Shown here: piece by piece, positions 1 to 64,000 of the stretch
Layout of the letters: every line of letters begins with the position of its first letter
Position numbering within the stretch: the first letter of the stretch is position 1
Assembly: GCA_024398055.1 (NCBI GenBank)
Contig: CP073749.1
Coordinates: 3,162,594 to 3,226,593 of the forward strand
DNA length: 64,000 nt
Source of the DNA: a bacterium SCSIO 12741
Lineage (GTDB): Bacteria > Bacteroidota > Bacteroidia > Flavobacteriales_G > Salibacteraceae
Direction of reading: 5' to 3'
Position numbers and translations under genes: made by a program
The notes under the pieces: generated by a model
What the model saw: the letters and a program-made list of their open reading frames with translations, nothing else
Databases searched by the model: none
Told to the model about the DNA's origin: nothing

Positions 1-85
1 TACTTCCGACCCAATTGACGATGGGGCATGGCCATCTTATTTGGTTACTAAAGGTCAAACATTCGGTGAAAATCGATCAGTCTAA
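1..85 (+). CDS. 3' end of an unidentified protein (partial)
   Basis: A frame starting at base 2 stays open for 27 codons and ends with TAA at 83-85. The peptide has an ordinary protein-like composition and ends in GENRSV. Its 5' part lies outside the window, so the product cannot be named. It runs in the same direction as the next gene, whose start is 17 bases downstream. Only the open frame and its composition support this call. Confidence 0.35.
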   Translation, partial: TSDPIDDGAWPSYLVTKGQTFGENRSV

Positions 86-102
86 ATACCCTAAATAAAA
101 CA

Positions 103-1026
103 ATGAAAGGACTTTTTCTGTTCCTATTTGCGCTGTTATTCTTTGATTGTGCAGGTCAGGTAAACAACGATTGTTTTCATGTGATAAAAAAAAGTGATTG
201 GAACCTTTCCATTTGTATCGACACTATGATGGGAGTGAACTCAAGTGATGAGTTTGAGTTGCAAATTATGCAGTACGAAACTTCTGATCAAGGGAAATCG
301 ACACGCCGATTGTCCATCACCTTGGATTACAATTATGAAAATAGAAGCGCTAAAGAAATATTGGAAAATCAATTTTCCAATAAACCAATTAACGGGCTTA
401 GGGAGATAAGTCGACAGGACAGTGTTCTTGGAGCAGGAGGTAACCAGTTTTATTTGGTTAACTGGATTTTTGAAAATGAAAAGAGGGATACATTGGCTCT
501 GTCTGCGGCCATTGGATTCTACGAAAACCAGTATTATACATTTCAGACATTCGGGCCTACCCAAAATCATGAGCCGCTAAATTTCCTTTGTAAAGTCCTA
601 AATAGGATATCTTATATAGGTGAACCGACTTTAAAAAATGATAAGGCCATTATAGATAATTTCCTGAGTACATTGACCTTGGGAATAAAGGTCGAAGAGA
701 AGTTGAAAGACATTCTAATTAATGCTGAAATTTTTCTTTCCACAATACCGGAAAAAGAAAGAGAGTCCTTATCTCAAGATCTTCCCCTTATTGAGATGCG
801 ATTAAATAATTGGAATCAGACCGTTTATGCTTTTATCAGAGCCATGAATAAATACGAGTCTGTGGTCATTAAAAAACACGACTTCAAAAGGGACATCTCC
901 CAACCCAACCTCACTGGTTACATGGCTTTAGTTGTATTTGATTGTGACGGAGAGGAAATCAGTTATCGACTGATCTGTATGGAAGTTGATGGGTTAATGT
1001 ATTTAGGAAGGATGGTGAAGGTGTAA
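103..1026 (+). CDS. secreted protein of unknown function
   Basis: This 307-residue protein has an N-terminal hydrophobic stretch (about residues 2-18, ending FFDCAGQ) that looks like a signal peptide, possibly a lipoprotein signal with the cysteine near residue 16. The rest is soluble with mixed alpha/beta character, and I recognise no family. The ATG follows an A-rich leader, as is usual in Bacteroidota. A 187-base gap separates it from the AsmA-like gene, so it is probably transcribed separately. The export signal indicates a periplasmic or outer-membrane-anchored location; no function is proposed. Confidence 0.75.
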   Translation: MKGLFLFLFALLFFDCAGQVNNDCFHVIKKSDWNLSICIDTMMGVNSSDEFELQIMQYETSDQGKSTRRLSITLDYNYENRSAKEILENQFSNKPINGLREISRQDSVLGAGGNQFYLVNWIFENEKRDTLALSAAIGFYENQYYTFQTFGPTQNHEPLNFLCKVLNRISYIGEPTLKNDKAIIDNFLSTLTLGIKVEEKLKDILINAEIFLSTIPEKERESLSQDLPLIEMRLNNWNQTVYAFIRAMNKYESVVIKKHDFKRDISQPNLTGYMALVVFDCDGEEISYRLICMEVDGLMYLGRMVKV

Positions 1027-1213
1027 ATTGGGATTCCGATTTGAAAACCCAAACCAATTGCCCTCAAATTCGTAGAGAAAATGGATGATTTTAAAGATCT
1101 TCCAAAAGCGACGTAATGTTTCTAAAAAACATTCGTTTACTTCTGCTGTAAAGCCTAATTTTATCGGTTCAGTTTTTGTAGTTATTAGTCAAAATTGAAA
1201 TACCCGCTTATTC

Positions 1214-3997
1214 ATGAAAAAGCTGCTCAAAATTACCGGAGCTACCCTATTCATTTTACTCCTCTTATTGATCCTCTTGCCTTTTATCTTCAAAGGGAAG
1301 ATTGCGGAGATTATCCAAGAACAAATTGATGAAAATGTAGACGCCAAGGTGGAATTGGCGGATCTGGACCTTTCCTTGATCAGTACGTTTCCGGATTTTA
1401 AGTTGGAGCTAAACGGCATTAAAGTGTCCGGCAAAGGTGAGTTTGATGGAATCACTTTGGTGGAAATCGGACAAATTGAAACTCGCCTGGATTTTATGAA
1501 GGTGATCAGCGGAGATCAGATAGAAGTGAAGTCTTTCGGTATTTCGGATGCTTACTTCCATGTGAAGGTGAATGAAGATACTCTGGCCAACTATGATATT
1601 GCCAAGCCTTCGTCTGCTCCTACCGAAGCACAGGAGGAAGAAGAAGTGGAAGAAGAGGAATCATCGGAAGGGGGAGAGCCTTTTGCTCTTTCTGTTCAGA
1701 GTTACTATTTGCGCAATATAAATGTGATTTACGATGATAAACCTGGCGATGTTTACGCGGAAATAGTAAACTTGACCCATGAGGGAAGTGCTGCCATCAA
1801 TGGAGACTTGATTTCTTTGGCAACCACAACTACCATTAAGGAACTTACGGCTAAGGCTGGTGGAGTGCGCTACTTAAAGAAGGCGAATCTGGATATCAAA
1901 TTCGATTCTGAAATCGACCAAGCCAATAACAAATACACGTTTCAGGAAAACCACTTTGGAATCAACGACTTGATGCTCCACTTTGATGGGTACGTAGCAC
2001 TACCTGATTCTGAAACGGTGGAAATGGACCTGACCTTTAACACGGAAAAAACAAGCTTTAGAAGTCTTCTTTCCTTGGTCCCAGCAGTATACCTAACCGA
2101 TTTTGAGCAGGTGGAAACTTCGGGTAACCTGGCCTTGGGTGGTTATGCAAAAGGAGCCATGAAAGGCGAGCAACTTCCTGCCTTCTTGGTTGACCTTAAG
2201 GTGACGGATGGCCGTTTTAAGTATCCTGATCTTCCCAAATCCGCCGAAAACATTGCTATAGATCTTCATGCCGCTAATCCAACCGGTGTAATGGATGATT
2301 TGGAAATTGACCTACGCCAGTTTTATGTGGACTTAGGTGGAAACCCGATCGATTTGAATGCTCGGGTGGTTACCCCGATAAGCGATGCCGATGTCAAGGG
2401 AAACTTGATGGCTCATGTGGATTTGGCTACTTTGAAGGATGTGATGCCTGCTGATTCAGGAATGTCGTACGAAGGAAAGATAGACGCCGACATCCATTTC
2501 GCTGGAAAGATGTCTACGCTCGAGGCTGAGGATTACGAAAACTTTGATGCCAAAGGTGCTTTGATCATGGAAGGGATTGTATACAACGACCCTACCCTTG
2601 GTTATCCCGTAAAAATCAATCACACGGATTTGGAGTTCACTCCCCAAAAGTTGACTCTGGAAACCTTCGATTGCCAATTGGGTAAGAGTGATATCCTGGC
2701 CAGCGGTTGGGTAGGTAATTACTTGCCTTATTACTTCAACGAGTCGCTTTTGAGTGGTGGACTTACGGTTAATTCGAATCTTTTGGATTTGGATGAATTG
2801 TCTGGACCGGAGGATGAGAACCAAGGCGATGGTGAGTCCCGAGAGCCTGCGGGAGAGGATGGTTCTGCTGAGAATGACGATGTAGCGGAGAGTATGGCTG
2901 CTGATACTTCTAATCAGGTAGAAGAAATTCCGGCCAACCTTGATTTTGAGTTGGTGTCAAACTTTAAGAAAGTACTTTATGACAACCTTGTGATGGAGGA
3001 CATGAACGGAAAAATTACCCTACGCGATCAAAAGCTATCGATGGATAACCTGGATATGAAAATGTTGGGTGGCGAGTTGACCATGAATGGGTATTACGAG
3101 ACCACGAATCCTACGCGTCCTACCGTTGATTTCTTCCTGGGCATACGTCGTTTTGATTTGCCCCAAACGTTCAACACCTTCAATACGGTGGAGAAGATGG
3201 CGCCAATTGCTGAGAATGCGACTGGAGCGATTAGTACTAAGATGAAATTGGTATGTGCATTGGATCAGAAAATGGAGCCTATCGATGAAACGATAACCGG
3301 TGGGGGAGATTTGCAAACCCATGGTGTTCGTATCAAAGATTCGGATGTATTGACCAAGGCGGCAGATTTGTTGAAGAATGAGGACCTAAAGGACTTGGTC
3401 TTGGAAGACGTAAACATCAGCTACGAGTTTCGCGATGGTCGTGTCTTTGTAGAGCCCTTCGATGTGAAATTGGGTGACCTGCAAGCCAATGTGAGCGGAT
3501 CCAATGGGTTTGATCAGACCTTGGATTATGTCGTGAAAACCGAAATCCCTACTTCTTCTTTGGGAGCTGGAGCCGGAGCTTTAAACAGTGCCTTGGCATC
3601 CATCAATCAAGGAACGGGATCGAATTTGAGTATGGGTGAGACCATCAAGGTAGATTTGGCCATCACCGGTACGGTAGACAAACCTAAAGTGTTGCCCAAG
3701 TTTGGTGATATGGAAGGAGCCGGAAGCGATAAGGTATCAGATCAGCTGAAACAACAGGCCAAAGAAGAGCTGAATAAGCTGAAAGAGGAAGCCAAGAAAG
3801 AAGCCGAAAAGCGAGCTCGTGAGGAAGCGGATAAGCTCAAAGAAGAGGCTGAGAAAAAGGCTCAGGAAGAAGCCGATAAACTGAAAAAGGAAGCTGAGAA
3901 AAAGGCTCAGGAAGAAGCAGACAAATTGAAGAAACAAGCCGAAGAAGAGGCGAAGAAAAAAGCAGGTAAGGAACTCAAGAAATTATTTGGGAAATAA
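1214..3997 (+). CDS. AsmA-family protein with coiled-coil C-terminal tail
   Basis: This 927-residue protein begins with one membrane anchor (about residues 5-25, leucine-rich) followed by a long periplasmic region of AsmA type. AsmA/TamB-like proteins act in outer-membrane assembly and lipid traffic between the membranes. Two acidic low-complexity linkers interrupt it (about residues 136-155 and 535-570). The final 90 residues or so are almost only Lys, Glu, Ala and Leu in 15-residue repeats (KLKEEAEKKAQEEAD type), predicting a long charged helix or coiled coil. That tail is unusual for the family and recalls TolA-like spacer helices. The family assignment is good; the exact role is inferred. 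Confidence 0.85.
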   Translation: MKKLLKITGATLFILLLLLILLPFIFKGKIAEIIQEQIDENVDAKVELADLDLSLISTFPDFKLELNGIKVSGKGEFDGITLVEIGQIETRLDFMKVISGDQIEVKSFGISDAYFHVKVNEDTLANYDIAKPSSAPTEAQEEEEVEEEESSEGGEPFALSVQSYYLRNINVIYDDKPGDVYAEIVNLTHEGSAAINGDLISLATTTTIKELTAKAGGVRYLKKANLDIKFDSEIDQANNKYTFQENHFGINDLMLHFDGYVALPDSETVEMDLTFNTEKTSFRSLLSLVPAVYLTDFEQVETSGNLALGGYAKGAMKGEQLPAFLVDLKVTDGRFKYPDLPKSAENIAIDLHAANPTGVMDDLEIDLRQFYVDLGGNPIDLNARVVTPISDADVKGNLMAHVDLATLKDVMPADSGMSYEGKIDADIHFAGKMSTLEAEDYENFDAKGALIMEGIVYNDPTLGYPVKINHTDLEFTPQKLTLETFDCQLGKSDILASGWVGNYLPYYFNESLLSGGLTVNSNLLDLDELSGPEDENQGDGESREPAGEDGSAENDDVAESMAADTSNQVEEIPANLDFELVSNFKKVLYDNLVMEDMNGKITLRDQKLSMDNLDMKMLGGELTMNGYYETTNPTRPTVDFFLGIRRFDLPQTFNTFNTVEKMAPIAENATGAISTKMKLVCALDQKMEPIDETITGGGDLQTHGVRIKDSDVLTKAADLLKNEDLKDLVLEDVNISYEFRDGRVFVEPFDVKLGDLQANVSGSNGFDQTLDYVVKTEIPTSSLGAGAGALNSALASINQGTGSNLSMGETIKVDLAITGTVDKPKVLPKFGDMEGAGSDKVSDQLKQQAKEELNKLKEEAKKEAEKRAREEADKLKEEAEKKAQEEADKLKKEAEKKAQEEADKLKKQAEEEAKKKAGKELKKLFGK
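3766..3960 (+). repeat. in-frame 45-base tandem repeat coding a helical tail
   Basis: Near-identical 45-base units encode 15-residue blocks (KLKEEAEKKAQEEAD, KLKKEAEKKAQEEAD, KLKKQAEEEAKKKAG) at the end of the AsmA-like gene. The two middle copies differ at only a few bases, which suggests recent duplication. Copy number may vary between strains. Confidence 0.8.
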
Positions 3998-4057
3998 TTT
4001 TCTTCAGGTAATCGTTTTGATCTAATTTGCCCGACTTTTTGAGGTTGGAAGAGGATT

Positions 4058-6139
4058 ATGGCTAAGAGGAATATCAAGTATTTGTGTTGGATTGGATTAG
4101 TAATTTGTACGCTATCCCTATCTGCTCAAGAAGACTGTGACCAGGATGTGAGTGATAAGGCCAAGAAACTTTTTGATAAGGCCAAGGACCGAAAACTCCC
4201 CGAACAAAAAAGAATGGCTTACCTCAGGGAAGCCCTGGAAATTGACGAAGATTACGCTGCTGCGAATATGCTTATGGGTAAGTTGGCCATGGGCCGTGCC
4301 AAGCAACGGGGTGGAGGCTATATGGCAGTGGCACCCTACTACGAAAAGGTGGTGGAGCTTTGCCCGGAATACAAAGCCAAAATCTACTACGAATTGGGGC
4401 AGATCTACTACTCCAATAAGAAGTACGACAAAGCGGTAACCTATTACGAAGGTTTTGTCAATTTTTCTTCTGAAGACGATAAGGCTTATTCCAGGGATCA
4501 TGAAGAACTGGTTGAACTCTGTCAGGAAGATCTGAAGACGGCTCGTTTTTACAAAGAAGCATACGCCAATCCCGTTCCCTTTGACCCGAAGGTAGTACGA
4601 GATATTTCTACCAATGAGGCGGACGAGTATTTACCGCTGTTGTCACCCGACAACGAGTGGTTATTCTTTACGCGTAGATGGGAGGATCACACCAAGGATA
4701 AGAATCAGATTTACCAGAGCGAATCCATTAAGCAAATCGAACGTTTTACCCGTTCAGAATATGTGAGCGATGGGAAATACAACAAGGGAGAACCGATGCC
4801 GGCGCCCTTTAATACCGATGAAAACATCAATTACGGTGGAGTAAGTATCTCCTTGAACAACCGTCATATCTACATCACCATCTGTACGCCTTACTTTAGC
4901 AAGACTCAGCAGAAAATGGTGAAAAACTGCGACATCTACCAGTCGAACTACGTGTTGGGTATGAACCCGGAGACGCATAAAGAGGAGTGGTATTGGACGG
5001 AACCCGAAAACATGGGCCCCAATATCAATACACCTGACGGCTGGGAATCGCAACCTTCGATTAGTGCCGATGGCCGACACCTGTATTTTGCCTCCTGGCG
5101 GGAAGGAAGCCAGCAGATTGACATCTATCAATCGGAACGTAAGGCGGACGGAACTTGGGGTATGGCCACGAACCTTGGTGCTCCTATTAATACAGAAGGA
5201 AACGACAAATCGCCCTTCATTCACACGGATTCTAAAACACTTTATTTCTCTTCTCAAGGACACCTCGGATTTGGTGGATACGATATCTATTACGTCCGTC
5301 AAGGCGACGATGGTAAATGGGAACAGCCCAAAAATCTGGGACATCCGATCAACACCGATGAGGATGAACACGGCTTGGTGGTAAGCACGGATGGTAAGAA
5401 GGTATACTTCGCCTCCGATCATTTAGAAAACAAACGAACTCGTCTGAATGTACTCTCCTTTGAGCTGTATAAAGAAGCCCAGCCCGATCAGGTGGTTTTG
5501 GTAAAGGGAAAGGTGGATCAAAAGTCATCGGATTCTCACCCTACGAAGATCCAGTTAAAGAACATGACCAGCCGTGATGTCAACGAATTCGAATTGGATT
5601 CTAATGATGGGTCCTTTGCAGCTGTAATGACGGTGAAGCCAGGCGACAAGGTGATCATGAAGGTGGAAGGAGAAAATGTAGCCTACAACTCCAGAATTAT
5701 TGAAACTCCGGAAGAGCAGGAAGAGGAGCTCGTTAAAGAACCAGGGGAACCTGTGGTTCAAAAAATGGATGTACCGGTTGACAAGAACAAGAAAGGAGGA
5801 ACCTATCCTCTAAAAGACCTTCATTACGAAACCAACTCCTCCGATATTTCAGAACGATCCATGGTCATTTTGGATGATTTTGCGGAATACCTCATAGAAA
5901 ACAAGCAGGTAAAAATTGCCATCCATGGTCACACTGACAACGTGGGTGCATCCTCCGATAATCTCGCTCTATCCGCAGACCGTGCCTTTTCGGTAAAAGA
6001 ATACCTGGAGGAAAAAGGAGTAACTCCCCAACGCCTCACTTTTAAGGGCTTTGGAGATACCAAACCCGTGGCTTCGAATCAAACCGAGCAAGGACGCTCT
6101 AAGAACAGAAGAACGGAGTTTGTGATCCTTGCTTTTTAG
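4058..6139 (+). CDS. TPR / PD40 repeat / OmpA C-terminal protein, PorE-like
   Basis: After a signal peptide (about residues 1-23) this 693-residue protein has a TPR-like region (about 30-170), a run of WD40-like PD40 beta-propeller repeats (about 190-470, with repeated SxDGxxLYFAS-type strands), a small beta domain (about 480-560) and an OmpA-type peptidoglycan-binding domain (about 582-693, GHTDNVG then LSADRA). This order matches PorE, the T9SS protein that links the secretion machine to peptidoglycan, and also many other Bacteroidota OmpA-family proteins. The T9SS role is therefore inference, helped by PorD and T9SS cargo elsewhere in the window. It follows the AsmA-like gene by 60 bases. 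Confidence 0.85.
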   Translation: MAKRNIKYLCWIGLVICTLSLSAQEDCDQDVSDKAKKLFDKAKDRKLPEQKRMAYLREALEIDEDYAAANMLMGKLAMGRAKQRGGGYMAVAPYYEKVVELCPEYKAKIYYELGQIYYSNKKYDKAVTYYEGFVNFSSEDDKAYSRDHEELVELCQEDLKTARFYKEAYANPVPFDPKVVRDISTNEADEYLPLLSPDNEWLFFTRRWEDHTKDKNQIYQSESIKQIERFTRSEYVSDGKYNKGEPMPAPFNTDENINYGGVSISLNNRHIYITICTPYFSKTQQKMVKNCDIYQSNYVLGMNPETHKEEWYWTEPENMGPNINTPDGWESQPSISADGRHLYFASWREGSQQIDIYQSERKADGTWGMATNLGAPINTEGNDKSPFIHTDSKTLYFSSQGHLGFGGYDIYYVRQGDDGKWEQPKNLGHPINTDEDEHGLVVSTDGKKVYFASDHLENKRTRLNVLSFELYKEAQPDQVVLVKGKVDQKSSDSHPTKIQLKNMTSRDVNEFELDSNDGSFAAVMTVKPGDKVIMKVEGENVAYNSRIIETPEEQEEELVKEPGEPVVQKMDVPVDKNKKGGTYPLKDLHYETNSSDISERSMVILDDFAEYLIENKQVKIAIHGHTDNVGASSDNLALSADRAFSVKEYLEEKGVTPQRLTFKGFGDTKPVASNQTEQGRSKNRRTEFVILAF

Positions 6140-6176
6140 CGTGAGACAAGTCACTGTAGGAACTCCTTAGAAAAAT

Positions 6177-6184
6177 TACCTTTG
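6177..6184 (+). promoter_or_regulatory. Bacteroidota -7 box (TACCTTTG)
   Basis: TACCTTTG fits the TAnnTTTG -7 consensus and lies 11 bases before the DUF4920 gene start, giving a very short leader. No clear TTTG -33 element is visible upstream. Confidence 0.5.
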
Positions 6185-6195
6185 TAATCCTAAAA

Positions 6196-6828
6196 ATGAA
6201 AACAATGAGAATTACCGGTTTATTGCTTTTGGTAGTGCTGTTCTGGAACTGCAGCGGAAACCAACAAGCCGAACAAGAAGCTACAACTACCCCTGAAACA
6301 CAAACTGAAACGGCCACTGCTGAGCCTACTCCAGCTTCCTTTGGAGAAGAGATTGTAATCGATCAAGTGACTGCTGGTGGTGATCTAATGAGCCAATTGG
6401 CTGAAATGGATACCGTGGAAGACGTTTTGATTTCAGGAAAGATCAACTCTTGCTGCCAAAAGAAAGGCTGCTGGATGAAAGTAGATCTGGGTGATGACCA
6501 AGAGATCTTCGTTAAGTTCAAGGATTACGGATTTTTCGTTCCATTGGATAGCGAAGGAAGCACTGCCTTGATGCAAGGTCGCGCATACAAAAAGACAGTT
6601 CCTGTTGAGGAATTGCGTCACTACGCTGAGGATGCAGGAAAAAGCGAAGAAGAAATTGCCGCTATTACTGAGCCAGAAGTAAGCTACTTGTTTATGGCTA
6701 ATGGCGTATTGCTTTCTGACTACACACCAAGCAAATCAGAAACCGAATCTTCGGAAGGCGAAGAAACCGAAATGGGTTCTGAAGAAACTGAAATGGAAGG
6801 TAACACCGAAACGACTACGGCGGAATAA
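6196..6828 (+). CDS. DUF4920 domain lipoprotein
   Basis: The 210-residue product starts with a lipoprotein signal (lipobox cysteine near residue 16, LFWNCSG). A Thr/Glu/Pro-rich spacer follows, then a DUF4920-type domain (about residues 50-175) with the conserved CCQKKGCWM motif. That three-cysteine motif could bind a metal or a cofactor. The C-terminus is another low-complexity Glu/Ser/Thr tail. It has its own -7 box and a strong hairpin terminator downstream, so it appears monocistronic. Family function is not established. Confidence 0.85.
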   Translation: MKTMRITGLLLLVVLFWNCSGNQQAEQEATTTPETQTETATAEPTPASFGEEIVIDQVTAGGDLMSQLAEMDTVEDVLISGKINSCCQKKGCWMKVDLGDDQEIFVKFKDYGFFVPLDSEGSTALMQGRAYKKTVPVEELRHYAEDAGKSEEEIAAITEPEVSYLFMANGVLLSDYTPSKSETESSEGEETEMGSEETEMEGNTETTTAE

Positions 6829-6848
6829 GATTCCAAAGTTTACAGCAT

Positions 6849-6888
6849 AAAAAAAGCCCTGTTTGCATTTGCATCCAGGGCTTTTTTA
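6849..6888. terminator. bidirectional rho-independent terminator
   Basis: An AAAAAAGCCCTG / CAGGGCTTTTTT hairpin sits between the convergent DUF4920 gene and the transketolase operon. Both strands give a stem followed by T residues, so it can serve both. Confidence 0.9.
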
Positions 6889-6908
6889 TTTGGGTTATGT
6901 GAAGCGAT

Positions 6909-7862
6909 CTATTTGCGCTCCAATACGTTTTGTGCGGCTTGAATTACGTCTTTGGTATCACATCCGTACTTCACCATCAATTCTTCTGGTTTTCCGCTTT
7001 CTCCAAAGCTATCGTTCACACCAACCATTTCTAATGGAACAGGATTTTTACGAGATAGAAGCTGAGCAACAGCATCTCCCAATCCACCATTTAGTTGATG
7101 CTCTTCGGCAGTCACTACACAGCGGGTTTTTCTAACCGATTCCAAAATGGCAGCCTCGTCCAATGGTTTAATCGTGTGAATGTTGATGATTTCAGCATCT
7201 ACACCATTCTGAGCTAAGTACTCACCAGCTTCCAATGCTTTCCATACCAAATGGCCAGTAGCGATGATGGTAACATCTCTACCCGGATTAAGCATCACCG
7301 CTTTTCCAATTTCAAATTTTTGATCTTCCGGAGTAAAGTTTGGCACCTTTGGGCGACCAAATCGCAAGTATACCGGGCCTTCCATTTCAGCAATAGCTTC
7401 AGTGGCAGCCTTCGTTTGGTTAAAGTCACATGGATTGATTACCGTCATGCCCGGAAGCATACGCATCAAACCAATGTCTTCCAAAATTTGGTGGGTAGCC
7501 CCATCTTCTCCCAAAGTAAGTCCGGCGTGTGAAGCGCAGATTTTTACATTCTTTCCGGAGTAAGCAATACTTTGACGAATCTGATCATAAACCCGTCCGG
7601 TAGAGAAGTTAGCAAAGGTTCCGGTAAATGGAATTTTGCCACCTACGGTAAGGCCCGCAGCGATCCCCATCATGTTGGCCTCAGCAATACCCACTTCGTA
7701 AAAACGATCGGGGTGATCTGCAGCAAAGGCGTCCATTTTTAGAGATCCGGTAAGGTCAGCACACAAGGCTACCACATTAGGATTGGATTTGCCCAGGGCA
7801 GAAAGTCCGGCTCCGAATCCGGATCGGGTGTCTTTGTTTCCAGTATTAACGTATTTGATCAT
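6909..7862 (-). CDS. transketolase, C-terminal (pyrimidine-binding) subunit
   Basis: This 317-residue protein matches the C-terminal half of transketolase. The pyrimidine-binding region carries the catalytic glutamate in [12 protein letters not shown], followed by [12 protein letters not shown]. The C-terminal domain (about 190-317) ends in the usual Rossmann-like fold. With the N-terminal half it should form a heteromeric transketolase of the non-oxidative pentose phosphate pathway. ATG at 7862 is chosen over an upstream TTG at 7868; it starts two bases after the VWA gene's stop, so translation is probably coupled. Split transketolases are common; the gene between the halves is not. Confidence 0.9.
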
Positions 7863-7864
7863 GG

Positions 7865-9238
7865 TCAAAGATTAAGGGATGTAGAACTTCCGATTTTGAT
7901 AGTAAATTTTTTCTCTTTAGTAAACCAGGTACTTCTGGCTTCTGATGGTCGGTATAGCACGACGTAATCACCGGGTTGGAGGTAAAAACTTTGTCGGGTT
8001 TGATCGGAATCGAGGTTTTTTACCCAAACCATTTCGCCGTCTTTGTCTTGGTAAATGGCCCCGTAAATTCTGGAATTTAGGGTAAGGGAAAATAGTCCTG
8101 GATTAGGTATGTCAAGAGTGGTGGTGTGGCTCTGGCTTATGGCAATGTCGTTGAGGTAAATTCTGGGAGTGGTTAAGAGTTCAATATCATAGAACCCGGT
8201 TAGGTATTTCACCTTGGTGTTCAAGTTCTGAACGTGCAAGGTTTTGTTTTCTCCATGCTTTCTGACAATGGCTTGAATCGGTGTCTTGTTAGAGAATCCT
8301 TTGGCTTTAATTTCCAGGAAACCTTGTGGCGCGTCAACGGCCAAAATATTATGCTTACCTGGCAACATAATTAAGCTATCCGCTCGAGCTGGAGGAATCG
8401 TATGGGCCACCAAATCATAGGTAAAAGAAGGCTCAATATCCAATGTGTCCGGTACACCTTTAGCGTTCATCGTATGAACGAAATTGTAAAGGATGTTCCC
8501 GGTAAAATGATCGTATAGCGTAACACCAACTTCAGTTTCTGAAGCGTGCCCTCCTGCATCAATCAGGTTTACCTGGGCCGTGGTTTTATTTAAGGCTTGA
8601 GAAATAACCACACCCAATACATTTTGGAAGGAAGCCTCATCGGTCGCGTTGTAGAAGGTTCCCATACACTCAAAGGACTTGGTAAATCCCATGTCCATAC
8701 CAATACCAATCACAAAAGGTTTTAGAATGATGCCCTGGCGCTGCAATTTCATGGAAATCGTACAGGGATCACCACCACATTCTTCTATACCATCGGTAAT
8801 AAGGATAATGATGTTTCTGCAACTGGCACAAGGAGGAAAGTCTCCGGCAGCCTTTTCGAGGGTCATGGCAATGGGAGTAGTTCCCTTAGGCCGTATTTCT
8901 GAAAGTCGCTTTTTGATATTCTCACCGCTATTGGCCGAAAAAGGAACCTCCAGCTTGGTGTCGTTACAATCTTGTCCGTTGCGGTAATACTTCTGGTGTC
9001 CATACACCCGCAAAGCCATTTGCAGGTTAGGCGTCTTTTTTAGACTGTCAACAGCCTGAGCCAATAAGCGCTGAGCCACATTGTGTTTTTGACCGTTGTT
9101 CCAGGATCCGTTCATGGAATTGGACGCATCGTAAATAAACAGCAGCCGCGTAAGTGGCTCATCACCCGATTGGGCATGAGAAGAACTCAGGATAAAGAGT
9201 CCTATTATCAGTAAAAAATATGTCTTTGCTATTCGCAC
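7865..9238 (-). CDS. secreted VWA-domain protein inside the transketolase operon
   Basis: A signal peptide (about residues 1-22, ending SSSHAQ) is followed by a von Willebrand factor A domain (about 30-200) with an intact MIDAS motif (DASNS) and the later [12 protein letters not shown] segment. The remainder (about 210-457) is probably beta-sandwich. VWA domains bind protein partners through a metal ion, here outside the cytoplasm. The gene begins 8 bases after the transketolase N-half and ends 2 bases before the C-half, so all three look co-transcribed although their compartments differ. GTG at 9238 gives a good signal peptide; a TTG at 9250 overlapping the upstream stop is an alternative. 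Confidence 0.88.
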
Positions 9239-9246
9239 GTAGTTAA

Positions 9247-10092
9247 TCAATAGTCACCAAGAGTTTCCTCCAACTGTTCCAAGGCACGTGCCAATTGTTC
9301 ATCGTTGGGTGCAACTCCGTGCCATTTGTGGGTGCCCATCATGTAGTCAACCCCTTGTCCCATCTCGGTTTTCATTAAAATAACAACGGGTTTTCCTTCC
9401 GCTGAAATTTCACGAGCCTGAACCAAGGTATTGTAAATTTCTTCTACATTGTGTCCATCCATTTGAAGGGTGTGCCAGCCAAAGGATTTCCATTTCCCTT
9501 CCAGGTCACCAAGAGGCAGTACATCTTCTACATCTCCATCAATTTGACGACCGTTCCAGTCTACCACGGCAACCAGGTTGCCAACGCTTTTTCCACCGGC
9601 ATACATGGCGGCTTCCCAAACTTGGCCTTCTTGCAATTCACCATCACCCATCAATACATAGGTGCAACGATCATCACCATTCAGCTTTTTCGCCAAGGTG
9701 GCTCCAATAGCAGCAGACAATCCTTGCCCTAAAGAACCAGAGGCAATCCGAATTCCGGGAAGACCTTCGTGCGTAGTCGGGTGACCTTGTAGGCGAGAAT
9801 CAATCTTTCTGAATGAAGAAAGCTCCTCAACTGGAAAATAACCGCTTCGGGCCAAGGTGCTGTACCAAACCGGAGAAATGTGTCCATTCGACAAGAAAAA
9901 CAAATCCTGCCCTTCACCATCCATATCCCACTCTTTGGGATCGTGCTTCAATATAGCGCTGTAGAGGGTAGCAAAAAAATCGGCGCAACCCAGAGAACCA
10001 CCCGGGTGACCGGAGCTTTGAGCATGAACCATTCGCACAATGTCTCGACGGGTTTGAGATGCGAGTTTTTTGATGTTATCGAAGTCTGCCAT
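9247..10092 (-). CDS. transketolase, N-terminal (thiamine pyrophosphate-binding) subunit
   Basis: The 281-residue product corresponds to the N-terminal half of transketolase. It has HxxSSGHPGGSLGCADF near the start and the thiamine-diphosphate motif GDGELQEG followed by VDWNGRQIDG (about residues 140-180). ATG at 10092 (MADF) is chosen. A frame opening at 10158 would add 22 residues without homology, and a promoter-like box lies inside that extension. It is first in the operon with the VWA gene and the C-half. The enzyme transfers two-carbon units between sugar phosphates in the cytoplasm. Confidence 0.92.
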   Translation of the reverse strand: MADFDNIKKLASQTRRDIVRMVHAQSSGHPGGSLGCADFFATLYSAILKHDPKEWDMDGEGQDLFFLSNGHISPVWYSTLARSGYFPVEELSSFRKIDSRLQGHPTTHEGLPGIRIASGSLGQGLSAAIGATLAKKLNGDDRCTYVLMGDGELQEGQVWEAAMYAGGKSVGNLVAVVDWNGRQIDGDVEDVLPLGDLEGKWKSFGWHTLQMDGHNVEEIYNTLVQAREISAEGKPVVILMKTEMGQGVDYMMGTHKWHGVAPNDEQLARALEQLEETLGDY

Positions 10093-10110
10093 TTGAGGGA
10101 TGTTTGGCCG

Positions 10111-10118
10111 CGAAATTA
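10111..10118 (-). promoter_or_regulatory. possible -7 box of the transketolase operon
   Basis: On the minus strand the sequence reads TAATTTCG, one base off TAnnTTTG, 18 bases before the chosen start at 10092. It lies inside the alternative longer reading frame, which supports the shorter start. Confidence 0.35.
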
Positions 10119-10144
10119 GGGTATTTACCTCGTTCCTCAGACCA

Positions 10145-10159
10145 TTTGTTAATAACAAA
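10145..10159. promoter_or_regulatory. 15-base palindrome upstream of the transketolase operon
   Basis: TTTGTTA-A-TAACAAA is a perfect 7+1+7 dyad located 26 bases upstream of the putative -7 box. It could be an operator. No regulator is assigned. Confidence 0.3.
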
Positions 10160-10317
10160 GGCGCTTTGCTGAAATTAACCTTTTTGATAAGCTGAAAATC
10201 AAGTGTTTTATCGCTACAACTTGAAAAGTTGAAAACGGGGGAGCTTGGTTGGTTTTATGGGGCTATTGGTTTGATTACGAGGTTGTTTTTGAAATTGAGT
10301 TTTAAATGGAACACGGC

Positions 10318-13239
10318 TCAACTTATAGCTAGCTGAATCAAAACTTCGGTTCCTCTATTTTGTTCACCTTTTCCCACCGAAACGCGATAAGACTTTCCGG
10401 TTTTTTTCGAAAGGAGTTCCAGGCGCTTTTTGGTAATCGACATACCAACAGAAGTGTGGTGTGTTTTTTTAGGCTTCGGCTCGTCGGAAATTCCTACCCC
10501 ATTGTCATGAATTCGAATTTCCAATATTTGCTCGGGTATGATGGCAATGGATAGGGTTACTTTACCCGGTTTTCCGGTAGGAAGGATGCCGTGCCATATG
10601 GCATTTTCAACATAGGGTTGGATAATCATGGCGGGAATCGTGATGTCGAAAATGTCAAGATCCGGATCAATGTTCACTTGAAACTCCAGTTTATTATCAA
10701 ATCTCATTTGCTCAATTTCAAGATAAAGTTTCAAGCGTTCTATTTCGTCTTCCAATTCGATGAAGCCGTTCTTTACTGAAAGCAAATTAAGCCGAATCAG
10801 TCGCGAAAAAAGGCCAAGGTAGCGACTCGATTGCTGAATGTCGTGGTTGTGGATGAAATGCCGAATAGCTGCCAGAGAGTTGTAGATAAAATGGGGATTC
10901 ATCAGCGCTGCCAAGGCCTGTTGTTTGAGCTCTTCGGTTTGCAGTTTTTGGGAGAAAATGCGTTTTCTTCTCTGCAGGTATAGAAAGAAGGTAAGTACCA
11001 AAGCGAAAAAGGAAAGCAGCAGCAACATCAGTTGAAACCAAATTGTTTCGAGGAAGGTTTCCGGAATGTTGAACGAGAACTCAGCCGGATGTTCACTCCA
11101 ATAACCATCTTCGTTTTGGGCCCAAACACGGAACGTATAGTTACCAGGAGAAAGGTTGATAAATCGAGCTTCTTCAGAAGAGGTGTAAACCGTGTCAGAA
11201 TCTTCATCCTCATGACGAATAAGGTAGCGATATCGAATGTTGTTTCCGGCTCTAAATCCTACCCCATGATACTGGATGAGCAGGTTCCTGTCGCCCTTTT
11301 GAAGTTGCGGCGGACCATCCGATTTTTGGATTAATGAATCAGCCACTCTAACCTCACTTAGGTAAATTGGTGGAGGGCTATTATTGGGTTTAACCAGAGC
11401 GTCGTCAAAGTACACCAAGCCATGAGTGGTGGCCAACCATATCTTGCCATTGAATTCTATTATGTCCCATATTTCGTTGGAGGCAAGTCCGTTATGAATA
11501 TTGAGGTTTTGTAGGTTTTCGATCTCAAGTTGATCGGTTAGCGTGAGTTTGCTCAGCCCTCGATTGGTCCCTATAAACAAGGTGTGATCCTGAATGAAGA
11601 GCGTTTTGATATAGTTGCTCAGCAATCCTTCTTTCTCCGTTATGGAGTTGACTTTTTTCGAGCGTTTGTTAAGCAATAAAAGGCCGCTGCCCTTGGTTCC
11701 AATGACCAGATATTCCGGTGTCAATTTCTCCAAGGCCATGATTCTGCTGCCCAGCAGAGAGGAATGTTGCTCCATAGGGATGAGCGAGTCATTTTTCCAT
11801 AGATAAAGTCCATGCGTACTACCTACCCATACCTCATCGCCATCTTCATTAATGGCATTGGTTCTCCACTGAAAATTGAATAAGTCATTTTTGGAATCCA
11901 TAAGGGTAGTTATAGCACCCGTTTTGGGATCGGACCGAAGCTTTAAGAAGCCCAGTCTAAAACCAACATAGATGTCACTTCCGTGGCTGCGGGAATAGAT
12001 AATGGGATCTTTGGCAATGGTACTAGTTGAACGGAATTCTTGAATCTCTGAATTTTGGGTGGGTAGTAGTAGCCGTTCATTTTCCAAGACTTCAAAGGGG
12101 AAGAAGTCGATGGGTTCTGAATGTTTGGGGTAAACCCGTTCGGCTTGATGATGAGTATCAACTTTCCATATCTCTCCCTGGTCGGTTGAAAACCAAAGAT
12201 GGTTCTGATGCTTTCTTAAAGCCGATACCTTTTTGTTGAGGGATGTTGAGTAATCCAGAAGCCTAAAATGGATGGAAGCTGTTTTATGAATTCCTTTGTG
12301 AAAGTCACTAAACCAGTAATTCCCTTCCAAATCTTGACTCATGGAAGTAAGGAAATGGCCCTTCATTAGGTGCTCGTAAGGTTCAGCAAAGTTTCCATGG
12401 CGAAACAGATAAACACCATTTGAACCGCCTAACCAGAAGTTCTGTTCGCGGTCTTCGTATACAAACGACACCGCATCGTTTTCGTCGATTATCTGCTGAC
12501 CGTAACTTAGGATGGAATCTTTATTAAAACGGACGTAATTCCCGTGCTGATCAATGCCTACATATTCCTCCCTTTGCGCTGAATAATGAAAAGTATAGGA
12601 ACGCAATTCCTCATTTGCGGGAAAAGTGAGTTGAATATAAGGACCCGTGCAGGAAACGGAGGGTTGAGCGACGTCGGAGTCTAAATTTTGGCTCTGGTAG
12701 GGTAGGGTGCCTGATGCCTGAATTCGAATCAGTGTGAATTGTTGCGGTCTGTCCTCATTCAATCTGTTTTTACAGGGATCGAATACCCGTACAAAGTTTC
12801 CGCCCTCTTTTTCTCGATACAGCGCATTTAAGTACCAGTCAAAAATCCATTTTCTATTTTCAGTATCGCAGCAAAAGAATTCGCCTCTTCCTGGATTATA
12901 GCTGGTGTCTTTTGAATAAAGGAAGGGATGTATTTGCTGGTTTTCAATATAGCTGATGTCGTTTTCCAAGGAGGTAATCCAAATTCGATCGTTGGGCCCC
13001 TTTCTCAATTCCAACAAGGTATTTGATTTTCCCGGGAGGCCGTTTTGGATGGTATAGGTTTTAAACTCTTTTCCGTCGTACCGGGATAATCCGTATTCGG
13101 ATGCGATCCAGACATAGCCATCGGCTCCGGTTACCACATAATGGGTTTCTGAAGAAGATAGTTCTGAGTTGGTCGAGTACAACGTCGAGATAAGGCGTTG
13201 AGCATTTCCCGATAGAAATCCCAATACCGCAAACAACAC
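10318..13239 (-). CDS. propeller-sensor histidine kinase (Reg_prop / Y_Y_Y / LytS-type)
   Basis: This 973-residue protein has a periplasmic sensor of two-component-regulator propeller repeats (about residues 25-640; repeats such as VWIASEYGLSRYDG and IWLATTHGLVYFD). A Y_Y_Y domain follows (about 650-720), then one membrane helix (about 730-755), a LytS-type histidine kinase core with PHFIYNS near residue 783 (phospho-acceptor His) and an ATPase domain (YVENAIWHG, DNGVGIS). It should phosphorylate the LytTR regulator encoded immediately upstream. The first standard start is GTG at 13239, which leaves a short signal peptide without positive charge. In-frame codons further up (IKPLKIGL) would complete it but offer only non-standard starts. 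Confidence 0.9.
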   Translation of the reverse strand: MLFAVLGFLSGNAQRLISTLYSTNSELSSSETHYVVTGADGYVWIASEYGLSRYDGKEFKTYTIQNGLPGKSNTLLELRKGPNDRIWITSLENDISYIENQQIHPFLYSKDTSYNPGRGEFFCCDTENRKWIFDWYLNALYREKEGGNFVRVFDPCKNRLNEDRPQQFTLIRIQASGTLPYQSQNLDSDVAQPSVSCTGPYIQLTFPANEELRSYTFHYSAQREEYVGIDQHGNYVRFNKDSILSYGQQIIDENDAVSFVYEDREQNFWLGGSNGVYLFRHGNFAEPYEHLMKGHFLTSMSQDLEGNYWFSDFHKGIHKTASIHFRLLDYSTSLNKKVSALRKHQNHLWFSTDQGEIWKVDTHHQAERVYPKHSEPIDFFPFEVLENERLLLPTQNSEIQEFRSTSTIAKDPIIYSRSHGSDIYVGFRLGFLKLRSDPKTGAITTLMDSKNDLFNFQWRTNAINEDGDEVWVGSTHGLYLWKNDSLIPMEQHSSLLGSRIMALEKLTPEYLVIGTKGSGLLLLNKRSKKVNSITEKEGLLSNYIKTLFIQDHTLFIGTNRGLSKLTLTDQLEIENLQNLNIHNGLASNEIWDIIEFNGKIWLATTHGLVYFDDALVKPNNSPPPIYLSEVRVADSLIQKSDGPPQLQKGDRNLLIQYHGVGFRAGNNIRYRYLIRHEDEDSDTVYTSSEEARFINLSPGNYTFRVWAQNEDGYWSEHPAEFSFNIPETFLETIWFQLMLLLLSFFALVLTFFLYLQRRKRIFSQKLQTEELKQQALAALMNPHFIYNSLAAIRHFIHNHDIQQSSRYLGLFSRLIRLNLLSVKNGFIELEDEIERLKLYLEIEQMRFDNKLEFQVNIDPDLDIFDITIPAMIIQPYVENAIWHGILPTGKPGKVTLSIAIIPEQILEIRIHDNGVGISDEPKPKKTHHTSVGMSITKKRLELLSKKTGKSYRVSVGKGEQNRGTEVLIQLAIS

Positions 13240-13258
13240 CAGCCCTATTTTCAGAGGT

Positions 13259-14017
13259 TTAATAGCTGTAGCCTTTCATTTTCTGAATCAAAAAGCTGAC
13301 CCTTCTCCGAGAAACTGGCAAACGCTTTCCATTGCTCATTTTAAGCTCATTTCCGGCGTGCGAAAACTCCTTGATATGCTGGAGGTTAACGCAATAGGAA
13401 CGATGAATGCGAATAAAATCGTCACCCAATACAGACTCAAAAGATCGAATGGTTTTGGCCAATACGATACTCGTTCCATCTTCCAGATGAAAGGTAGTGT
13501 AGTTGCTCGTTGCTGAAAGCAATACAATTTGCCGGATTTCAATCATGCTCAATTTGTTGAGATGAGGCAGGCAAATTTTTTCAGGAGCCTTTTTTTGAGC
13601 AACGGATTCTATCAAATGTTCCAATGCGTGCTGGTATTCGAATCGAATGTGTTTTCTCTGATCATAGAGTTCTTTGGTATGGCTCACGGTTTCCTTCAGT
13701 TCGTCGTGATCCACGGGTTTCATTAGATATCCTGTAGGGCCGGCTTTAATGGCTCTAAGGGCATATTCTTCATGGGCCGTGACGAATATGACAAACAAGT
13801 CCTTCAGGTTAATGGCATCCAGTAACTCGAAACCATTTTTTTGAGGCATCTGGATGTCCAGAAAAAGCACCTCAGGGCAATAGTCATCCCAAATTTCTAC
13901 CGCTCGATCCACTGATTCAGCCACTTGAATTTCAGTAATTTCCGGGCAATTGTGTTTTAATAAAGAAGATAGATCGTTTCTGCAAAGCGTTTCGTCATCA
14001 ACCAATAAGGCTCTCAT
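13259..14017 (-). CDS. LytTR-family response regulator
   Basis: The 252-residue protein has a receiver domain (about residues 1-120) with acidic pocket VDDE, phospho-acceptor Asp in FLDIQMP and the later conserved Thr and Lys (VTAHE, MKPVD). A LytTR DNA-binding domain (about 145-250) follows, including FIRIHRSYCVNL. It is first in an operon with the propeller kinase, whose start is 19 bases after this stop, so the two form a cognate pair. Targets are unknown; the neighbouring T9SS cargo gene is a candidate by position only. Confidence 0.93.
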   Translation of the reverse strand: MRALLVDDETLCRNDLSSLLKHNCPEITEIQVAESVDRAVEIWDDYCPEVLFLDIQMPQKNGFELLDAINLKDLFVIFVTAHEEYALRAIKAGPTGYLMKPVDHDELKETVSHTKELYDQRKHIRFEYQHALEHLIESVAQKKAPEKICLPHLNKLSMIEIRQIVLLSATSNYTTFHLEDGTSIVLAKTIRSFESVLGDDFIRIHRSYCVNLQHIKEFSHAGNELKMSNGKRLPVSRRRVSFLIQKMKGYSY

Positions 14018-14396
14018 AGATTCTGCTCGTAGTTAAGGTCTTAGTTCGTGAAATTAACCCATTTTTCGAAGTCCATGAAGTCTTCCGAAAGGATCCATCC
14101 TTTGGTGGGAAATTCTTAATCATGGATACTGTTTGAAGAGTAAACTTTCGAGTAAGGCTGTAGGAGGAATAACTCCTTTGGCGAATGGGGGTTGAGTTTA
14201 ATGCCTCTGTTTTCTGAACCTGACAGATAATCAATGGACTTGCGGTTTCATTGGAAGTATTCGGACTTTTCGAAGGCCTATGAGCGGGTTGATGAATGGG
14301 GGTAAATGAAAAACAGGTTACAGGAGACTTTTTACCTGGGAGTAAATGCTCTCCTGCAACCTGATCCATAATGCCTTAGCAACTAATTAAAGGGTG
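14018..14396. other. 379-base intergenic region
   Basis: It holds the upstream region of the LytTR gene and the terminator of the T9SS cargo gene. A 123-codon open frame on the minus strand (13998-14369) has Ser/Thr/Pro-biased, non-protein-like composition and overlaps the regulator start, so it is not called. Confidence 0.6.
14309..14363 (-). terminator. terminator of the T9SS cargo gene
   Basis: Arms CAGGTTACAGGAGA (14314-14327) and TCTCCTGCAACCTG (14350-14363) pair over 14 positions with one mismatch. On the minus strand the hairpin is followed by five T residues, 33 bases past the stop codon. Confidence 0.6.
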
Positions 14397-15125
14397 TTAT
14401 TTAACGATTTTGGTAAAGCTAAAGGTTCCGTCCGTATAGGTGAAACGAACGTAGTAGGTGCCATTTTCAAGGTCTCCGGTTTGCAGGTTTCCAGAGGGGT
14501 GACTATCTGAAACCACTACATGACCACCACTATTTAGTATTTCGACTTTGCTAATGTTTTCACTTTGCTCCCAACTGATGTGATCAAAGGTAGGGTTAGG
14601 GTGAACTGAAATTCCACGGAATGGATCATCGGGACAAGCTGGAACATAGAATTGAACCCGCTTATTCACACATACGCCGATCTTGTTGCCATCACTATCA
14701 TATAGCGTGATGTCAAAGTTGGCCGATTGCCATCCCGGACTGCATACCGCCATATTAAAAGTCGGAACTGGACCAGTACCTGTAGAAACCGGAGAAGAGC
14801 AAGTGTGACAGTTGCCCAATGTACCTCCCGAGTTTACGGTGATGTTGGTAAATGCCGTAGAGAAGACCGGTGATCGATCCAATTGGGATTTACAGGGTTT
14901 GTGCAGGATTTCAAAGACATTATCCAGGTTTCCGTTGCAGCTATCAAAGCATACCGGGAAAAATTTAGGAACAACTTCAAATTCGAAACAACAATCGTAA
15001 CATATAATCACGGTGTCGCAAACAATTTCGGCTTGATGTTCCTGGACAACTTCAAATCCTTTTTGGCCAAAAGAGGCTGTTGAGAATAGAAGGAAAAATA
15101 ATAGAATGCTGATGGTACTTTTCAT
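14397..15125 (-). CDS. cysteine-rich secreted protein with T9SS type A sorting domain
   Basis: A signal peptide (about residues 1-20, ending TASFG) leads into a roughly 145-residue region with 12 cysteines (ICYDCC, PVCFDSC, NCHTC and others). A C-terminal T9SS type A sorting domain follows (about 165-242; HPNPTFDHI near its start, NGTYYVRF and FTKIVK at the end). Such domains direct cargo across the outer membrane by the type IX system and are usually cleaved. The cysteine-rich part matches no family I know. It is monocistronic, with a hairpin terminator downstream. Confidence 0.88.
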   Translation of the reverse strand: MKSTISILLFFLLFSTASFGQKGFEVVQEHQAEIVCDTVIICYDCCFEFEVVPKFFPVCFDSCNGNLDNVFEILHKPCKSQLDRSPVFSTAFTNITVNSGGTLGNCHTCSSPVSTGTGPVPTFNMAVCSPGWQSANFDITLYDSDGNKIGVCVNKRVQFYVPACPDDPFRGISVHPNPTFDHISWEQSENISKVEILNSGGHVVVSDSHPSGNLQTGDLENGTYYVRFTYTDGTFSFTKIVK

Positions 15126-15844
15126 AGTTTGAGTTTTGTAGCAAGCTGAAATAGAGCCTGCTGAGGTTAAAAGATTGCGCTAATGCATTAAGGTGTTTAT
15201 TCGTTGAATAGGATGATCGCCTGTTTTGATTGTCGATCATTCCCTTTCAGTCAGGGTTTCATCGATTCCCGGCAAACTTTGGAGTGGACAGCTTCATGGA
15301 TGTAGGGGATTTGAAACAATCTCCATTTTAGATCCGGTGTCAGATCAATAGAAGTTGTTCTGGGCCCTAATGAGCTATCAATGGACGATTCAGTGGATGG
15401 GTAGAAGTCTACGGGAATGCTTGTTCATGTTCTCGCTGGGTGGGTGAATGAGCAAGAAAATAAAAATCGGGTACTGTTCTTCTTTGGGGCTCCTTCTCAT
15501 AGTATAAGATTTACGTTTAGCTATTTTCCGTAGCAGTCGTCATAATCTGATAGGTCAAATATGATAGTAACCTGGAACCGAAAAAATACCCATCAAGAAT
15601 GCGGTATTTTTAACTTTTAGTTTGGTAGTTCTGGTCGAGTAAGTGGGAAATTGGAAATGAGGGAATGCAATGCTCAATTCTCGGTTTTTTTTGAGCCACA
15701 TTTATAGAGGGTAAAAACAACGAAGACCAATCCTACCTGAAAATTGGTCTTCGCAGAAATGAGTTAGGTGGTTTTCTGGCCATTCGCGAATGCGGGACAA
15801 TCTAAGTCATCCACGTGCAAACATCCAAGACCGGGTTATTGAAG
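15126..15844. other. 719-base region without a recognisable gene
   Basis: This is the longest gene-free stretch in the window. It contains a hairpin terminator near 15.7 kb for the minus-strand gene that ends at 15845. No tRNA, canonical promoter, repeat or credible protein was seen in the rest. A short non-coding RNA cannot be excluded by eye. Confidence 0.6.
15714..15753 (-). terminator. rho-independent terminator
   Basis: A perfect 11-base-pair stem, CGAAGACCAAT (15721-15731) with ATTGGTCTTCG (15743-15753), is followed on the minus strand by TTGTTTTTAC. It lies about 90 bases past the stop of the gene at 15845-16495. Confidence 0.75.
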
Positions 15845-16495
15845 TTATTTCTTCTTTTTCTTAGGGAAATTGTCATCGATGTAGATGGCAGCTTCCTTTC
15901 CACATTTGGCAAAAGATTCATTAACCCGTTGATAGGTCGCATACCAATCCGAAGCATCAATCCAACCCGATCCCGAAGGAACTCCAGGACAGTTCGTTAA
16001 ACGCATGCTGAAAAGCAGGTCTCCGGCTTCATTGTAGAACTCCACTCGGGCGGTTAGCAGTGCTTCACCCATGCGGCGTCCTTTTTTCCAACCCAATTCC
16101 AGTTTCTCAGGAATAACCCTTACTTCACCTTCCACTTGATCCATATAACTTTCAGTCGCAATCATAATTTGACGGCTACCGAGAAGGATCTTATTAAAGG
16201 ATACGCTAAACTTCGTAGGGTAGGTTTTAGCCTTTTTGGCTTCGTATTGCTTTTCCCAGGATTCTGCTTTTTGCTCCGATTCTTTGGCTATTTCTTCCTC
16301 GATTTTGTACTTGTAATCCGATTCCGATCCTAAGGAAACTTTGCGCTCCGTTATCTGAAGATCAGCATAATCCACATTGAGTTCCCAGAACTTTATGGAC
16401 ATCATGTCTTCAATAGATCCAGACAAAACTTCAACGTCTTGAGCCTGCGATCCGAGGATGGTTAAAGAAAGTAGGAGAGTGAGAATTGTTTTCAT
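15845..16495 (-). CDS. secreted protein of unknown function, paralogue of the next gene upstream
   Basis: This 216-residue protein has a signal peptide (about residues 1-18, ending GSQAQ), a charged helical insert rich in Glu and Lys (about 60-95) and a lysine-only end (KKKKK). It aligns along its length with the product of 16564-17184: SGSIEDMMSIKFWELNVDY matches EGSMKDIKSIKSWNVVFNY, and ARVEFYNEAGDLLFSM matches TTITFKDADGKVLLVL. The two therefore arose by tandem duplication. I do not recognise the family. A terminator lies between them, so this copy depends on read-through or on an unseen promoter. Confidence 0.8.
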   Translation of the reverse strand: MKTILTLLLSLTILGSQAQDVEVLSGSIEDMMSIKFWELNVDYADLQITERKVSLGSESDYKYKIEEEIAKESEQKAESWEKQYEAKKAKTYPTKFSVSFNKILLGSRQIMIATESYMDQVEGEVRVIPEKLELGWKKGRRMGEALLTARVEFYNEAGDLLFSMRLTNCPGVPSGSGWIDASDWYATYQRVNESFAKCGKEAAIYIDDNFPKKKKK

Positions 16496-16510
16496 GGTTC
16501 AATAGGGGTT

Positions 16511-16536
16511 AAAAAAAGCAGGCCGAAGCCTGCTTT
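16511..16536 (-). terminator. terminator with a UUCG tetraloop
   Basis: On the minus strand a 9-base-pair stem AAAGCAGGC/GCCTGCTTT encloses a TTCG loop (a stable UUCG tetraloop in RNA) and is followed by a T run. It lies between the two paralogous secreted-protein genes. Confidence 0.85.
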
Positions 16537-16563
16537 CAAAATTCATGTTATGATTGCTAAGGC

Positions 16564-17184
16564 TTATTTGTAAGCACCTTTGGCTACCATTTTTCCAACA
16601 GCCAATCCAGTTTGACGGTAAGAAGCTGACAAACGATCGCTTGCTTTGTAACCAGCGCTACTGTATGCGCTTCCGCCACCTTGAACAGCCCCTTGAGCTT
16701 TGTCCACTTCCAATACCAACAGTACTTTGCCATCCGCATCTTTAAAGGTGATGGTAGTCGTAATCTTGGCAGGCTTAACACCACCAGTTGGCATACGCCA
16801 TCCCATGTAAGACCAAGTTGTTAGTACTTCGATGGTTCCGTCACCCGTACCAGGCTCACAGGTTACACCAAATTTTTTCTGAAGGGACTTGTTCATCCCG
16901 GTACAATAGCTCTGTGGAAACAAGCTCTCTTTGCTTTCATTCCATTCCAGGTACCAAGCATCACCTGTACCAGCTTCCTTGTCGTTTTTCTCTTTTTTCT
17001 TTTCTTCAATCCATTCCGCTTCACTTCCGTGTTTGTCGGTTACCCATCCATCGTAGTTGAATACTACATTCCAGGATTTAATGGATTTGATGTCTTTCAT
17101 CGAGCCTTCTTTAACGGCGATTTTCTGAGCGCTTACCGCACCTACGATAAGGGTTAAGGTAAAAAGTGCAATTAGTTTTTTCAT
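16564..17184 (-). CDS. secreted protein of unknown function, paralogue of the next gene downstream
   Basis: The 206-residue product has a clear signal peptide (about residues 1-20, MKKLIALF start, cleavage after AVSAQ). The mature part pairs with the protein encoded at 15845-16495: a start block with SIKSW, a Lys/Glu-rich middle, a beta-rich block around TTITFKDADGKVLLVLEVDK, and an Ala/Ser/Tyr-rich helical end. ATG at 17184 is preferred to the adjacent TTG at 17187. No known domain was recognised. Two cysteines remain in the mature region. It is probably periplasmic or outer-membrane-associated. Confidence 0.82.
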   Translation of the reverse strand: MKKLIALFTLTLIVGAVSAQKIAVKEGSMKDIKSIKSWNVVFNYDGWVTDKHGSEAEWIEEKKKEKNDKEAGTGDAWYLEWNESKESLFPQSYCTGMNKSLQKKFGVTCEPGTGDGTIEVLTTWSYMGWRMPTGGVKPAKITTTITFKDADGKVLLVLEVDKAQGAVQGGGSAYSSAGYKASDRLSASYRQTGLAVGKMVAKGAYK

Positions 17185-17401
17185 CAATTATTGTTTTTGC
17201 GTGTGTTTATTGGGGGGTGCTAATTTAGTTTTTTTTCATGGGTTATAAAATGACGGAATCCCCCTAACAAAATGCGGGCCATTGAGAATTTTGAATTTTG
17301 ATTCCCTTAGCTATTGGGTGAATTTTGAAGGACGATAATTTAAGATTTGAAATTGTCCCTTAACATTTAAGATTTACACCAGTTTATTCAGATAGCCTAC
17401 T

Positions 17402-17409
17402 TAAATTTG
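17402..17409 (+). promoter_or_regulatory. -7 box of ychF (TAAATTTG)
   Basis: TAAATTTG is an exact TAnnTTTG match, 24 bases before the ATG at 17434. An in-frame TTG at 17407 lies inside the box, so it cannot be the start. Confidence 0.6.
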
Positions 17410-17433
17410 CAGCCCAATAAAAATGACGATCGT

Positions 17434-18531
17434 ATGGCTTTGAAATGTGGTATTGTAGGACTTCCAAATGTTGGAAAATCAACTTTGTTTAATTGTTTGT
17501 CCAGTGCGAAAGCACAATCGGCCAATTTCCCTTTCTGTACCATTGAGCCAAATGTAGGTGTCATCACCGTTCCTGATGAGCGGTTGACTAAGCTTTCTGA
17601 GCTGGTTAATCCTGAGAAAATTGTTCCTACTACCGTAGAAATCGTTGACATTGCCGGATTGGTTAAAGGAGCCAGCAAGGGAGAAGGATTGGGAAATCAA
17701 TTCCTGGGAAATATTCGGGAATGTAACGCCATCATCCATGTGTTGCGTTGTTTTGAAGATGATAACATCGTTCACGTTGATGGTTCCGTAGATCCTATTC
17801 GCGACAAAGAAGTAATCGATCTGGAATTGCAACTTAAAGATCTCGAGACGGTAGACAAAGCCTTGGATAAAGCCCGTAAAATGGCTCGTACCGGTGACAA
17901 GGATGCCAAGAAAGTAGTGGAAGTTATCGAGGTGTATAAGTCTCATTTGGAATCCGGAAAGTCGGCTCGAAGTGTGCCTTTGGAAGATAAGCAGAAAGAA
18001 CTGGCCGGCGATATGCAATTGCTTACCGATAAGCCCGTATTGTACGTATGCAATGTGGACGAAAGTTCTGCGGCCAATGGGAATGAATATACCCAACGTG
18101 TAGAAGAAATGGTGAAGGATGAGAATTGCCAGGTCCTTTATCTCTGCGCAGCCATTGAGTCCGATATTTCTGAATTGGACACTTACGACGAAAAGCAGAT
18201 GTTTCTGGAAGAATTGGGCTTGGAAGAGCCAGGTGTAAATAAGCTGATTAAATCGGCTTACCAGTTACTCGACTTGGAAACCTACTTTACCGCTGGTGTC
18301 AAAGAAGTTCGTGCCTGGACTATCAATAGAGGCACAAAAGCTCCTCAAGCTGCCGCAGTAATCCATACCGATTTCGAAAAAGGATTTATCCGTGCCGAAG
18401 TGATCAAATACAACGATTTCGTTGAATTCGGTTCTGAATCGGGTTGTAGAGATGCCGGAAAGCTAAATGTGGAAGGAAAGGAATACGTTGTGGAAGATGG
18501 CGACGTGATGCATTTCCGTTTCAACGTGTAG
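17434..18531 (+). CDS. ychF: redox-regulated ATPase YchF (Obg-family, OLA1-like)
   Basis: The 365-residue protein has the Obg-family P-loop GLPNVGKSTLFN at about residues 8-19, the G3-like DIAGLVKGASKGEGLGN, and NVDE in the position of NKxD, which is the change that makes YchF prefer ATP to GTP. The C-terminal TGS domain (about 280-365) ends with HFRFNV. Length matches the usual 363-366 residues. YchF binds ribosomes and affects stress translation. ATG at 17434 (MALKCG) is chosen because the upstream TTG falls inside the promoter box. It appears monocistronic and is followed by a tandem repeat. Confidence 0.97.
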   Translation: MALKCGIVGLPNVGKSTLFNCLSSAKAQSANFPFCTIEPNVGVITVPDERLTKLSELVNPEKIVPTTVEIVDIAGLVKGASKGEGLGNQFLGNIRECNAIIHVLRCFEDDNIVHVDGSVDPIRDKEVIDLELQLKDLETVDKALDKARKMARTGDKDAKKVVEVIEVYKSHLESGKSARSVPLEDKQKELAGDMQLLTDKPVLYVCNVDESSAANGNEYTQRVEEMVKDENCQVLYLCAAIESDISELDTYDEKQMFLEELGLEEPGVNKLIKSAYQLLDLETYFTAGVKEVRAWTINRGTKAPQAAAVIHTDFEKGFIRAEVIKYNDFVEFGSESGCRDAGKLNVEGKEYVVEDGDVMHFRFNV

Positions 18532-18538
18532 GAGATTT

Positions 18539-18611
18539 TCAATCTTCAATCTGCGGTCATTAATCTTTAATCTGCAGTCATCAATCTTCAATTTTCAGTC
18601 ATTACTCTTTA
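18539..18611 (+). repeat. 3.5 copies of a 21-base tandem repeat
   Basis: Three units of exactly 21 bases (18539-18559, 18560-18580, 18581-18601) and a 10-base partial copy share the pattern TCAATCTTCAATYTKCRGTCA. They begin 8 bases after the ychF stop. A related A/T-rich sequence in inverse orientation occurs near 18695-18725. The rest of the 319-base gap to parE shows no gene. Confidence 0.8.
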
Positions 18612-18850
18612 CCTTAGAGTTTAGGTGGCTATTCGAATCTTATTCAAGGTGATTTTGAACCTCGATTTCCGTAGGTGAGGAATGGAATTCCTAAAAATTG
18701 AGAATTGAAAATTGAACGTTCATAATTCACTCCAATCGGTGTATAACACTGTGGAAAACAAAATGCCTTAATCCCTTATAGGCAGTGCTGTTTCTTCTAA
18801 ATTTAGAGTTTCAACGACGGGTGCTTTTCGTACCTGGATTATTTTCTTTT

Positions 18851-20704
18851 ATGGCTCAGGAAGTTCAATACAACGAAGACAACATACGATCCCTTGATTG
18901 GAAAGAACACATTCGAATGCGACCTGGAATGTACATCGGGAAAACCGGTGATGGTTCCGCTGCTGATGATGGGGTTTATATTCTGATCAAGGAGGTGTTG
19001 GACAACTCGATTGACGAGTTTGTCATGGGCAATGGAAAAAATATTGATGTTGCCATTAAAGACAATACCGTAAAGGTGCGGGATTATGGTCGTGGTATTC
19101 CGCTGGGTAAGGTGATCGATTGTGTGTCGAAGATCAATACCGGGGGTAAATACGACTCCAAGGCCTTTAAAAAGTCGGTGGGTTTGAATGGGGTCGGTAC
19201 CAAAGCCGTAAATGCCCTATCAGACTATTTCAAGGTGGAATCCATTCGGGAGGGAAAAATCAAGAGTGCTGAATTTAACCGAGGTGAGTTGACAGAGGAC
19301 CATAATATCCAAGACTCTTCCCTGCGCAGAGGTACTCGAATGACCTTCATTCCCGACAATTCCATTTTCAAAAACTACAAATTCAGACTGGAGTACGTTC
19401 GTAACCTGCTCTGGAACTATGCCTACCTCAACAGAGGCCTGAAGCTGCACATGAATGGAGAGGAGTTTTTCTCCGAAAACGGGCTTCTCGATTTATTGAA
19501 TACAAAGCTTTCTGCAGATCCACTGTATCCTGTTATTCACCTGGTAGGCGAGGATATTGAAGTAGCTATTACTCACACCAATTCTTATGGTGAAGAATAC
19601 TACACCTTCGTAAACGGGCAGTACACTACCCAGGGAGGTACCCACCAGGGGGCTTTCCGTGAAGCCTACGCCAAAGTGGTTCGCGAATTCTTTGGCAAGA
19701 ATTACGAAGCGGTGGACATTCGCTCGGGGCTGGTTGTGGCCGTGAGTGTAAAAGTAATTGAGCCTGTATTTGAATCGCAAACGAAAACGAAATTAGGAAG
19801 TACCGAAATTGAGCCAGGTGGAAAGTCTATGCGGGCTTTTGTTTCTGATTTCATGTCCAGGGAACTGGATAATTTCTTCCACAAGAACCCAGCTGTGGTT
19901 GAGCCCCTGCAACGCAAAATCCTGCAAAGTGAGCGTGAGCGTAAGGACATGGCGGGAATTCGCAAATTGGCCCGAAAGCGCGCCAAAGAGGTTTCTCTGC
20001 ACAACAAGAAGCTTCGGGATTGCAAGGTTCACCTGAACGATAAAAAAGATGATCCTCTCAAGCTCGAAACTACCTTGTTCATTACGGAGGGAGATTCGGC
20101 ATCCGGATCCATTACCAAAGCGAGAAATGTAAAAACACAGGCCGTATTTAGCCTCAAGGGTAAGCCTCTTAATTCTTTTGGCCTCACCAAAAAGATTGTT
20201 TACCAAAACGAAGAGTTTAATCTTTTGCAGGCCGCTCTCAACATTGAAGAGGGCTTAGAAGGACTTCGCTACAACAACGTAGTTATCGCAACGGATGCGG
20301 ATGTAGATGGTATGCATATTCGCCTGTTGATGATCACTTTCTTCCTCCAGTTTTTCCCAGATCTGGTAAAGGCCGGGCACTTGTATGTTTTGGAAACACC
20401 TCTGTTTCGGGTTAGAAACAAGCAGAAGACAATCTATTGCTATTCCGACGAGGAAAAAGAATTGGCCATTGCCGAGTTAAAAGGAAAACCCGAGATTACC
20501 CGATTTAAAGGTTTGGGAGAGATTTCGCCAGACGAGTTCAAAGGGTTTATTGGATCTGATGTAAGACTGGATCCTGTGATCATTGGTAACGATACCGGTA
20601 TCCACCCCTTGTTAACTTTCTACATGGGCAAGAATACGCCCGACCGTCAGAAATTTATCATCGAAAACCTCAAAGTAGAAAAGGACCTGGTGGATGAAAA
20701 GTAA
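18851..20704 (+). CDS. parE: DNA topoisomerase IV subunit B
   Basis: This 617-residue type IIA topoisomerase ATPase subunit has a GHKL ATP-binding domain (about residues 1-220; [36 protein letters not shown]), a transducer domain, and a TOPRIM domain with ITEGDSASG (about 411) and [10 protein letters not shown] (about 482). Its compact length and its neighbour parC indicate topoisomerase IV rather than gyrase. ATG at 18851 (MAQEVQ) is preferred to an upstream frame lacking homology. The 3' end overlaps the next gene by 11 bases. It decatenates daughter chromosomes together with ParC. Confidence 0.95.
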
Positions 20705-21188
20705 ATGGGGGCTAATAGTGTTGATGCTCGCCTTGGTTTTGGGGAGTTGCAAAAACACCGAAGTGGCTCCAGAATCTAATCAGACGGCTACTTCTCAGGA
20801 AAAGGAGACTTCAACACCCAAGGAAATAGCACTTCCGAATGGGAGCTGGCAACTTGTGGCCGTTATGGATGCAGGAGAGTTGATGGATATTCCTTACTCC
20901 GAATGGAAAGTGAAATTGAATTTTCCTCCTGAAGGCCAAGGCAACGTTGGTATCAAATCACCTTGCAATTCGGGTGGTTGTGGCTACACAGCCAAATCGG
21001 GTAGTATTCAATTCAACACCAATTGTTTCTTCACGGAAATGTATTGTGAAGAAGAACAGCGAAATATCTGGCAGAATAAATTAGTCGCCTACCTCCATAA
21101 AATAACCTCCTATGAGTTTGCTGAGGATGGCAATTACCTCTACTTAAATGGTTTACAAACCCAATTAAAATTTGTTGCTGAAGAATGA
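20694..21188 (+). CDS. META/HslJ-like lipoprotein
   Basis: The 164-residue product has a lipoprotein signal (lipobox LVLGSCKN, Cys about residue 19), a Thr/Ser/Glu linker and a META-type domain (about 50-162) containing NGSWQLVAV and the cysteine pair [14 protein letters not shown]/HslJ domains are small extracytoplasmic folds of uncertain role. The gene overlaps parE by 11 bases and shares an ATGA overlap with the MORN/TonB gene, so it is transcribed and translated with parE. Why an envelope lipoprotein sits between topoisomerase genes is not clear from sequence. Confidence 0.82.
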
Positions 21189-21886
21189 TCCGACCACTCA
21201 TTGCTTTTATTCTATTCGTTTCTCTGTGTGCACCAACCCTGGCACAGCGTAAAATTTGGTTCGACCGAAATTGGGACCGTCTTCCTACATCTAAGGATGC
21301 GATGTACTATCGCCTTTGGGAAGGAGAAGAAGGGAATTACCTGATAAAAGATTACTACCGTTCCGGAGAACTTCAAATGGAGGGACGATCCAAAACCATT
21401 GAGCCTACGCACTTATTTGGTGAGGTAGTTTTCTACTTCAAAAACGGACAGATTGATGAGATAGGGGTATATGAAGAAGACAACCGAATTGGAGAGTGGA
21501 TTTATTACTACGATCACGGTGGTGAATATGCCAAAGGAGAATTTTTGGAAGGTAACAAGACTGGCGTTTGGGAATACTACAACGATTCTGGAGCGGTAGA
21601 AAGTAAGGGTGAGTTTTTAGAGGGCAAGTCCCAGGGTATTTGGACCTACTTTTATGACAATGGCCAGATCGAATCCTCGGGGCTTTTGAAAAGGGTGAGC
21701 TTATCGGAGATTGGAAAACCTACTACGAAAGTGGTGCTCTTAAATCAGAATACAGTTGCGAAAAAGATGCCTATCATGGACCTTTTACCGGTTATTTTGA
21801 AGATGGGACCAAACGCCTTCTTGCTCAGTTTGAAGAGTCCAACCGAAATGGTGAGTGGGTGCTGCACTTTGAAAATGGGAAAGTGA
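21185..21886 (+). CDS. MORN-repeat (YwqK-type) protein, N-terminal part before a frameshift
   Basis: Signal peptide (ending TLAQ) followed by MORN-variant repeats (GEFLEGNKTGVWEYYNDSG, GEFLEGKSQGIWTYFYDNG). The homologous part stops at about residue 166. The last 68 residues or so (SLSEIGKP onward) are out-of-frame translation. Repeat coding resumes one frame back at 21683 and runs into the next entry. Restoring one G in the GGGG at 21679-21682 joins both parts into a single protein of about 542 residues ending in a TonB C-terminal domain. Confidence 0.75.
   Translation: MIRPLIAFILFVSLCAPTLAQRKIWFDRNWDRLPTSKDAMYYRLWEGEEGNYLIKDYYRSGELQMEGRSKTIEPTHLFGEVVFYFKNGQIDEIGVYEEDNRIGEWIYYYDHGGEYAKGEFLEGNKTGVWEYYNDSGAVESKGEFLEGKSQGIWTYFYDNGQIESSGLLKRVSLSEIGKPTTKVVLLNQNTVAKKMPIMDLLPVILKMGPNAFLLSLKSPTEMVSGCCTLKMGK
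21679..21682 (+). other. frameshift site in the MORN/TonB gene
   Basis: Within TCGGGGCTTTTG the reading frame changes by -1. One extra G would read Ser-Gly-Ala-Phe-Glu-Lys-Gly and continue the MORN repeat. This may be a consensus error, a real mutation, a phase-variable tract or recoding. Confidence 0.75.
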
Positions 21887-22812
21887 AGTTATCGGGAGCC
21901 TATGATGAAGGTGACCGGACCGGAATCTGGACTCAAAACTATTCGGATGGGCAAACTGCATTTACCTTGAATTACAAAAAGGGTGCAGCAGATGGATTGC
22001 AGATTTGGTACCACCCGAATGGCCAAAAGGCAGCTGAGGTGCAATACAAGAAAGGCGAGCAAAAGGATTACAGCCTCTGGGACGAAACTGGGCAATCGCT
22101 GAATAAGGAATTACTCGAAAAGCCAAAATTGAAATCGGCGGACGAATTGTGGGAATGGGTATCCCAAAACACAGAAGAAGGATTTACTGCCGTGGATGAT
22201 TATTCTGGTTATTCCATTCATATTTCACCTCAAGGAAAGGTAGATAGCGTTGTGATTCTGGATAGCAGTGATGTAAAAACCGATCAAGCGATTAAGAACG
22301 CTTTGCTCGAAACTGAATGGGAGCCGGGCTTTAGTTTTGGAATGAACGCGCCGTCAGTGGTGAAGGTTAAGTTTTACATCCGCTCCGCTCGGGTAGTTTC
22401 CGAATTGCAAGTCATGTATTCCATAAGCCATGATACCTACGGTACATTCAAACTCTATCCCGATTTGAAGAATGGGAAATCTCAACCCAAGTTGTATACG
22501 ATTGTGGAAGAGATGCCTTATTTTCCTGGGGGAAATCAAGCTATGTTTGAGTGGTTGGGCAGCAATACCCGCTACCCTGAAAAGGCCCGCAAAAATGGCG
22601 ATCAGGGAACCGTTTATGTCACCTTTGTAGTGGACCAGGATGGAATGGTGGTGGATGCCCGAATCCTGAAAGGGGTGAGCAAAGCATTGGATAAGGAAGC
22701 TCTAAGAGTGGTTAACAATATGCCTGCCTGGACTCCAGGTAGACAAAGGGGAAAGGCAGTAAAGGTACAATTCAACCTTCCCATTCGATTTTATTTAAGA
22801 GAAAAAAACTGA
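21859..22812 (+). CDS. MORN-repeat / TonB C-terminal domain protein, C-terminal part
   Basis: The frame is in fact coding from about 21683 and continues the MORN repeats (GAYDEGDRTGIWTQNYSDG, KGAADGLQIWYHPNG). A linker region (about 22130-22400) and a TonB C-terminal domain follow (about 22500-22800; GTVYVTFVVDQDGMV, MPAWTPGRQRGK). Soluble TonB-domain proteins of this type are common in Bacteroidota and probably act in the periplasm. GTG at 21859 is only the first standard start in this frame and is unlikely to be the true one. parC starts 19 bases downstream. Confidence 0.75.
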   Translation: MLHFENGKVKLSGAYDEGDRTGIWTQNYSDGQTAFTLNYKKGAADGLQIWYHPNGQKAAEVQYKKGEQKDYSLWDETGQSLNKELLEKPKLKSADELWEWVSQNTEEGFTAVDDYSGYSIHISPQGKVDSVVILDSSDVKTDQAIKNALLETEWEPGFSFGMNAPSVVKVKFYIRSARVVSELQVMYSISHDTYGTFKLYPDLKNGKSQPKLYTIVEEMPYFPGGNQAMFEWLGSNTRYPEKARKNGDQGTVYVTFVVDQDGMVVDARILKGVSKALDKEALRVVNNMPAWTPGRQRGKAVKVQFNLPIRFYLREKN

Positions 22813-22831
22813 CCGGGTAGATAATAGAACT

Positions 22832-25800
22832 ATGGCAGATATAGTGGACGAAAACGGCGAAGAAAGAGACGAAGAATTCGAATCTTCTGGTGACATGAGC
22901 CTCGAGGAAGGCAACGTGATTCATGTATCAGGAATGTATGAGGATTGGTTTCTGGATTATGCATCCTATGTAATTCTGGAACGTGCCGTGCCTCACGTAA
23001 ATGACGGTCTTAAGCCCGTACAACGGCGACTCTTACACTCATTGAAGGAGTTGGATGATGGCCGTTTCAACAAGGTGGCCAACGTGGTGGGGAATACCAT
23101 GAAATATCACCCGCACGGAGATGCTTCCATTGCAGATGCATTGGTATCGCTTGGCCAAAAGGATTTGCTTATCGATACCCAGGGTAACTGGGGAAACATA
23201 CTTACTGGAGACCGGGCAGCTGCTCCTCGATACATTGAAGCCCGACTGTCCAAATTTGCCAACGATGTAGTTTTTAATCCAAAAACCACCGAATGGCAGC
23301 TTTCTTATGATGGTAGAAACAAAGAACCAGTTACGCTGCCTGTTAAGTTTCCATTGCTTCTGGCTCAGGGGGTAGAAGGTATTGCTGTAGGTCTTTCGTG
23401 TAAAATTCTTCCACATAACTTCATTGAACTGATCGACGCATCCATCAAGGTGCTGCAAGGAAAGAGCCCTAAAATCTATCCTGACTTCCCTAGTGGAGGT
23501 ATGGCCGATTTTGCCAATTACAACCAAGGTGAACGAGGTGGGAAAGTACGGGTTCGTGCCCGGATCAACGCCTTGGATAAAAAGACCTTGGTGATCAATG
23601 AATTGCCCTACGCCACCACGACCACCTCACTGATCGATTCGATTTTGAAGGCCAATGATAAAGGCAAGATCAAAATCAAGAAGATTGAGGATAACACGGC
23701 TGAATTTGTGGAGATTTTGATTCACCTGGCTCCAGGTGTTTCTCCTGATAAAACAATTGATGCGTTATACGCTTTTACGGATTGTGAAAGTTCCATTTCG
23801 CCCAATGCTGTTATCATTGAGAATGATAAACCACGATTTGTTTCGGTTACCGAGATTCTAAAAGTCAATACGGAATACACCAAGGATCTATTACAATTAG
23901 AACTTGAAATTCGGAAAGGCGAACTTCAGGAACAATGGCACTTTGCCAGCCTTGAGCGTATTTTCATCGAGCAAAAGATCTACATCAAATTCGACGGACT
24001 GACTTATGATGAGGCCATTGTGGTAACCCACAAAGAATTGAAACCGCATATAAAGCACCTTAAGCGGGAAGTAACCGATGAGGATGTGAAGAGGTTGTTG
24101 GAAATCCGGATGCGTCGTATCACTAAACACGATAGCGATAAGGCCGATGAGATTATCCTCAACCTGGAAGAGCAGCTAAAAGAAGTTCAACATCACCTGG
24201 ATCACTTGGTGGAGTTTGCGATTAACTACTTCAAAGAGCTCAAAAGAAAACACAGCGAAGGCCGCGAAAGAAAAACCGAGATTAAGAGTTTCGAAACCAT
24301 TGAGCGTGCCAAGGTAGCCGTAGCCAACGTGAAGCTTTACGTGAACCTAAAAGAAGGATTTGCCGGAACTGCTTTAAAACGGACCGAATCTGAATACGTA
24401 TGCGATTGTTCGGACATTGACGACATCATCGTTATTCGAAAAGATGGCAAAATGATGGTTTCCCGAATTGCAGACAAGGCCTTCTTTGGAAAGGACATTC
24501 TACATATTCAGGTTTGGAAAAAAGGGGATCAGCGTACCACGTATAACTTGATCTATTTTGATGGTAAATCGAAGTATTCTTACGTGAAGCGCTTCAATGT
24601 TACCTCCATTACCCGGGATAAAGAATACGATTTGGCGGGCGGTGATAAAGCGTCCAAAATTCTTTACCTGACGGCCAATCCGAATGGAGAGGCAGAATCG
24701 ATTAAGGTATTGCTGAAGCCTCGTCCCAATGTTAAAAAATTGCGCTTCGATTTTGATTTTGCAGAACTGGCTATCAAGGGTAGGGGAGCTAAAGGAAATA
24801 TTCTGACCAAGCACCTCGTGCACAAAATTGAGCTTAAGGAAGCTGGGATTTCAACCCTAAGTGCCCGCAAAATTTGGTGGGACGATACCGTTTCTCGCTT
24901 GAATTCTGACGGTAGAGGAAAGCTCTTGGGCGAATTTAAGCCGGAAGACAAGATTCTGTCTGTTATGGATTCGGGGCATTATAAGTTATCTCCGCAGTCT
25001 TTGTCCACCCACTTTGATGATGACATGATGCTCATCGAGAAGTATGAGCCCAATCGGGTTTACTCACTCATCTATTACGATGGTGAAAAGGAACAGTATT
25101 ATGTCAAGCGATTTAACCTGGAGGATACGGACAAAAAGACCTTGTTGATTTCTGAACATGAGGACTCTCGAATGGAGTATTTCTCTTCTAAACTGGGAGC
25201 TAAGGTCAAGGTAGAGTTTGACAAACGAAGCAGTACCAAAGAAGACGAAGAAGTGGTGTTGCATGAGTTTATCAGCGTTAAAGGCCAGAAAGCTCAAGGT
25301 AACCGTTTGACTACCCAAAAGGTAAAGGCGATTGTAGGTTTAGATCCAATAGAAATGGAAGAAGACCTGGGAGAGCAGCCAGCTGATGAAGAGGTACCTG
25401 ATAATCCAGAGAATCCGGAAGTGCAAGACAATGCGGCTAAACCTGAATCAGAAGAGGAAAAAGCCCCTTCTTTAAAAAACTCAGTGGCGGAAGTAACTCC
25501 GGTTAAACCTAAAGCTCCTGCTAAACCTAAGGTGGTGAAGGAGACTCCAAAGGCAGTACCTAAACCTGCAGCGCCAAAGGCAGAAGCGCCGAAAGTAGCA
25601 CCTCCGAAAGAAGAGCCTAAGGCGGCAGAACCCAAAAAAGTGGCGCCCAAGAAGGAAGTACCTAAGAAGGCAGTTCCGAAGCCCGAAGCTCCAAAAAAAG
25701 AAGCCCCTAAGGTGAAGGCAACACCGAAGCCTACACCGAAAGAGGAAGAGCCACCGGTGGTGGAAGCCAAGGAGCCTGAGTCTGCACCGGAATCGAAAGG

Positions 25801-25861
25801 TGATGATGACGATCAAGGAATTCCACCCGAAGGCCCTGTCCAAATTACCTTGGATTTCTGA
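22832..25861 (+). CDS. parC: DNA topoisomerase IV subunit A with long Lys/Pro/Ala tail
   Basis: The 1009-residue protein has the type IIA breakage-reunion core: PVQRRLLHS, GNTMKYHPHGD and the catalytic tyrosine in AAAPRYIEARLS (Tyr134). A coiled-coil gate (about 380-470) and a beta-propeller-like C-terminal region (about 500-840) follow. After this comes a tail of some 165 residues: an acidic stretch, then about 100 residues of KPxAPK-type low complexity, an acidic cluster, and the end QITLDF. The tail resembles histone H1- or TolA-like disordered basic segments and may bind DNA or a partner. ParC cleaves and religates DNA with ParE. Confidence 0.95.
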   Translation: MADIVDENGEERDEEFESSGDMSLEEGNVIHVSGMYEDWFLDYASYVILERAVPHVNDGLKPVQRRLLHSLKELDDGRFNKVANVVGNTMKYHPHGDASIADALVSLGQKDLLIDTQGNWGNILTGDRAAAPRYIEARLSKFANDVVFNPKTTEWQLSYDGRNKEPVTLPVKFPLLLAQGVEGIAVGLSCKILPHNFIELIDASIKVLQGKSPKIYPDFPSGGMADFANYNQGERGGKVRVRARINALDKKTLVINELPYATTTTSLIDSILKANDKGKIKIKKIEDNTAEFVEILIHLAPGVSPDKTIDALYAFTDCESSISPNAVIIENDKPRFVSVTEILKVNTEYTKDLLQLELEIRKGELQEQWHFASLERIFIEQKIYIKFDGLTYDEAIVVTHKELKPHIKHLKREVTDEDVKRLLEIRMRRITKHDSDKADEIILNLEEQLKEVQHHLDHLVEFAINYFKELKRKHSEGRERKTEIKSFETIERAKVAVANVKLYVNLKEGFAGTALKRTESEYVCDCSDIDDIIVIRKDGKMMVSRIADKAFFGKDILHIQVWKKGDQRTTYNLIYFDGKSKYSYVKRFNVTSITRDKEYDLAGGDKASKILYLTANPNGEAESIKVLLKPRPNVKKLRFDFDFAELAIKGRGAKGNILTKHLVHKIELKEAGISTLSARKIWWDDTVSRLNSDGRGKLLGEFKPEDKILSVMDSGHYKLSPQSLSTHFDDDMMLIEKYEPNRVYSLIYYDGEKEQYYVKRFNLEDTDKKTLLISEHEDSRMEYFSSKLGAKVKVEFDKRSSTKEDEEVVLHEFISVKGQKAQGNRLTTQKVKAIVGLDPIEMEEDLGEQPADEEVPDNPENPEVQDNAAKPESEEEKAPSLKNSVAEVTPVKPKAPAKPKVVKETPKAVPKPAAPKAEAPKVAPPKEEPKAAEPKKVAPKKEVPKKAVPKPEAPKKEAPKVKATPKPTPKEEEPPVVEAKEPESAPESKGDDDDQGIPPEGPVQITLDF

Positions 25862-25939
25862 TCCTTTATGTGGGCTGGGTGTAGGTTTGATTGGAATGGA
25901 TGTGCCGTGCCCAATGCTCGATCGGTTTCAAGAAACGTT

Positions 25940-27469
25940 ATGCTTAGATCCTTTGTAGCTGTTCTAATTGGACTTGGTCTTTTCGGTTGTCAATCGAATA
26001 GTCCGAATTTGGATCCCTACGAACAGGTTATTCAGATGCCTGATTCACTATATAGGAACTGGTTATCTGCTCAATTGGATGCGGAAATGATTTGGGAAAC
26101 GCCCAATCAGAAGCAAGCGTCAAAGGCTTATTTGGAAGATTTGGCCATATTACGCCGATCATTGGATGAGGCTCAGACAGGAATGTATCGATTTTGTACA
26201 CCGGCTCAAATAGATTCCCTCTTTTTAAAGGCTCGAAAAGACCTCCAGGATTCAGCCAGTTACCTCGAATTTTTCAACGCAGTGGCGCCGGTCTTCGCTT
26301 TGATGGGAAACTCGCATTCAGGAGTTGGGCACAGCAAGGCTTACAAGGCCTTCCGAAAAGAACAATTGAAGTTTATCCCGCTCAAGTTTGTAGTGAGCAA
26401 CGAGAGGTTGTATGTTCGATCCAACCTTTCTGCTGACACTTTGATTCAGCCCGGATTTGAGGTATTGGAGATTAATGGTCAATCCTTTTCCGAATTGGCG
26501 AATCAAATGAAGGAGTCCATCACGTCGGATGGTAAGAACCAATCGTTGAAGTGGCAGATCATTCAAGATTATTTTCCCCATGCTTATTCCAATTTTATTG
26601 GGCAGCCAGAGGTATTTGATATCCTATGTCAGAATTCTCAGGGGGAAAAGATGACTCTGAAATTACCTGCCATGCCTAAACCTTATCTGGATTCGGTAGC
26701 GAAACTTCAGCCCGGAATAGACCGTCCCTTTGTCTCATTCAATTACGACTGGATAGATTCATTGAACACATCCATACTAACGATTGGTTCATTCAACAAA
26801 AAGGTTCTTACCTATACCGGTGTACGTTTTGAGGAACAGCTAAGGAGCACATTTTCCATTATTAAGAATAAAGGGCATCAAAAGCTCATCTTGGATCTAA
26901 GAGATAATTCAGGAGGTTGGACCGGCTATGGTCGGTATTTAGTTTCCTATTTGGTGAACCAACCAATCGACTACATTGATGCCGTTTATGTGAAGAAAAA
27001 GGAAGATTTTGCATTTGAAGCCTTGATTCAAAATCCGGCGGGAATAGAGGATACGATGAATTTTGTTGCTCAGTCGGGTGGTCTTTTGCGATGGGAGAAT
27101 TACCCGAATCAAAAAATCAGTGAAGTGGCTGAAAATCATTTTGAAGGGCAATTGGTGGTATTGACCAATGGGTCCACCATGTCATGTGCTGGAGTTGTTT
27201 CGGCTTTGCTTAAGGAAAATACACAGGCTCTTTTCATTGGAGAAGAAAGTGGTGTGGCCGCTCAAGGTACCGATGGTATAACCCTGTCTATGCGTCTGCC
27301 TCATTCGCAATTGGGAGTCACCCTTTCATTGGGAATGTACGTGTTGGCCACTCAAAGCGAAAGTCCTGATCGTGGAGTATTTCCCGACGTTTTTATTCAG
27401 GCACGTCCCGAAGAATTATTTTTGGGTAATGATCCGGTATTGGAGTTCGCTCTTACCGAATTGAAATAA
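25940..27469 (+). CDS. S41-family peptidase lipoprotein
   Basis: ATG at 25940 gives a lipoprotein signal (GLFGCQS, Cys about residue 15). An upstream frame from 25868 would bury it. An N-terminal helical region is followed by a PDZ-like part (about 160-230) and the S41 catalytic core (about 270-500): LRDNSGGW, then TNGSTMSCAG with the likely nucleophile serine, then FIGEESGV. The lysine of classical C-terminal processing proteases is not seen after the serine. The pattern is nearer the tricorn/IRBP-type S41 branch frequent in Bacteroidota. Substrates are unknown. It starts 78 bases after parC and is 9 bases from the next gene. Confidence 0.88.
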   Translation: MLRSFVAVLIGLGLFGCQSNSPNLDPYEQVIQMPDSLYRNWLSAQLDAEMIWETPNQKQASKAYLEDLAILRRSLDEAQTGMYRFCTPAQIDSLFLKARKDLQDSASYLEFFNAVAPVFALMGNSHSGVGHSKAYKAFRKEQLKFIPLKFVVSNERLYVRSNLSADTLIQPGFEVLEINGQSFSELANQMKESITSDGKNQSLKWQIIQDYFPHAYSNFIGQPEVFDILCQNSQGEKMTLKLPAMPKPYLDSVAKLQPGIDRPFVSFNYDWIDSLNTSILTIGSFNKKVLTYTGVRFEEQLRSTFSIIKNKGHQKLILDLRDNSGGWTGYGRYLVSYLVNQPIDYIDAVYVKKKEDFAFEALIQNPAGIEDTMNFVAQSGGLLRWENYPNQKISEVAENHFEGQLVVLTNGSTMSCAGVVSALLKENTQALFIGEESGVAAQGTDGITLSMRLPHSQLGVTLSLGMYVLATQSESPDRGVFPDVFIQARPEELFLGNDPVLEFALTELK

Positions 27470-27478
27470 ACCAAAGAA

Positions 27479-29023
27479 ATGCCTACCCATTTGCGGCTCA
27501 TGTTGTTTTTGAGTTTGACTCTTCTCTGTTTTCAAGGAAGGGGGCAGGATACTATTTCCTTGTATTTTGAAATTGGAGATGCAAAGCTTCGGATAGCCGA
27601 AAAACAGAAAATTGACCAGCTCTCCAAGCACTACGATTTGGAAAACCTGGATTCAGTGACTTTCATCGGGCGCACGGATACCACTGGTCGGATTACTGAA
27701 AATCTTAAGTTATCCCACAATCGGGCTGTAGCCGTAAAGCGCTATTTGAATCATCGCTGGGAGGTGAGTGTCCCACAGTCCATTCAAGCCATTGGTGAGG
27801 AAAGTGGATCTACGCCGAAGGAATCGAGACGGGTAGATATGGTTCTTCATTTCCCCAACCTAGAGGAAGAATTGCCAGATCCTTCCGGGGACTTTTGTTA
27901 CCGAATCGATTACAAGACCCTTCGAAACACGAATGTTTCCTATTCAAAAGGCAAACGACGCGCTACCGTTTCATTGGAGATAGAGTCAAATGATTGGATG
28001 GATACCGTTACTCATTATACCGGTCAACGATTGCCAGATGGGGGATGGAAGGTTCGCAAGGTCAGGTGGAAGAGGCGAGTAACTGGATCGGGGAAATGGT
28101 CGAAAATGCGCATGGTAGCCACCTTGCCACAGGCATATTATGATTCTTCCAAATTGCTCATCCGCAACCTGCCTCCATGTGATAGTTGTGCTCTAACGAA
28201 GGATAAGAACCCGCCTTTAAAGACCTGCGATGAAATCGATCGTTTTTTGATGAGGAATCTACAGTTCAAAAAGAGGTGGTTCAAACCAGAATATCAAGTT
28301 CGAGCTCCGGCTCTATACATCGATGAAAATGCGGTTTACCGGCGAAGCATGGGTGGAAGTATCATCCATTGGAAGCCGGTAAAAAAAGGAAAGTACTTCA
28401 AAACAACTTTACCAGGAAATCGCTATTTCCTGTCCAATATTTTGAAGGAACAGAAAGTTTGCCAGTTTGATACCTGTGGCAATCCCAATAGCAAAATCGT
28501 AAAGTGCAGGCGGCTTAGAACCCCAGCCAGGGCATTTGGTTTTGAATTGGAGGGTGGTTATTCTTGGCTGCCCGATCAGCCGAGTCCCTTTGTTGGAGTT
28601 AACTTTAATTTTCGTGGGCCAAGAAATTATAGTCGCTGGTTATTTGGCCTGGATAACCAGGAGCGGATGTATTCTTCCTGGCAAACTCAGTTTACCCTTC
28701 TATGGATCGATTTTAGCCGGCAGAATTTAGCCTGGCAAGGTCCGCAGTCAGGAAACCTGAATTATTCGGTAATTCGATTGTATGCAGGAACGGAAGTTAG
28801 AGCCGGATTGCCCTTAGATGACCGCCTCGATTTTGTAGAGCAGAATGTTCATCTTGGGTTTGCAGTTCAAGCCGATCGATTGGATGCCTGGTTTGTTCAA
28901 TGGTACCTTCAAGGTGGAATGGCTTATGAGTACTCGGATTACTTTAGTCAAAAGGTATACCCCATATTGCAATTGGGGATGAACTTTAAATTGGTTCGGT
29001 TCAAGCCAAAGCCTCTGAGGTAG
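27479..29023 (+). CDS. OmpA-domain protein with C-terminal beta-rich region
   Basis: Signal peptide (about residues 1-22, ending GRGQD), then an OmpA-type peptidoglycan-binding domain at the N-terminus (about 23-127: FEIGDAKL, IGRTDTTGR, NRAVAVKRYL, RRVDMVL). A central region with basic and cysteine-containing segments follows (CDSC, CDTCG), and the last 165 residues alternate polar and hydrophobic residues like outer-membrane beta strands. The OmpA domain normally comes after the barrel, so this order is unusual. It follows the S41 peptidase by 9 bases and is probably in the same operon. Confidence 0.78.
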   Translation: MPTHLRLMLFLSLTLLCFQGRGQDTISLYFEIGDAKLRIAEKQKIDQLSKHYDLENLDSVTFIGRTDTTGRITENLKLSHNRAVAVKRYLNHRWEVSVPQSIQAIGEESGSTPKESRRVDMVLHFPNLEEELPDPSGDFCYRIDYKTLRNTNVSYSKGKRRATVSLEIESNDWMDTVTHYTGQRLPDGGWKVRKVRWKRRVTGSGKWSKMRMVATLPQAYYDSSKLLIRNLPPCDSCALTKDKNPPLKTCDEIDRFLMRNLQFKKRWFKPEYQVRAPALYIDENAVYRRSMGGSIIHWKPVKKGKYFKTTLPGNRYFLSNILKEQKVCQFDTCGNPNSKIVKCRRLRTPARAFGFELEGGYSWLPDQPSPFVGVNFNFRGPRNYSRWLFGLDNQERMYSSWQTQFTLLWIDFSRQNLAWQGPQSGNLNYSVIRLYAGTEVRAGLPLDDRLDFVEQNVHLGFAVQADRLDAWFVQWYLQGGMAYEYSDYFSQKVYPILQLGMNFKLVRFKPKPLR

Positions 29024-29093
29024 GGGATATGTCGCCCGCTAAATTGTGCTTTAGCTTCCCACCGCAATTTCCTATCTTAACCCCTAAAAAACT

Positions 29094-29525
29094 ATGAGCG
29101 TTTCGTTTAAACCAGAGGGATATCCTACCATATCTCCATTCCTTTCTCTTGAAGATATTGAAGGATTTATTGAATTTGTACAGTTTGTATTTGGTGGGGA
29201 GGTTACCGAAAAGATCCTCGATGGAGAGGGTAATATCCTTCATGCCGAGCTAACCATGGGTAATTCCACTTTAATGATGGGGCCTGCTCGGGGCAACCCT
29301 ACTAAAGACATTATGTTGTATACCTACACCGAAGACACCGATGCGGCCTACCAAAAGATATTGGATCGCGGAGGAGTTTCCATCATGCCTCCAGGAGATC
29401 AGTTTTACGGAGATAGAAATGCCGGAGTAAAAGGGCCCTTTGGTATCAATTGGTGGATAGCTACTCGGGTAGAAATTGTAGATTCTGAAGAGATGCAAAG
29501 GCGATCGTTGGAAATGAAGGGATAA
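29094..29525 (+). CDS. VOC-family (glyoxalase/PhnB-like) protein
   Basis: The 143-residue protein shows the vicinal-oxygen-chelate fold of the PhnB type: PFLSLEDIEGFIEFVQFVFGG at the start, the LTMGNSTLMMG strand pair, YTEDTDAAYQKILDRG, and a closing PFGINWWIAT segment where family members read PFGHxWxIAT. The histidine of that motif is replaced by asparagine, so metal chelation may differ. The substrate is unknown; homologues are often general glyoxalase/bleomycin-resistance-like proteins. It stands alone before a bidirectional terminator. Confidence 0.88.
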   Translation: MSVSFKPEGYPTISPFLSLEDIEGFIEFVQFVFGGEVTEKILDGEGNILHAELTMGNSTLMMGPARGNPTKDIMLYTYTEDTDAAYQKILDRGGVSIMPPGDQFYGDRNAGVKGPFGINWWIATRVEIVDSEEMQRRSLEMKG

Positions 29526-29550
29526 TCACCGTTCCTTACTAGACCAAAAC

Positions 29551-29588
29551 AAAAAAGGCCCTCTACTGAGTAGAGAGCCTTTCTTTTT
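29551..29588. terminator. bidirectional terminator
   Basis: AAAAAAGGC-C-CTCTAC/GTAGAG-A-GCCTTTCTTTTT forms a hairpin with one internal mismatch. It separates the convergent VOC and PLP-enzyme genes, and both strands end in T-rich tracts. Confidence 0.85.
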
Positions 29589-29609
29589 ATATAAAGTACT
29601 GTAAAGTTC

Positions 29610-30887
29610 TTATACAGGAGTTCTTCCAGTCCAAAGGTGTGACTCATTGGCCCAGGTAAACTGATCTCTTGAATATTCGCTGTTGTTCAACTTAGCTTGA
29701 ACTTTTTCGAACGTTTCAATACTGTAATTAACATCTTCTAAGGTGTGAGCCGCAGTTGGGATCAAGCGAAGCATGATCACATCTTTAGGTACAACAGGGT
29801 ATACAACCAAAGAGGTAAAGATGTGGAAATTCTCACGTAGGTCGAAAATCAAATTCGTAGCCTCTGGAATACCACCTTTGATCATCACAGGAGTAACACA
29901 AGAGTTAGTGTTTCCAATATCGAATCCATGTTTCTTAAGTCCGCTCTGAAGGGCGTGAACGATTTCCCAAAGCTTAGCCTTGTGCTCAGGTTGATCGCGG
30001 AGCATTTCCAAACGCTTCAAGTTACCCAATACTAATGGCATTGGCATAGACTTAGCGAAAATCTGAGAACGGGTATTGTAACGTAGGTACTCAACCACAT
30101 CTTCAGTAGAACTAATAAATCCACCGATAGAAGCAAAAGCTTTAGCGAAGGTTCCGAAGTAGATATCGATACCGTCTTGAACACCTTGTTCTTCACCAGT
30201 ACCTGCTCCAGTTGCACCTAAGGTACCAATACCGTGAGCATCATCTACGAATAGGCGGAAATCATACTGCTCCTTAAGAGCCACGATTTCTTTCAATTTT
30301 CCTTGGTCACCTGCCATACCGAATACACCTTCGGTAATTACCAGGATACCACCTCCTGAGTTGTTGGTCAACTTTGTAGCTCTTTCCAGCTGCGTTTCCA
30401 ACTTATCAATATCGTTGTGAGGGAATACAAAACGTTTACCCTGGTGCATTCTCACACCGTCAATAATACAGGCGTGTGATTCAGAATCGTAAACGATCAC
30501 ATCGTTACGATCCACCAAAGCATCAATAGTGGAAGCCATACCCATGTAACCGTAGTTAACCAGCATGGTATCTTCCTTCATAACAAATTTGGATAGCTCT
30601 TCCTCAAGTTGTTCGTGGTAAACAGAGTTACCCGACATCATCCGGGCACCCATTGGATTAGAAAGTCCAAAATCGCGGGAAGCTTGCTCATCAACGGCAC
30701 GAACTTCAGGCTGATTAGCCAACCCGAGGTAGTTGTTCACACTCCATACGAGCATTTCCTTTCCTCGGAAAGTCATACGGTTAGAGATGGGACCTTCAAG
30801 TTTTGGGAAGGTAAAATACCCGTGTGCAATTTGCGAAAATTGTCCAAGCGGTCCTCTTTTCTCTTTTATCTTTTCAAAAATATCCAC
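29610..30887 (-). CDS. alpha-oxoamine synthase (serine palmitoyltransferase-like PLP enzyme)
   Basis: This 425-residue fold-type I PLP enzyme belongs to the acyl-CoA:amino acid condensing family (KBL, AONS, SPT). Visible motifs are VWSVNNYLGLANQPEVR, DDAHGIGTLGATG and the Schiff-base lysine in GTFAKAFASIGGF (about residue 248). Homologues in Bacteroidota make sphingolipid bases from serine, or capnine/sulfonolipid precursors from cysteate. Glycine C-acetyltransferase is the main alternative. The start codon appears to be GTG at 30887, since no ATG lies in frame. It is monocistronic with its own -7 box. Confidence 0.85.
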   Translation of the reverse strand: MDIFEKIKEKRGPLGQFSQIAHGYFTFPKLEGPISNRMTFRGKEMLVWSVNNYLGLANQPEVRAVDEQASRDFGLSNPMGARMMSGNSVYHEQLEEELSKFVMKEDTMLVNYGYMGMASTIDALVDRNDVIVYDSESHACIIDGVRMHQGKRFVFPHNDIDKLETQLERATKLTNNSGGGILVITEGVFGMAGDQGKLKEIVALKEQYDFRLFVDDAHGIGTLGATGAGTGEEQGVQDGIDIYFGTFAKAFASIGGFISSTEDVVEYLRYNTRSQIFAKSMPMPLVLGNLKRLEMLRDQPEHKAKLWEIVHALQSGLKKHGFDIGNTNSCVTPVMIKGGIPEATNLIFDLRENFHIFTSLVVYPVVPKDVIMLRLIPTAAHTLEDVNYSIETFEKVQAKLNNSEYSRDQFTWANESHLWTGRTPV

Positions 30888-30912
30888 GTTGCTTGAAATT
30901 AAATTAGCGAGG

Positions 30913-30920
30913 CAAAATTA
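30913..30920 (-). promoter_or_regulatory. -7 box of the PLP-enzyme gene (TAATTTTG)
   Basis: The minus strand reads TAATTTTGCC, an exact TAnnTTTG match, 25 bases before the GTG start at 30887. It supports that start. Confidence 0.6.
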
Positions 30921-30978
30921 TAATAATTACCGGAGTGGGTAGTTAATGGAAAATCGGATTTCATCGGTTTTTAAAGTT

Positions 30979-30986
30979 TATATTTG
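30979..30986 (+). promoter_or_regulatory. -7 box of the bamD-rpoZ-coaBC-porD operon (TATATTTG)
   Basis: TATATTTGCACC is an exact match to the Bacteroidota -7 consensus, 8 bases before the bamD ATG, giving a near-leaderless transcript. Confidence 0.6.
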
Positions 30987-30994
30987 CACCCCGA

Positions 30995-31792
30995 ATGAAA
31001 AAAGCTGGAATATTTATTCTTATCATTTGTGTATCAGTGATTTACTCTTGTAAGCATCAGAAATTGCTTAAGAGTACCGATCTGACCCACAAATACGAAA
31101 TGGCCAACAAATACTACGAAAAGGGTCAATATTACAAGGCTATACCCCTGTTGGAGGAGCTAATTCCAATCTATCGAGGGACTCAAAAGGCGGAAAGACT
31201 CTATTATATATATGCATATTGTGACTACAACATGCGTGATTATATTTTGGCCGCGCACCGCTTCAATACTTTTGTAAGGACCTTTCCCTACAGCAAATAC
31301 ACCGAGGAGTGTCAATACATGGCGGCATATTGCCATTTTCAGCTTTCGCCCAAATTTTCTTTGGATCAATCGGATACCTACACAGCTATAGAGCAGTTGG
31401 AGCTGTTTATTAAGCAGTATCCCAAAAGCGAGCGGGTAGAAACCTGCCATCAGCACCTGGATGAATTGCGCTATAAATTGGAGGAGAAAGCCTATCAAAT
31501 TGCCCGTCAGTACTACCGCACAGGTAGATATAAGGCGGCCTTGGTGGCCTTGGAGAATGTTTTGATCGATTACCCCGATACGCGCTACCGGGAAGAAGTC
31601 TATTTATTGATCGTTAAGTCCAACTATATGTGGGCCGATAACAGCGTGGAAACAAAAAAACACGAACGATTTATCAATACTAAAAAGGCTTATACTAAAT
31701 TTGCAAGTTCGTTTCCAGATAGTGAATACCTCGTTGAGGCTCAGGAAATCTTGGAAAAGACAAATAAAAATCTCGAACAGATAAATAATTAA
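30995..31792 (+). CDS. bamD: outer membrane protein assembly factor BamD
   Basis: The 265-residue lipoprotein has a lipobox cysteine at about residue 19 (VIYSCKH) followed by tandem TPR-like helices typical of BamD (KYYEKGQYYKAIPLLEEL, FVRTFPYSKYTEECQYMAAY, FIKQYPKSERVETC). BamD is the essential lipoprotein partner of BamA in inserting beta-barrel proteins in the outer membrane. It heads a conserved Bacteroidota gene order, with rpoZ starting 2 bases after its stop. Its length is normal. Confidence 0.93.
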   Translation: MKKAGIFILIICVSVIYSCKHQKLLKSTDLTHKYEMANKYYEKGQYYKAIPLLEELIPIYRGTQKAERLYYIYAYCDYNMRDYILAAHRFNTFVRTFPYSKYTEECQYMAAYCHFQLSPKFSLDQSDTYTAIEQLELFIKQYPKSERVETCHQHLDELRYKLEEKAYQIARQYYRTGRYKAALVALENVLIDYPDTRYREEVYLLIVKSNYMWADNSVETKKHERFINTKKAYTKFASSFPDSEYLVEAQEILEKTNKNLEQINN

Positions 31793-31794
31793 AG

Positions 31795-32130
31795 ATGGAT
31801 TACAAAAAGACAAAAGCTTCCAGTTCTACTATTACCAGAGACGTTTTGGACCTTACAGATGGAGTAGGTAACGTGTATGAGGGAGCTGTAATTTTATCTA
31901 AGAGAGCAAATCAAATTAACCAGGAGATCAAAGAAGAGTTGACTCAGAAGCTGGAAGAATTTGCTACTGCCCACGACAATCTGGAAGAAATTTTTGAAAA
32001 CCGCGAACAAATTGAGATTTCTCGTTTCTACGAGAAATTGCCAAAGCCGGTGGCTATCGCTATCCAGGAAATGATGGAAGATCGTATTTACTTCCGCAAA
32101 CCTGGAGACAACAAAGGCGATTTGGTTTAA
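31795..32130 (+). CDS. rpoZ: DNA-directed RNA polymerase omega subunit
   Basis: The 111-residue protein corresponds to the Bacteroidota form of omega, which is longer and more divergent than the proteobacterial one. The omega-like part is NVYEGAVILSKRANQIN, followed by an acidic helical segment. Omega helps assemble and stabilise RNA polymerase. The position between bamD (2 bases) and coaBC (16 bases) is the usual one in this phylum and supports the call. Confidence 0.9.
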   Translation: MDYKKTKASSSTITRDVLDLTDGVGNVYEGAVILSKRANQINQEIKEELTQKLEEFATAHDNLEEIFENREQIEISRFYEKLPKPVAIAIQEMMEDRIYFRKPGDNKGDLV

Positions 32131-32146
32131 TTCTTTTTCCCTCTAC

Positions 32147-33349
32147 ATGCTTAAGGGTAGGAAAATACTGCTTTGCGTAACAGGCAGTATTGCGGCCTAT
32201 AAATCGGCAGCGCTTACTCGATTATTGGTTAAAGCCGGCGCAGAAGTGCGTGTGGTGATGACTCATTCTGCCTCAGAGTTTATTACGGCTCCTACTTTGG
32301 CAACCCTTTCTAAGAATCCTGTACTCAGCGATTTTTATACCGACAAAGATTCAGGAACCTGGACCAATCACGTAGACCTTGGCCTCTGGGCTGATTTAAT
32401 GCTGGTTGCTCCGGCCTCGGCCAATACTTTGGCAAAAATGGCTTCAGGTATTAGTGACAATCTTCTTCTGACTACCTATTTAAGTGCCCGCTGTCCCGTA
32501 TGGGTTTGTCCGGCGATGGATTTGGATATGTATGCCCATTCATCCACGCAAAGAAATTTAGAGACCCTCAGAAATAGTGGGGTGCGGGTCATTGATGCCC
32601 AGGATGGTGAATTGGCCTCAGGTTTGGAAGGGAAGGGGAGAATGGAAGAACCCGAAAATATTGTTCAGGCCATCGTCGATTGGTGGGGAGTGGATTCCTT
32701 TCTTCAAGACAAAACGGTTTTGATAACCGCCGGCCCAACCTACGAACCGATTGATCCAGTTCGATTTATTGGTAACCGTTCTTCTGGAAAGATGGGGTAT
32801 GCCTTGGCTGAGGCCGCCGCCAATTTAGGCGCAAGGGTAGTGCTGGTAAGTGGCCCCGTCCAAGTTAAGGCCGAGCATCCTTCTATTGAAGTGGTTCCAG
32901 TGGAGACCGCAGCTGAAATGTATCAAGAGGCCGTTTCCCGGTTTAACTCTTCAGATGTAGCTATTCTCGCTGCTGCCGTAGCCGATTACACGCCGGAACA
33001 AGTAGCCGATCAAAAAATTAAGAAAGAGTCAGGAGCGCCTGAATTGAAGTTGACCAAAACCCGGGATATTTTGGCCGAATTGGGCGGTAAAAAGACCGAA
33101 AGTCAAACCTTAATTGGGTTTGCGCTTGAAACCAATGATGAAGAAAGTAATGCCTGGAAAAAACTGAAAAATAAAAACCTGGATTTTATCGTTCTTAACT
33201 CTTTGCGCGATCCAGGTGCTGGATTTTCTGTGGATACAAATAAAATTACCATATTGGACAAAAATCAGAACAAGACTTCGTTTGACCTCAAATCAAAAAC
33301 TGAAGTGGCGTCTGATATTATCAACTACCTGAAATCATATTGGTCATGA
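32147..33349 (+). CDS. coaBC: bifunctional phosphopantothenoylcysteine decarboxylase/phosphopantothenate-cysteine ligase
   Basis: The 400-residue protein has an N-terminal flavin-dependent decarboxylase domain (about residues 1-180; GSIAAYKSAALTRLL, the PAMDLDMY version of the PAMNxxM motif) and a C-terminal ligase domain (about 185-400; ITAGPTYEPIDPVRFIGN, AAAVADYTP, KxTRDIL). It converts 4'-phosphopantothenate to 4'-phosphopantetheine in two steps of coenzyme A synthesis. coaE, for the last step, is also in this window. Its stop overlaps the porD start by four bases. Confidence 0.96.
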   Translation: MLKGRKILLCVTGSIAAYKSAALTRLLVKAGAEVRVVMTHSASEFITAPTLATLSKNPVLSDFYTDKDSGTWTNHVDLGLWADLMLVAPASANTLAKMASGISDNLLLTTYLSARCPVWVCPAMDLDMYAHSSTQRNLETLRNSGVRVIDAQDGELASGLEGKGRMEEPENIVQAIVDWWGVDSFLQDKTVLITAGPTYEPIDPVRFIGNRSSGKMGYALAEAAANLGARVVLVSGPVQVKAEHPSIEVVPVETAAEMYQEAVSRFNSSDVAILAAAVADYTPEQVADQKIKKESGAPELKLTKTRDILAELGGKKTESQTLIGFALETNDEESNAWKKLKNKNLDFIVLNSLRDPGAGFSVDTNKITILDKNQNKTSFDLKSKTEVASDIINYLKSYWS

Positions 33350-34239
33350 GGTTGATCCTAACAGCTATAGGTTTATTCGTTGTTTTTTTTAGTGCACAAG
33401 CACAGGAAATGCAATGCCAGGTTTCTATCAACTACCAGCGTTTGGAGAACACGGATAAAACCATTTTTGAAGACATGGAGGTGTTTATTACCGAGTTTAT
33501 CAATAACCGGAAATGGACTAATCATGTATACAAGGAGGCTGAAAAGATCGAGTGGAGTGTTTTGATTGAGTTGACCAACGTGAGTGACGTTGTGAATTAC
33601 GAGGCCACCATCCAAGTTCAGGTGAGGCGACCAGTTTACAACACTACCTATTATACTCCCATCTTCAGTTTTAAAGATGAAAACTTTTCTTTCGTGTATG
33701 ATCAGAATAACCTAACCATGGATTTTTCTGAAAACACCTTTACCGATAACCTGACTTCAACTTTGGCCTATTACTGCTATATGGTCTTGGATTACGATTC
33801 TGATTCGTTTTCAAACAATGGTGGTACGGTTTACTTTACCAAGGCTCAACAAATTGTGGCTAACGCTCAAAGCTCGAGTTTTAAGGGATGGTCTTCAAGC
33901 GATAAAAGAAACCGGTATTGGTTGGTAGAAAATCACTTGAGCCCCCGATTCAAAAACCTACGTCGTTGTTATTACGAGTACCATCGCCTGGGCTTGGATC
34001 AAATGAGCAAAGATGTGGATGCCGGACGTGCAGCTCTTACCCGCAGCCTTATGCTCTTGGAAGATGTACACCGTAATGTACCTGTATCGTTTAACATGCG
34101 TGTTTTCTTCGACTCTAAGGTCAACGAAGTAATTAAGATCTACCAGGAAGCCAATCGAGATGAGCAGGACAAAGTAATGGAGTTGCTCAACAAGATTGAT
34201 CCTGCCAATACGATCAGGTACGGTGAGATTCTGAACTGA
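33346..34239 (+). CDS. porD: type IX secretion system protein PorD (DUF4835)
   Basis: The 297-residue secreted protein (signal peptide ending FSAQAQ) matches the DUF4835/PorD family: CQVSINYQRLENTDKTIFE near the start, VQVRRPVYNTTYYTP, and a late helical part with SPRFKNLRRCYYEYHR. PorD is needed for T9SS in Bacteroidota, though its molecular role is unsettled. ATG at 33346, overlapping the coaBC TGA, is preferred to the TTG at 33340. The bamD-rpoZ-coaBC-porD-recN order is the usual one in this phylum. Confidence 0.92.
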   Translation: MRLILTAIGLFVVFFSAQAQEMQCQVSINYQRLENTDKTIFEDMEVFITEFINNRKWTNHVYKEAEKIEWSVLIELTNVSDVVNYEATIQVQVRRPVYNTTYYTPIFSFKDENFSFVYDQNNLTMDFSENTFTDNLTSTLAYYCYMVLDYDSDSFSNNGGTVYFTKAQQIVANAQSSSFKGWSSSDKRNRYWLVENHLSPRFKNLRRCYYEYHRLGLDQMSKDVDAGRAALTRSLMLLEDVHRNVPVSFNMRVFFDSKVNEVIKIYQEANRDEQDKVMELLNKIDPANTIRYGEILN

Positions 34240-34304
34240 CGGAAGATCAACCAGACGTTTTGCGAAAATGACTACCTTTCTCCTTCTATCTGAACCATTC
34301 CAAG

Positions 34305-35714
34305 ATGAATAGCACTATCCTCAAATCCAGGAAATTGAGTTTTTATGCTCCACTAATTCCCGTCGTTGCCTTGTTGCTTCTTTTTTACGGATGTGAAGAG
34401 AAGTACAGCCTCATGGATCGAGCGGTGGTTGAGAATCCGGATTATTACAAGTATTCCTCGGTAAACTGCAATACCGGCGATAGCATTGTAAATGAGTCGG
34501 AAATGGAGGGGTATTCTGACAAACAGAGCTACTTTCCGGGAGAAGAAGCAATCTTTTTTACCCATTGCCGGACTACTCGTTTTGATGTGGATTTTTACGC
34601 TTGTGCCAGCACCCTAAAGAAGGTTTATGAGATCAGAGGAATATCCGGACGTGTGCAGAACTACAGTTGCTATTCCTACTCTTATGGTTGTAAATGGAAA
34701 GAAAGCTTTCGATTTACCATTCCTGATCATTGGGCTTCTGGTATGTATTCTGCTCGCCTGATGAATGAAAATGGAAGAGACTTTTGGGTCACCTTCATTG
34801 TCAAAAAGCCACGTAATGCTTTGCCCAACAAAATAGCCGTGTTGGCCTCTACCAATACCTGGCAAGCGTACAACTATTGGGGAGGAGCTTCTTTTTACAA
34901 TACGGTGGTTGAAGACGATTATCCCACTTCAGAAAATGTGAGCTTTTATCGGCCTAATCTTATGGCATCTCCTACGGCTCAGGCCACCAAGAACCACTTG
35001 GCCAGTGCTGAACGTTTTATGCACGGGTGGTTGGAGGATAACAACTACGCCTATGATGCTTATTGCGATCGCGATTTGCACGATTCTCCCACTCTCTTGT
35101 CTGGGTACCGGGTGTTGATTCTACATGTGCATCCTGAGTACTGGTCGCAAACCATGCGTGACAACCTCGTTCACTTTCTCAATCAAGGAGGAAATCTCAT
35201 GTACCTGGGAGGTAACGGAGTTTATTGGAAAGTGGTTTATAACGTGGAGCTAAACGTCTTGGAAGTAAGAAGAAACCTGGATATTCATTATTATATTCCC
35301 ACCCCTGGCGGACAGTGGTCTCAACTTTCTCAGCCCATGGACGCCTTGCTTGGAGTGGAGTATGATAGCCGAGGTTTTAACACCGGAGCACCCTACAAGG
35401 TTCATGATCCGGATCATTGGATCTTTAAGGGAACCGGCCTTAAGAAAGGTGACCTCTTTGGACAGAATTGCATGTCCTGCAATGGAGGAGCTTCCGGCCA
35501 TGAAACCGATAAGGTAGGTCCTGATTCACCTCCGCTTGATACCCTGGCTATTGGAACGAATGCAAATGAAGGTGGAGCCTGGATGGTCTATTACCAAAAT
35601 CCATCTGGAGGCCAGGTGTTTTCAGTAGGGTCTATTGACTATACCCATGCATTGCCTGTGGATTCTGCTGTGAGTAGAATTACACAAAATGTTTTGGAGC
35701 GCTTTATCCAGTAA
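34305..35714 (+). CDS. lipoprotein with N,N-dimethylformamidase beta-subunit-like domain
   Basis: The 469-residue protein has a long N-terminal signal with a lipobox-like LLFYGCEE (Cys about residue 30). A cysteine- and tyrosine-rich beta domain follows (about 35-175, including YSCYSYSYGC), then a domain like the C-terminal region of N,N-dimethylformamidase large subunit (about 180-469; STNTWQAYNYWGG, VLILHVHPEYWS, NLMYLGGNGVYW, VFSVGSIDY). The parent enzyme cleaves formamides. Here the domain is predicted to be membrane-anchored outside the cytoplasm, so catalysis is uncertain. It lies between porD (65 bases) and recN (99 bases). Confidence 0.82.
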   Translation: MNSTILKSRKLSFYAPLIPVVALLLLFYGCEEKYSLMDRAVVENPDYYKYSSVNCNTGDSIVNESEMEGYSDKQSYFPGEEAIFFTHCRTTRFDVDFYACASTLKKVYEIRGISGRVQNYSCYSYSYGCKWKESFRFTIPDHWASGMYSARLMNENGRDFWVTFIVKKPRNALPNKIAVLASTNTWQAYNYWGGASFYNTVVEDDYPTSENVSFYRPNLMASPTAQATKNHLASAERFMHGWLEDNNYAYDAYCDRDLHDSPTLLSGYRVLILHVHPEYWSQTMRDNLVHFLNQGGNLMYLGGNGVYWKVVYNVELNVLEVRRNLDIHYYIPTPGGQWSQLSQPMDALLGVEYDSRGFNTGAPYKVHDPDHWIFKGTGLKKGDLFGQNCMSCNGGASGHETDKVGPDSPPLDTLAIGTNANEGGAWMVYYQNPSGGQVFSVGSIDYTHALPVDSAVSRITQNVLERFIQ

Positions 35715-35813
35715 GATTTATTTATCAACCCTACCAGAATCAACGGGCTTAATTCCTATGTTTGAGCCAGGCGATGTCTCGAATTCGTATTTCTTAATGC
35801 CTTAAGGTTCAAT

Positions 35814-37469
35814 ATGCTTTGTCAGCTCTCTATATCCAATTTTGCACTTATCGATCAACTCGATATATCCCTTCAGAGTGGGTTTACTACCATTACCGGT
35901 GAAACCGGTGCCGGAAAATCCATTTTGTTAGGAGCTTTGTCTTTGGTTTTAGGAAGTCGAGTGCAATCATCTCCTTTGCGGGACGCCGAGCGGAAATGCG
36001 TGATTGAGGCTCGGTTTGACGTGAGTCGGCCGGCCATTTTTGAATTTTTGCAACGCGAAGATTTTGACAATGACAACCCACTCATTGTCCGTCGGGAAAT
36101 CGCTCCATCGGGTAAGTCCAGAGCTTTTATCAATGATACACCTGCCAACCTCAATCAGCTAAAAGATTTAGGAGCACTGCTTATAGATATACACTCTCAG
36201 CATGAGAACCTATCCTTAACCGATGCATCCTTTCGCTTGTTCGTTTTGGATGCCTATGCTGGTCTCCTGGAGCAAAGGGAGGCTTGTAAGGTTCGTTTTT
36301 ATGCCGTAAGAAAACTCAAGCAAAAGTTGGCTGAGTTGGAAGAGAAACAAGCCCGTCAGTTGTTGGATCAGGATTACTACCGATTTCTGCTTAAGGAGTT
36401 GGATGAGCTGCAACCGAAGGAAGGAGAGCTTTCTCAAATGGAATCTGAATTGGCCCGCTTACAGCATGCCGAAGACATCAAGACTAATCTGCATGGAGTA
36501 GTGGAGGCCTTTGATGAATCTGGTGGGCAATTGATTGGGACAGTGGAGCAGGTAAAGCACCTTTTGGCTGGGCTAAAAGATATTTCCTCCGACTTTATGG
36601 ATTTGTACAATCGGTTGGAAAGCGTTTCCATTGAGTTGGAAGATTTGAGAGCCGAAGTAGAGGCTCAGCAAGAATCAGTGGAACACGACCCACAGCGCAT
36701 TGCAGAGTTATCTGACCGGGTGGACGCTTTAAATTCCCTCTTGTTTAAACATCAGTTGACTGAGGAGGAACAATTGATTGAAAAATGGCAGGAGCTGAAG
36801 CAACGCACTGATTCCACCGATCAAATGGATGAAGAAATCCAACAATTGAGAGGAGAGTGGGAAAAGGCTCAGGAGGTTTATCAAAAAGAAGCCCAAAAGC
36901 TGTCCAAAAAAAGGCAATCCGTTGGCAAGAAGCTGGCTGAGGAAATAGAAGGCTGGTTGCGCGACTTGGGTATGCCTAAGGCTCGAATTCAAATGGATGT
37001 GCAGGACGCTGCTGATTGGGGCGAGTTCGGTAAAGACAAAATTGATGTGTTGTTCAGCGCCAATTCTGGTTCCGATTTACAGCCCGTTCATAAAGTGGCT
37101 TCCGGTGGTGAATTGTCGAGGGTTATGTTGGCTATTAAGTTCATTCTGAGTAAGAAAACCTCGATGCCTTCCATCATATTTGATGAAATTGATACAGGAG
37201 TTAGTGGAGAAATAGCCAACAAAATGGGAGACATGATGAAAGGCATGTCACTCGATCGTCAAGTAATCAGTATTACTCATTTACCCCAAATTGCTGCTAA
37301 GGGAGTTCAACACCTTCGGGTGTACAAAGAACACATCGGGGAGGAAACACATACCCGGATTAAGCCCTTGGCTACCGAAGAGCGAATTTTGGAACTGGCC
37401 AAAATGCTGAGTGGGGAAGAGGTAAGTTCAATAGCAAAAGAAAATGCCCGGATACTTTTGAATAACTAA
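35814..37469 (+). CDS. recN: DNA repair protein RecN
   Basis: This 551-residue SMC-like ATPase has a Walker A GETGAGKSILLGALSLVLG near residue 30, a coiled-coil middle (about 160-400), an ABC signature around SGGELSRVMLAIK and Walker B IIFDEIDTGVSGEIA, followed by the ITHLPQIAAKG segment. RecN gathers broken DNA ends in double-strand-break repair. Length is typical. The start ATG encodes MLCQLSISNFALID, the standard family beginning. The end of the gene probably carries the -33 element for fabI. Confidence 0.97.
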   Translation: MLCQLSISNFALIDQLDISLQSGFTTITGETGAGKSILLGALSLVLGSRVQSSPLRDAERKCVIEARFDVSRPAIFEFLQREDFDNDNPLIVRREIAPSGKSRAFINDTPANLNQLKDLGALLIDIHSQHENLSLTDASFRLFVLDAYAGLLEQREACKVRFYAVRKLKQKLAELEEKQARQLLDQDYYRFLLKELDELQPKEGELSQMESELARLQHAEDIKTNLHGVVEAFDESGGQLIGTVEQVKHLLAGLKDISSDFMDLYNRLESVSIELEDLRAEVEAQQESVEHDPQRIAELSDRVDALNSLLFKHQLTEEEQLIEKWQELKQRTDSTDQMDEEIQQLRGEWEKAQEVYQKEAQKLSKKRQSVGKKLAEEIEGWLRDLGMPKARIQMDVQDAADWGEFGKDKIDVLFSANSGSDLQPVHKVASGGELSRVMLAIKFILSKKTSMPSIIFDEIDTGVSGEIANKMGDMMKGMSLDRQVISITHLPQIAAKGVQHLRVYKEHIGEETHTRIKPLATEERILELAKMLSGEEVSSIAKENARILLNN

Positions 37470-37477
37470 GGGTTGAC

Positions 37478-37485
37478 TAACTTTG
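37478..37485 (+). promoter_or_regulatory. -33/-7 promoter of fabI
   Basis: TAACTTTG (37478-37485) is preceded by TTTG at 37457-37460 with a 17-base spacer. The -33 element lies in the 3' end of recN. fabI starts 24 bases downstream. Confidence 0.6.
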
Positions 37486-37509
37486 GCATTCGAAAAAAAC
37501 ACTTAATAC

Positions 37510-38313
37510 ATGGGATATAATCTGTTACAGGGTAAAAAAGGAATCATCTTTGGAGCCCTGGATGAAAACTCAATTGCCTGGAAAGTGGCCGTAAAGGCTA
37601 AGGAAGAAGGTGCAAGCTTTACCTTGACCAATGCACCCATCGCCCTACGTATGGGAAAAATCAAGGAGCTATCTGCGCAGTGTGATGCCCCGGTTATTCC
37701 GGCTGATGCAACTTCAGTTGAAGATTTGGAAAAACTCTTTACGGAGTCCATGGATCATTTGGGTGGAAAGGTTGACTTTGTACTTCACAGTATTGGAATG
37801 TCACCTAACGTTCGTAAAGAGCGTGCTTATACCGATTTGAACTACGACTTTTTTCAAAAGACTTTGGATGTATCTGCTTTGTCTTTTCACAAGGTGATGC
37901 AAACAGCTATGAAGCTGGATGCGATCAACGATTGGGGAAGTGTATTGGCTTTGACCTACATCGCAGCTCAAAGAACTTTTCCAGACTACAGTGATATGGC
38001 AGAAGCTAAAGCCTTGTTAGAATCTATCGCAAGAAGTTTTGGATATCACTACGGAAACAGCAAAAACGTTCGTGTTAATACGATTTCTCAATCTCCTACA
38101 CCTACTACAGCAGGAACAGGGGTAAAAGGATTTAATGACTTTATTGATTTTGCAGACAAGATGTCTCCACTTGGAAATGCTACGGCAGACGATTGTGCTA
38201 ACTACTGTTTGACAATGTTCTCCGACTTTACCAAAATGGTGACCATGCAAAATCTGTTTCACGACGGTGGATTTTCGAATATGGGTGTTGCCCCAGAAAT
38301 TTTCGAAGGATAA
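37510..38313 (+). CDS. fabI: enoyl-[acyl-carrier-protein] reductase FabI
   Basis: The 267-residue short-chain reductase shows FabI features: GKKGIIFGALDENSIAWK (cofactor loop), SIGMSP, the catalytic Tyr and Lys spaced by six residues in YSDMAEAK, and NTISQSPTPTTAGTG before the substrate loop. It reduces trans-2-enoyl-ACP in the last step of each fatty-acid elongation cycle. It has its own promoter and a downstream terminator, so it is a single-gene unit. The tyrosine-lysine spacing separates FabI from ordinary short-chain dehydrogenases (YxxxK). Confidence 0.95.
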   Translation: MGYNLLQGKKGIIFGALDENSIAWKVAVKAKEEGASFTLTNAPIALRMGKIKELSAQCDAPVIPADATSVEDLEKLFTESMDHLGGKVDFVLHSIGMSPNVRKERAYTDLNYDFFQKTLDVSALSFHKVMQTAMKLDAINDWGSVLALTYIAAQRTFPDYSDMAEAKALLESIARSFGYHYGNSKNVRVNTISQSPTPTTAGTGVKGFNDFIDFADKMSPLGNATADDCANYCLTMFSDFTKMVTMQNLFHDGGFSNMGVAPEIFEG

Positions 38314-38332
38314 TCCCGAAAGAAACTCATTA

Positions 38333-38380
38333 AAAAATGCCTTGCTGTCGGCTCAAATCGAGCTGCAGCGGGCATTTTTT
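38333..38380 (+). terminator. terminator after fabI
   Basis: AAAAAATGCC pairs with GGCATTTTTT around an inner, interrupted GCTC/GAGC stem. The 3' T run follows directly. Confidence 0.75.
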
Positions 38381-38395
38381 GTTTAAGGGCAGTTC

Positions 38396-39184
38396 ATGGG
38401 TAAAGAAACCTACAGGGTAATTCAGTACTTGCGGTATCGGTCACGGGCCGGAAATGCGCATGGTCTGCATTCGCCTTTTGTCTATCGTTTCTACCAGGAT
38501 GTATGGACAGATAAAACTCCCTTTTACATTTTTCCCATAATCGAACGGGAAAGGAACCGATTGTTGGGTAGCGAAACCCCAATTCCTCAAGTCGATCATG
38601 GGGCTGGGTCATCGGTATCCACGGCAGGCAGTCGTACCGTTGGAGATGTGGTTCGTATATCCAGTTCCCCAGCCTGGAAAGGGCAGTTCCTTTTTAAACT
38701 GGCCAATTTTTGTGCGAGCCGCCACATGCTGGAGTTGGGCACCTGCCTCGGCCTGGCAACATCTTATCTCGCCTCGGTAAGCAAATCAGCTCGAGTGACT
38801 ACCCTGGAAGGAAATCCACATCAGGTCAAAGTGGCTCAAAGGCTCTTCGACCGACTCAAACTCAAAAACATTAGCTTGATTGAAGGGCAGTTTAAGGATA
38901 CCCTGGAGCCTTTATTGGGTAATCTGTCCTTGCCTTTGGATTTAGTCTTTCTGGACGGAAATCATCAGTATCAGCCGACCATGGATTACCTCAATACGAT
39001 TTTGCCCTTCATGGGAGAGGAGGGAGTGCTGGTTTTCGACGATATTTATTGGTCTGCCGAAATGGGGCGGGCTTGGAAAGAAATCGTGGAGGATGAACGT
39101 TTTCCTGTAACCGTCGATCTTTACCACCTTGGAATTGTATTTTTAGGCATTAAGTGCCCCAAACAACATTTTGTTCTGAAGTAG
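38396..39184 (+). CDS. class I SAM-dependent methyltransferase
   Basis: The 262-residue protein has a divergent N-terminus (about 1-95, with NAHGLHSPFVYRFY) followed by an O-methyltransferase-like Rossmann domain: MLELGTCLGLATSYLAS (SAM-binding motif I), VTTLEGNP (acidic residue for the ribose), LDLVFLDGNHQY and VFDDIYWSAEM. The closest type is the class I family often annotated in Bacteroidota beside housekeeping genes. The substrate is unknown. It begins 15 bases after the fabI terminator and is probably cotranscribed with the small membrane-protein gene 27 bases downstream. Confidence 0.87.
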   Translation: MGKETYRVIQYLRYRSRAGNAHGLHSPFVYRFYQDVWTDKTPFYIFPIIERERNRLLGSETPIPQVDHGAGSSVSTAGSRTVGDVVRISSSPAWKGQFLFKLANFCASRHMLELGTCLGLATSYLASVSKSARVTTLEGNPHQVKVAQRLFDRLKLKNISLIEGQFKDTLEPLLGNLSLPLDLVFLDGNHQYQPTMDYLNTILPFMGEEGVLVFDDIYWSAEMGRAWKEIVEDERFPVTVDLYHLGIVFLGIKCPKQHFVLK

Positions 39185-39211
39185 GGGAGTATCGTTAAAA
39201 CGGTAGGTTCT

Positions 39212-39535
39212 ATGCACTCAGCACGGATTTACATTTACTTCTTTGTTTCGGTTACCACTTTCTGTTGCATCTTAATATTGAATCTATTGATTCATACTTC
39301 TCAAATAATTTGTCGGCCTAATGCGGACTATTTGAGCTGTTGGCCATCGTTCCATTTTGTTTTGGGTGTACTGACTGTGTTATTCTCTTTTTTGGGAATA
39401 ATTGAGGCAAAGAGACATGAGGTTGAGAAGTTTGATTTCCTCGGGATAGCCCTAATTGGATTAGGTGTAATTTATACTGGATTGGCCTTTATAGTAGTCC
39501 TCTTGAAATTCGTGTTAGGAGGCCTGAATTGGTAG
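39212..39535 (+). CDS. small three-helix membrane protein, unknown function
   Basis: The 107-residue product is mostly hydrophobic, with membrane segments at about residues 6-28, 48-66 and 75-101 and a charged loop between the last two (EAKRHEVEKFD). Two cysteines (CRPNADYLSCW) lie in the first loop and could form a disulfide. No family is recognised. Protein-like composition and same-strand spacing after the methyltransferase support a real gene, although it is short. Confidence 0.6.
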   Translation: MHSARIYIYFFVSVTTFCCILILNLLIHTSQIICRPNADYLSCWPSFHFVLGVLTVLFSFLGIIEAKRHEVEKFDFLGIALIGLGVIYTGLAFIVVLLKFVLGGLNW

Positions 39536-39542
39536 CTCTCCT

Positions 39543-40838
39543 TTAGCGGATCACATGAATCGTGCTGGTTATCGAATTTCGATCCCCATTTTGCTCCATG
39601 TAGTTGACCTGCAATAGGTACTTGCCATTCGACACTTCATTACCACTTTTGTCTTTTCCACTCCACATCGGACTGAATCCTTCCTCTTGATAAATGAGTT
39701 GTCCCCAGCGATCAAATACTCGGATTTCGACATGAGAAACTCCTCGGGTTTGAATGGCAAATTCGTCGTTTAATCCGTCACCATTGGGTGAAAAGCTGTT
39801 TGGAAAGATAACATGGTCGTTGATTGCTCCCGGAGTTTGAACAACACGGTCTCTTGGTTCGGTAACCTGGAAGTGATCATAAATCATATCCGAACGGCAG
39901 CCCCATTGGTTAAAGGCAATTAGTCTAACCTTGTAGAAACCGGGCTCAGAAAGGAGAAGATCAGGGTCTTGTTCTTCTGAAAACAATTGACCGTTAAGGT
40001 ACCAACTGTAGCGAGAGGCTTTTTCAGAACTGTTGTAAAAATTGATTTTTAAAGGGGCTTCACCTTTGTATTCATCGGTGGTGAAGTGAGCGTTGACATG
40101 GCGCACCTTAACGCTAATTTCTTCTGTTGCTACTCCACATTCATTGGAGTTGGTGAGGGTAATGTTTTTATCGGTGGAAACCACAATGCTTTTGGCCGTT
40201 TCTCCGGTTGACCAGCTCGGGTGGTCAGGACTAAAAGAAGTTAATACCACCTTTTGTCCCAGGCAAAGATCAGTACTTCTGTCAGGCATAATACGGGCAA
40301 CAGGCTTGGTCTTGGAGGATACGAAAAGCTCACCTTTTACTGCAATACATCCTTCATTGGCTACAACAGAATAGATGCCCGGAGTTTTAACCCAAATGCC
40401 GTACGAACGTTCACCGGTACTCCAAATTGGACGGGTGTATTTGGTGTCAATTTTTAGGAAGCTGCTATCACCGGAACAGATGTAGGTGTTTCCACGAATC
40501 TCCGTTTTCTTTTCATTAATCCGAATGGTGAAATAAGCACTGTCACGGCTCATATTGATCTTGTGAATGCGGACTACTTTTACCGTTGTCGTTTGATTTA
40601 CGGTAACTTGAACCACACTGCGATCTGGGAAGTTGAATAAGTTCCCTGGTGACCAAATGAATTCAAAGTTTTGCCCGCCCGTAGCTTTCAATTCCACCGA
40701 TTTACCTGCGCAAACAGCGTTTTCGGGGCCTAGGATAGTAAGCGGTTTAACGACGTCGGTTTCGGCCTGAAGTGTTGCCCAAAATGGCAGGCTCAATAGA
40801 GTCACTGTCAGGATTTTAATATAGCTCTCCACCTTCAT
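39543..40838 (-). CDS. secreted protein with PKD-like domain and T9SS type B (CHU_C) sorting domain
   Basis: ATG at 40838 (MKVESYIK) gives a signal peptide. A frame from 40922 would add 28 residues in front of it. The 431-residue product has several Ig-like/SprB-like beta repeats (about 40-270; CAGKSVELKATGG, CLGQKVVL), a PKD-like domain (about 265-345) and the gliding-motility-associated C-terminal domain (about 350-431: FPNSFSPNGDGLNDEF, VFDRWGQLIY, NGKYLLQVNYM). Such type B sorting domains usually leave large adhesin-like cargo on the cell surface. This is a short example and is transcribed convergently to the preceding small gene. Confidence 0.9.
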   Translation of the reverse strand: MKVESYIKILTVTLLSLPFWATLQAETDVVKPLTILGPENAVCAGKSVELKATGGQNFEFIWSPGNLFNFPDRSVVQVTVNQTTTVKVVRIHKINMSRDSAYFTIRINEKKTEIRGNTYICSGDSSFLKIDTKYTRPIWSTGERSYGIWVKTPGIYSVVANEGCIAVKGELFVSSKTKPVARIMPDRSTDLCLGQKVVLTSFSPDHPSWSTGETAKSIVVSTDKNITLTNSNECGVATEEISVKVRHVNAHFTTDEYKGEAPLKINFYNSSEKASRYSWYLNGQLFSEEQDPDLLLSEPGFYKVRLIAFNQWGCRSDMIYDHFQVTEPRDRVVQTPGAINDHVIFPNSFSPNGDGLNDEFAIQTRGVSHVEIRVFDRWGQLIYQEEGFSPMWSGKDKSGNEVSNGKYLLQVNYMEQNGDRNSITSTIHVIR

Positions 40839-40972
40839 TTCTAAATCCTTTAATTCACGTAAATATAGCAATTTAAAAGGGTTGACTGAGAGTTTGAACT
40901 TTGGGTTGGGGAATTCCCACAAAAAAGCTGTAAAACTAAATCCTTCAAAACGTGTAAAGTGTTACTTTTGGC

Positions 40973-40980
40973 AGCCTCAA
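40973..40980 (+). promoter_or_regulatory. -7 box of sucC (TACTTTTG)
   Basis: TACTTTTGGC is an exact TAnnTTTG match, 18 bases before the sucC ATG at 40999. It lies inside an alternative longer frame and so supports the shorter start. Confidence 0.6.
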
Positions 40981-40998
40981 AACAGACAAAAAGCAACA

Positions 40999-42189
40999 AT
41001 GAATATTCACGAATACCAAGGCAAATCTGTACTCAAGGGATACGGAGTAGCCATTCAGGAAGGATATGTAGCCAGCACAGCTGATGAAGCTGTTGAGGCC
41101 GCTAAACGTTTGAACGCTGAAACAGGAACCGAATGGTGGGTGGTTAAAGCTCAAATTCATGCAGGTGGACGCGGTAAAGGTGGTGGTGTTAAACTGGCAA
41201 AGAGCCTGGATGACGTTCGCACCCTTGCAGATCAAATCATTGGAATGACTTTGGTTACCCCACAAACTGGTCCTGAAGGAAAGTTGGTAAACAAAGTGCT
41301 TATCGCTCAGGATGTATACTATCCGGGTGAATCAGAGCCAGAAGAATATTACATGTCTGTTCTGCTCAACCGGGAGACAGGAAGAAACATCATTATGTAT
41401 TCTCCAGAAGGGGGAATGGATATTGAAGAAGTAGCCGAAAAGACTCCAGAGCGTATTTTTAAAGAAGAAATTGATCCAGCAGTTGGACTTCAGGGATTTC
41501 AAGCTCGCCGTATTGCCTTCAACTTGGGCTTGAGCGGTATGGGTTTTAAGCAAATGGTGAAGTTTGTAAACTCTCTTTACAATGCTTACCTCGGAAGTGA
41601 CTCTGCTATGTTTGAGATTAACCCAGTTCTTAAAACTTCTGATTCTAAGATCATTGCGGTTGACTGTAAAGTGAACCTGGAAGACAACGCCTTGTACCGT
41701 CAGCCAGACTTGGCAGCTATGAGAGATGTAACCGAAGAAGATCCTACTGAAGTTGAAGCAAGTGAAGCTGGATTGAGCTTTGTAAAGCTTGACGGAAACG
41801 TAGGTTGTATGGTAAACGGTGCTGGTTTGGCCATGGCTACTATGGACATCATTAAGTTGAGTGGTGGTAATCCTGCTAACTTCCTTGACGTAGGTGGTAC
41901 TGCCGATGCTGAAAGAGTAGAGAAGGCCTTCCGTATGATTCTAAAAGACCCTAATGTAAAAGCCATTCTGGTTAACATCTTTGGTGGAATCGTTCGTTGC
42001 GACCGTGTAGCTCAAGGTGTAGTTGATGCTTGTAATAACATGGGCGATATCAATGTACCGATCATCGTTCGTTTGCAAGGAACCAATGCAGAAGAAGCAA
42101 AAGAGATTATCGACAATTCAGGACTTAAAGTTCACTCCGCTATCTTGTTGCAAGAAGCAGCTGATAAGGTGAAGGAATTGTTGGTCTAA
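40999..42189 (+). CDS. sucC: succinate-CoA ligase (ADP-forming) beta subunit
   Basis: The 396-residue protein starts [16 protein letters not shown], the standard family beginning, and has the ATP-grasp region (about 1-235: [31 protein letters not shown]) and the CoA-ligase domain ([38 protein letters not shown]). It makes ATP from succinyl-CoA in the TCA cycle with the alpha subunit SucD, which is not adjacent, as is usual in Flavobacteriia. An upstream frame from 40882 is rejected in favour of ATG 40999. It has its own promoter and terminator. Confidence 0.97.
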
Positions 42190-42221
42190 TTGGACCTTTC
42201 CATTAGGAACAAATATTATAG

Positions 42222-42255
42222 TGCCCTGTGACTCTTATCACAGGGCATTTTTTTT
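42222..42255 (+). terminator. terminator after sucC
   Basis: TGCCCTGTG/CACAGGGCA makes a perfect 9-base-pair stem with an 8-base loop, followed by a long T run. Confidence 0.92.
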
Positions 42256-42464
42256 GGAAAAAAATGGAGTCCAAAAAGCGCTTTGTTTATTATTTAGAAT
42301 TGGTCTAAATTACATTTTATGATCCTTACTTATTTTTAGGGATTTACTTGTAAGTTGCTGTTAATTAGGGTTTTGTGTTATTTGGTTAAAGCCGATAATC
42401 TCCGCCTCAATACACCTATTCCAAATAGACCCGGCAATACCATATAAAACAAACATTTTAATGA
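42256..42464 (+). other. upstream region of the nqr operon
   Basis: This A/T-rich stretch holds a 19-base dyad at 42292-42310, ATTTAGA-attgg-TCTAAAT, about 155 bases before the nqr -7 box. It could be an operator. No gene is seen here. Confidence 0.4.
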
Positions 42465-42472
42465 TAAATTTG
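42465..42472 (+). promoter_or_regulatory. -7 box of the nqr operon (TAAATTTG)
   Basis: TAAATTTGCGCC is an exact match to the Bacteroidota -7 consensus, 31 bases before the nqrA ATG. Confidence 0.65.
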
Positions 42473-42503
42473 CGCCGTTTTTTCAGCTATTAAAAATCGT
42501 TAA

Positions 42504-43847
42504 ATGGCAGCAAGCGTCAAGATTCGAAAGGGAGTTGACATAAAGCTTAAAGGTTCGGCAGATCAGTCGATCGAAGCTACGTCCTCAACGACCTTCGCAG
42601 TCAAGCCCACCGATTTTCACGGGCTTAACCCCAAACTCGAATTAAAAGTCGGAGCCGAAGTCAAAGTAGGTACCGCGCTCTTCCACGACAAGTACAATAA
42701 CAACATGAAATTCGTTGCTCCAGTTAGCGGCGAGCTCGTTGATATTGTTCGTGGAGAAAAGCGTCGTATCCTCGAAGTACGCATTTTGGCCGACAAGGAA
42801 ATGAAATACGAAAGCTTTGCCACCTCTGGCTGGGAGTCTTTCTCTTCAGATCAATTGAAGGAAGTACTGCTACAGAGTGGAAATTGGCCAAGCATTCGTC
42901 AGCGTCCCTACGATGTGGTAGCGGATCCCGCTGATACGCCTAAGGCGATTTTCGTTTCTGCTTTCGATTCAGCTCCTATGGCACCTGACTATGGATTTAT
43001 CCTAAAAGATCGTCAGGCTGATCTTCAGGCAGGAGTAGAAGCGATGAGCAAGTTGACTTCGGGAAAAGTACACATCAGTACCCGTACAGGTGACAATGGA
43101 GTATTTGGTTCTTTGAAAGGAGCAGTGCTTCACCAGGTATCTGGTCCTCACCCAGCTGGAAACGTTGGTGTTCAAATTCACCACATCGACCCGATCAACA
43201 AAGGCGAGAAAGTATGGGTGATCAATCCTCAGGATTTGGCCGCCATCGGTAAGTTCTTAAAATCGGGACAATTCGACTCTCAAAGAGTAGTAGCTCTCAC
43301 CGGTTCCAAAGTGAATGCTCCAAAGTATCTATCGGCAACGATCGGATCTCAAGTGGAGGCCTTGGTAAGCGGTAAGATTGATAATAATGATGCTCGTATT
43401 ATTTCCGGAAACGTTTTGACCGGTGAGCGAGTTTCCATGGAAGGTTACCTCGGGTTTTACAACCACCAAATTTCAGTGATTCCAGAAGATGAGAATCCTG
43501 AGTTCTTTGGATGGATTGCCCCTGGATTTGACAAGTTCTCCCTCTCAAGAACATTCTTCTCTTGGTTGACCCCAGGAAAGACGTATGATTTGGGAACTTC
43601 TCTTCATGGTGAAGAAAGAGCATTTGTAATGTCAGGTCAATATGAAAAGGTATTCCCTTTTGACATTTACCCGGTTTACCTATTGAAAGCCATGCTGACC
43701 AAGGATATTGAAGGAATGGAAAACCTCGGAGTTTACGAAGTAGCTCCCGAAGATTTTGCGTTGTGCGAGTTTGCTTGTACATCGAAGATTGATCTTCAGG
43801 ATATCGTAAGAAGCGGGTTGGATCTGGTTAAACAAGAATGCGGATAA
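42504..43847 (+). CDS. nqrA: Na(+)-translocating NADH-quinone reductase subunit A
   Basis: The 447-residue protein starts with VKIRKGVDIKLKGSAD and carries the NqrA signature HGLNPKLELKVGAEVKVG and the later HPAGNVGVQIHHIDPI. NqrA is a cytoplasmic-side subunit that contributes to the quinone site. Length is that of the family. It opens the six-gene operon of the Na+ pump that oxidises NADH, reduces quinone and exports sodium ions. The next gene follows after 10 bases. Confidence 0.97.
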   Translation: MAASVKIRKGVDIKLKGSADQSIEATSSTTFAVKPTDFHGLNPKLELKVGAEVKVGTALFHDKYNNNMKFVAPVSGELVDIVRGEKRRILEVRILADKEMKYESFATSGWESFSSDQLKEVLLQSGNWPSIRQRPYDVVADPADTPKAIFVSAFDSAPMAPDYGFILKDRQADLQAGVEAMSKLTSGKVHISTRTGDNGVFGSLKGAVLHQVSGPHPAGNVGVQIHHIDPINKGEKVWVINPQDLAAIGKFLKSGQFDSQRVVALTGSKVNAPKYLSATIGSQVEALVSGKIDNNDARIISGNVLTGERVSMEGYLGFYNHQISVIPEDENPEFFGWIAPGFDKFSLSRTFFSWLTPGKTYDLGTSLHGEERAFVMSGQYEKVFPFDIYPVYLLKAMLTKDIEGMENLGVYEVAPEDFALCEFACTSKIDLQDIVRSGLDLVKQECG

Positions 43848-43857
43848 AAGAAGGAGA

Positions 43858-45012
43858 ATGAAACTTTTTAAAAACCTATTAGACAGTGTAAAACCTCACT
43901 TCGAAGAAGGAGGGAAGTTACATAAATACTGGCCGGTATACGACGGTTTTGAAACCTTCTTGTTCGTTCCGGGTCATGCTACCAAGAAAGGAGCACACAT
44001 TCGCGACGGTATCGACTTGAAGCGTACCATGATTATGGTTGTGCTTGCATTGGTTCCTTGTTTGCTTTTTGGAATGTACAACGTAGGCTATCAGCACTAC
44101 ATGGCAACAGGACAAGAAGGGGAATTGATGGAAATGTTCCTATACGGAGCGCTTAAAGTTCTTCCTCTTGTAATTGTATCCTACACCGTTGGTCTGGGAG
44201 TTGAATTTGGATTCTGTATCGCTAAGGGCCACGGGATCAACGAAGGATTCCTGGTTTCAGGTATGCTTATTCCATTGATTATGCCTGTTGAGGTTCCTCT
44301 TTGGATGGTTGGTTTGGCTACAGCCTTTGCCGTAGTATTCGGTAAGGAGGTATTCGGTGGTACAGGGATGAACATCCTTAACCCGGCACTCACAGCTCGT
44401 GCCTTCCTATTCTTTGCTTATCCTACTCAAATGTCAGGTAATATGGTATGGGTTCCTACTGAAGGAATGCCAACTGTAGACGGATTCACCGGTGCTACTG
44501 CACTGGGTGTTGCGGCTGAATCAGGAGGTGCTGGAATCCCATCCTTGATGGAGAGCTTTATCGGTATTATTCCCGGATCGATTGGAGAAACCTCGGTTAT
44601 TGCCATCCTTTTGGGAGCAGCCTTGTTGCTCTATACAGGAATTGCAAGTTGGAGAGTTATGTTGTCCATGTTGATCGGTGGTTATTTGATGGCCTTTACT
44701 TTCAACTTGCTGGCCTTGAACGAATACATGAAGATTGATGCGCTACACCAATTGATGATGGGTGGATTTATGTTCGGTTTGGTCTTTATGGCTACCGATC
44801 CTGTAAGTGCTGCTCAAACCAATGTTGGTAAATGGATTTACGGATTCTTCTGCGGGGTATTGGGTATCCTCATTCGCGTGGTTAACCCGGCTTATCCAGA
44901 AGGAATTATGATGGCGATTCTATTTATGAATGTGATGGCTCCAATGATTGATCACTACGTGGTTCAAGGAAACATCAACCGTCGATTAAAACGAGTTAAA
45001 GTAAAAGCATAA
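43858..45012 (+). CDS. nqrB: Na(+)-translocating NADH-quinone reductase subunit B
   Basis: This 384-residue integral membrane subunit has about 10 hydrophobic segments. The covalent FMN attachment threonine lies in DGFTGATALG (about residues 208-217), the site modified by ApbE, which is encoded at the end of the locus. NqrB forms the main Na+ channel and holds riboflavin as well. The conserved GGTGMNILNPALTARAFLFF segment is present. Gap to nqrC is 10 bases. Confidence 0.97.
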   Translation: MKLFKNLLDSVKPHFEEGGKLHKYWPVYDGFETFLFVPGHATKKGAHIRDGIDLKRTMIMVVLALVPCLLFGMYNVGYQHYMATGQEGELMEMFLYGALKVLPLVIVSYTVGLGVEFGFCIAKGHGINEGFLVSGMLIPLIMPVEVPLWMVGLATAFAVVFGKEVFGGTGMNILNPALTARAFLFFAYPTQMSGNMVWVPTEGMPTVDGFTGATALGVAAESGGAGIPSLMESFIGIIPGSIGETSVIAILLGAALLLYTGIASWRVMLSMLIGGYLMAFTFNLLALNEYMKIDALHQLMMGGFMFGLVFMATDPVSAAQTNVGKWIYGFFCGVLGILIRVVNPAYPEGIMMAILFMNVMAPMIDHYVVQGNINRRLKRVKVKA

Positions 45013-45022
45013 AGTCGGAACC

Positions 45023-45748
45023 ATGGCAATAGATAAAAACAGTAACGGCTATACTTTTGGATTCGCCATCGTGATGGTTATCGTGGTGGGATCTCTGTTA
45101 TCGCTGGCAGCGGTATCACTAAAACCTTTCCAGCAGGAAAACATCCAAAAGGAGAAAAAACAAAATATTCTTGCATCCATTAATGTGGTTACATCTCGAA
45201 GCGAAGCTGATGCTTTGTTTTCGGAGTATGTAAAGAAGCAGGTGGTGATCAATAACCAAGGCGAAGTAGTTTCGGAAGAAGATGGTTCAGCTTTTGGAAT
45301 TGATGTAAAGAAAGAATACAAAGAGTGGAAAGCAGGTGCTCGTGAAGAGTCTAAACTAAATTTCCCCTTGTTCGTCTGTAACAAAGATGGAGAGGACTAC
45401 TACGTAGTGCCAATGGTTGGTACAGGTCTTTGGGGACCCATTTGGGGGTTTGTTTCTCTAAAAGGAGATTTGAACACCATTTTCGGAGCCAATTTTGACC
45501 ACAAGACTGAGACACCCGGTTTGGGAGCTGAGATCAAGGAATCTATTTTCGAAGAGCAGTTTTCAGGAGATCAGATCTACGCCAACGGTGAAGTTGCCTT
45601 TGTGATTATGAAAGGTGGTGGCGGTAGCGACAACCCAAATGGAGTTGACGGAATTACCGGAGGAACCATTACTTCCAAAGGAGTAGAAGAAATGCTTCAA
45701 AGAACCTTTGAAGTGTACAAACCTTATTTCGAAAAAATTAAATCTTAA
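45023..45748 (+). CDS. nqrC: Na(+)-translocating NADH-quinone reductase subunit C
   Basis: The 241-residue protein has one N-terminal membrane helix (about 10-31) and a periplasmic FMN-binding domain. The covalent FMN site is the threonine in DGITGGTITSKG (about residues 213-224). The ETPGLGAEIKE motif precedes it. It passes electrons between the membrane iron site and NqrB. nqrD starts two bases after the stop. Confidence 0.96.
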   Translation: MAIDKNSNGYTFGFAIVMVIVVGSLLSLAAVSLKPFQQENIQKEKKQNILASINVVTSRSEADALFSEYVKKQVVINNQGEVVSEEDGSAFGIDVKKEYKEWKAGAREESKLNFPLFVCNKDGEDYYVVPMVGTGLWGPIWGFVSLKGDLNTIFGANFDHKTETPGLGAEIKESIFEEQFSGDQIYANGEVAFVIMKGGGGSDNPNGVDGITGGTITSKGVEEMLQRTFEVYKPYFEKIKS

Positions 45749-45750
45749 TC

Positions 45751-46434
45751 ATGGCCGATACAGCAGTAGTTGAGAAAAAAGCAAAAGAGCCTCTGTTCTC
45801 CAAGAAGAACAGGCAATTGATGGTCGATCCATTGGATGACCAAAACCCGATTACGGTTCAGGTACTTGGAATCTGTTCGGCCCTGGCAATTACAACCCAA
45901 GCCATGAATGCGGTGGTGATGACCATTTCCGTAATGTTCGTACTGATGGCTGGTAACGTGATTGTATCGCTAATGAGAAACGGAATTCCAGATCGTATCC
46001 GGATTATCGTTCAGTTGGTGGTGGTAGCTTCTCTGGTAATTTTGGTTGACCAGGTGCTTAAAGCCTTTATGTATGATGTAAGTAAGCAGTTGTCGGTATT
46101 CGTTGGTTTGATTATTACCAACTGTATTATCATGGGACGATTGGAAGCCTTTGCCTTGGGTAACAAGCCTTGGCCATCTCTATTGGATGGTTTTGGAAAC
46201 GCCGTAGGTTATGGTGCTATTTTGATCATTGTTGGTGTTTTCCGTGAGATCCTTGGATCAGGAAAGCTTTTCGGAATTGCCTTGTTGGGTGATGCCGCTG
46301 AAAAGACTGGTTTGTACGGCATGGGTTACATGAACAACAACCTGGTTATTCTGCCTCCAATGGCATTGATCTTTGTAGGAATTATTATCTGGATTCAACG
46401 TGCCAGAAACAAATCATTGATTGAAGCACACTAA
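45751..46434 (+). CDS. nqrD: Na(+)-translocating NADH-quinone reductase subunit D
   Basis: This 227-residue hydrophobic subunit has six predicted helices. It carries the NqrD/RnfE family segments LGICSALAITTQAMNAVVM and ITNCIIMGRLEAFA; the cysteines in these half-helices help coordinate the iron centre shared with NqrE. The N-terminus is longer than in proteobacterial forms, with an additional basic cytoplasmic stretch. It is in the middle of the nqr operon. Confidence 0.96.
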   Translation: MADTAVVEKKAKEPLFSKKNRQLMVDPLDDQNPITVQVLGICSALAITTQAMNAVVMTISVMFVLMAGNVIVSLMRNGIPDRIRIIVQLVVVASLVILVDQVLKAFMYDVSKQLSVFVGLIITNCIIMGRLEAFALGNKPWPSLLDGFGNAVGYGAILIIVGVFREILGSGKLFGIALLGDAAEKTGLYGMGYMNNNLVILPPMALIFVGIIIWIQRARNKSLIEAH

Positions 46435-46450
46435 AAAGAAGTAAAAAGTC

Positions 46451-47062
46451 ATGCAAGAGCTTATTAACATATTTGTCAAGGGGATCTTCATTGAGAACAT
46501 GATCTTCGCTTACTTTTTGGGGATGTGTTCCTATCTGGCCGTTTCCAAAACAGTAAAAACCGGTGTAGGTCTTGGAGCCGCTGTAATCTTCGTATTGGGG
46601 ATTACCGTTCCAATTAACTACCTACTCGAAAACTACGTATTGAAAGAAGGAGCTTTGGCTTGGGCTGGTTTGCCTGAGATGGACCTGAGTTTCCTTAGCT
46701 TTATTATGTTCATCGCTGTAATTGCATCCATGGTGCAGTTGGTAGAGATGATCGTAGAAAAATTTGCTCCCGCTCTTTATGGGGCTTTGGGTATTTTCCT
46801 TCCACTTATTGCGGTAAACTGCTCCATCCTGGGTGGTGCCTTGTTTATGCAGGAAAGACAATACGCTACCATTGCTGAGGCCACTTCTTTTGGCTTGGGT
46901 TCTGGAGTGGGATGGTTCCTGGCTATTGTGGCCATTGCAGCCATTCGTGAGAAAATTCGTTACTCCAACGTTCCGGCTCCATTGCGCGGATTGGGTATCA
47001 CTTTTATCATTACCGGACTCATGGGTATCGCCTTTATGAGTTTTATGGGAATTGAATTGTAA
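46451..47062 (+). CDS. nqrE: Na(+)-translocating NADH-quinone reductase subunit E
   Basis: The 203-residue membrane subunit has six helices arranged antiparallel to NqrD. Family segments with the iron-ligand cysteines are visible: [15 protein letters not shown] and [16 protein letters not shown]. With NqrD it holds the Cys4 iron centre whose assembly needs the maturation factor NqrM. It lies 16 bases after nqrD and 22 bases before nqrF. Confidence 0.97.
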
Positions 47063-47084
47063 AATCAGAAAGAAACAGTAAGAC

Positions 47085-48383
47085 ATGGAAATTGGAATTA
47101 CACTTTTAGCTGCGATTAGCGCCTTTCTGGTAGTTATTTTGCTGCTGGTATTTTTGCTGCTATTTGCAAAGGCAAAACTTTCCCCATCCGGTAAGGTGAA
47201 GTTGACCATCAACGGAGAAAAAGAAATTGAAGTAGATGCTGGTGGAACCGTATTGGGTACCCTGGGTAACGCTAAGATTTTCCTTCCTTCTGCCTGTGGT
47301 GGTGGTGGTACTTGTGTTCAATGTAAGTGCCAGGTGACCAAAGGTGGTGGAAGTATGCTTCCTACAGAGGAACCACACTTTTCTCGTAAAGAAGCTGCTG
47401 AAGGCTGGCGTTTAGGTTGTCAGGTTAAGGTAAAAGAAGACATGGATATCACCGTACCTGAGGAGGTATTCGGTATCAAGAAGTGGGAAGCTACTGTAGT
47501 ATCTAACTACAACGTGGCCTCTTTTATTAAAGAATTTATCGTTGAGATTCCTGAGGATATGGATTACAAGGCGGGTGGTTACATCCAGATTGAAATCCCT
47601 CAAACAACGGTTAACTACAAAGACATTGATATCACAGCTCACCCAGAAGAGCATCCTGGCGATCCGGATAAGTTCAAAATGGAGTGGGACAAATTTAACC
47701 TATGGCCTTTGCGCATGGTTAATGATGATGATGTTGAGCGTGCTTACTCTATGGCCAGTTACCCTGCAGAGGGTCGTCGTATCATGTTGAATGTACGTAT
47801 TGCGACTCCACCATGGGATCGTGAGAAGAACGGCTGGATGGATGTAAATCCTGGAATTGCCTCATCTTACATTTTCTCCAGAAAAATAGGAGACAAGGTA
47901 ACCGTATCAGGACCTTATGGAGAGTTCTTCATTAAGGAAACTGATGCTGAGATGTTGTACATCGGTGGTGGTGCTGGTATGGCTCCAATGAGATCTCACT
48001 TGTACCATCTGTTTAGAACCATCAAAACTGGTCGTAAGGTGACTTACTGGTACGGTGGTCGTTCTAAGCGTGAGTTGTTCTACATCGAGCACTTCCGTGC
48101 ATTAGAAAAAGATTTCCCGAACTTTAAATTCTACATGGTTCTTTCCGAGCCTTTAGAAGAAGATAACTGGAAGGAAATGGCCGATACCGACAGCCAGGGA
48201 GATGGCTTTGTGGGTTTCGTTCACCAGGCAGTGATTGACCAGTACTTGGCCAAGCACGATGCTCCAGAAGATATTGAGTTCTATTTCTGTGGTCCACCTA
48301 TGATGAACCAGGCTGTACTGAAGATGTGCGACGACTGGGGAGTGCCACCAGAAAATGTATCCTTCGACGACTTCGGAGGTTAA
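47085..48383 (+). CDS. nqrF: Na(+)-translocating NADH-quinone reductase subunit F
   Basis: The 432-residue electron-input subunit has one N-terminal helix (about 5-27), a [2Fe-2S] ferredoxin domain with [16 protein letters not shown] and a later GCQV (about 65-110), an FAD-binding domain (RAYSMASYP) and an NADH-binding domain ([25 protein letters not shown]). It takes hydride from NADH and passes electrons one at a time to the [2Fe-2S] centre. It is the last structural gene before the operon's terminator. Confidence 0.97.
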
Positions 48384-48394
48384 AATTAAAAACG

Positions 48395-48427
48395 TCCCGG
48401 TTGTCTCTGACTTCCGGGATTTTTTTT
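48395..48427 (+). terminator. terminator between nqrF and apbE
   Basis: TCCCGG/CCGGGA is a 6-base-pair stem with a 13-base loop, followed by eight T residues. It may set a lower level of apbE relative to the nqr genes through partial read-through. Confidence 0.75.
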
Positions 48428-48450
48428 GCCATTTTAATTAGATCGTGAGC

Positions 48451-49527
48451 ATGAAAAATTGGGCCATTATATTGCTGGGAGCAATAACCCTCCAATCTTG
48501 CCAACCGAAAGAAGAGAATAACTCCTGGACTATTCGAGGAGAAGCTCAGGGTACCACCTACCAGATAACGGGATGGGAAAAATCGGAGGTTCAAAAAGAG
48601 GAAATAGATTCGCTGTTATTGGCTTTGGATCAATCCTTATCCACTTGGGTGAAAGGCTCCATTATTGATGATTTTAACTCTGGTGAGGAGGGAGCTCAAG
48701 TAGACCAACATTTTGCCACGAATCTTTGGGCTTCACATGAAGTATTTCAAAGAACCGACGGTGCTTTTAATCCCCTAATTAAGCCCTTACTGAGCTATTG
48801 GGGCTTTGGGCCAGATGCGCGCAAACCTGAGGAAGTGGATTCGGCAAAAGTGGATTCTCTCATGATGCTCATGGATTGGAATCAGCTGTGGGTTATGCAT
48901 CAGGGAGATTCGCTTCCATTTACTGGCATTAAAAGATTTGAGAGCCTAAAGCTCCCCATAAACCTTCAAAAAGGTAATCCTGCTATCCAATTGGATTTTA
49001 ATGCTATTGCTCAAGGTTATTCCGTTGACGTAATCGCCGATTATTTGGATGTGGCGGGATTGAATCACTACCTGGTAGAATTAGGAGGGGAAATGATCGT
49101 AAAAGGCCATAAAGAAGGTGGAAAAGACTGGGTGGTTGGTATTGATAAACCCGTAGAAGGAAATCAACCCGGAAATAGAAAGTTGATGGCGACCATTGCT
49201 TTGAAGGATAAAGCCATTGCGACTTCAGGAAATTACCGAAAGTCAGTGGAAATTGATGGAGTAAAGTATCACCACACCTTTGATCCTCATACCGGATTTC
49301 CTGCTCGTCATCAGCTACTCAGTGCGACCGTTATTTCGGAAAGTTGCCAATTGGCTGATGCCTATGCAACTGCTTTTATGGTAATGGGCTATCCCAAAGC
49401 AAAAGCGCTTTTGGGTCAAGATGAATGGCACCTTGAGGCGATGTTGGTGTATAGCGATTCAACAGGAGAAATGAAGACTTACCTGACACAAGGTCTGGAG
49501 AACCAAATAAAATACCTGGAAGAGTAA
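48451..49527 (+). CDS. apbE: FAD:protein FMN transferase ApbE
   Basis: The 358-residue lipoprotein (lipobox TLQSCQP, Cys about residue 17) has the ApbE domain: GEAQGTTYQIT near the start, DFNAIAQGYSVDVIADYL, LVELGGEMIVKG and the Mg-binding HHTFDPHTGFPA. ApbE transfers FMN from FAD to threonines in the D/SGATx motif, here those of NqrB and NqrC. ATG at 48451 is preferred to the GTG at 48445. It is separated from nqrF by a terminator, yet its place next to nqr matches its role in maturing the pump. Confidence 0.95.
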   Translation: MKNWAIILLGAITLQSCQPKEENNSWTIRGEAQGTTYQITGWEKSEVQKEEIDSLLLALDQSLSTWVKGSIIDDFNSGEEGAQVDQHFATNLWASHEVFQRTDGAFNPLIKPLLSYWGFGPDARKPEEVDSAKVDSLMMLMDWNQLWVMHQGDSLPFTGIKRFESLKLPINLQKGNPAIQLDFNAIAQGYSVDVIADYLDVAGLNHYLVELGGEMIVKGHKEGGKDWVVGIDKPVEGNQPGNRKLMATIALKDKAIATSGNYRKSVEIDGVKYHHTFDPHTGFPARHQLLSATVISESCQLADAYATAFMVMGYPKAKALLGQDEWHLEAMLVYSDSTGEMKTYLTQGLENQIKYLEE

Positions 49528-49533
49528 AAGTGC

Positions 49534-49734
49534 CTAAGCGGCCTCAGATTCTTTCTTGCATTGCTCATCAGGAAGAGCTCCACAGAAGCTGCAAGGTTTT
49601 CCTTCTTCGTTAAGAAAAGGACTGTTGCTGGCACAAGTTCCTTCGAACTTTCCATCCCGCTTAACCAAAATCTTAATGGCGATCCCTGCAAATGCCAGGG
49701 CTAACATGCCAATCGAAACCAATACCAATTTCAT
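49534..49734 (-). CDS. NqrM-like four-cysteine membrane protein
   Basis: The 66-residue product has one N-terminal membrane helix (about 2-22), a basic turn (KRDGKF) and four cysteines spaced C-x13-C-x2-C-x7-C (GTCAS ... PCSFCGALPDEQC). This arrangement closely resembles NqrM (DUF539), which delivers iron for the Cys4 centre of NqrD/NqrE. Flavobacterial homologues tend to be labelled only 'membrane or secreted protein'. It is convergent with apbE, six bases apart. ATG at 49734 is used, as a frame starting at 49749 adds five residues only. The NqrM role is inference from cysteine pattern and position. Confidence 0.75.
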   Translation of the reverse strand: MKLVLVSIGMLALAFAGIAIKILVKRDGKFEGTCASNSPFLNEEGKPCSFCGALPDEQCKKESEAA

Positions 49735-49849
49735 GGGGCAAAAATACAACAGAGTAGTCTTATATAAGGTGACTTTGGTCTCATTGTTGAATAGGGGAGG
49801 AAAGATTGAAAAAAAATGCCCAAAAATTTTTGACGTTTAAATTTATTTC

Positions 49850-49857
49850 TACTTTTG
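49850..49857 (+). promoter_or_regulatory. distal -33/-7 promoter before tRNA-Glu (TACTTTTG)
   Basis: TACTTTTGC is preceded by TTTTTG ending at 49832 with a 17-base spacer, a full Bacteroidota promoter. It lies 99 bases upstream of the tRNA. Confidence 0.6.
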
Positions 49858-49933
49858 CATCCGCTTTGAAACACAAGCAACATTCTTTGAAACGACGGAG
49901 CAAAAAAAAATACTGAGCGAAGCTCAATTTTTA

Positions 49934-49941
49934 TATATTTG
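49934..49941 (+). promoter_or_regulatory. proximal -7 box before tRNA-Glu (TATATTTG)
   Basis: TATATTTGCACC matches the -7 consensus exactly, 15 bases before the tRNA start. A small GAGC-GAA-GCTC hairpin lies just upstream, between the two boxes. Confidence 0.6.
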
Positions 49942-49955
49942 CACCTTCAAATTTT

Positions 49956-50027
49956 GGCCCATTCGTCTAGTGGTTAGGACGCAAGGTTTTCATCCTTGAA
50001 ACAGGAGTTCGATTCTCCTATGGGCTG
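49956..50027 (+). tRNA. tRNA-Glu (anticodon TTC)
   Basis: The 72-base sequence folds as a cloverleaf: acceptor GGCCCAT with ATGGGCT (first pair G-U), anticodon stem CAAGG/CCTTG around loop TTTTCAT with anticodon TTC at 49989-49991, and T arm AGGAG-TTCGATT-CTCCT. CCA is not encoded. rpsT starts 24 bases later and may be cotranscribed. Confidence 0.96.
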
Positions 50028-50051
50028 CTAATTTTTTTAAAACAGTTTTGC

Positions 50052-50303
50052 ATGGCAAATCTTAAATCTGCATTAAAGCGAGTTCGTCAAATTAAGACCA
50101 GAAGACTACGTAACCGTTACGTACACAAGTCCACTCGTAATGCTATCCGCGACTTGAGAAGTGAGACGGATAAGAAAGCAGCTCAGGAAAGCCTACCTAA
50201 AGTGGTGAGCATGATTGATAAGTTGGCTAAGCGCAACATCATTCATAAAAACAAAGCCGCCAACTTGAAGTCTAAATTGACTCGTAAGGTAGCCGCTCTA
50301 TAG
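50052..50303 (+). CDS. rpsT: 30S ribosomal protein S20
   Basis: The 83-residue basic protein begins [21 protein letters not shown] and ends with [19 protein letters not shown], as in S20. S20 binds 16S rRNA early in 30S assembly. It follows tRNA-Glu by 24 bases and shares its promoters. A hairpin terminator lies directly downstream. Confidence 0.96.
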
Positions 50304-50327
50304 TTTTAAAAGATAGAACTTAAAAGG

Positions 50328-50360
50328 AACCCTTGTTGATAATATCGGCAAGGGTTTTTT
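50328..50360 (+). terminator. terminator after rpsT
   Basis: AACCCTTG/CAAGGGTT forms an 8-base-pair stem with a 13-base loop, followed by a T run. Confidence 0.88.
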
Positions 50361-50405
50361 GTTTTTTAGGCGCAGTAGTATTTCCTTTGTGGAAAGCCAA
50401 TCTAA

Positions 50406-51089
50406 ATGAAACAACCAATCTACCTATGGGCGAAAGATGATCGTCCACGCGAAAAACTTATTCAAAAAGGTACTCAAGCTTTAAGTAATGCAGAGCTAAT
50501 CGCCATCCTTATTGGTACGGGTAGTACCTCCGAATCAGCAGTCGATTTAAGCAAAAGAATCCTATCCGAAAATGGCGGCAACCTGGCCAAGCTCGGTCGA
50601 CTTGGAGTTTCCAATTTTGTTCGATACAATGGAATTGGAGAAGCCAAGGCAATCAGTATTGTAGCTGCCTTAGAGCTAGGCCGGCGAAAACGTCAGTCTG
50701 ACGATTCGATTTCCGAAAAGATCCGTTGCAGCAAAGATGCCTATCATCATTTTTACTCCGATCTCGTCGATTTGAATTACGAAGAATTTTGGGTTCTCCT
50801 GCTCAACAAGGCCAATCGGGTTATCGGTCGGCACAAGGTTAGTTCCGGAGGTATTGATTCCACCATCGTCGATTGCCGCAAGATTTTCAAGGCAGCCATC
50901 GATCAAATGGCGTCTTCCATTATTCTTGGGCATAATCATCCCTCAGGAAACCTTAAGCCCAGCATCCAAGACAAAAAACTCACGCAAAAGGTCAAAGATG
51001 GAGCTCAGCTTTTAGGGCTACAAGTAATCGATCATTTGATTGTGGCCGGTAATTCCTATTTCAGTTTTGCCGATAAAGGCCTCATTTAA
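50406..51089 (+). CDS. radC: RadC-family JAB-domain protein
   Basis: The 227-residue protein has a helix-hairpin-helix N-terminal part (about 1-100; ALSNAELIAILIGTG, GIGEAKAISIVAALELGRR) and a C-terminal MPN/JAB domain (about 105-227) with the metal motif HNHPSGNLKPSIQD. The old link of RadC to DNA repair is not well supported, and the biochemical role remains unknown. A near-consensus box, TTCCTTTG at 50382, lies 17 bases before the start. Confidence 0.93.
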   Translation: MKQPIYLWAKDDRPREKLIQKGTQALSNAELIAILIGTGSTSESAVDLSKRILSENGGNLAKLGRLGVSNFVRYNGIGEAKAISIVAALELGRRKRQSDDSISEKIRCSKDAYHHFYSDLVDLNYEEFWVLLLNKANRVIGRHKVSSGGIDSTIVDCRKIFKAAIDQMASSIILGHNHPSGNLKPSIQDKKLTQKVKDGAQLLGLQVIDHLIVAGNSYFSFADKGLI

Positions 51090-51163
51090 TCTATGGTGGT
51101 TTCAATTTTTCGGATTTGTCGAGGGGAAGAATTACTTTAGCCAATCCATTGTAAATTCCCATA

Positions 51164-52486
51164 GTGGCTGGATATTCTTCAACGATATATGTATTTGTTC
51201 CCGAAGAAACGGAACGAATTCGCTATACCTTTCATCTGATCTTTCGTGAAATTCTAAAGGTGAATTTCGAACTTATTACTGATCGTGATGATTGGGATAA
51301 ATACAAGCAGGAAGTAACCTTGGTTTATGATTATCAGCCCTTGGAAACAGCGCTTCACTTTGTACCACACGGATTGTTGCGTCAAAAGGGAATTAACGAA
51401 TTCGATATTCAGACCGAAGACTGGGATGGTCTTCCCATATTCTTCCGGGTAAACGATTCAACATGGCCCTTCGATCCCTTTGCGGCTTCATTCTTTTTAG
51501 CATCTCGTTACGAGGAGTATTGGCCCCATCGAAAGGATAAACATGGACGTTTTCCGGCCTCGGAAAGTGTGGCTTTTAAGCGTCAGTTTTTGCACCTTCC
51601 CTGGATAAACCTGGTGGTGGATCGCCTGCAAAAACTTATTGAAGAGCGTTTTCCGGATTTTGCATTTCCGAGTAGATCCTATCAATTCTTACCTACGGTT
51701 GATGTCGATAATGCTTTTGCTTTCTTGGAAAAAGGCATGGTAAGAACTCTCGGGGCATTGCTTCGATCAGCTGTCACGCTCGATTCTGAAGATTTGAAAA
51801 ATCGAATATCGGCATTGCTCGGTATGAAAAAAGATCCCTTCGATGTGTTTTCTGAATTGTTGGATTTACAGAAACAGTATGGATTAAAACCTATCTACTT
51901 CTTTTTGGTGGGTGATTATGGGATCAATGATAAAAATGTGCCTATTTCATCCAGAAAGTTTCAGGCTCTGATCAAACACATTAGGGATTATGCAGAAGTG
52001 GGCTTGCACCCCAGTTATGCTTCGTCTCAAGATCCAGATAAGCTTCGTATGGAGCTCAAGCGTTTGAGCCAGGTGATCCATTCACCGGTTCGGATTAGTA
52101 GAAACCACTTTTTAAAACTCCAATTACCTGGGAGTTATCGTGAGCTTTTAGATGCCGAAATCCATACAGATTATACCATGGGATTTCCAGATGAATATGG
52201 TTTTAGGGCTTCTTTATGTACGCCGTTTTCCTTTTATGATTTGGAAATGGAGCAGCGAACGCCTCTACAAGTGGTGCCCTTTTGTTTTATGGAAGCTACT
52301 GCCCGTTTCTACAAAAATCAATCGGTTCAGGAGGCCTTGGCTGAGTTAGAAAAATTGTTGGAACCCATCCGCCAGGTAGATGGCCAATGTTGTGTGCTTT
52401 GGCACAACGATTCATTGAGTGAGACCGGCGATTGGGTTGGCTGGAGTGGATTATTGGAAGAAGTCATCAAAAAAGCACATTCCTAA
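51164..52486 (+). CDS. polysaccharide deacetylase-family protein
   Basis: The 440-residue protein has an N-terminal region of about 150 residues typical of Bacteroidota homologues (IYVFVPEETERIRYTFHLIF) and a NodB-like deacetylase domain with the paired aspartates in PTVDVDNAFAF and the later histidine motif VGLHPSYAS. The family removes N-acetyl groups from surface or cell-wall glycans. The start is GTG at 51164, as no ATG is in frame near the conserved N-terminus. The stop TAA shares a base with the next ATG (TAATG), so translation is coupled to the FemAB-like gene. Confidence 0.85.
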   Translation: MAGYSSTIYVFVPEETERIRYTFHLIFREILKVNFELITDRDDWDKYKQEVTLVYDYQPLETALHFVPHGLLRQKGINEFDIQTEDWDGLPIFFRVNDSTWPFDPFAASFFLASRYEEYWPHRKDKHGRFPASESVAFKRQFLHLPWINLVVDRLQKLIEERFPDFAFPSRSYQFLPTVDVDNAFAFLEKGMVRTLGALLRSAVTLDSEDLKNRISALLGMKKDPFDVFSELLDLQKQYGLKPIYFFLVGDYGINDKNVPISSRKFQALIKHIRDYAEVGLHPSYASSQDPDKLRMELKRLSQVIHSPVRISRNHFLKLQLPGSYRELLDAEIHTDYTMGFPDEYGFRASLCTPFSFYDLEMEQRTPLQVVPFCFMEATARFYKNQSVQEALAELEKLLEPIRQVDGQCCVLWHNDSLSETGDWVGWSGLLEEVIKKAHS

Positions 52487-53370
52487 TGTGGAAATACCTG
52501 CCTTCAGCTAATATTGATCGAGAAAAATGGGATGCCTGTGTTCAAGGTGCAAATAACAATTTGATCTACGGTTATTCCTGGTACCTGGATATTGCCGCCC
52601 CCGGATGGGAAGGATTGGTTTGGAAGGATTACCAAAATGTGTTTCCCGTTCCCGTTCGAAAAAAATGGGGACTAAAGTACCTGTATCAACCCAATTTCAT
52701 TCAACGCTTAGAGGCTTTTGGTCAAACCGGTGGGCACCCCAGTTTATCGGATTTGAGGGCACTTCCCAGCGATATTGTTTCCATTGATTTAACTACAGGC
52801 TTTGCCTTGGAGAACACGAGTAGGGCTATGGCCAACGTGATTTTGGATCTAAAGCCAAGTAGTGATGATTTGATGAGAGGGTTTTCAAGCAATACCCGAA
52901 GAAACTACAAAAAGGCTCAAAACAAGAATCTCCAGTATACCGAAGTATCGTTAGATCATCTTTCAGAAATGATTTCCATTTTCCAAAAGTCCAAACCCCA
53001 TTTATTGAAGAGCCTTCCCAAGGATTTCTTTGTCGATTTGCAGCGATTGGTTCATGAATTAGCCAAACGAAACCGGTTAGGTTTGATTGGATGTTGGGAT
53101 GATAAAAAATTGGTTGCCGGTGCCGTGATTGCTAAGGCTCCAGCCAGACACACCCTATTGTTCACCGCTGCTGATGAAGCGGCCAGAAAGAGCGGAGCCA
53201 TGCATTTTTTGTTAGGGCATTATATCCTTCAGGAGGCAGGAAGTGATTTACTTTTTGATTTTGAGGGAAGTACAAATCCGGGCGTTGCTCGATTTTATCT
53301 TTCATTTGGCGGACAAACCGAAACCTATTACCACACTCGGCGTAGGCGATTATTCAACCGTTCGTTATAA
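52486..53370 (+). CDS. FemAB/GNAT-like acyltransferase domain protein
   Basis: The 294-residue protein resembles FemAB-type double-GNAT proteins: IYGYSWYLDIAAPGWEGLVW at the N-terminus, SSNTRRNYKKAQNKNLQYT near residue 140 and a C-terminal GNAT half with FDFEGSTNPGVARFYLSFGG. Family members transfer amino acids from aminoacyl-tRNA to peptidoglycan or other acceptors, but many Bacteroidota members are uncharacterised. ATG at 52486 overlaps the deacetylase stop and is preferred to upstream starts inside that gene. A cell-envelope role is inferred from the coupled neighbour. Confidence 0.8.
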   Translation: MWKYLPSANIDREKWDACVQGANNNLIYGYSWYLDIAAPGWEGLVWKDYQNVFPVPVRKKWGLKYLYQPNFIQRLEAFGQTGGHPSLSDLRALPSDIVSIDLTTGFALENTSRAMANVILDLKPSSDDLMRGFSSNTRRNYKKAQNKNLQYTEVSLDHLSEMISIFQKSKPHLLKSLPKDFFVDLQRLVHELAKRNRLGLIGCWDDKKLVAGAVIAKAPARHTLLFTAADEAARKSGAMHFLLGHYILQEAGSDLLFDFEGSTNPGVARFYLSFGGQTETYYHTRRRRLFNRSL

Positions 53371-53416
53371 ACTATTAATATCCTTTAAAAGACATTTACG
53401 AAACACGGTTTATTGT

Positions 53417-53424
53417 TAATTTTG
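53417..53424 (+). promoter_or_regulatory. -7 box of the DUF1573-yajC-ybbR-coaE cluster (TAATTTTG)
   Basis: TAATTTTGGGC is an exact TAnnTTTG match, 17 bases before the DUF1573 gene start. Confidence 0.6.
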
Positions 53425-53441
53425 GGCACATTTTTTTTACT

Positions 53442-53906
53442 ATGAGGAAGATAACATTAATGGGTATTGCAGCGCTATCCCTGGCTTTTACGGCCTGCGA
53501 TACCAGTGGAGATAATATCAGCACCGATATTGTCCAAAACCACAACACGGCCTCCGCGGAGCCTGTAGAAGTGGCTTTGGCGTCAATGGAGTTTGAGGAT
53601 CAGTTGTATGATTTTGGAGAAATCACCCAGGGAGAAAAGGTTCAATTTACCTTTACCTTTACCAATACGGGTGAAAACGATTTGGTGATAGCTTCGGCTA
53701 ACGGTAGCTGTGGTTGTACCGTTCCTGAATGGCCTAAAGAGCCAGTTCGTCCGGGAGAAAAGGGTGAAATCAACGTAGTATTTAACTCTGACGGCAAGGA
53801 AGGTAAAATGCACAAAAAGGTGTACATCAGTGCCAATACCCAGCCGAGTGAAAATGTGGTAGCACTTACAGGTACGGTTATCGCACCTCAATCTGGAGAA
53901 AACTAA
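53442..53906 (+). CDS. DUF1573 lipoprotein
   Basis: The 154-residue product has a lipoprotein signal (AFTACDTS, Cys about residue 19) and a DUF1573 domain (about 50-150), an Ig-like fold with YDFGEITQGEKVQFTFTFTN and the conserved CGCTVPEWP segment. Its function is unknown. In many Bacteroidota it precedes yajC, YbbR and coaE, as here, with yajC starting 3 bases after its stop. nusB, often the first gene of that cluster, is absent from this position. Confidence 0.9.
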   Translation: MRKITLMGIAALSLAFTACDTSGDNISTDIVQNHNTASAEPVEVALASMEFEDQLYDFGEITQGEKVQFTFTFTNTGENDLVIASANGSCGCTVPEWPKEPVRPGEKGEINVVFNSDGKEGKMHKKVYISANTQPSENVVALTGTVIAPQSGEN

Positions 53907-53909
53907 ATC

Positions 53910-54245
53910 ATGCATTCATTTTTGTTACAGGCACAAGGAGGTACAGACATCACTGGTATGATCATGATGTTTGTGCTGGTTGGAGGAGTATTCTATTTCT
54001 TTATGATTCGTCCCCAATCCAAAAAAGCAAAAGCTCAAAAGAACTTTAGAGAGTCGTTAAAGAAAGGCGACAAAGTAGTTACCATAGGTGGAATTCACGG
54101 TCGTATTAAGGACCAAAACGATTCTACCATTATGCTCGAAACCGATGGTGGCGCTAAAATGCGTATCGAAAAGTCGGCTATTTCCATGGAAATGTCCTCT
54201 GGAGACGGAGGAGATGCCTCTGCGGAAATCGAGCAAAACAAATAA
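53910..54245 (+). CDS. yajC: preprotein translocase subunit YajC
   Basis: The 111-residue protein has one membrane helix (about 15-33, ending YFFMIRPQSKKAKAQ) and the conserved KKGDKVVTIGGIHGRI motif. YajC associates with SecDF near the Sec translocon. The YbbR gene starts 9 bases later. Confidence 0.95.
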   Translation: MHSFLLQAQGGTDITGMIMMFVLVGGVFYFFMIRPQSKKAKAQKNFRESLKKGDKVVTIGGIHGRIKDQNDSTIMLETDGGAKMRIEKSAISMEMSSGDGGDASAEIEQNK

Positions 54246-54254
54246 CCCATTTAT

Positions 54255-55214
54255 ATGGCATTTTTGCGCATCAAACCAGGAAAGGATTTATCCGTATTCC
54301 TGGTTTGTTTGTTTATAGCCGTGCTGTTCTGGCTGCTAAATGCCTATTCAAAAGATTACACTACCCAGATCAGTTTTCCGGTTCGGTATGTCGATATCCC
54401 GGAAGATCAGATTTTAACTTCCAATCCACCTAAGGAAATCAAGGCAAGCTTGAATGGGTTTGGATTCCGGTTGCTTTCCTATTCATTGTTCAGCAGCCAC
54501 GATTCCATTTCTTTATCCTTTTCAGAAGGTACTTTGCGTCCCAGTAAGAAGTACGTAAGCAGTTATCTGGATGGAAATACGATAGAAACCCAATTGCGAA
54601 GCGTGGTTCCGGGTGATTTGAACTTAGTGCGGGTTTACCCGGATACTATACGGATGGTAGTGGAAAGCGAAGTCTCACGACAAATTCCAGTTAAGCCACA
54701 GGTGGTTTTTGAACTGGATAAAGAGTTTTTTCTCAAGGGTAAAATTCAAGCTACTCCCGCCTATATCACGGTTAAAGGACCTGGATCTTTACTGGATAAA
54801 ACCGATTCCATTACGACCGAAGTCATCGATCTCGGAGTTTTGGATAAAAAACTGGTTAAGGACGTGGCCGTGAAACTTCCTGCTGGATTAAGCTCTCAAA
54901 CCCAACAAATAACCCTTAGTGTTCCGGTGGAGCAATACACCGAAGGAGAACTGGAATTGTTCTTATCGGTGAAGGAATCCTCCTTGGCAGACAGTTTGGA
55001 TTTAGTATTGATACCCAGTAAGGTATCAGTAAAATACCTGGTCGGACTTTCCGATTTTAAAAAGATCAATGCCCAAATGTTCTCCTTTACGGTGGATCCA
55101 AACCAGGCAGGAGAGGGTAAACGTTTTTTGATCGTACAGCCTGAAAAAGTTCCTGAAGGGGTTAAATTGTTGGAATATTCACCACACAAAGTGGAGTACT
55201 TTATCCGAAATTAG
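54255..55214 (+). CDS. YbbR-like domain protein (CdaR-like)
   Basis: The 319-residue protein has one N-terminal membrane helix (about 12-32; VFLVCLFIAVLFWLLNAYS) and extracytoplasmic YbbR-type beta repeats (about 40-320; PAYITVKGPGSLLDKTDSI). In Firmicutes, YbbR/CdaR regulates a diadenylate cyclase. No cyclase is adjacent here, so the function is open. Position between yajC and coaE is the usual one in Bacteroidota. Confidence 0.88.
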   Translation: MAFLRIKPGKDLSVFLVCLFIAVLFWLLNAYSKDYTTQISFPVRYVDIPEDQILTSNPPKEIKASLNGFGFRLLSYSLFSSHDSISLSFSEGTLRPSKKYVSSYLDGNTIETQLRSVVPGDLNLVRVYPDTIRMVVESEVSRQIPVKPQVVFELDKEFFLKGKIQATPAYITVKGPGSLLDKTDSITTEVIDLGVLDKKLVKDVAVKLPAGLSSQTQQITLSVPVEQYTEGELELFLSVKESSLADSLDLVLIPSKVSVKYLVGLSDFKKINAQMFSFTVDPNQAGEGKRFLIVQPEKVPEGVKLLEYSPHKVEYFIRN

Positions 55215-55240
55215 ATACCTTAGGATTTTACCCTGAAGTA

Positions 55241-55825
55241 TTGAAGCAGATAGGCATAACCGGTGGAATTGGAAGTGGGAAAACAACCGTATCCCGCATT
55301 TTTCAATCCTTAGGCATTCCCCTTTATGAAGCGGATTCAAGAGCGAAGAAAGTTTCGAACAAGGATCCTGAAGTTCGCCAACAGATTATTCAACTTTTTG
55401 GAGATAAGGCCTACGATGGAGGTACCCTAAATCGACCTTTTCTGGCAGGGGAAGTATTCTCTCAACCCGATAAACTCCAACAGCTAAATGGCATTATACA
55501 TCCCGCTGTAGGCCGAGATTATGAACAATGGGTAAGTTTCCAACGGCAAACTCCCTATACCCTAAAAGAAGCTGCTATTCTGTTTGAATCCGGATCCAAT
55601 CGTTTTCTAAAAGCGGTCATTTTAGTAACGGCTCCGGAAGAATTGCGAATTCAACGAGTAATGGATCGGGATGGAACCAATCGCGAAGAAGTGCTGAAAA
55701 GAATGGCCAATCAATGGTCGGATGATAAAAAAAGGGAGTTGTCTCAATTCGAAATTATCAATGACGGCAAAAGCTCATTGATTAAGCAGGTGATGAATAT
55801 CCACGAGCAAATTCTAACCTTATGA
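55241..55825 (+). CDS. coaE: dephospho-CoA kinase
   Basis: The 194-residue P-loop kinase has GITGGIGSGKTTVSRIF (Walker A) at residues 4-20, YEADSRAKKV, LFESGSNRFLKAVILV and the lid QRVMDRDGTNREEVLKRM. It phosphorylates dephospho-CoA in the last step of coenzyme A synthesis. The start appears to be TTG at 55241, since no in-frame ATG exists between the previous stop and the P-loop. The stop overlaps the start of the next gene by four bases. Confidence 0.95.
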   Translation: MKQIGITGGIGSGKTTVSRIFQSLGIPLYEADSRAKKVSNKDPEVRQQIIQLFGDKAYDGGTLNRPFLAGEVFSQPDKLQQLNGIIHPAVGRDYEQWVSFQRQTPYTLKEAAILFESGSNRFLKAVILVTAPEELRIQRVMDRDGTNREEVLKRMANQWSDDKKRELSQFEIINDGKSSLIKQVMNIHEQILTL

Positions 55826-57219
55826 AAATTCTCAGCTCGGCTCAAATCAGGGAGGCGGATCAGTACACCATTGCCCATGAGCCCATTTCGTCTTTGGACT
55901 TGATGGAGCGAGCTGCCACCCAATGTTTTGATTGGATTCAGGATACCTTCAATACCAATCATGATTTTCACATTGTAGCTGGAATGGGAAACAATGCTGG
56001 CGATGGTTTGGTCATTGCCAGATTATTGCACCAAGCAGGTTATTCTTGTCGGGTAACGGTTTTAGAAATGACTCAGAAGGGGAGTCCTGATTTTGAAGCT
56101 AACCTCAAAAATTACACGGGTACCATAACTCGCATTCAGTCTTCTGACGGTTTGAAATTGAATCCGGAAGAAATTATCATCGATTCGATTTTTGGATCCG
56201 GGCTCACACGGCCCATTGAAGGCTGGTTGGCCGAATGTGTGAACCGGATTAATCAATCGAAGGCCATAGTGATTGCCGTCGATCTTCCCAGTGGGCTGTT
56301 TATGGAGCAGTCTGGTGTAACTGGAGCGGTAGTGGACGCTCAATTTACGTTAACCTTTCAATTGCCTAAACTGCCTTTTATGCTTCCTGAGCAAGCTCCT
56401 CTTTGTGGGGAATGGGTAGTCCTGGATATTGGACTTGATCAAGAGTTTATTCAAAAAGCCGAAACTCCTTATGAATTGACAACGGGTGAAACGATTGAGG
56501 CTATCCTCAAAACGAGAACCAAGTTTTCACACAAAGGCACTTTTGGGCACTCCTTGGTATTGGCAGGTAGCCATGGTAAAATTGGAGCGGCTGTATTGTC
56601 AGCCAAGGCTTGTTTACGAGCTGGAACTGGCTTGCTTACCGTTCGGGTACCCACCTGTGGTTATGATATCATTCAATCGGCAGTCCCTGAAGCCATGTGC
56701 GAGACAGATCCTACCGAAAGATGGCATAGTTACAGACCAGAGGGTCTGGGACGTTTTCGAGCCATGGCCATTGGACCTGGTTTGGGTACGGAGGAAGAGA
56801 CTGAGGCCATGTTTCTCCAATTGATTCAAGGCAAGGATTTACCTCATTTGGTTCTGGATGCCGATGCTTTAAATCTCTTAAGTCGCCATACCCATCGGTA
56901 TGAAATCATGCCGGCTGAAACCATTTATACGCCACATCCGGGAGAGTTTAATCGATTGATGGGCCCCAGTGAGAATGATTCCGAAAGGTTGGAAAAAGCC
57001 AAAGAATTTGCACGATTGACTCGGGGTGTACTCTTGTTAAAAGGAGCTCACAGCTGGATTGTATCTCCAGAGGGAAAAGTAGCTTTCAATTCCACGGGCA
57101 ACCCCGGAATGGCCACGGGTGGTAGTGGAGACGTTTTAACGGGTATTATAACAGCCTTAAGAGCTCAAGGGTACTCTGCATTCGATTCTGCTCGTTTGGG
57201 GCTTATTGGCACGGTTTAG
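55822..57219 (+). CDS. nnr: bifunctional NAD(P)HX epimerase/dehydratase, C-terminus frameshifted
   Basis: The N-terminal YjeF-N domain (about residues 1-215; GMGNNAGDGLVIARLL) epimerises damaged hydrated NAD(P)H, and the C-terminal ribokinase-like domain (about 225 onward; GPGLGTEEE, TPHPGEFNRLMG, NPGMATGGSGDVLTGII) dehydrates it. The frame ends in LGLIGTV at a TAG, but the next bases encode the missing family ending (YWHGLAGDLAMKVTGG) one frame back up to 57320. Restoring one G in the GGGG at 57198-57201 repairs it. The catalytic motifs come before the lesion, but the loss of about 40 residues would probably impair the dehydratase fold. Confidence 0.88.
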   Translation: MKILSSAQIREADQYTIAHEPISSLDLMERAATQCFDWIQDTFNTNHDFHIVAGMGNNAGDGLVIARLLHQAGYSCRVTVLEMTQKGSPDFEANLKNYTGTITRIQSSDGLKLNPEEIIIDSIFGSGLTRPIEGWLAECVNRINQSKAIVIAVDLPSGLFMEQSGVTGAVVDAQFTLTFQLPKLPFMLPEQAPLCGEWVVLDIGLDQEFIQKAETPYELTTGETIEAILKTRTKFSHKGTFGHSLVLAGSHGKIGAAVLSAKACLRAGTGLLTVRVPTCGYDIIQSAVPEAMCETDPTERWHSYRPEGLGRFRAMAIGPGLGTEEETEAMFLQLIQGKDLPHLVLDADALNLLSRHTHRYEIMPAETIYTPHPGEFNRLMGPSENDSERLEKAKEFARLTRGVLLLKGAHSWIVSPEGKVAFNSTGNPGMATGGSGDVLTGIITALRAQGYSAFDSARLGLIGTV

Positions 57220-57320
57220 CCGGAGATTTGGCTATGAAAGTTACCGGAGGTCCCGGAATTATTGCTGGAGATTTAATTGATTTTTTACCAGCGGCCTTTC
57301 AACTGATGCAGGATTACTGA
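57198..57320 (+). other. nnr: out-of-frame 3' coding end of nnr with frameshift site
   Basis: Within TTTGGGGCTTATTGG the frame moves by -1. From 57203 on, the shifted frame reads YWHGLAGDLAMKVTGG, then GPGIIAGDLIDFLP, and stops at TGA 57318-57320, exactly where a normal family C-terminus would end. Confidence 0.8.
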
Positions 57321-57821
57321 TTACTCATCGTATACCTGAATAGGTTGCGGTTCAAAGGGGTAGGCGTTGGCAATTTCCTTGACATCTTCTTCGCTCAAAT
57401 ATTTCAAATCAAGGTAAGGATAAATCGAGTCTGCTTCCATGACGGATAAGATAAGAACCACTTCGTAAACCTCTTTTTGAGTTTCCAGGTCACTTGGGTG
57501 TTGATCGGTGTAGGAGCGAAAGGCCTTAGCCATGGCCATCCAGATTTTTAACTCCCGGTCAGGATCAAGATCCTTTTTAAAGAGTGCTACCCAATCTTCC
57601 TTCGAGGTAGAATCTACGTCAGCAAAGGTTTGCATCAAGTAGTCGATTACCAGATCTTGTTCGCCGGTGAGTTTTTCTCGAAGTTCCCTTCCCTGACGAA
57701 TGCTATCACTGGCCATAAAAACAGGATCCTCCTGCAGTATAGGCTTGCTTCGTTCCTCACAACCCAAGAGGAGGATAGAAAGAAATACAAAAGAAAGGAT
57801 GATGGAACGCTGAACCGACAT
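57321..57821 (-). CDS. lipoprotein of unknown function
   Basis: The 166-residue product has a lipoprotein signal (LLLGCEER, Cys about residue 21) and a mostly helical acidic body. I recognise no domain. ATG at 57821 is preferred to 57851, which would put ten extra residues before the signal and overlap the neighbouring terminator. Its stop codon abuts the repaired end of nnr (57320) with no gap. Confidence 0.75.
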   Translation of the reverse strand: MSVQRSIILSFVFLSILLLGCEERSKPILQEDPVFMASDSIRQGRELREKLTGEQDLVIDYLMQTFADVDSTSKEDWVALFKKDLDPDRELKIWMAMAKAFRSYTDQHPSDLETQKEVYEVVLILSVMEADSIYPYLDLKYLSEEDVKEIANAYPFEPQPIQVYDE

Positions 57822-57851
57822 AGTTAGATTATTGGGCAAAAAATGAACCAT

Positions 57852-57885
57852 AAAAAAAGCCCTGTCGGATGTTCCAACAGGGCTT
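57852..57885 (-). terminator. terminator after the FKBP gene pair
   Basis: On the minus strand AAGCCCTGT/ACAGGGCTT makes a 9-base-pair stem, followed by a run of T. It lies about 20 bases past the stop of the second FKBP gene. Confidence 0.85.
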
Positions 57886-57905
57886 CAAATATAGATAAGG
57901 GGCTA

Positions 57906-58613
57906 TTATTCTACAATTTGTAGTAGCTCCACTTCAAAAATCAAGGTAGTGTAAGGACCAATGTTTTGTCCTGCTCCACGCTCACCATAAGCCAAATCGT
58001 AAGGAATAAACAATTCCCACTTAGATCCAACTGGCATCAATTGAAGCGCTTCTTGCCATCCTTTAATCACTCCACCTACTGGAAACTCAGCAGGAGTACC
58101 GCGATTTACTGAACTGTCAAATACAGTTCCGTCGATCAAGGTTCCGTGGTAGTGAGTTCTCACTTTGTTCTGAGCAGTAGGTTTTGGACCTGTTCCTTCG
58201 GTGATAATGCGGTACTGCATTCCGGAAGGAAGAGTAACAACACCTTCTTTCTTGCCGTTTTCGGCTAAGAAAGCGGCACCTTCAGCTTTAGCTTCTTCAG
58301 CCTTACGCTGCATCGCTTTACCAAAGTACTCGTTGATGATTTTGTTAGCATCATCAAAAGAGATGGTAGTATCATTTCCAGCCATTACGTCCTTCAAAGC
58401 AGCTGCAAAGAAATCTGGGTTAAGAGAATCGATGCCCTGGCTCTTCAGGTTATTGGCAATACTGATTCCCAAAGAGTATGACAGGGAATCAATTTCTGTT
58501 TTCATTTCCATAGTTTGCTTGTTTTCGCCTTTTCCTTTTTTGCCTTTTTTAGCGGCAAACCCCACCATCGTGATCACACACAGGGAAAGAAGCAATAGCG
58601 TTTTTTTCATCAT
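57906..58613 (-). CDS. FKBP-type peptidyl-prolyl cis-trans isomerase (FkpA/Mip-like)
   Basis: The 235-residue protein has a signal peptide, then a Lys/Gly-rich patch (KKGKKGKGENKQ), a helical dimerisation region (about 40-120) and a C-terminal FKBP domain (about 130-235: YRIITEGTGPKPTAQNKVRTHY, GTVFDSSVNRGTPAEF, WELFIPYDLAYGERGAGQ, LIFEVELL). It should assist folding of periplasmic or outer-membrane proteins. It is a tandem paralogue of the gene 11 bases upstream, and both form one operon ended by a hairpin terminator. Confidence 0.93.
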   Translation of the reverse strand: MMKKTLLLLSLCVITMVGFAAKKGKKGKGENKQTMEMKTEIDSLSYSLGISIANNLKSQGIDSLNPDFFAAALKDVMAGNDTTISFDDANKIINEYFGKAMQRKAEEAKAEGAAFLAENGKKEGVVTLPSGMQYRIITEGTGPKPTAQNKVRTHYHGTLIDGTVFDSSVNRGTPAEFPVGGVIKGWQEALQLMPVGSKWELFIPYDLAYGERGAGQNIGPYTTLIFEVELLQIVE

Positions 58614-58624
58614 TTATCTAAAGG

Positions 58625-59365
58625 TTAGTAAGGTTGTTGTTGATTTGGATCTGCTTTTACGATTTCCAACAATTCAACGTCGAAAACCAAAGTAGCTCCA
58701 GGACCGATTTTTGCTCCAGCTCCACGATCGCCATAAGCCAAATCCGATGGAATGAACAATTTGTATTTAGAACCAACATTCATCAATTGAAGTCCTTCAA
58801 TCCATCCAGGGATAACGCCTTGAACTGGGAAGGTAACTGGCTCACCGCGATCAACAGAGCTATCGAAAACAGTTCCGTCAATCAAGGTACCGTGGTAGTG
58901 TACACGTACTTGATCAGTAGCGATAGGCTTAGGACCATCTCCTTCGCGAATCACAGTATATTGTAGACCGCTTGCAGTTGTGATAACGTCAGGGTTTTTG
59001 CCGTTTTCAGCTAAGAAGTTATCACCTTCTGACTTAGCAGCACTTAGATTTCTTTCACGAATTTCATCCATGTACTTGGTAATGATGGTATTGGCTTGTT
59101 GCTCATCAAATTTGCCTTGCTCAGCCAACATGTCGCTAATTCCTTTAGCGATGAGATCGGTGTTGATATCAGTAATCTTTTGAGATTTCAACCCGGAACC
59201 AACACTTACACCGAAACTGTAGCTTACGCTGTCGGTAAAATTCTTGAGATCACTGGATGAGGTTGATGAAGAATCAGCGGTGTTACTTTCGGGGTTACAG
59301 GCCGCCATCATAACTGTACCTAAGGCACAAAGTTTAACGGTATTCCAAGTCATTGATAATTGCAT
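58625..59365 (-). CDS. FKBP-type peptidyl-prolyl cis-trans isomerase, lipoprotein
   Basis: The 246-residue paralogue of the next gene carries a lipoprotein signal (VMMAACNPE, Cys about residue 22), a Ser/Thr linker, the helical FKBP N-terminal region (about 40-135) and an FKBP domain (about 140-240: YTVIREGDGPKPIATDQVRVHY, GTVFDSSVDRGEPVTF, YKLFIPSDLAYGDRGAGAK). It is probably the membrane-anchored partner of the soluble isomerase. An alternative start is ATG 59353. A box reading TACCTTCG on the minus strand lies upstream, one base off consensus. Confidence 0.92.
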   Translation of the reverse strand: MQLSMTWNTVKLCALGTVMMAACNPESNTADSSSTSSSDLKNFTDSVSYSFGVSVGSGLKSQKITDINTDLIAKGISDMLAEQGKFDEQQANTIITKYMDEIRERNLSAAKSEGDNFLAENGKNPDVITTASGLQYTVIREGDGPKPIATDQVRVHYHGTLIDGTVFDSSVDRGEPVTFPVQGVIPGWIEGLQLMNVGSKYKLFIPSDLAYGDRGAGAKIGPGATLVFDVELLEIVKADPNQQQPY

Positions 59366-59502
59366 TAAATAAATATGAAAAGCGCGAAGGTAACTTTATT
59401 TTGCGTACAGTCTGTCTTCCGCAGGGATAAACCTGTTAATTATCCTAACTAATTAAAAATGAGCGAATCGAGCTGCGAAATATTCGCACAATTGGCCTGG
59501 AA

Positions 59503-60234
59503 TTATTTGAAGTTTCTTTCCCTTTTGATGTTTTCGTAGGCTTCCTGAATTTTCTGGAATTTCTCCTTGGCCGCTTTTTGATAATCCTCTCCTAACTGAG
59601 CCACTTTGTCCGGATGGTATTTCGTGGCCAATTTGCGGTAAGCTTTTTTAATTTCAGATTCGGTAGCGTCAGAAGACAAATTGAGCACCTGATACCAATT
59701 TGTAGAATCGGTATAGTACATCGCCTTAATGGAGTTGAAGTCAGACTGGTTTATACGGAGCAACTGAGCTACGCGCTCAATAGTGGCAAGCTCCATTTTG
59801 TGAACATGCTTATCTGCACGAGCTACCCCGAAGAGATACTGCAGCAATTGGAGTCTCAATTCGGGAGACATGTTTTGCGAAATCTGGTAGCATACTTCTT
59901 CCAGAGGAATATCTTGTTTTAGAATTTCGCGAAGGGCCAACAACATTTCCTGGGCCTTGTTTTCACCAAACTGATTGATCAGAAATCGGCGTACAAAGTC
60001 GAGCTCACTTTTTTTGATCGTTCCATCGGCTTTCATCACTGCCGCTGTGATCACCAATAGGCTAAAATTGAAGTCACCAGGTCGGGTATCACCGGTAGGT
60101 TGACGTTGAAGTTTATCAAAATCAAAGGTCTCACGATCCACCAAATGGCCCAAGGCCAATCCTATAATTCCACCGATAGGGCCCATAAATGCCCATCCCA
60201 ATCCAAGGCCAATGAATTTTCCAAAATTACTCAT
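59503..60234 (-). CDS. TerB-like / DnaJ-domain protein (DjlA-like)
   Basis: The 243-residue protein starts with a glycine-rich hydrophobic segment (about 8-30; [20 protein letters not shown]), has a TerB-like helical domain (about 55-165; [37 protein letters not shown]) and a C-terminal J domain (about 178-240) with the HPD motif in [10 protein letters not shown]. This is the DjlA layout: a membrane-bound co-chaperone that recruits DnaK. It appears monocistronic. Confidence 0.92.
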
Positions 60235-60305
60235 GCTACAAAGTTGAACACTCTCATTGAATCCACCCGAATGGGAATGCGATTAAATGGAAAAAAAATC
60301 TAAAA

Positions 60306-61847
60306 TCAATACAAATCCCAGGTGCCTTGGAGGAAATAGTGGTAAAGAACGGGATCATGAATGCGGTTCACTTTTACTGTGTCTTCCCTAACAAAAAGAG
60401 ATTCCTTACCAAAAGTGCTCATAGACACAAAACACGAATCAGTTAGCCAGGAGGTGGGTAGATCATTCAAATTCAAATGTTGGAAGCGGTTCAAAGCTTC
60501 TTGGGAGGTCATGCCTTTGGCTCCAAGTACCCAGCCCCATTCACCCATGGTGGGCACATGGTTGTGGTAGGAAATAGTGCCAAATTCGCTGGCCCGCATC
60601 GTTTTTTCAATGCAACGAAAAGCCGCAGTTGCCAGGAAGGGGCTTCCGGCTTGAGTGACTAAAACCCCGCGTTGAGAAAGATGTTGTCGGCACAGTTGGT
60701 AAAACTCGGAGCTGTAGAGCCGGTTTAGTTCAACTGTTCTTGGATCAGGTAGGTCGATGAGAATCAAGTCGAAAATCTGGCTGGTAGTGTCCATGTACAA
60801 ATACGCATCTTGGTTGACTACCTGCACTTTAGGATTGCTAAGGGAACCCTTATTGAGATCAACGAATAGAGGATGGGTACTCATTAACTCGGTCATCGCC
60901 GGGTCGAGATCTACCAGTCGAACGGACTGAATAGAGGAATGCTTGAGCAATTCCCGCACCGCACAGCCATCTCCGCCCCCAAGCACTAAGATCTTTCGAG
61001 GTTGAGCTGCCATCAATACTCCAGGGTGTACCAAGGGCTCATGGTAAAGCGGTTCATCCAATGTGCTGAATTGAAGATTCCCGTTGAGGTACAACCAAAA
61101 ATGTTTTTTCCATTGGGTGACTACAATCCGCTGGTAAGCCGTTTGTTGGGTAAGTACCACGCGATCTTTGTAGCGACTTTGCTCTCCATATTGAATAATG
61201 GGTTCGGCTCCCAACCCTCCCAGTGTAATAACTCCAAGAAGGAGGATAGCACCGGTTGTATATAAGGTGCGGCGAAAACGGGTAAATTGTTGCCAAAGTA
61301 TGAGAACCAAAGCCAGCGCTACAAGCAGATTCACGGCTCCCATGATAAAGGGCGTATAGGTGAGCCCCAAATAAGGGAGGCCAACGAAAGCAAAGAATAA
61401 GCCGCCGGCGAGACTACCGTAATAGTCCTTTTCAACCACCGAAGCAATGTTTACCCGGAGCTCTTCAAAGGTTTCATTGAGCCGAACTACCAGGGGGATT
61501 TCCATTCCAATTAGCAGACCGATCAATATGCTCAGACTATAGATGATGAGTCCGGTGTACATGGTATAAGCGGATGCTGAGTAGGCAAACAAGGAAGAAA
61601 AAGAGCAGAGTAGGGAGAGTACCAGCTCAATCAGGATAAAAGCGTGTAGCAAATCCTTTTTGATCCAACGGGAAATTCGGCTACCCAGTCCCATGGAGAA
61701 GAGCATGACCGAAACTATTAAGGTCCACTGAAATACGCTGTCACCCAGAAAGTAGGTGGCCAACGTGGATAAAATGTACTCGGCTACAATTCCCGACAGA
61801 CCGGTCGCAAACAAAGCCAGTTTCAGGATGTTGGACCGCAATTTCAT
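60306..61847 (-). CDS. membrane-bound spermidine synthase-like protein
   Basis: The 513-residue protein has about seven N-terminal membrane helices (about 8-215) and a C-terminal spermidine-synthase-type domain (about 225-510) with LVLGGGDGCAVRELL, RLVDLDPAMTEL, VNQDAYLYM and LILIDLPDPRTVELN, where the aspartates would bind decarboxylated SAM and amine. Such fusions are known but largely untested, and polyamine synthesis is only one possible activity. It ends the bioB-DUF4178-lipoprotein operon, 26 bases after the preceding gene. Confidence 0.88.
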   Translation of the reverse strand: MKLRSNILKLALFATGLSGIVAEYILSTLATYFLGDSVFQWTLIVSVMLFSMGLGSRISRWIKKDLLHAFILIELVLSLLCSFSSLFAYSASAYTMYTGLIIYSLSILIGLLIGMEIPLVVRLNETFEELRVNIASVVEKDYYGSLAGGLFFAFVGLPYLGLTYTPFIMGAVNLLVALALVLILWQQFTRFRRTLYTTGAILLLGVITLGGLGAEPIIQYGEQSRYKDRVVLTQQTAYQRIVVTQWKKHFWLYLNGNLQFSTLDEPLYHEPLVHPGVLMAAQPRKILVLGGGDGCAVRELLKHSSIQSVRLVDLDPAMTELMSTHPLFVDLNKGSLSNPKVQVVNQDAYLYMDTTSQIFDLILIDLPDPRTVELNRLYSSEFYQLCRQHLSQRGVLVTQAGSPFLATAAFRCIEKTMRASEFGTISYHNHVPTMGEWGWVLGAKGMTSQEALNRFQHLNLNDLPTSWLTDSCFVSMSTFGKESLFVREDTVKVNRIHDPVLYHYFLQGTWDLY

Positions 61848-61873
61848 GCAAGGGCGAAAATCAGGTTATTCCT

Positions 61874-62608
61874 TTATTTTCCAAAACCGCCACCACGTGA
61901 ACGACTGCTACGGCCATATCGGCCAGTAGAGCGCTGGGTTCGGCTTTGAACCTTTTGTTTGAAGTTCCCAGAACTCGTGTACTTGGAACTTTTGCTGGTG
62001 GTTTGATTGTACTTGCTGTAGGTGCCGTAGGTTGACTGCCCATTGGATGTTTTCGGCCCATAGTACCCACGATTTCTTCCGTAGTAGTTGGAGCGATAAT
62101 CTCCATAATGAGAACGATACGCTGGGTAGGCCAACATGTGAAACATGCTCGAAAAGAACATGTACTTTCCATAAAAAGCCCAGAAGGAATGCCCTGAAGC
62201 ATCGGTTTGCCAATGGCCGTAGCGGCTGTTACCAACATAGTTCCCATAGCCGGGAGGGGCCACCGTTTTGGACAAAACACCCTCATCATTCATAGACGCC
62301 ACTTCCATACCCATGTCATTTTCATGCAGGGCGAAGAAGCTTTTTGATACTTCATACCATTGCGTAGTATCCTCTCTGGCGGTACTGTCAGGAAGATGCG
62401 TAATGATTTTGTACTGATGATGATACGATTTGGAAAAGCTTCCCTTTTCTTCCATATCGTACAAGAGAATGGTAAAGGGCTTCACTTTGTCATCGGTCAA
62501 TTTTTTGACCATGATGTCAATTGGACTTTTCTCAAACTTCTTCTGATTTCCACAGGCAGCAACAACTACCAACAAGGCCATCAGGCTTATGGTTTTCAGG
62601 TATTTCAT
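61874..62608 (-). CDS. lipoprotein with Tyr/Arg/Ser/Gly-rich C-terminus, unknown function
   Basis: The 244-residue product has a lipoprotein signal (VVVAACGNQ, Cys about residue 19), an alpha/beta region (about 30-115), a Tyr/Gly/His-rich patch (APPGYGNYVGNSRYGHW) and a C-terminal 80 residues rich in Tyr, Arg, Ser and Gly, ending SRGGGFGK. No family is assigned. Its start overlaps the DUF4178 stop by four bases, so translation is coupled. Confidence 0.75.
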   Translation of the reverse strand: MKYLKTISLMALLVVVAACGNQKKFEKSPIDIMVKKLTDDKVKPFTILLYDMEEKGSFSKSYHHQYKIITHLPDSTAREDTTQWYEVSKSFFALHENDMGMEVASMNDEGVLSKTVAPPGYGNYVGNSRYGHWQTDASGHSFWAFYGKYMFFSSMFHMLAYPAYRSHYGDYRSNYYGRNRGYYGPKTSNGQSTYGTYSKYNQTTSKSSKYTSSGNFKQKVQSRTQRSTGRYGRSSRSRGGGFGK

Positions 62609-63171
62609 CGTATACCGGGTTTTGGTTTAATATTCTTGAACTGATCCGCCGATACCACTTTACCAATTGAAGCTTCAAATTCTTCGTCTCCCCATTGCTC
62701 CACAATCAGAACGAGTTTTTCTGATTCGTCGTAATAGCTCCAGGAGATAAATTCTTCTGATTCTTCAGGACTTGTAGTGCTAACGTTCCGGTAATAGCCA
62801 GAGGACTCTTCATCAAAATGATAGGTTTCACCTTCGTATTCATAGGATTCATCCGGAGATCCGGTCAAATCAATTTTGGTACCTAAGTCGGTGTCCAATT
62901 CGGCTAATGGCAGGTTGCGGCTCAAGATTATTTCCAGTCCATCGTCGTTTTCTTCCATATACAGGAAGGATTCGATGCTACCAGAGGTGATCTTAAATTC
63001 TGATGTAAAACACTCATTCCCCCAATCGTACTCGTATTCCTCTTTGACCTTCCACGTCTTTCCGTCGAAATCAAACTGGTCTCCCAGTTTTAGATCGCTC
63101 ACGGTCTTTTCCGGAATATGGGTTCGGGTAAATTTCCTTTTGTCTTTATCAGAATTGCCAAACCAGCCCAT
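62605..63171 (-). CDS. DUF4178 domain protein
   Basis: The 188-residue cytoplasmic-looking protein fits DUF4178: DLKLGDQFDFDGKTWKV at the start, an acidic beta-rich middle (YEYEGETYHFDEES, WSYYDESEKLVLIVEQWGDEEFE) and a short basic end. No signal peptide is present. DUF4178 genes are commonly found near membrane spermidine-synthase-like genes, and that pairing is seen here with one gene between. It starts three bases after the bioB stop. Function unknown. Confidence 0.85.
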   Translation of the reverse strand: MGWFGNSDKDKRKFTRTHIPEKTVSDLKLGDQFDFDGKTWKVKEEYEYDWGNECFTSEFKITSGSIESFLYMEENDDGLEIILSRNLPLAELDTDLGTKIDLTGSPDESYEYEGETYHFDEESSGYYRNVSTTSPEESEEFISWSYYDESEKLVLIVEQWGDEEFEASIGKVVSADQFKNIKPKPGIR

Positions 63172-63174
63172 GGG

Positions 63175-64000
63175 TTATGCCTTGTTATCTTCCAGGGTTG
63201 GGGCTTCTACCGTTTCCTGGATGCGGTTCAATTTTCCTTTTTCTGCAGCCTTCACGTTGCGATCAATAACATGACCAGGACGACTCCATTTCGGTTTTTC
63301 CTGCATGTTCTCAATCTCGTGCGATTCTTTTTGCTTCTTCACCGGTGCCTTTGGACGAATGTCCAGAATGTCGAACAATACTTGATCGTCGCTTCTTTCC
63401 GGGTTTGGAGTAGTAAGCAGTTTTTCTCCGGCAAAAATGGAGGACGCTCCAGCCATAAAGCAAAGCGTTTGAGCTTCCTGACTCATTTCAGTTCTACCCG
63501 CTGAAAGACGGATCACTGAATTAGGCAGAATCATTCTTGCCGTGGCTACCATTCTCACCAATTCGTGCCATACTACCGGCTGTTGCTCTTCCAGAGGAGT
63601 TCCCTCTACAGCTACCAGTGCATTGATGGGTACGGACTCAGGCTGAGGATTCAATAGTGAAAGTGTATACAACATATCACAACGGTCCTTCTTCGTTTCG
63701 CCCATTCCGATAATTCCACCCGAACAAACCGTTACTCCGGTTTTTCGAACGTTTTCGATCGTATTCAAGCGGTCTTCATAACCACGGGTAGAAATTACTT
63801 TTTTGTAATACTCCTCCGAAGAATCAATATTGTGGTTGTAGGCGTACAAACCGGCGTTGGCCAATCTTTTTGCCTGGTTTTCGGTAATCATTCCCAGGGT
63901 GCAGCATACTTCCATACCCAGTTCATTGACCTTTTCAACCATTTCTACCACCTGATCAAACTCTTCTCCATCCCGAACATTTCTCCAGGCGGCACCCATA
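63175..64000 (-). CDS. bioB: biotin synthase, 5' end beyond the window
   Basis: The visible 275 codons or so cover the middle and C-terminal part of Bio[79 protein letters not shown] and the closing [11 protein letters not shown]. The radical-SAM CxxxCxxC lies upstream of the window. BioB inserts sulfur into dethiobiotin. A basic tail of about 65 residues follows the usual end, longer than in many homologues. The gene leads into DUF4178, a lipoprotein gene and the membrane spermidine-synthase-like gene. Confidence 0.94.

Follow-up and report, generated by a model that had tools for sequence, protein, structure and literature searches.

NqrM is a named cluster-maturation factor described in proteobacteria. 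Kostyrko et al. 2016 reportedly found it to be required for an active NQR in Vibrio and Klebsiella, with its first Cys being essential, and in Vibrio NqrM this residue is said to be the sole essential Cys. In the literature on NqrM/DUF539 and Bacteroidota NQR, we found no Bacteroidota NqrM named, and the primary NqrM papers could mention one. In the review PMC12174285, an intramembranous [2Fe-2S] cluster is placed in the NQR membrane core, its insertion is stated to seem to need NqrM in V. cholerae, and NQR is thought to originate in Bacteroidota. Another system with some likeness is RseC, or the N-terminal part of RnfF, a Cys-rich membrane protein (CX2CX5C) whose working partners are ApbE and a related redox pump, and its three Cys can form an Fe-S cluster, according to PMC11729352. 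The present study concerns a small gene, termed X here, in a 64,000-nucleotide stretch of Bacteroidota DNA (the window). Judging from sequence comparisons, X is quite probably the NqrM of Bacteroidota, a maturation factor for NQR that is remotely homologous to the known NqrMs and falls outside the Pfam family PF04400.

The window carries a complete nqrABCDEF operon (42504-48383), which was confirmed with NCBIfam equivalog models, together with apbE, which was confirmed with Pfam (Table 1). X is placed after this operon, near both nqr and apbE, and stands tail to tail with the latter: the last base of the apbE stop is 49527, the X stop begins at 49534, and 6 bp lie between them. This arrangement agrees with the earlier note on this DNA, which had placed the gene convergent to apbE at the end of the nqr locus. 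On the other side of X, a divergently oriented ORF at 50052-50303 was recognised by eye as ribosomal protein S20. The residues C42 and C125 of NqrD, kept in 47/47 aligned rows, and C26 and C124 of NqrE, kept in 46/46, are those that we take to be the ligands of the intramembrane cluster.

Table 1. Coordinates of X, its upstream element and the neighbouring NQR-associated genes in the window.
Feature	Positions	Strand	Evidence or remark
nqrA	42504..43847	+	NF003761 / TIGR01936
nqrB	43858..45012	+	NF003756 / TIGR01937
nqrC	45023..45748	+	TIGR01938
nqrD	45751..46434	+	TIGR01939; C42 and C125, two presumed cluster ligands
nqrE	46451..47062	+	TIGR01940; C26 and C124, other two presumed ligands
nqrF	47085..48383	+	TIGR01941, E 1.1e-173
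apbE, FAD:protein FMN transferase, convergent partner of X	48445..49527	+	PF02424, E 8.8e-74
X, proposed Bacteroidota NqrM counterpart (66-aa, one-helix, four-Cys)	49534..49734	-	ORF, family profiles, co-occurrence
TATTTTTG, resembles Bacteroidota -7 promoter element	49739..49746	-	4 nt before X ATG

The X reading frame begins with an ATG at 49734, ends with a TAG stop on the minus strand, and encodes 66 aa (MKLVLVSIGMLALAFAGIAIKILVKRDGKFEGTCASNSPFLNEEGKPCSFCGALPDEQCKKESEAA). Its Cys residues 34, 48, 51 and 59 form the motif C-x13-C-x2-C-x7-C. The hydropathy peak of 2.33 at residues 4-22 points to one membrane helix, and the AlphaFold2 model of the monomer (34 sequences) shows a single helix at residues 2-25 followed by a low-confidence tail, with mean pLDDT values of 93 (residues 1-10), 89 (11-20), 70 (21-30) and 51-63 beyond. 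The ORF, hydropathy and AlphaFold2 data are thus in line with the previous description of a 66-residue protein with one membrane helix and this Cys motif. X exceeded no Pfam or NCBIfam cut-off, that of PF04400 (NqrM/DUF539) among them, and PDB profile searches gave weak matches only (best E 0.0047 and 0.13), the chains hit being zinc proteins, rubredoxins and others of no relation.

A scan of GTDB contigs found at least 501 X relatives among the candidate stretches; the best 80 were kept, and these are Bacteroidota by title, save one titled only "bacterium". The alignment of the window protein with 33 of the best 80 (34 rows) has 20 invariant columns, namely the four Cys, present in 34/34 rows, and 16 others; the single helix is predicted for the window protein. 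The Cys spacing is 13-2-7 in 28 rows; of the remaining six, four have 13-2-8 and two have 13-2-9. Further, more divergent members are present in other families. The plasmid collection gave no match when searched with X, and three records matched when it was searched with the Bacteroidales form of X, which is described below.

Upstream of X lies a TAnnTTTG-type site, which we take to be the element known by the name of Bacteroidota -7 promoter element. Such a site was found at <=60 nt from the start in 112/138 distinct X relatives, and mononucleotide shuffles give 5.8. Its distance from the start is 14-20 nt in 78/138 relatives and 4 nt in 20 (the window and 19 others), and the 4-nt spacing to the ATG suggests a possible leaderless X transcript. 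The relatives, the invariant columns and the upstream TAnnTTTG confirm that the X ORF is more than chance, and X looks like a real gene with a promoter of its own.

To examine the relationship between X and NQR, 392 evenly sampled genomes from the phylum of the window were searched, with nqrF scored by TIGR01941. The seed profile A1 matched 54 genomes and nqrF was present in 72, all 54 falling within the 72 (hypergeometric P 4e-51, relatedness of genomes not corrected for). The broader profiles A2 and A5 include sequences from some of the genomes on which they were run; A2 added G230, G238 and G337 from the 18 other nqrF-positive genomes, giving 57 X carriers, all nqrF-positive, and A5 at E<=0.01 matched 61 genomes, namely the 57, a remnant in G373 and three matches at E 0.005-0.01. 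These last three (G091, G320 and G354) are nqrF-negative, one of them has an internal stop, and they are tentatively taken for chance matches. Among the 320 phylum genomes without nqrF, none had a recognisable intact X.

A sample of the window's order gave a similar picture, with X in 28/29 genomes and nqrF in 27/29. The one X carrier without nqrF is G394, a 360-contig assembly; G408 lacks both, and the X of G392 is a fragment at a contig start. In G400, two copies each of X and nqrF form two adjacent pairs, possibly an assembly duplicate. The earlier note had named homologues in many genomes without nqr as a finding that would weaken its proposal; no such pattern emerged, as nqrF accompanied X in 57/57 carriers of an intact copy in the phylum and in 27/28 carriers in the order. 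Since its relatives in the sampled genomes occur almost only with the pump, X looks like a distant cousin of NqrM.

These distributions also bear on the idea that X is a general membrane iron or zinc protein, like the FeoB-associated types, whose frequency among NQR carriers is a coincidence. Pfam models of zinc-ribbon and FeoB-associated proteins do give weak hits below threshold, and the FeoB-associated Cys-rich membrane protein (PF12669) is likewise small, Cys-rich and, by name, a membrane protein, with sub-threshold NqrM-like matches far below the cut-off. However, no intact copy was recognised in the 320 nqrF-negative genomes, and part of the loci show linkage to apbE and nqr, so that we consider this explanation highly improbable.

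Fifteen nqrF-positive genomes lack X: 12 of family f18, G264 and two of family f39. In the f39 genomes G371 and G167 (loci L169 and L170), the match spans NqrF positions 127-403 within a 779-aa frame and no nqrA-E was found in the surrounding 15-19 kb; these frames, fusions with an NqrF-like reductase part, pass the nqrF cut-off, yet are probably not NQR. In G264 (L168 / L219), nqrA-F are present, the genome gave no X, CCGGG (see below) or NqrM match, and tblastn with the window's ApbE gave no hit near nqr; sequence may be missing, or yet another type of factor may be used. Variation was also seen within genus g6, where three genomes have X and nqrF, six have neither, and one more shows nothing beyond a match at E 0.009. 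In one of its members, G154 (L129), the gap between X and nqrF is 1.1 kb and the nqrF outscores those of other f5 genomes; here the nqr locus and X may have been acquired together by transfer.

All 12 nqrF-positive genomes of f18 carry a different one-helix, Cys-rich protein with a CCGGGxC motif downstream of nqr and on the same strand (L156-L167; example L160 10672-10890). Its gene lies <=250 bp from apbE in 11/12 of these genomes, and L166 gave no tblastn apbE hit. A profile built from these 12 matches the same 12/392 genomes and no others; as the type was picked for its position by nqr-apbE, its presence in the 12 is uninformative, and the test lies in the remaining 380 genomes, where it is absent. 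No Pfam or NCBIfam model matched it over cut-off. The CCGGG type resembles X in its hydrophobic stretch, basic stretch, Cys tail, apbE neighbourhood and occurrence with NQR, whereas it differs in having a CCGGG-x-C tail, mostly with a later C, and in lying on the same strand as nqr. The similarity between the two tails is not significant, being reached by 6/100 shuffles.

Concerning the loss of NQR, G373 (L218, about 6009-6110) contains an X remnant with an in-frame stop (A5 E 9.6e-10); this genome has no nqrF at E<=1e-60 and has rnfC. The remnant is flanked by aminoacyl-histidine dipeptidase and OmpH-like genes, identified by eye, and intact X in Parabacteroides distasonis and Bacteroides finegoldii has the same annotated neighbours (dipeptidase and OmpH). 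This is what decay after NQR loss would look like. The possibility that X is an RNF factor was addressed with 80 hand-chosen genomes out of the 320 nqrF-negative ones, of which 11 had an rnfC score above the cut-off and 19 a match at E<=1e-50. X had no match in 10 of these 11 RNF-only genomes and the eleventh is G373, with only a broken copy, so this role was rejected. RseC/RnfF has two membrane helices, an N-terminal Cys domain and serves RNF/RSX, whereas X has a single helix and carries its Cys in a tail at the C-terminus; X was therefore set apart from RseC/RnfF by description, on helix number, the end bearing the Cys and RNF co-occurrence.

The linkage of X was evaluated at 123 loci, comprising the best 80 matches and 43 hand-chosen ones, in which the same organism possibly occurs twice. 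With an ApbE profile, apbE was found at 28 loci (27 within 3 kb), and at 95/123 loci apbE was not found in the examined stretch; nqrF was present at 18 loci; these counts supersede an earlier tblastn with the window's ApbE (ApbE at 21/80 loci, nqrC-F at 12/80). In the phylum sample, X lies within 5 kb of nqrF in 15/54 genomes, and 14 of the 15 are convergent. In Bacteroides finegoldii, nqr is on a different record of the strain, and nothing but the OmpH gene stands between apbE and the X-type gene; in Parabacteroides, apbE is absent from the 4 kb examined around X, and at most Flavobacteriaceae-titled loci X is apart from both apbE and nqr.

This frequent separation from the operon, together with the promoter-like element of its own, fits a factor made separately and argues against X being a permanent small accessory subunit that stabilises NqrD/NqrE in the Bacteroidota NQR. 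The near-strict co-occurrence with NQR and the well-kept helix fit such a subunit equally. The X profiles match no chain of the NQR entries in the PDB, which also speaks against it; this point is weak since the PDB has one distinct NQR NqrE (7xk3 and others) near that of the window, and the Bacteroidota NQR may not be covered there. Taken with these points, a role as a permanent subunit seems quite improbable.

The maturation-factor reading depends further on homology between X and NqrM. The DUF539 check proposed by the earlier note failed with the Pfam model itself: PF04400 matched 0/6 X proteins (the window's and five diverse members; 22-bit cut-off), and three NqrMs used as hmmscan positive controls scored 78.6, 26.1 and 24.0 bits. 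In a whole-genome search run without a positive control, it was over cut-off in 0/72 nqrF-positive phylum genomes, with three sub-threshold. As the model does not match, PF04400 was rejected as a family label for X. DUF539-like similarity did appear with the profile A6, built from 12 proteobacterial NqrMs in plasmid-collection records, nine of which are annotated NqrM and three of which (Marinibacterium, Proteus and Aeromonas) were taken by tblastn similarity; with this profile, X ranked ahead of unrelated ORFs.

The ranking covered 27,698 stop-to-stop ORFs of >=40 residues from all loci, a set that includes some loci fetched for weak profile matches, which works against the test, and that holds some genes twice (157 X ORFs, 138 distinct). 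A6 ranked 13 NqrM ORFs first and then 21 X and 4 CCGGG ORFs, all ahead of the best-placed unrelated ORF, which had E 0.13. With the limit set at E<=10, it recovered 98/157 X and 22/24 CCGGG ORFs versus 15 unrelated ones. In the reverse direction, 12 NqrM and 2 CCGGG ORFs stood ahead of the first unrelated ORF with A2, and 1 NqrM and 2 CCGGG ORFs with the narrow A1.

Profile-profile comparison by hhalign aligned the broad A2 with A6 at a score of 50.1 (96%, E 1.3e-9), a score reached in 0/100 shuffles of helix and tail columns and in 2/100 tail-only shuffles. The narrow A1 gave 34.1 against A6 (89%), which tail-only shuffles reach in 36/100, and the CCGGG profile gave 40.6 (94%), which they reach in 15/100; with only five NqrMs, the values were 95% for the broad alignment and 64% for the narrow one. 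The Cys tails of X and NqrM compared alone showed no significant similarity by hhalign. As the tails are not significant and tail shuffles reach the scores, the homology between X and NqrM rests mainly on the helix. As a control for generic helix similarity, 61 hydrophobic segments, each 30 columns wide and overlapping one another, were taken from alignments of NqrB-F: the helix-only score was 31.8 for X-NqrM against a control maximum of 15.5, and 26.9 for CCGGG-NqrM against a control maximum of 16.6.

These data also bear on whether X and the CCGGG types are unrelated to NqrM and have converged on one helix plus Cys in the same slot. The differing Cys spacings of X and NqrM, the non-significant tail-only similarity and the silence of PF04400 would all fit convergence. 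However, both helix scores lie above all 61 overlapping controls, and the ranking over 27,698 ORFs and the G-[ST]-C shared by X and NqrM at the first Cys point the other way, which leaves convergence rather unlikely. Since PF04400 is silent but the NqrM profile, hhalign and the helix control are positive, X is taken to be a remote homologue and not a PF04400 member. Of the earlier identification as NqrM, the kinship therefore stands, whereas membership of that Pfam family does not.

The 12 NqrMs resemble X in several further respects: complete proteins among those fetched are 54-82 aa long, with one N-terminal hydrophobic stretch and a Cys-rich tail, the first Cys lies in G-S-C, and the gene follows nqrF or apbE. 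They differ in Cys spacing, which is 11-2-15 in 6, 11-1-3 in 5 and 4-3-2 in 1 as against 13-2-7/8/9 in X, and in orientation, nqrM lying on the same strand as its neighbours whereas X, when near apbE, is usually convergent to it. A further difference is that one X branch has only one or two tail Cys. X is best placed as the Bacteroidota branch of a wider NqrM superfamily, one that appears to diverge fast. We infer the function of X from co-occurrence, linkage and remote homology; counted against the NqrM reading are the PF04400 silence, the helix-based homology, the 95/123 loci without apbE, the Cys-poor branch, G264 and G394.

As an NqrM counterpart, X would be anchored by its single N-terminal helix, and its Cys tail would be cytoplasmic by the positive-inside rule, given the basic residues right after the helix. 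The helix, which differs least among the NqrM-like types, would most likely contact and recognise the nascent NqrD/NqrE pair, and the Cys tail would deliver or hold iron while the cluster is assembled in the membrane between these two subunits. Recognition would thus be the task of the helix, with the tail handling iron in most lineages. As the NqrD/NqrE Cys are invariant, the presumed target site is constant while the tail of the factor varies. A Bacteroidota counterpart of NqrM would make the assembly of this cluster testable in that phylum.

The Cys-poor branch is found in Bacteroidales (Parabacteroides, Bacteroides, Phocaeicola, G230, G238, G337 and G340) and has FPN[TG]H where other X have xG[TS]C, the His standing at the position aligned with the first Cys of NqrM. 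Among its seven aligned rows, the tail has one Cys in six and two adjacent Cys in G337, and the branch thus lacks the four Cys of the NqrM superfamily. The seed profile A1, which contains no sequences of this branch, still matched G340 at E 4.5e-6. Such a tail, with one or two Cys plus a His, appears to strain a strict four-Cys iron-carrier model, and this natural variant offers a direct test of the need for four Cys.

The tails differ by lineage: GTC...C-x2-C...C, CCGGG-x-C, GSCGG...C-x1-2-C and, in Bacteroidales, a His together with one or two Cys. It is conceivable, and we propose it only tentatively, that NqrM is one branch of a superfamily with a membrane helix core and lineage-specific tails, in which helix-mediated NqrD/NqrE assembly is essential and the metal secondary; if this were true, the iron-delivery model would need revision. 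The X member of G296 (L117 8910-9176) has the tail C-x13-C-x-C-x4-C, a spacing that approaches the gammaproteobacterial NqrM pattern and stands between it and that of X.
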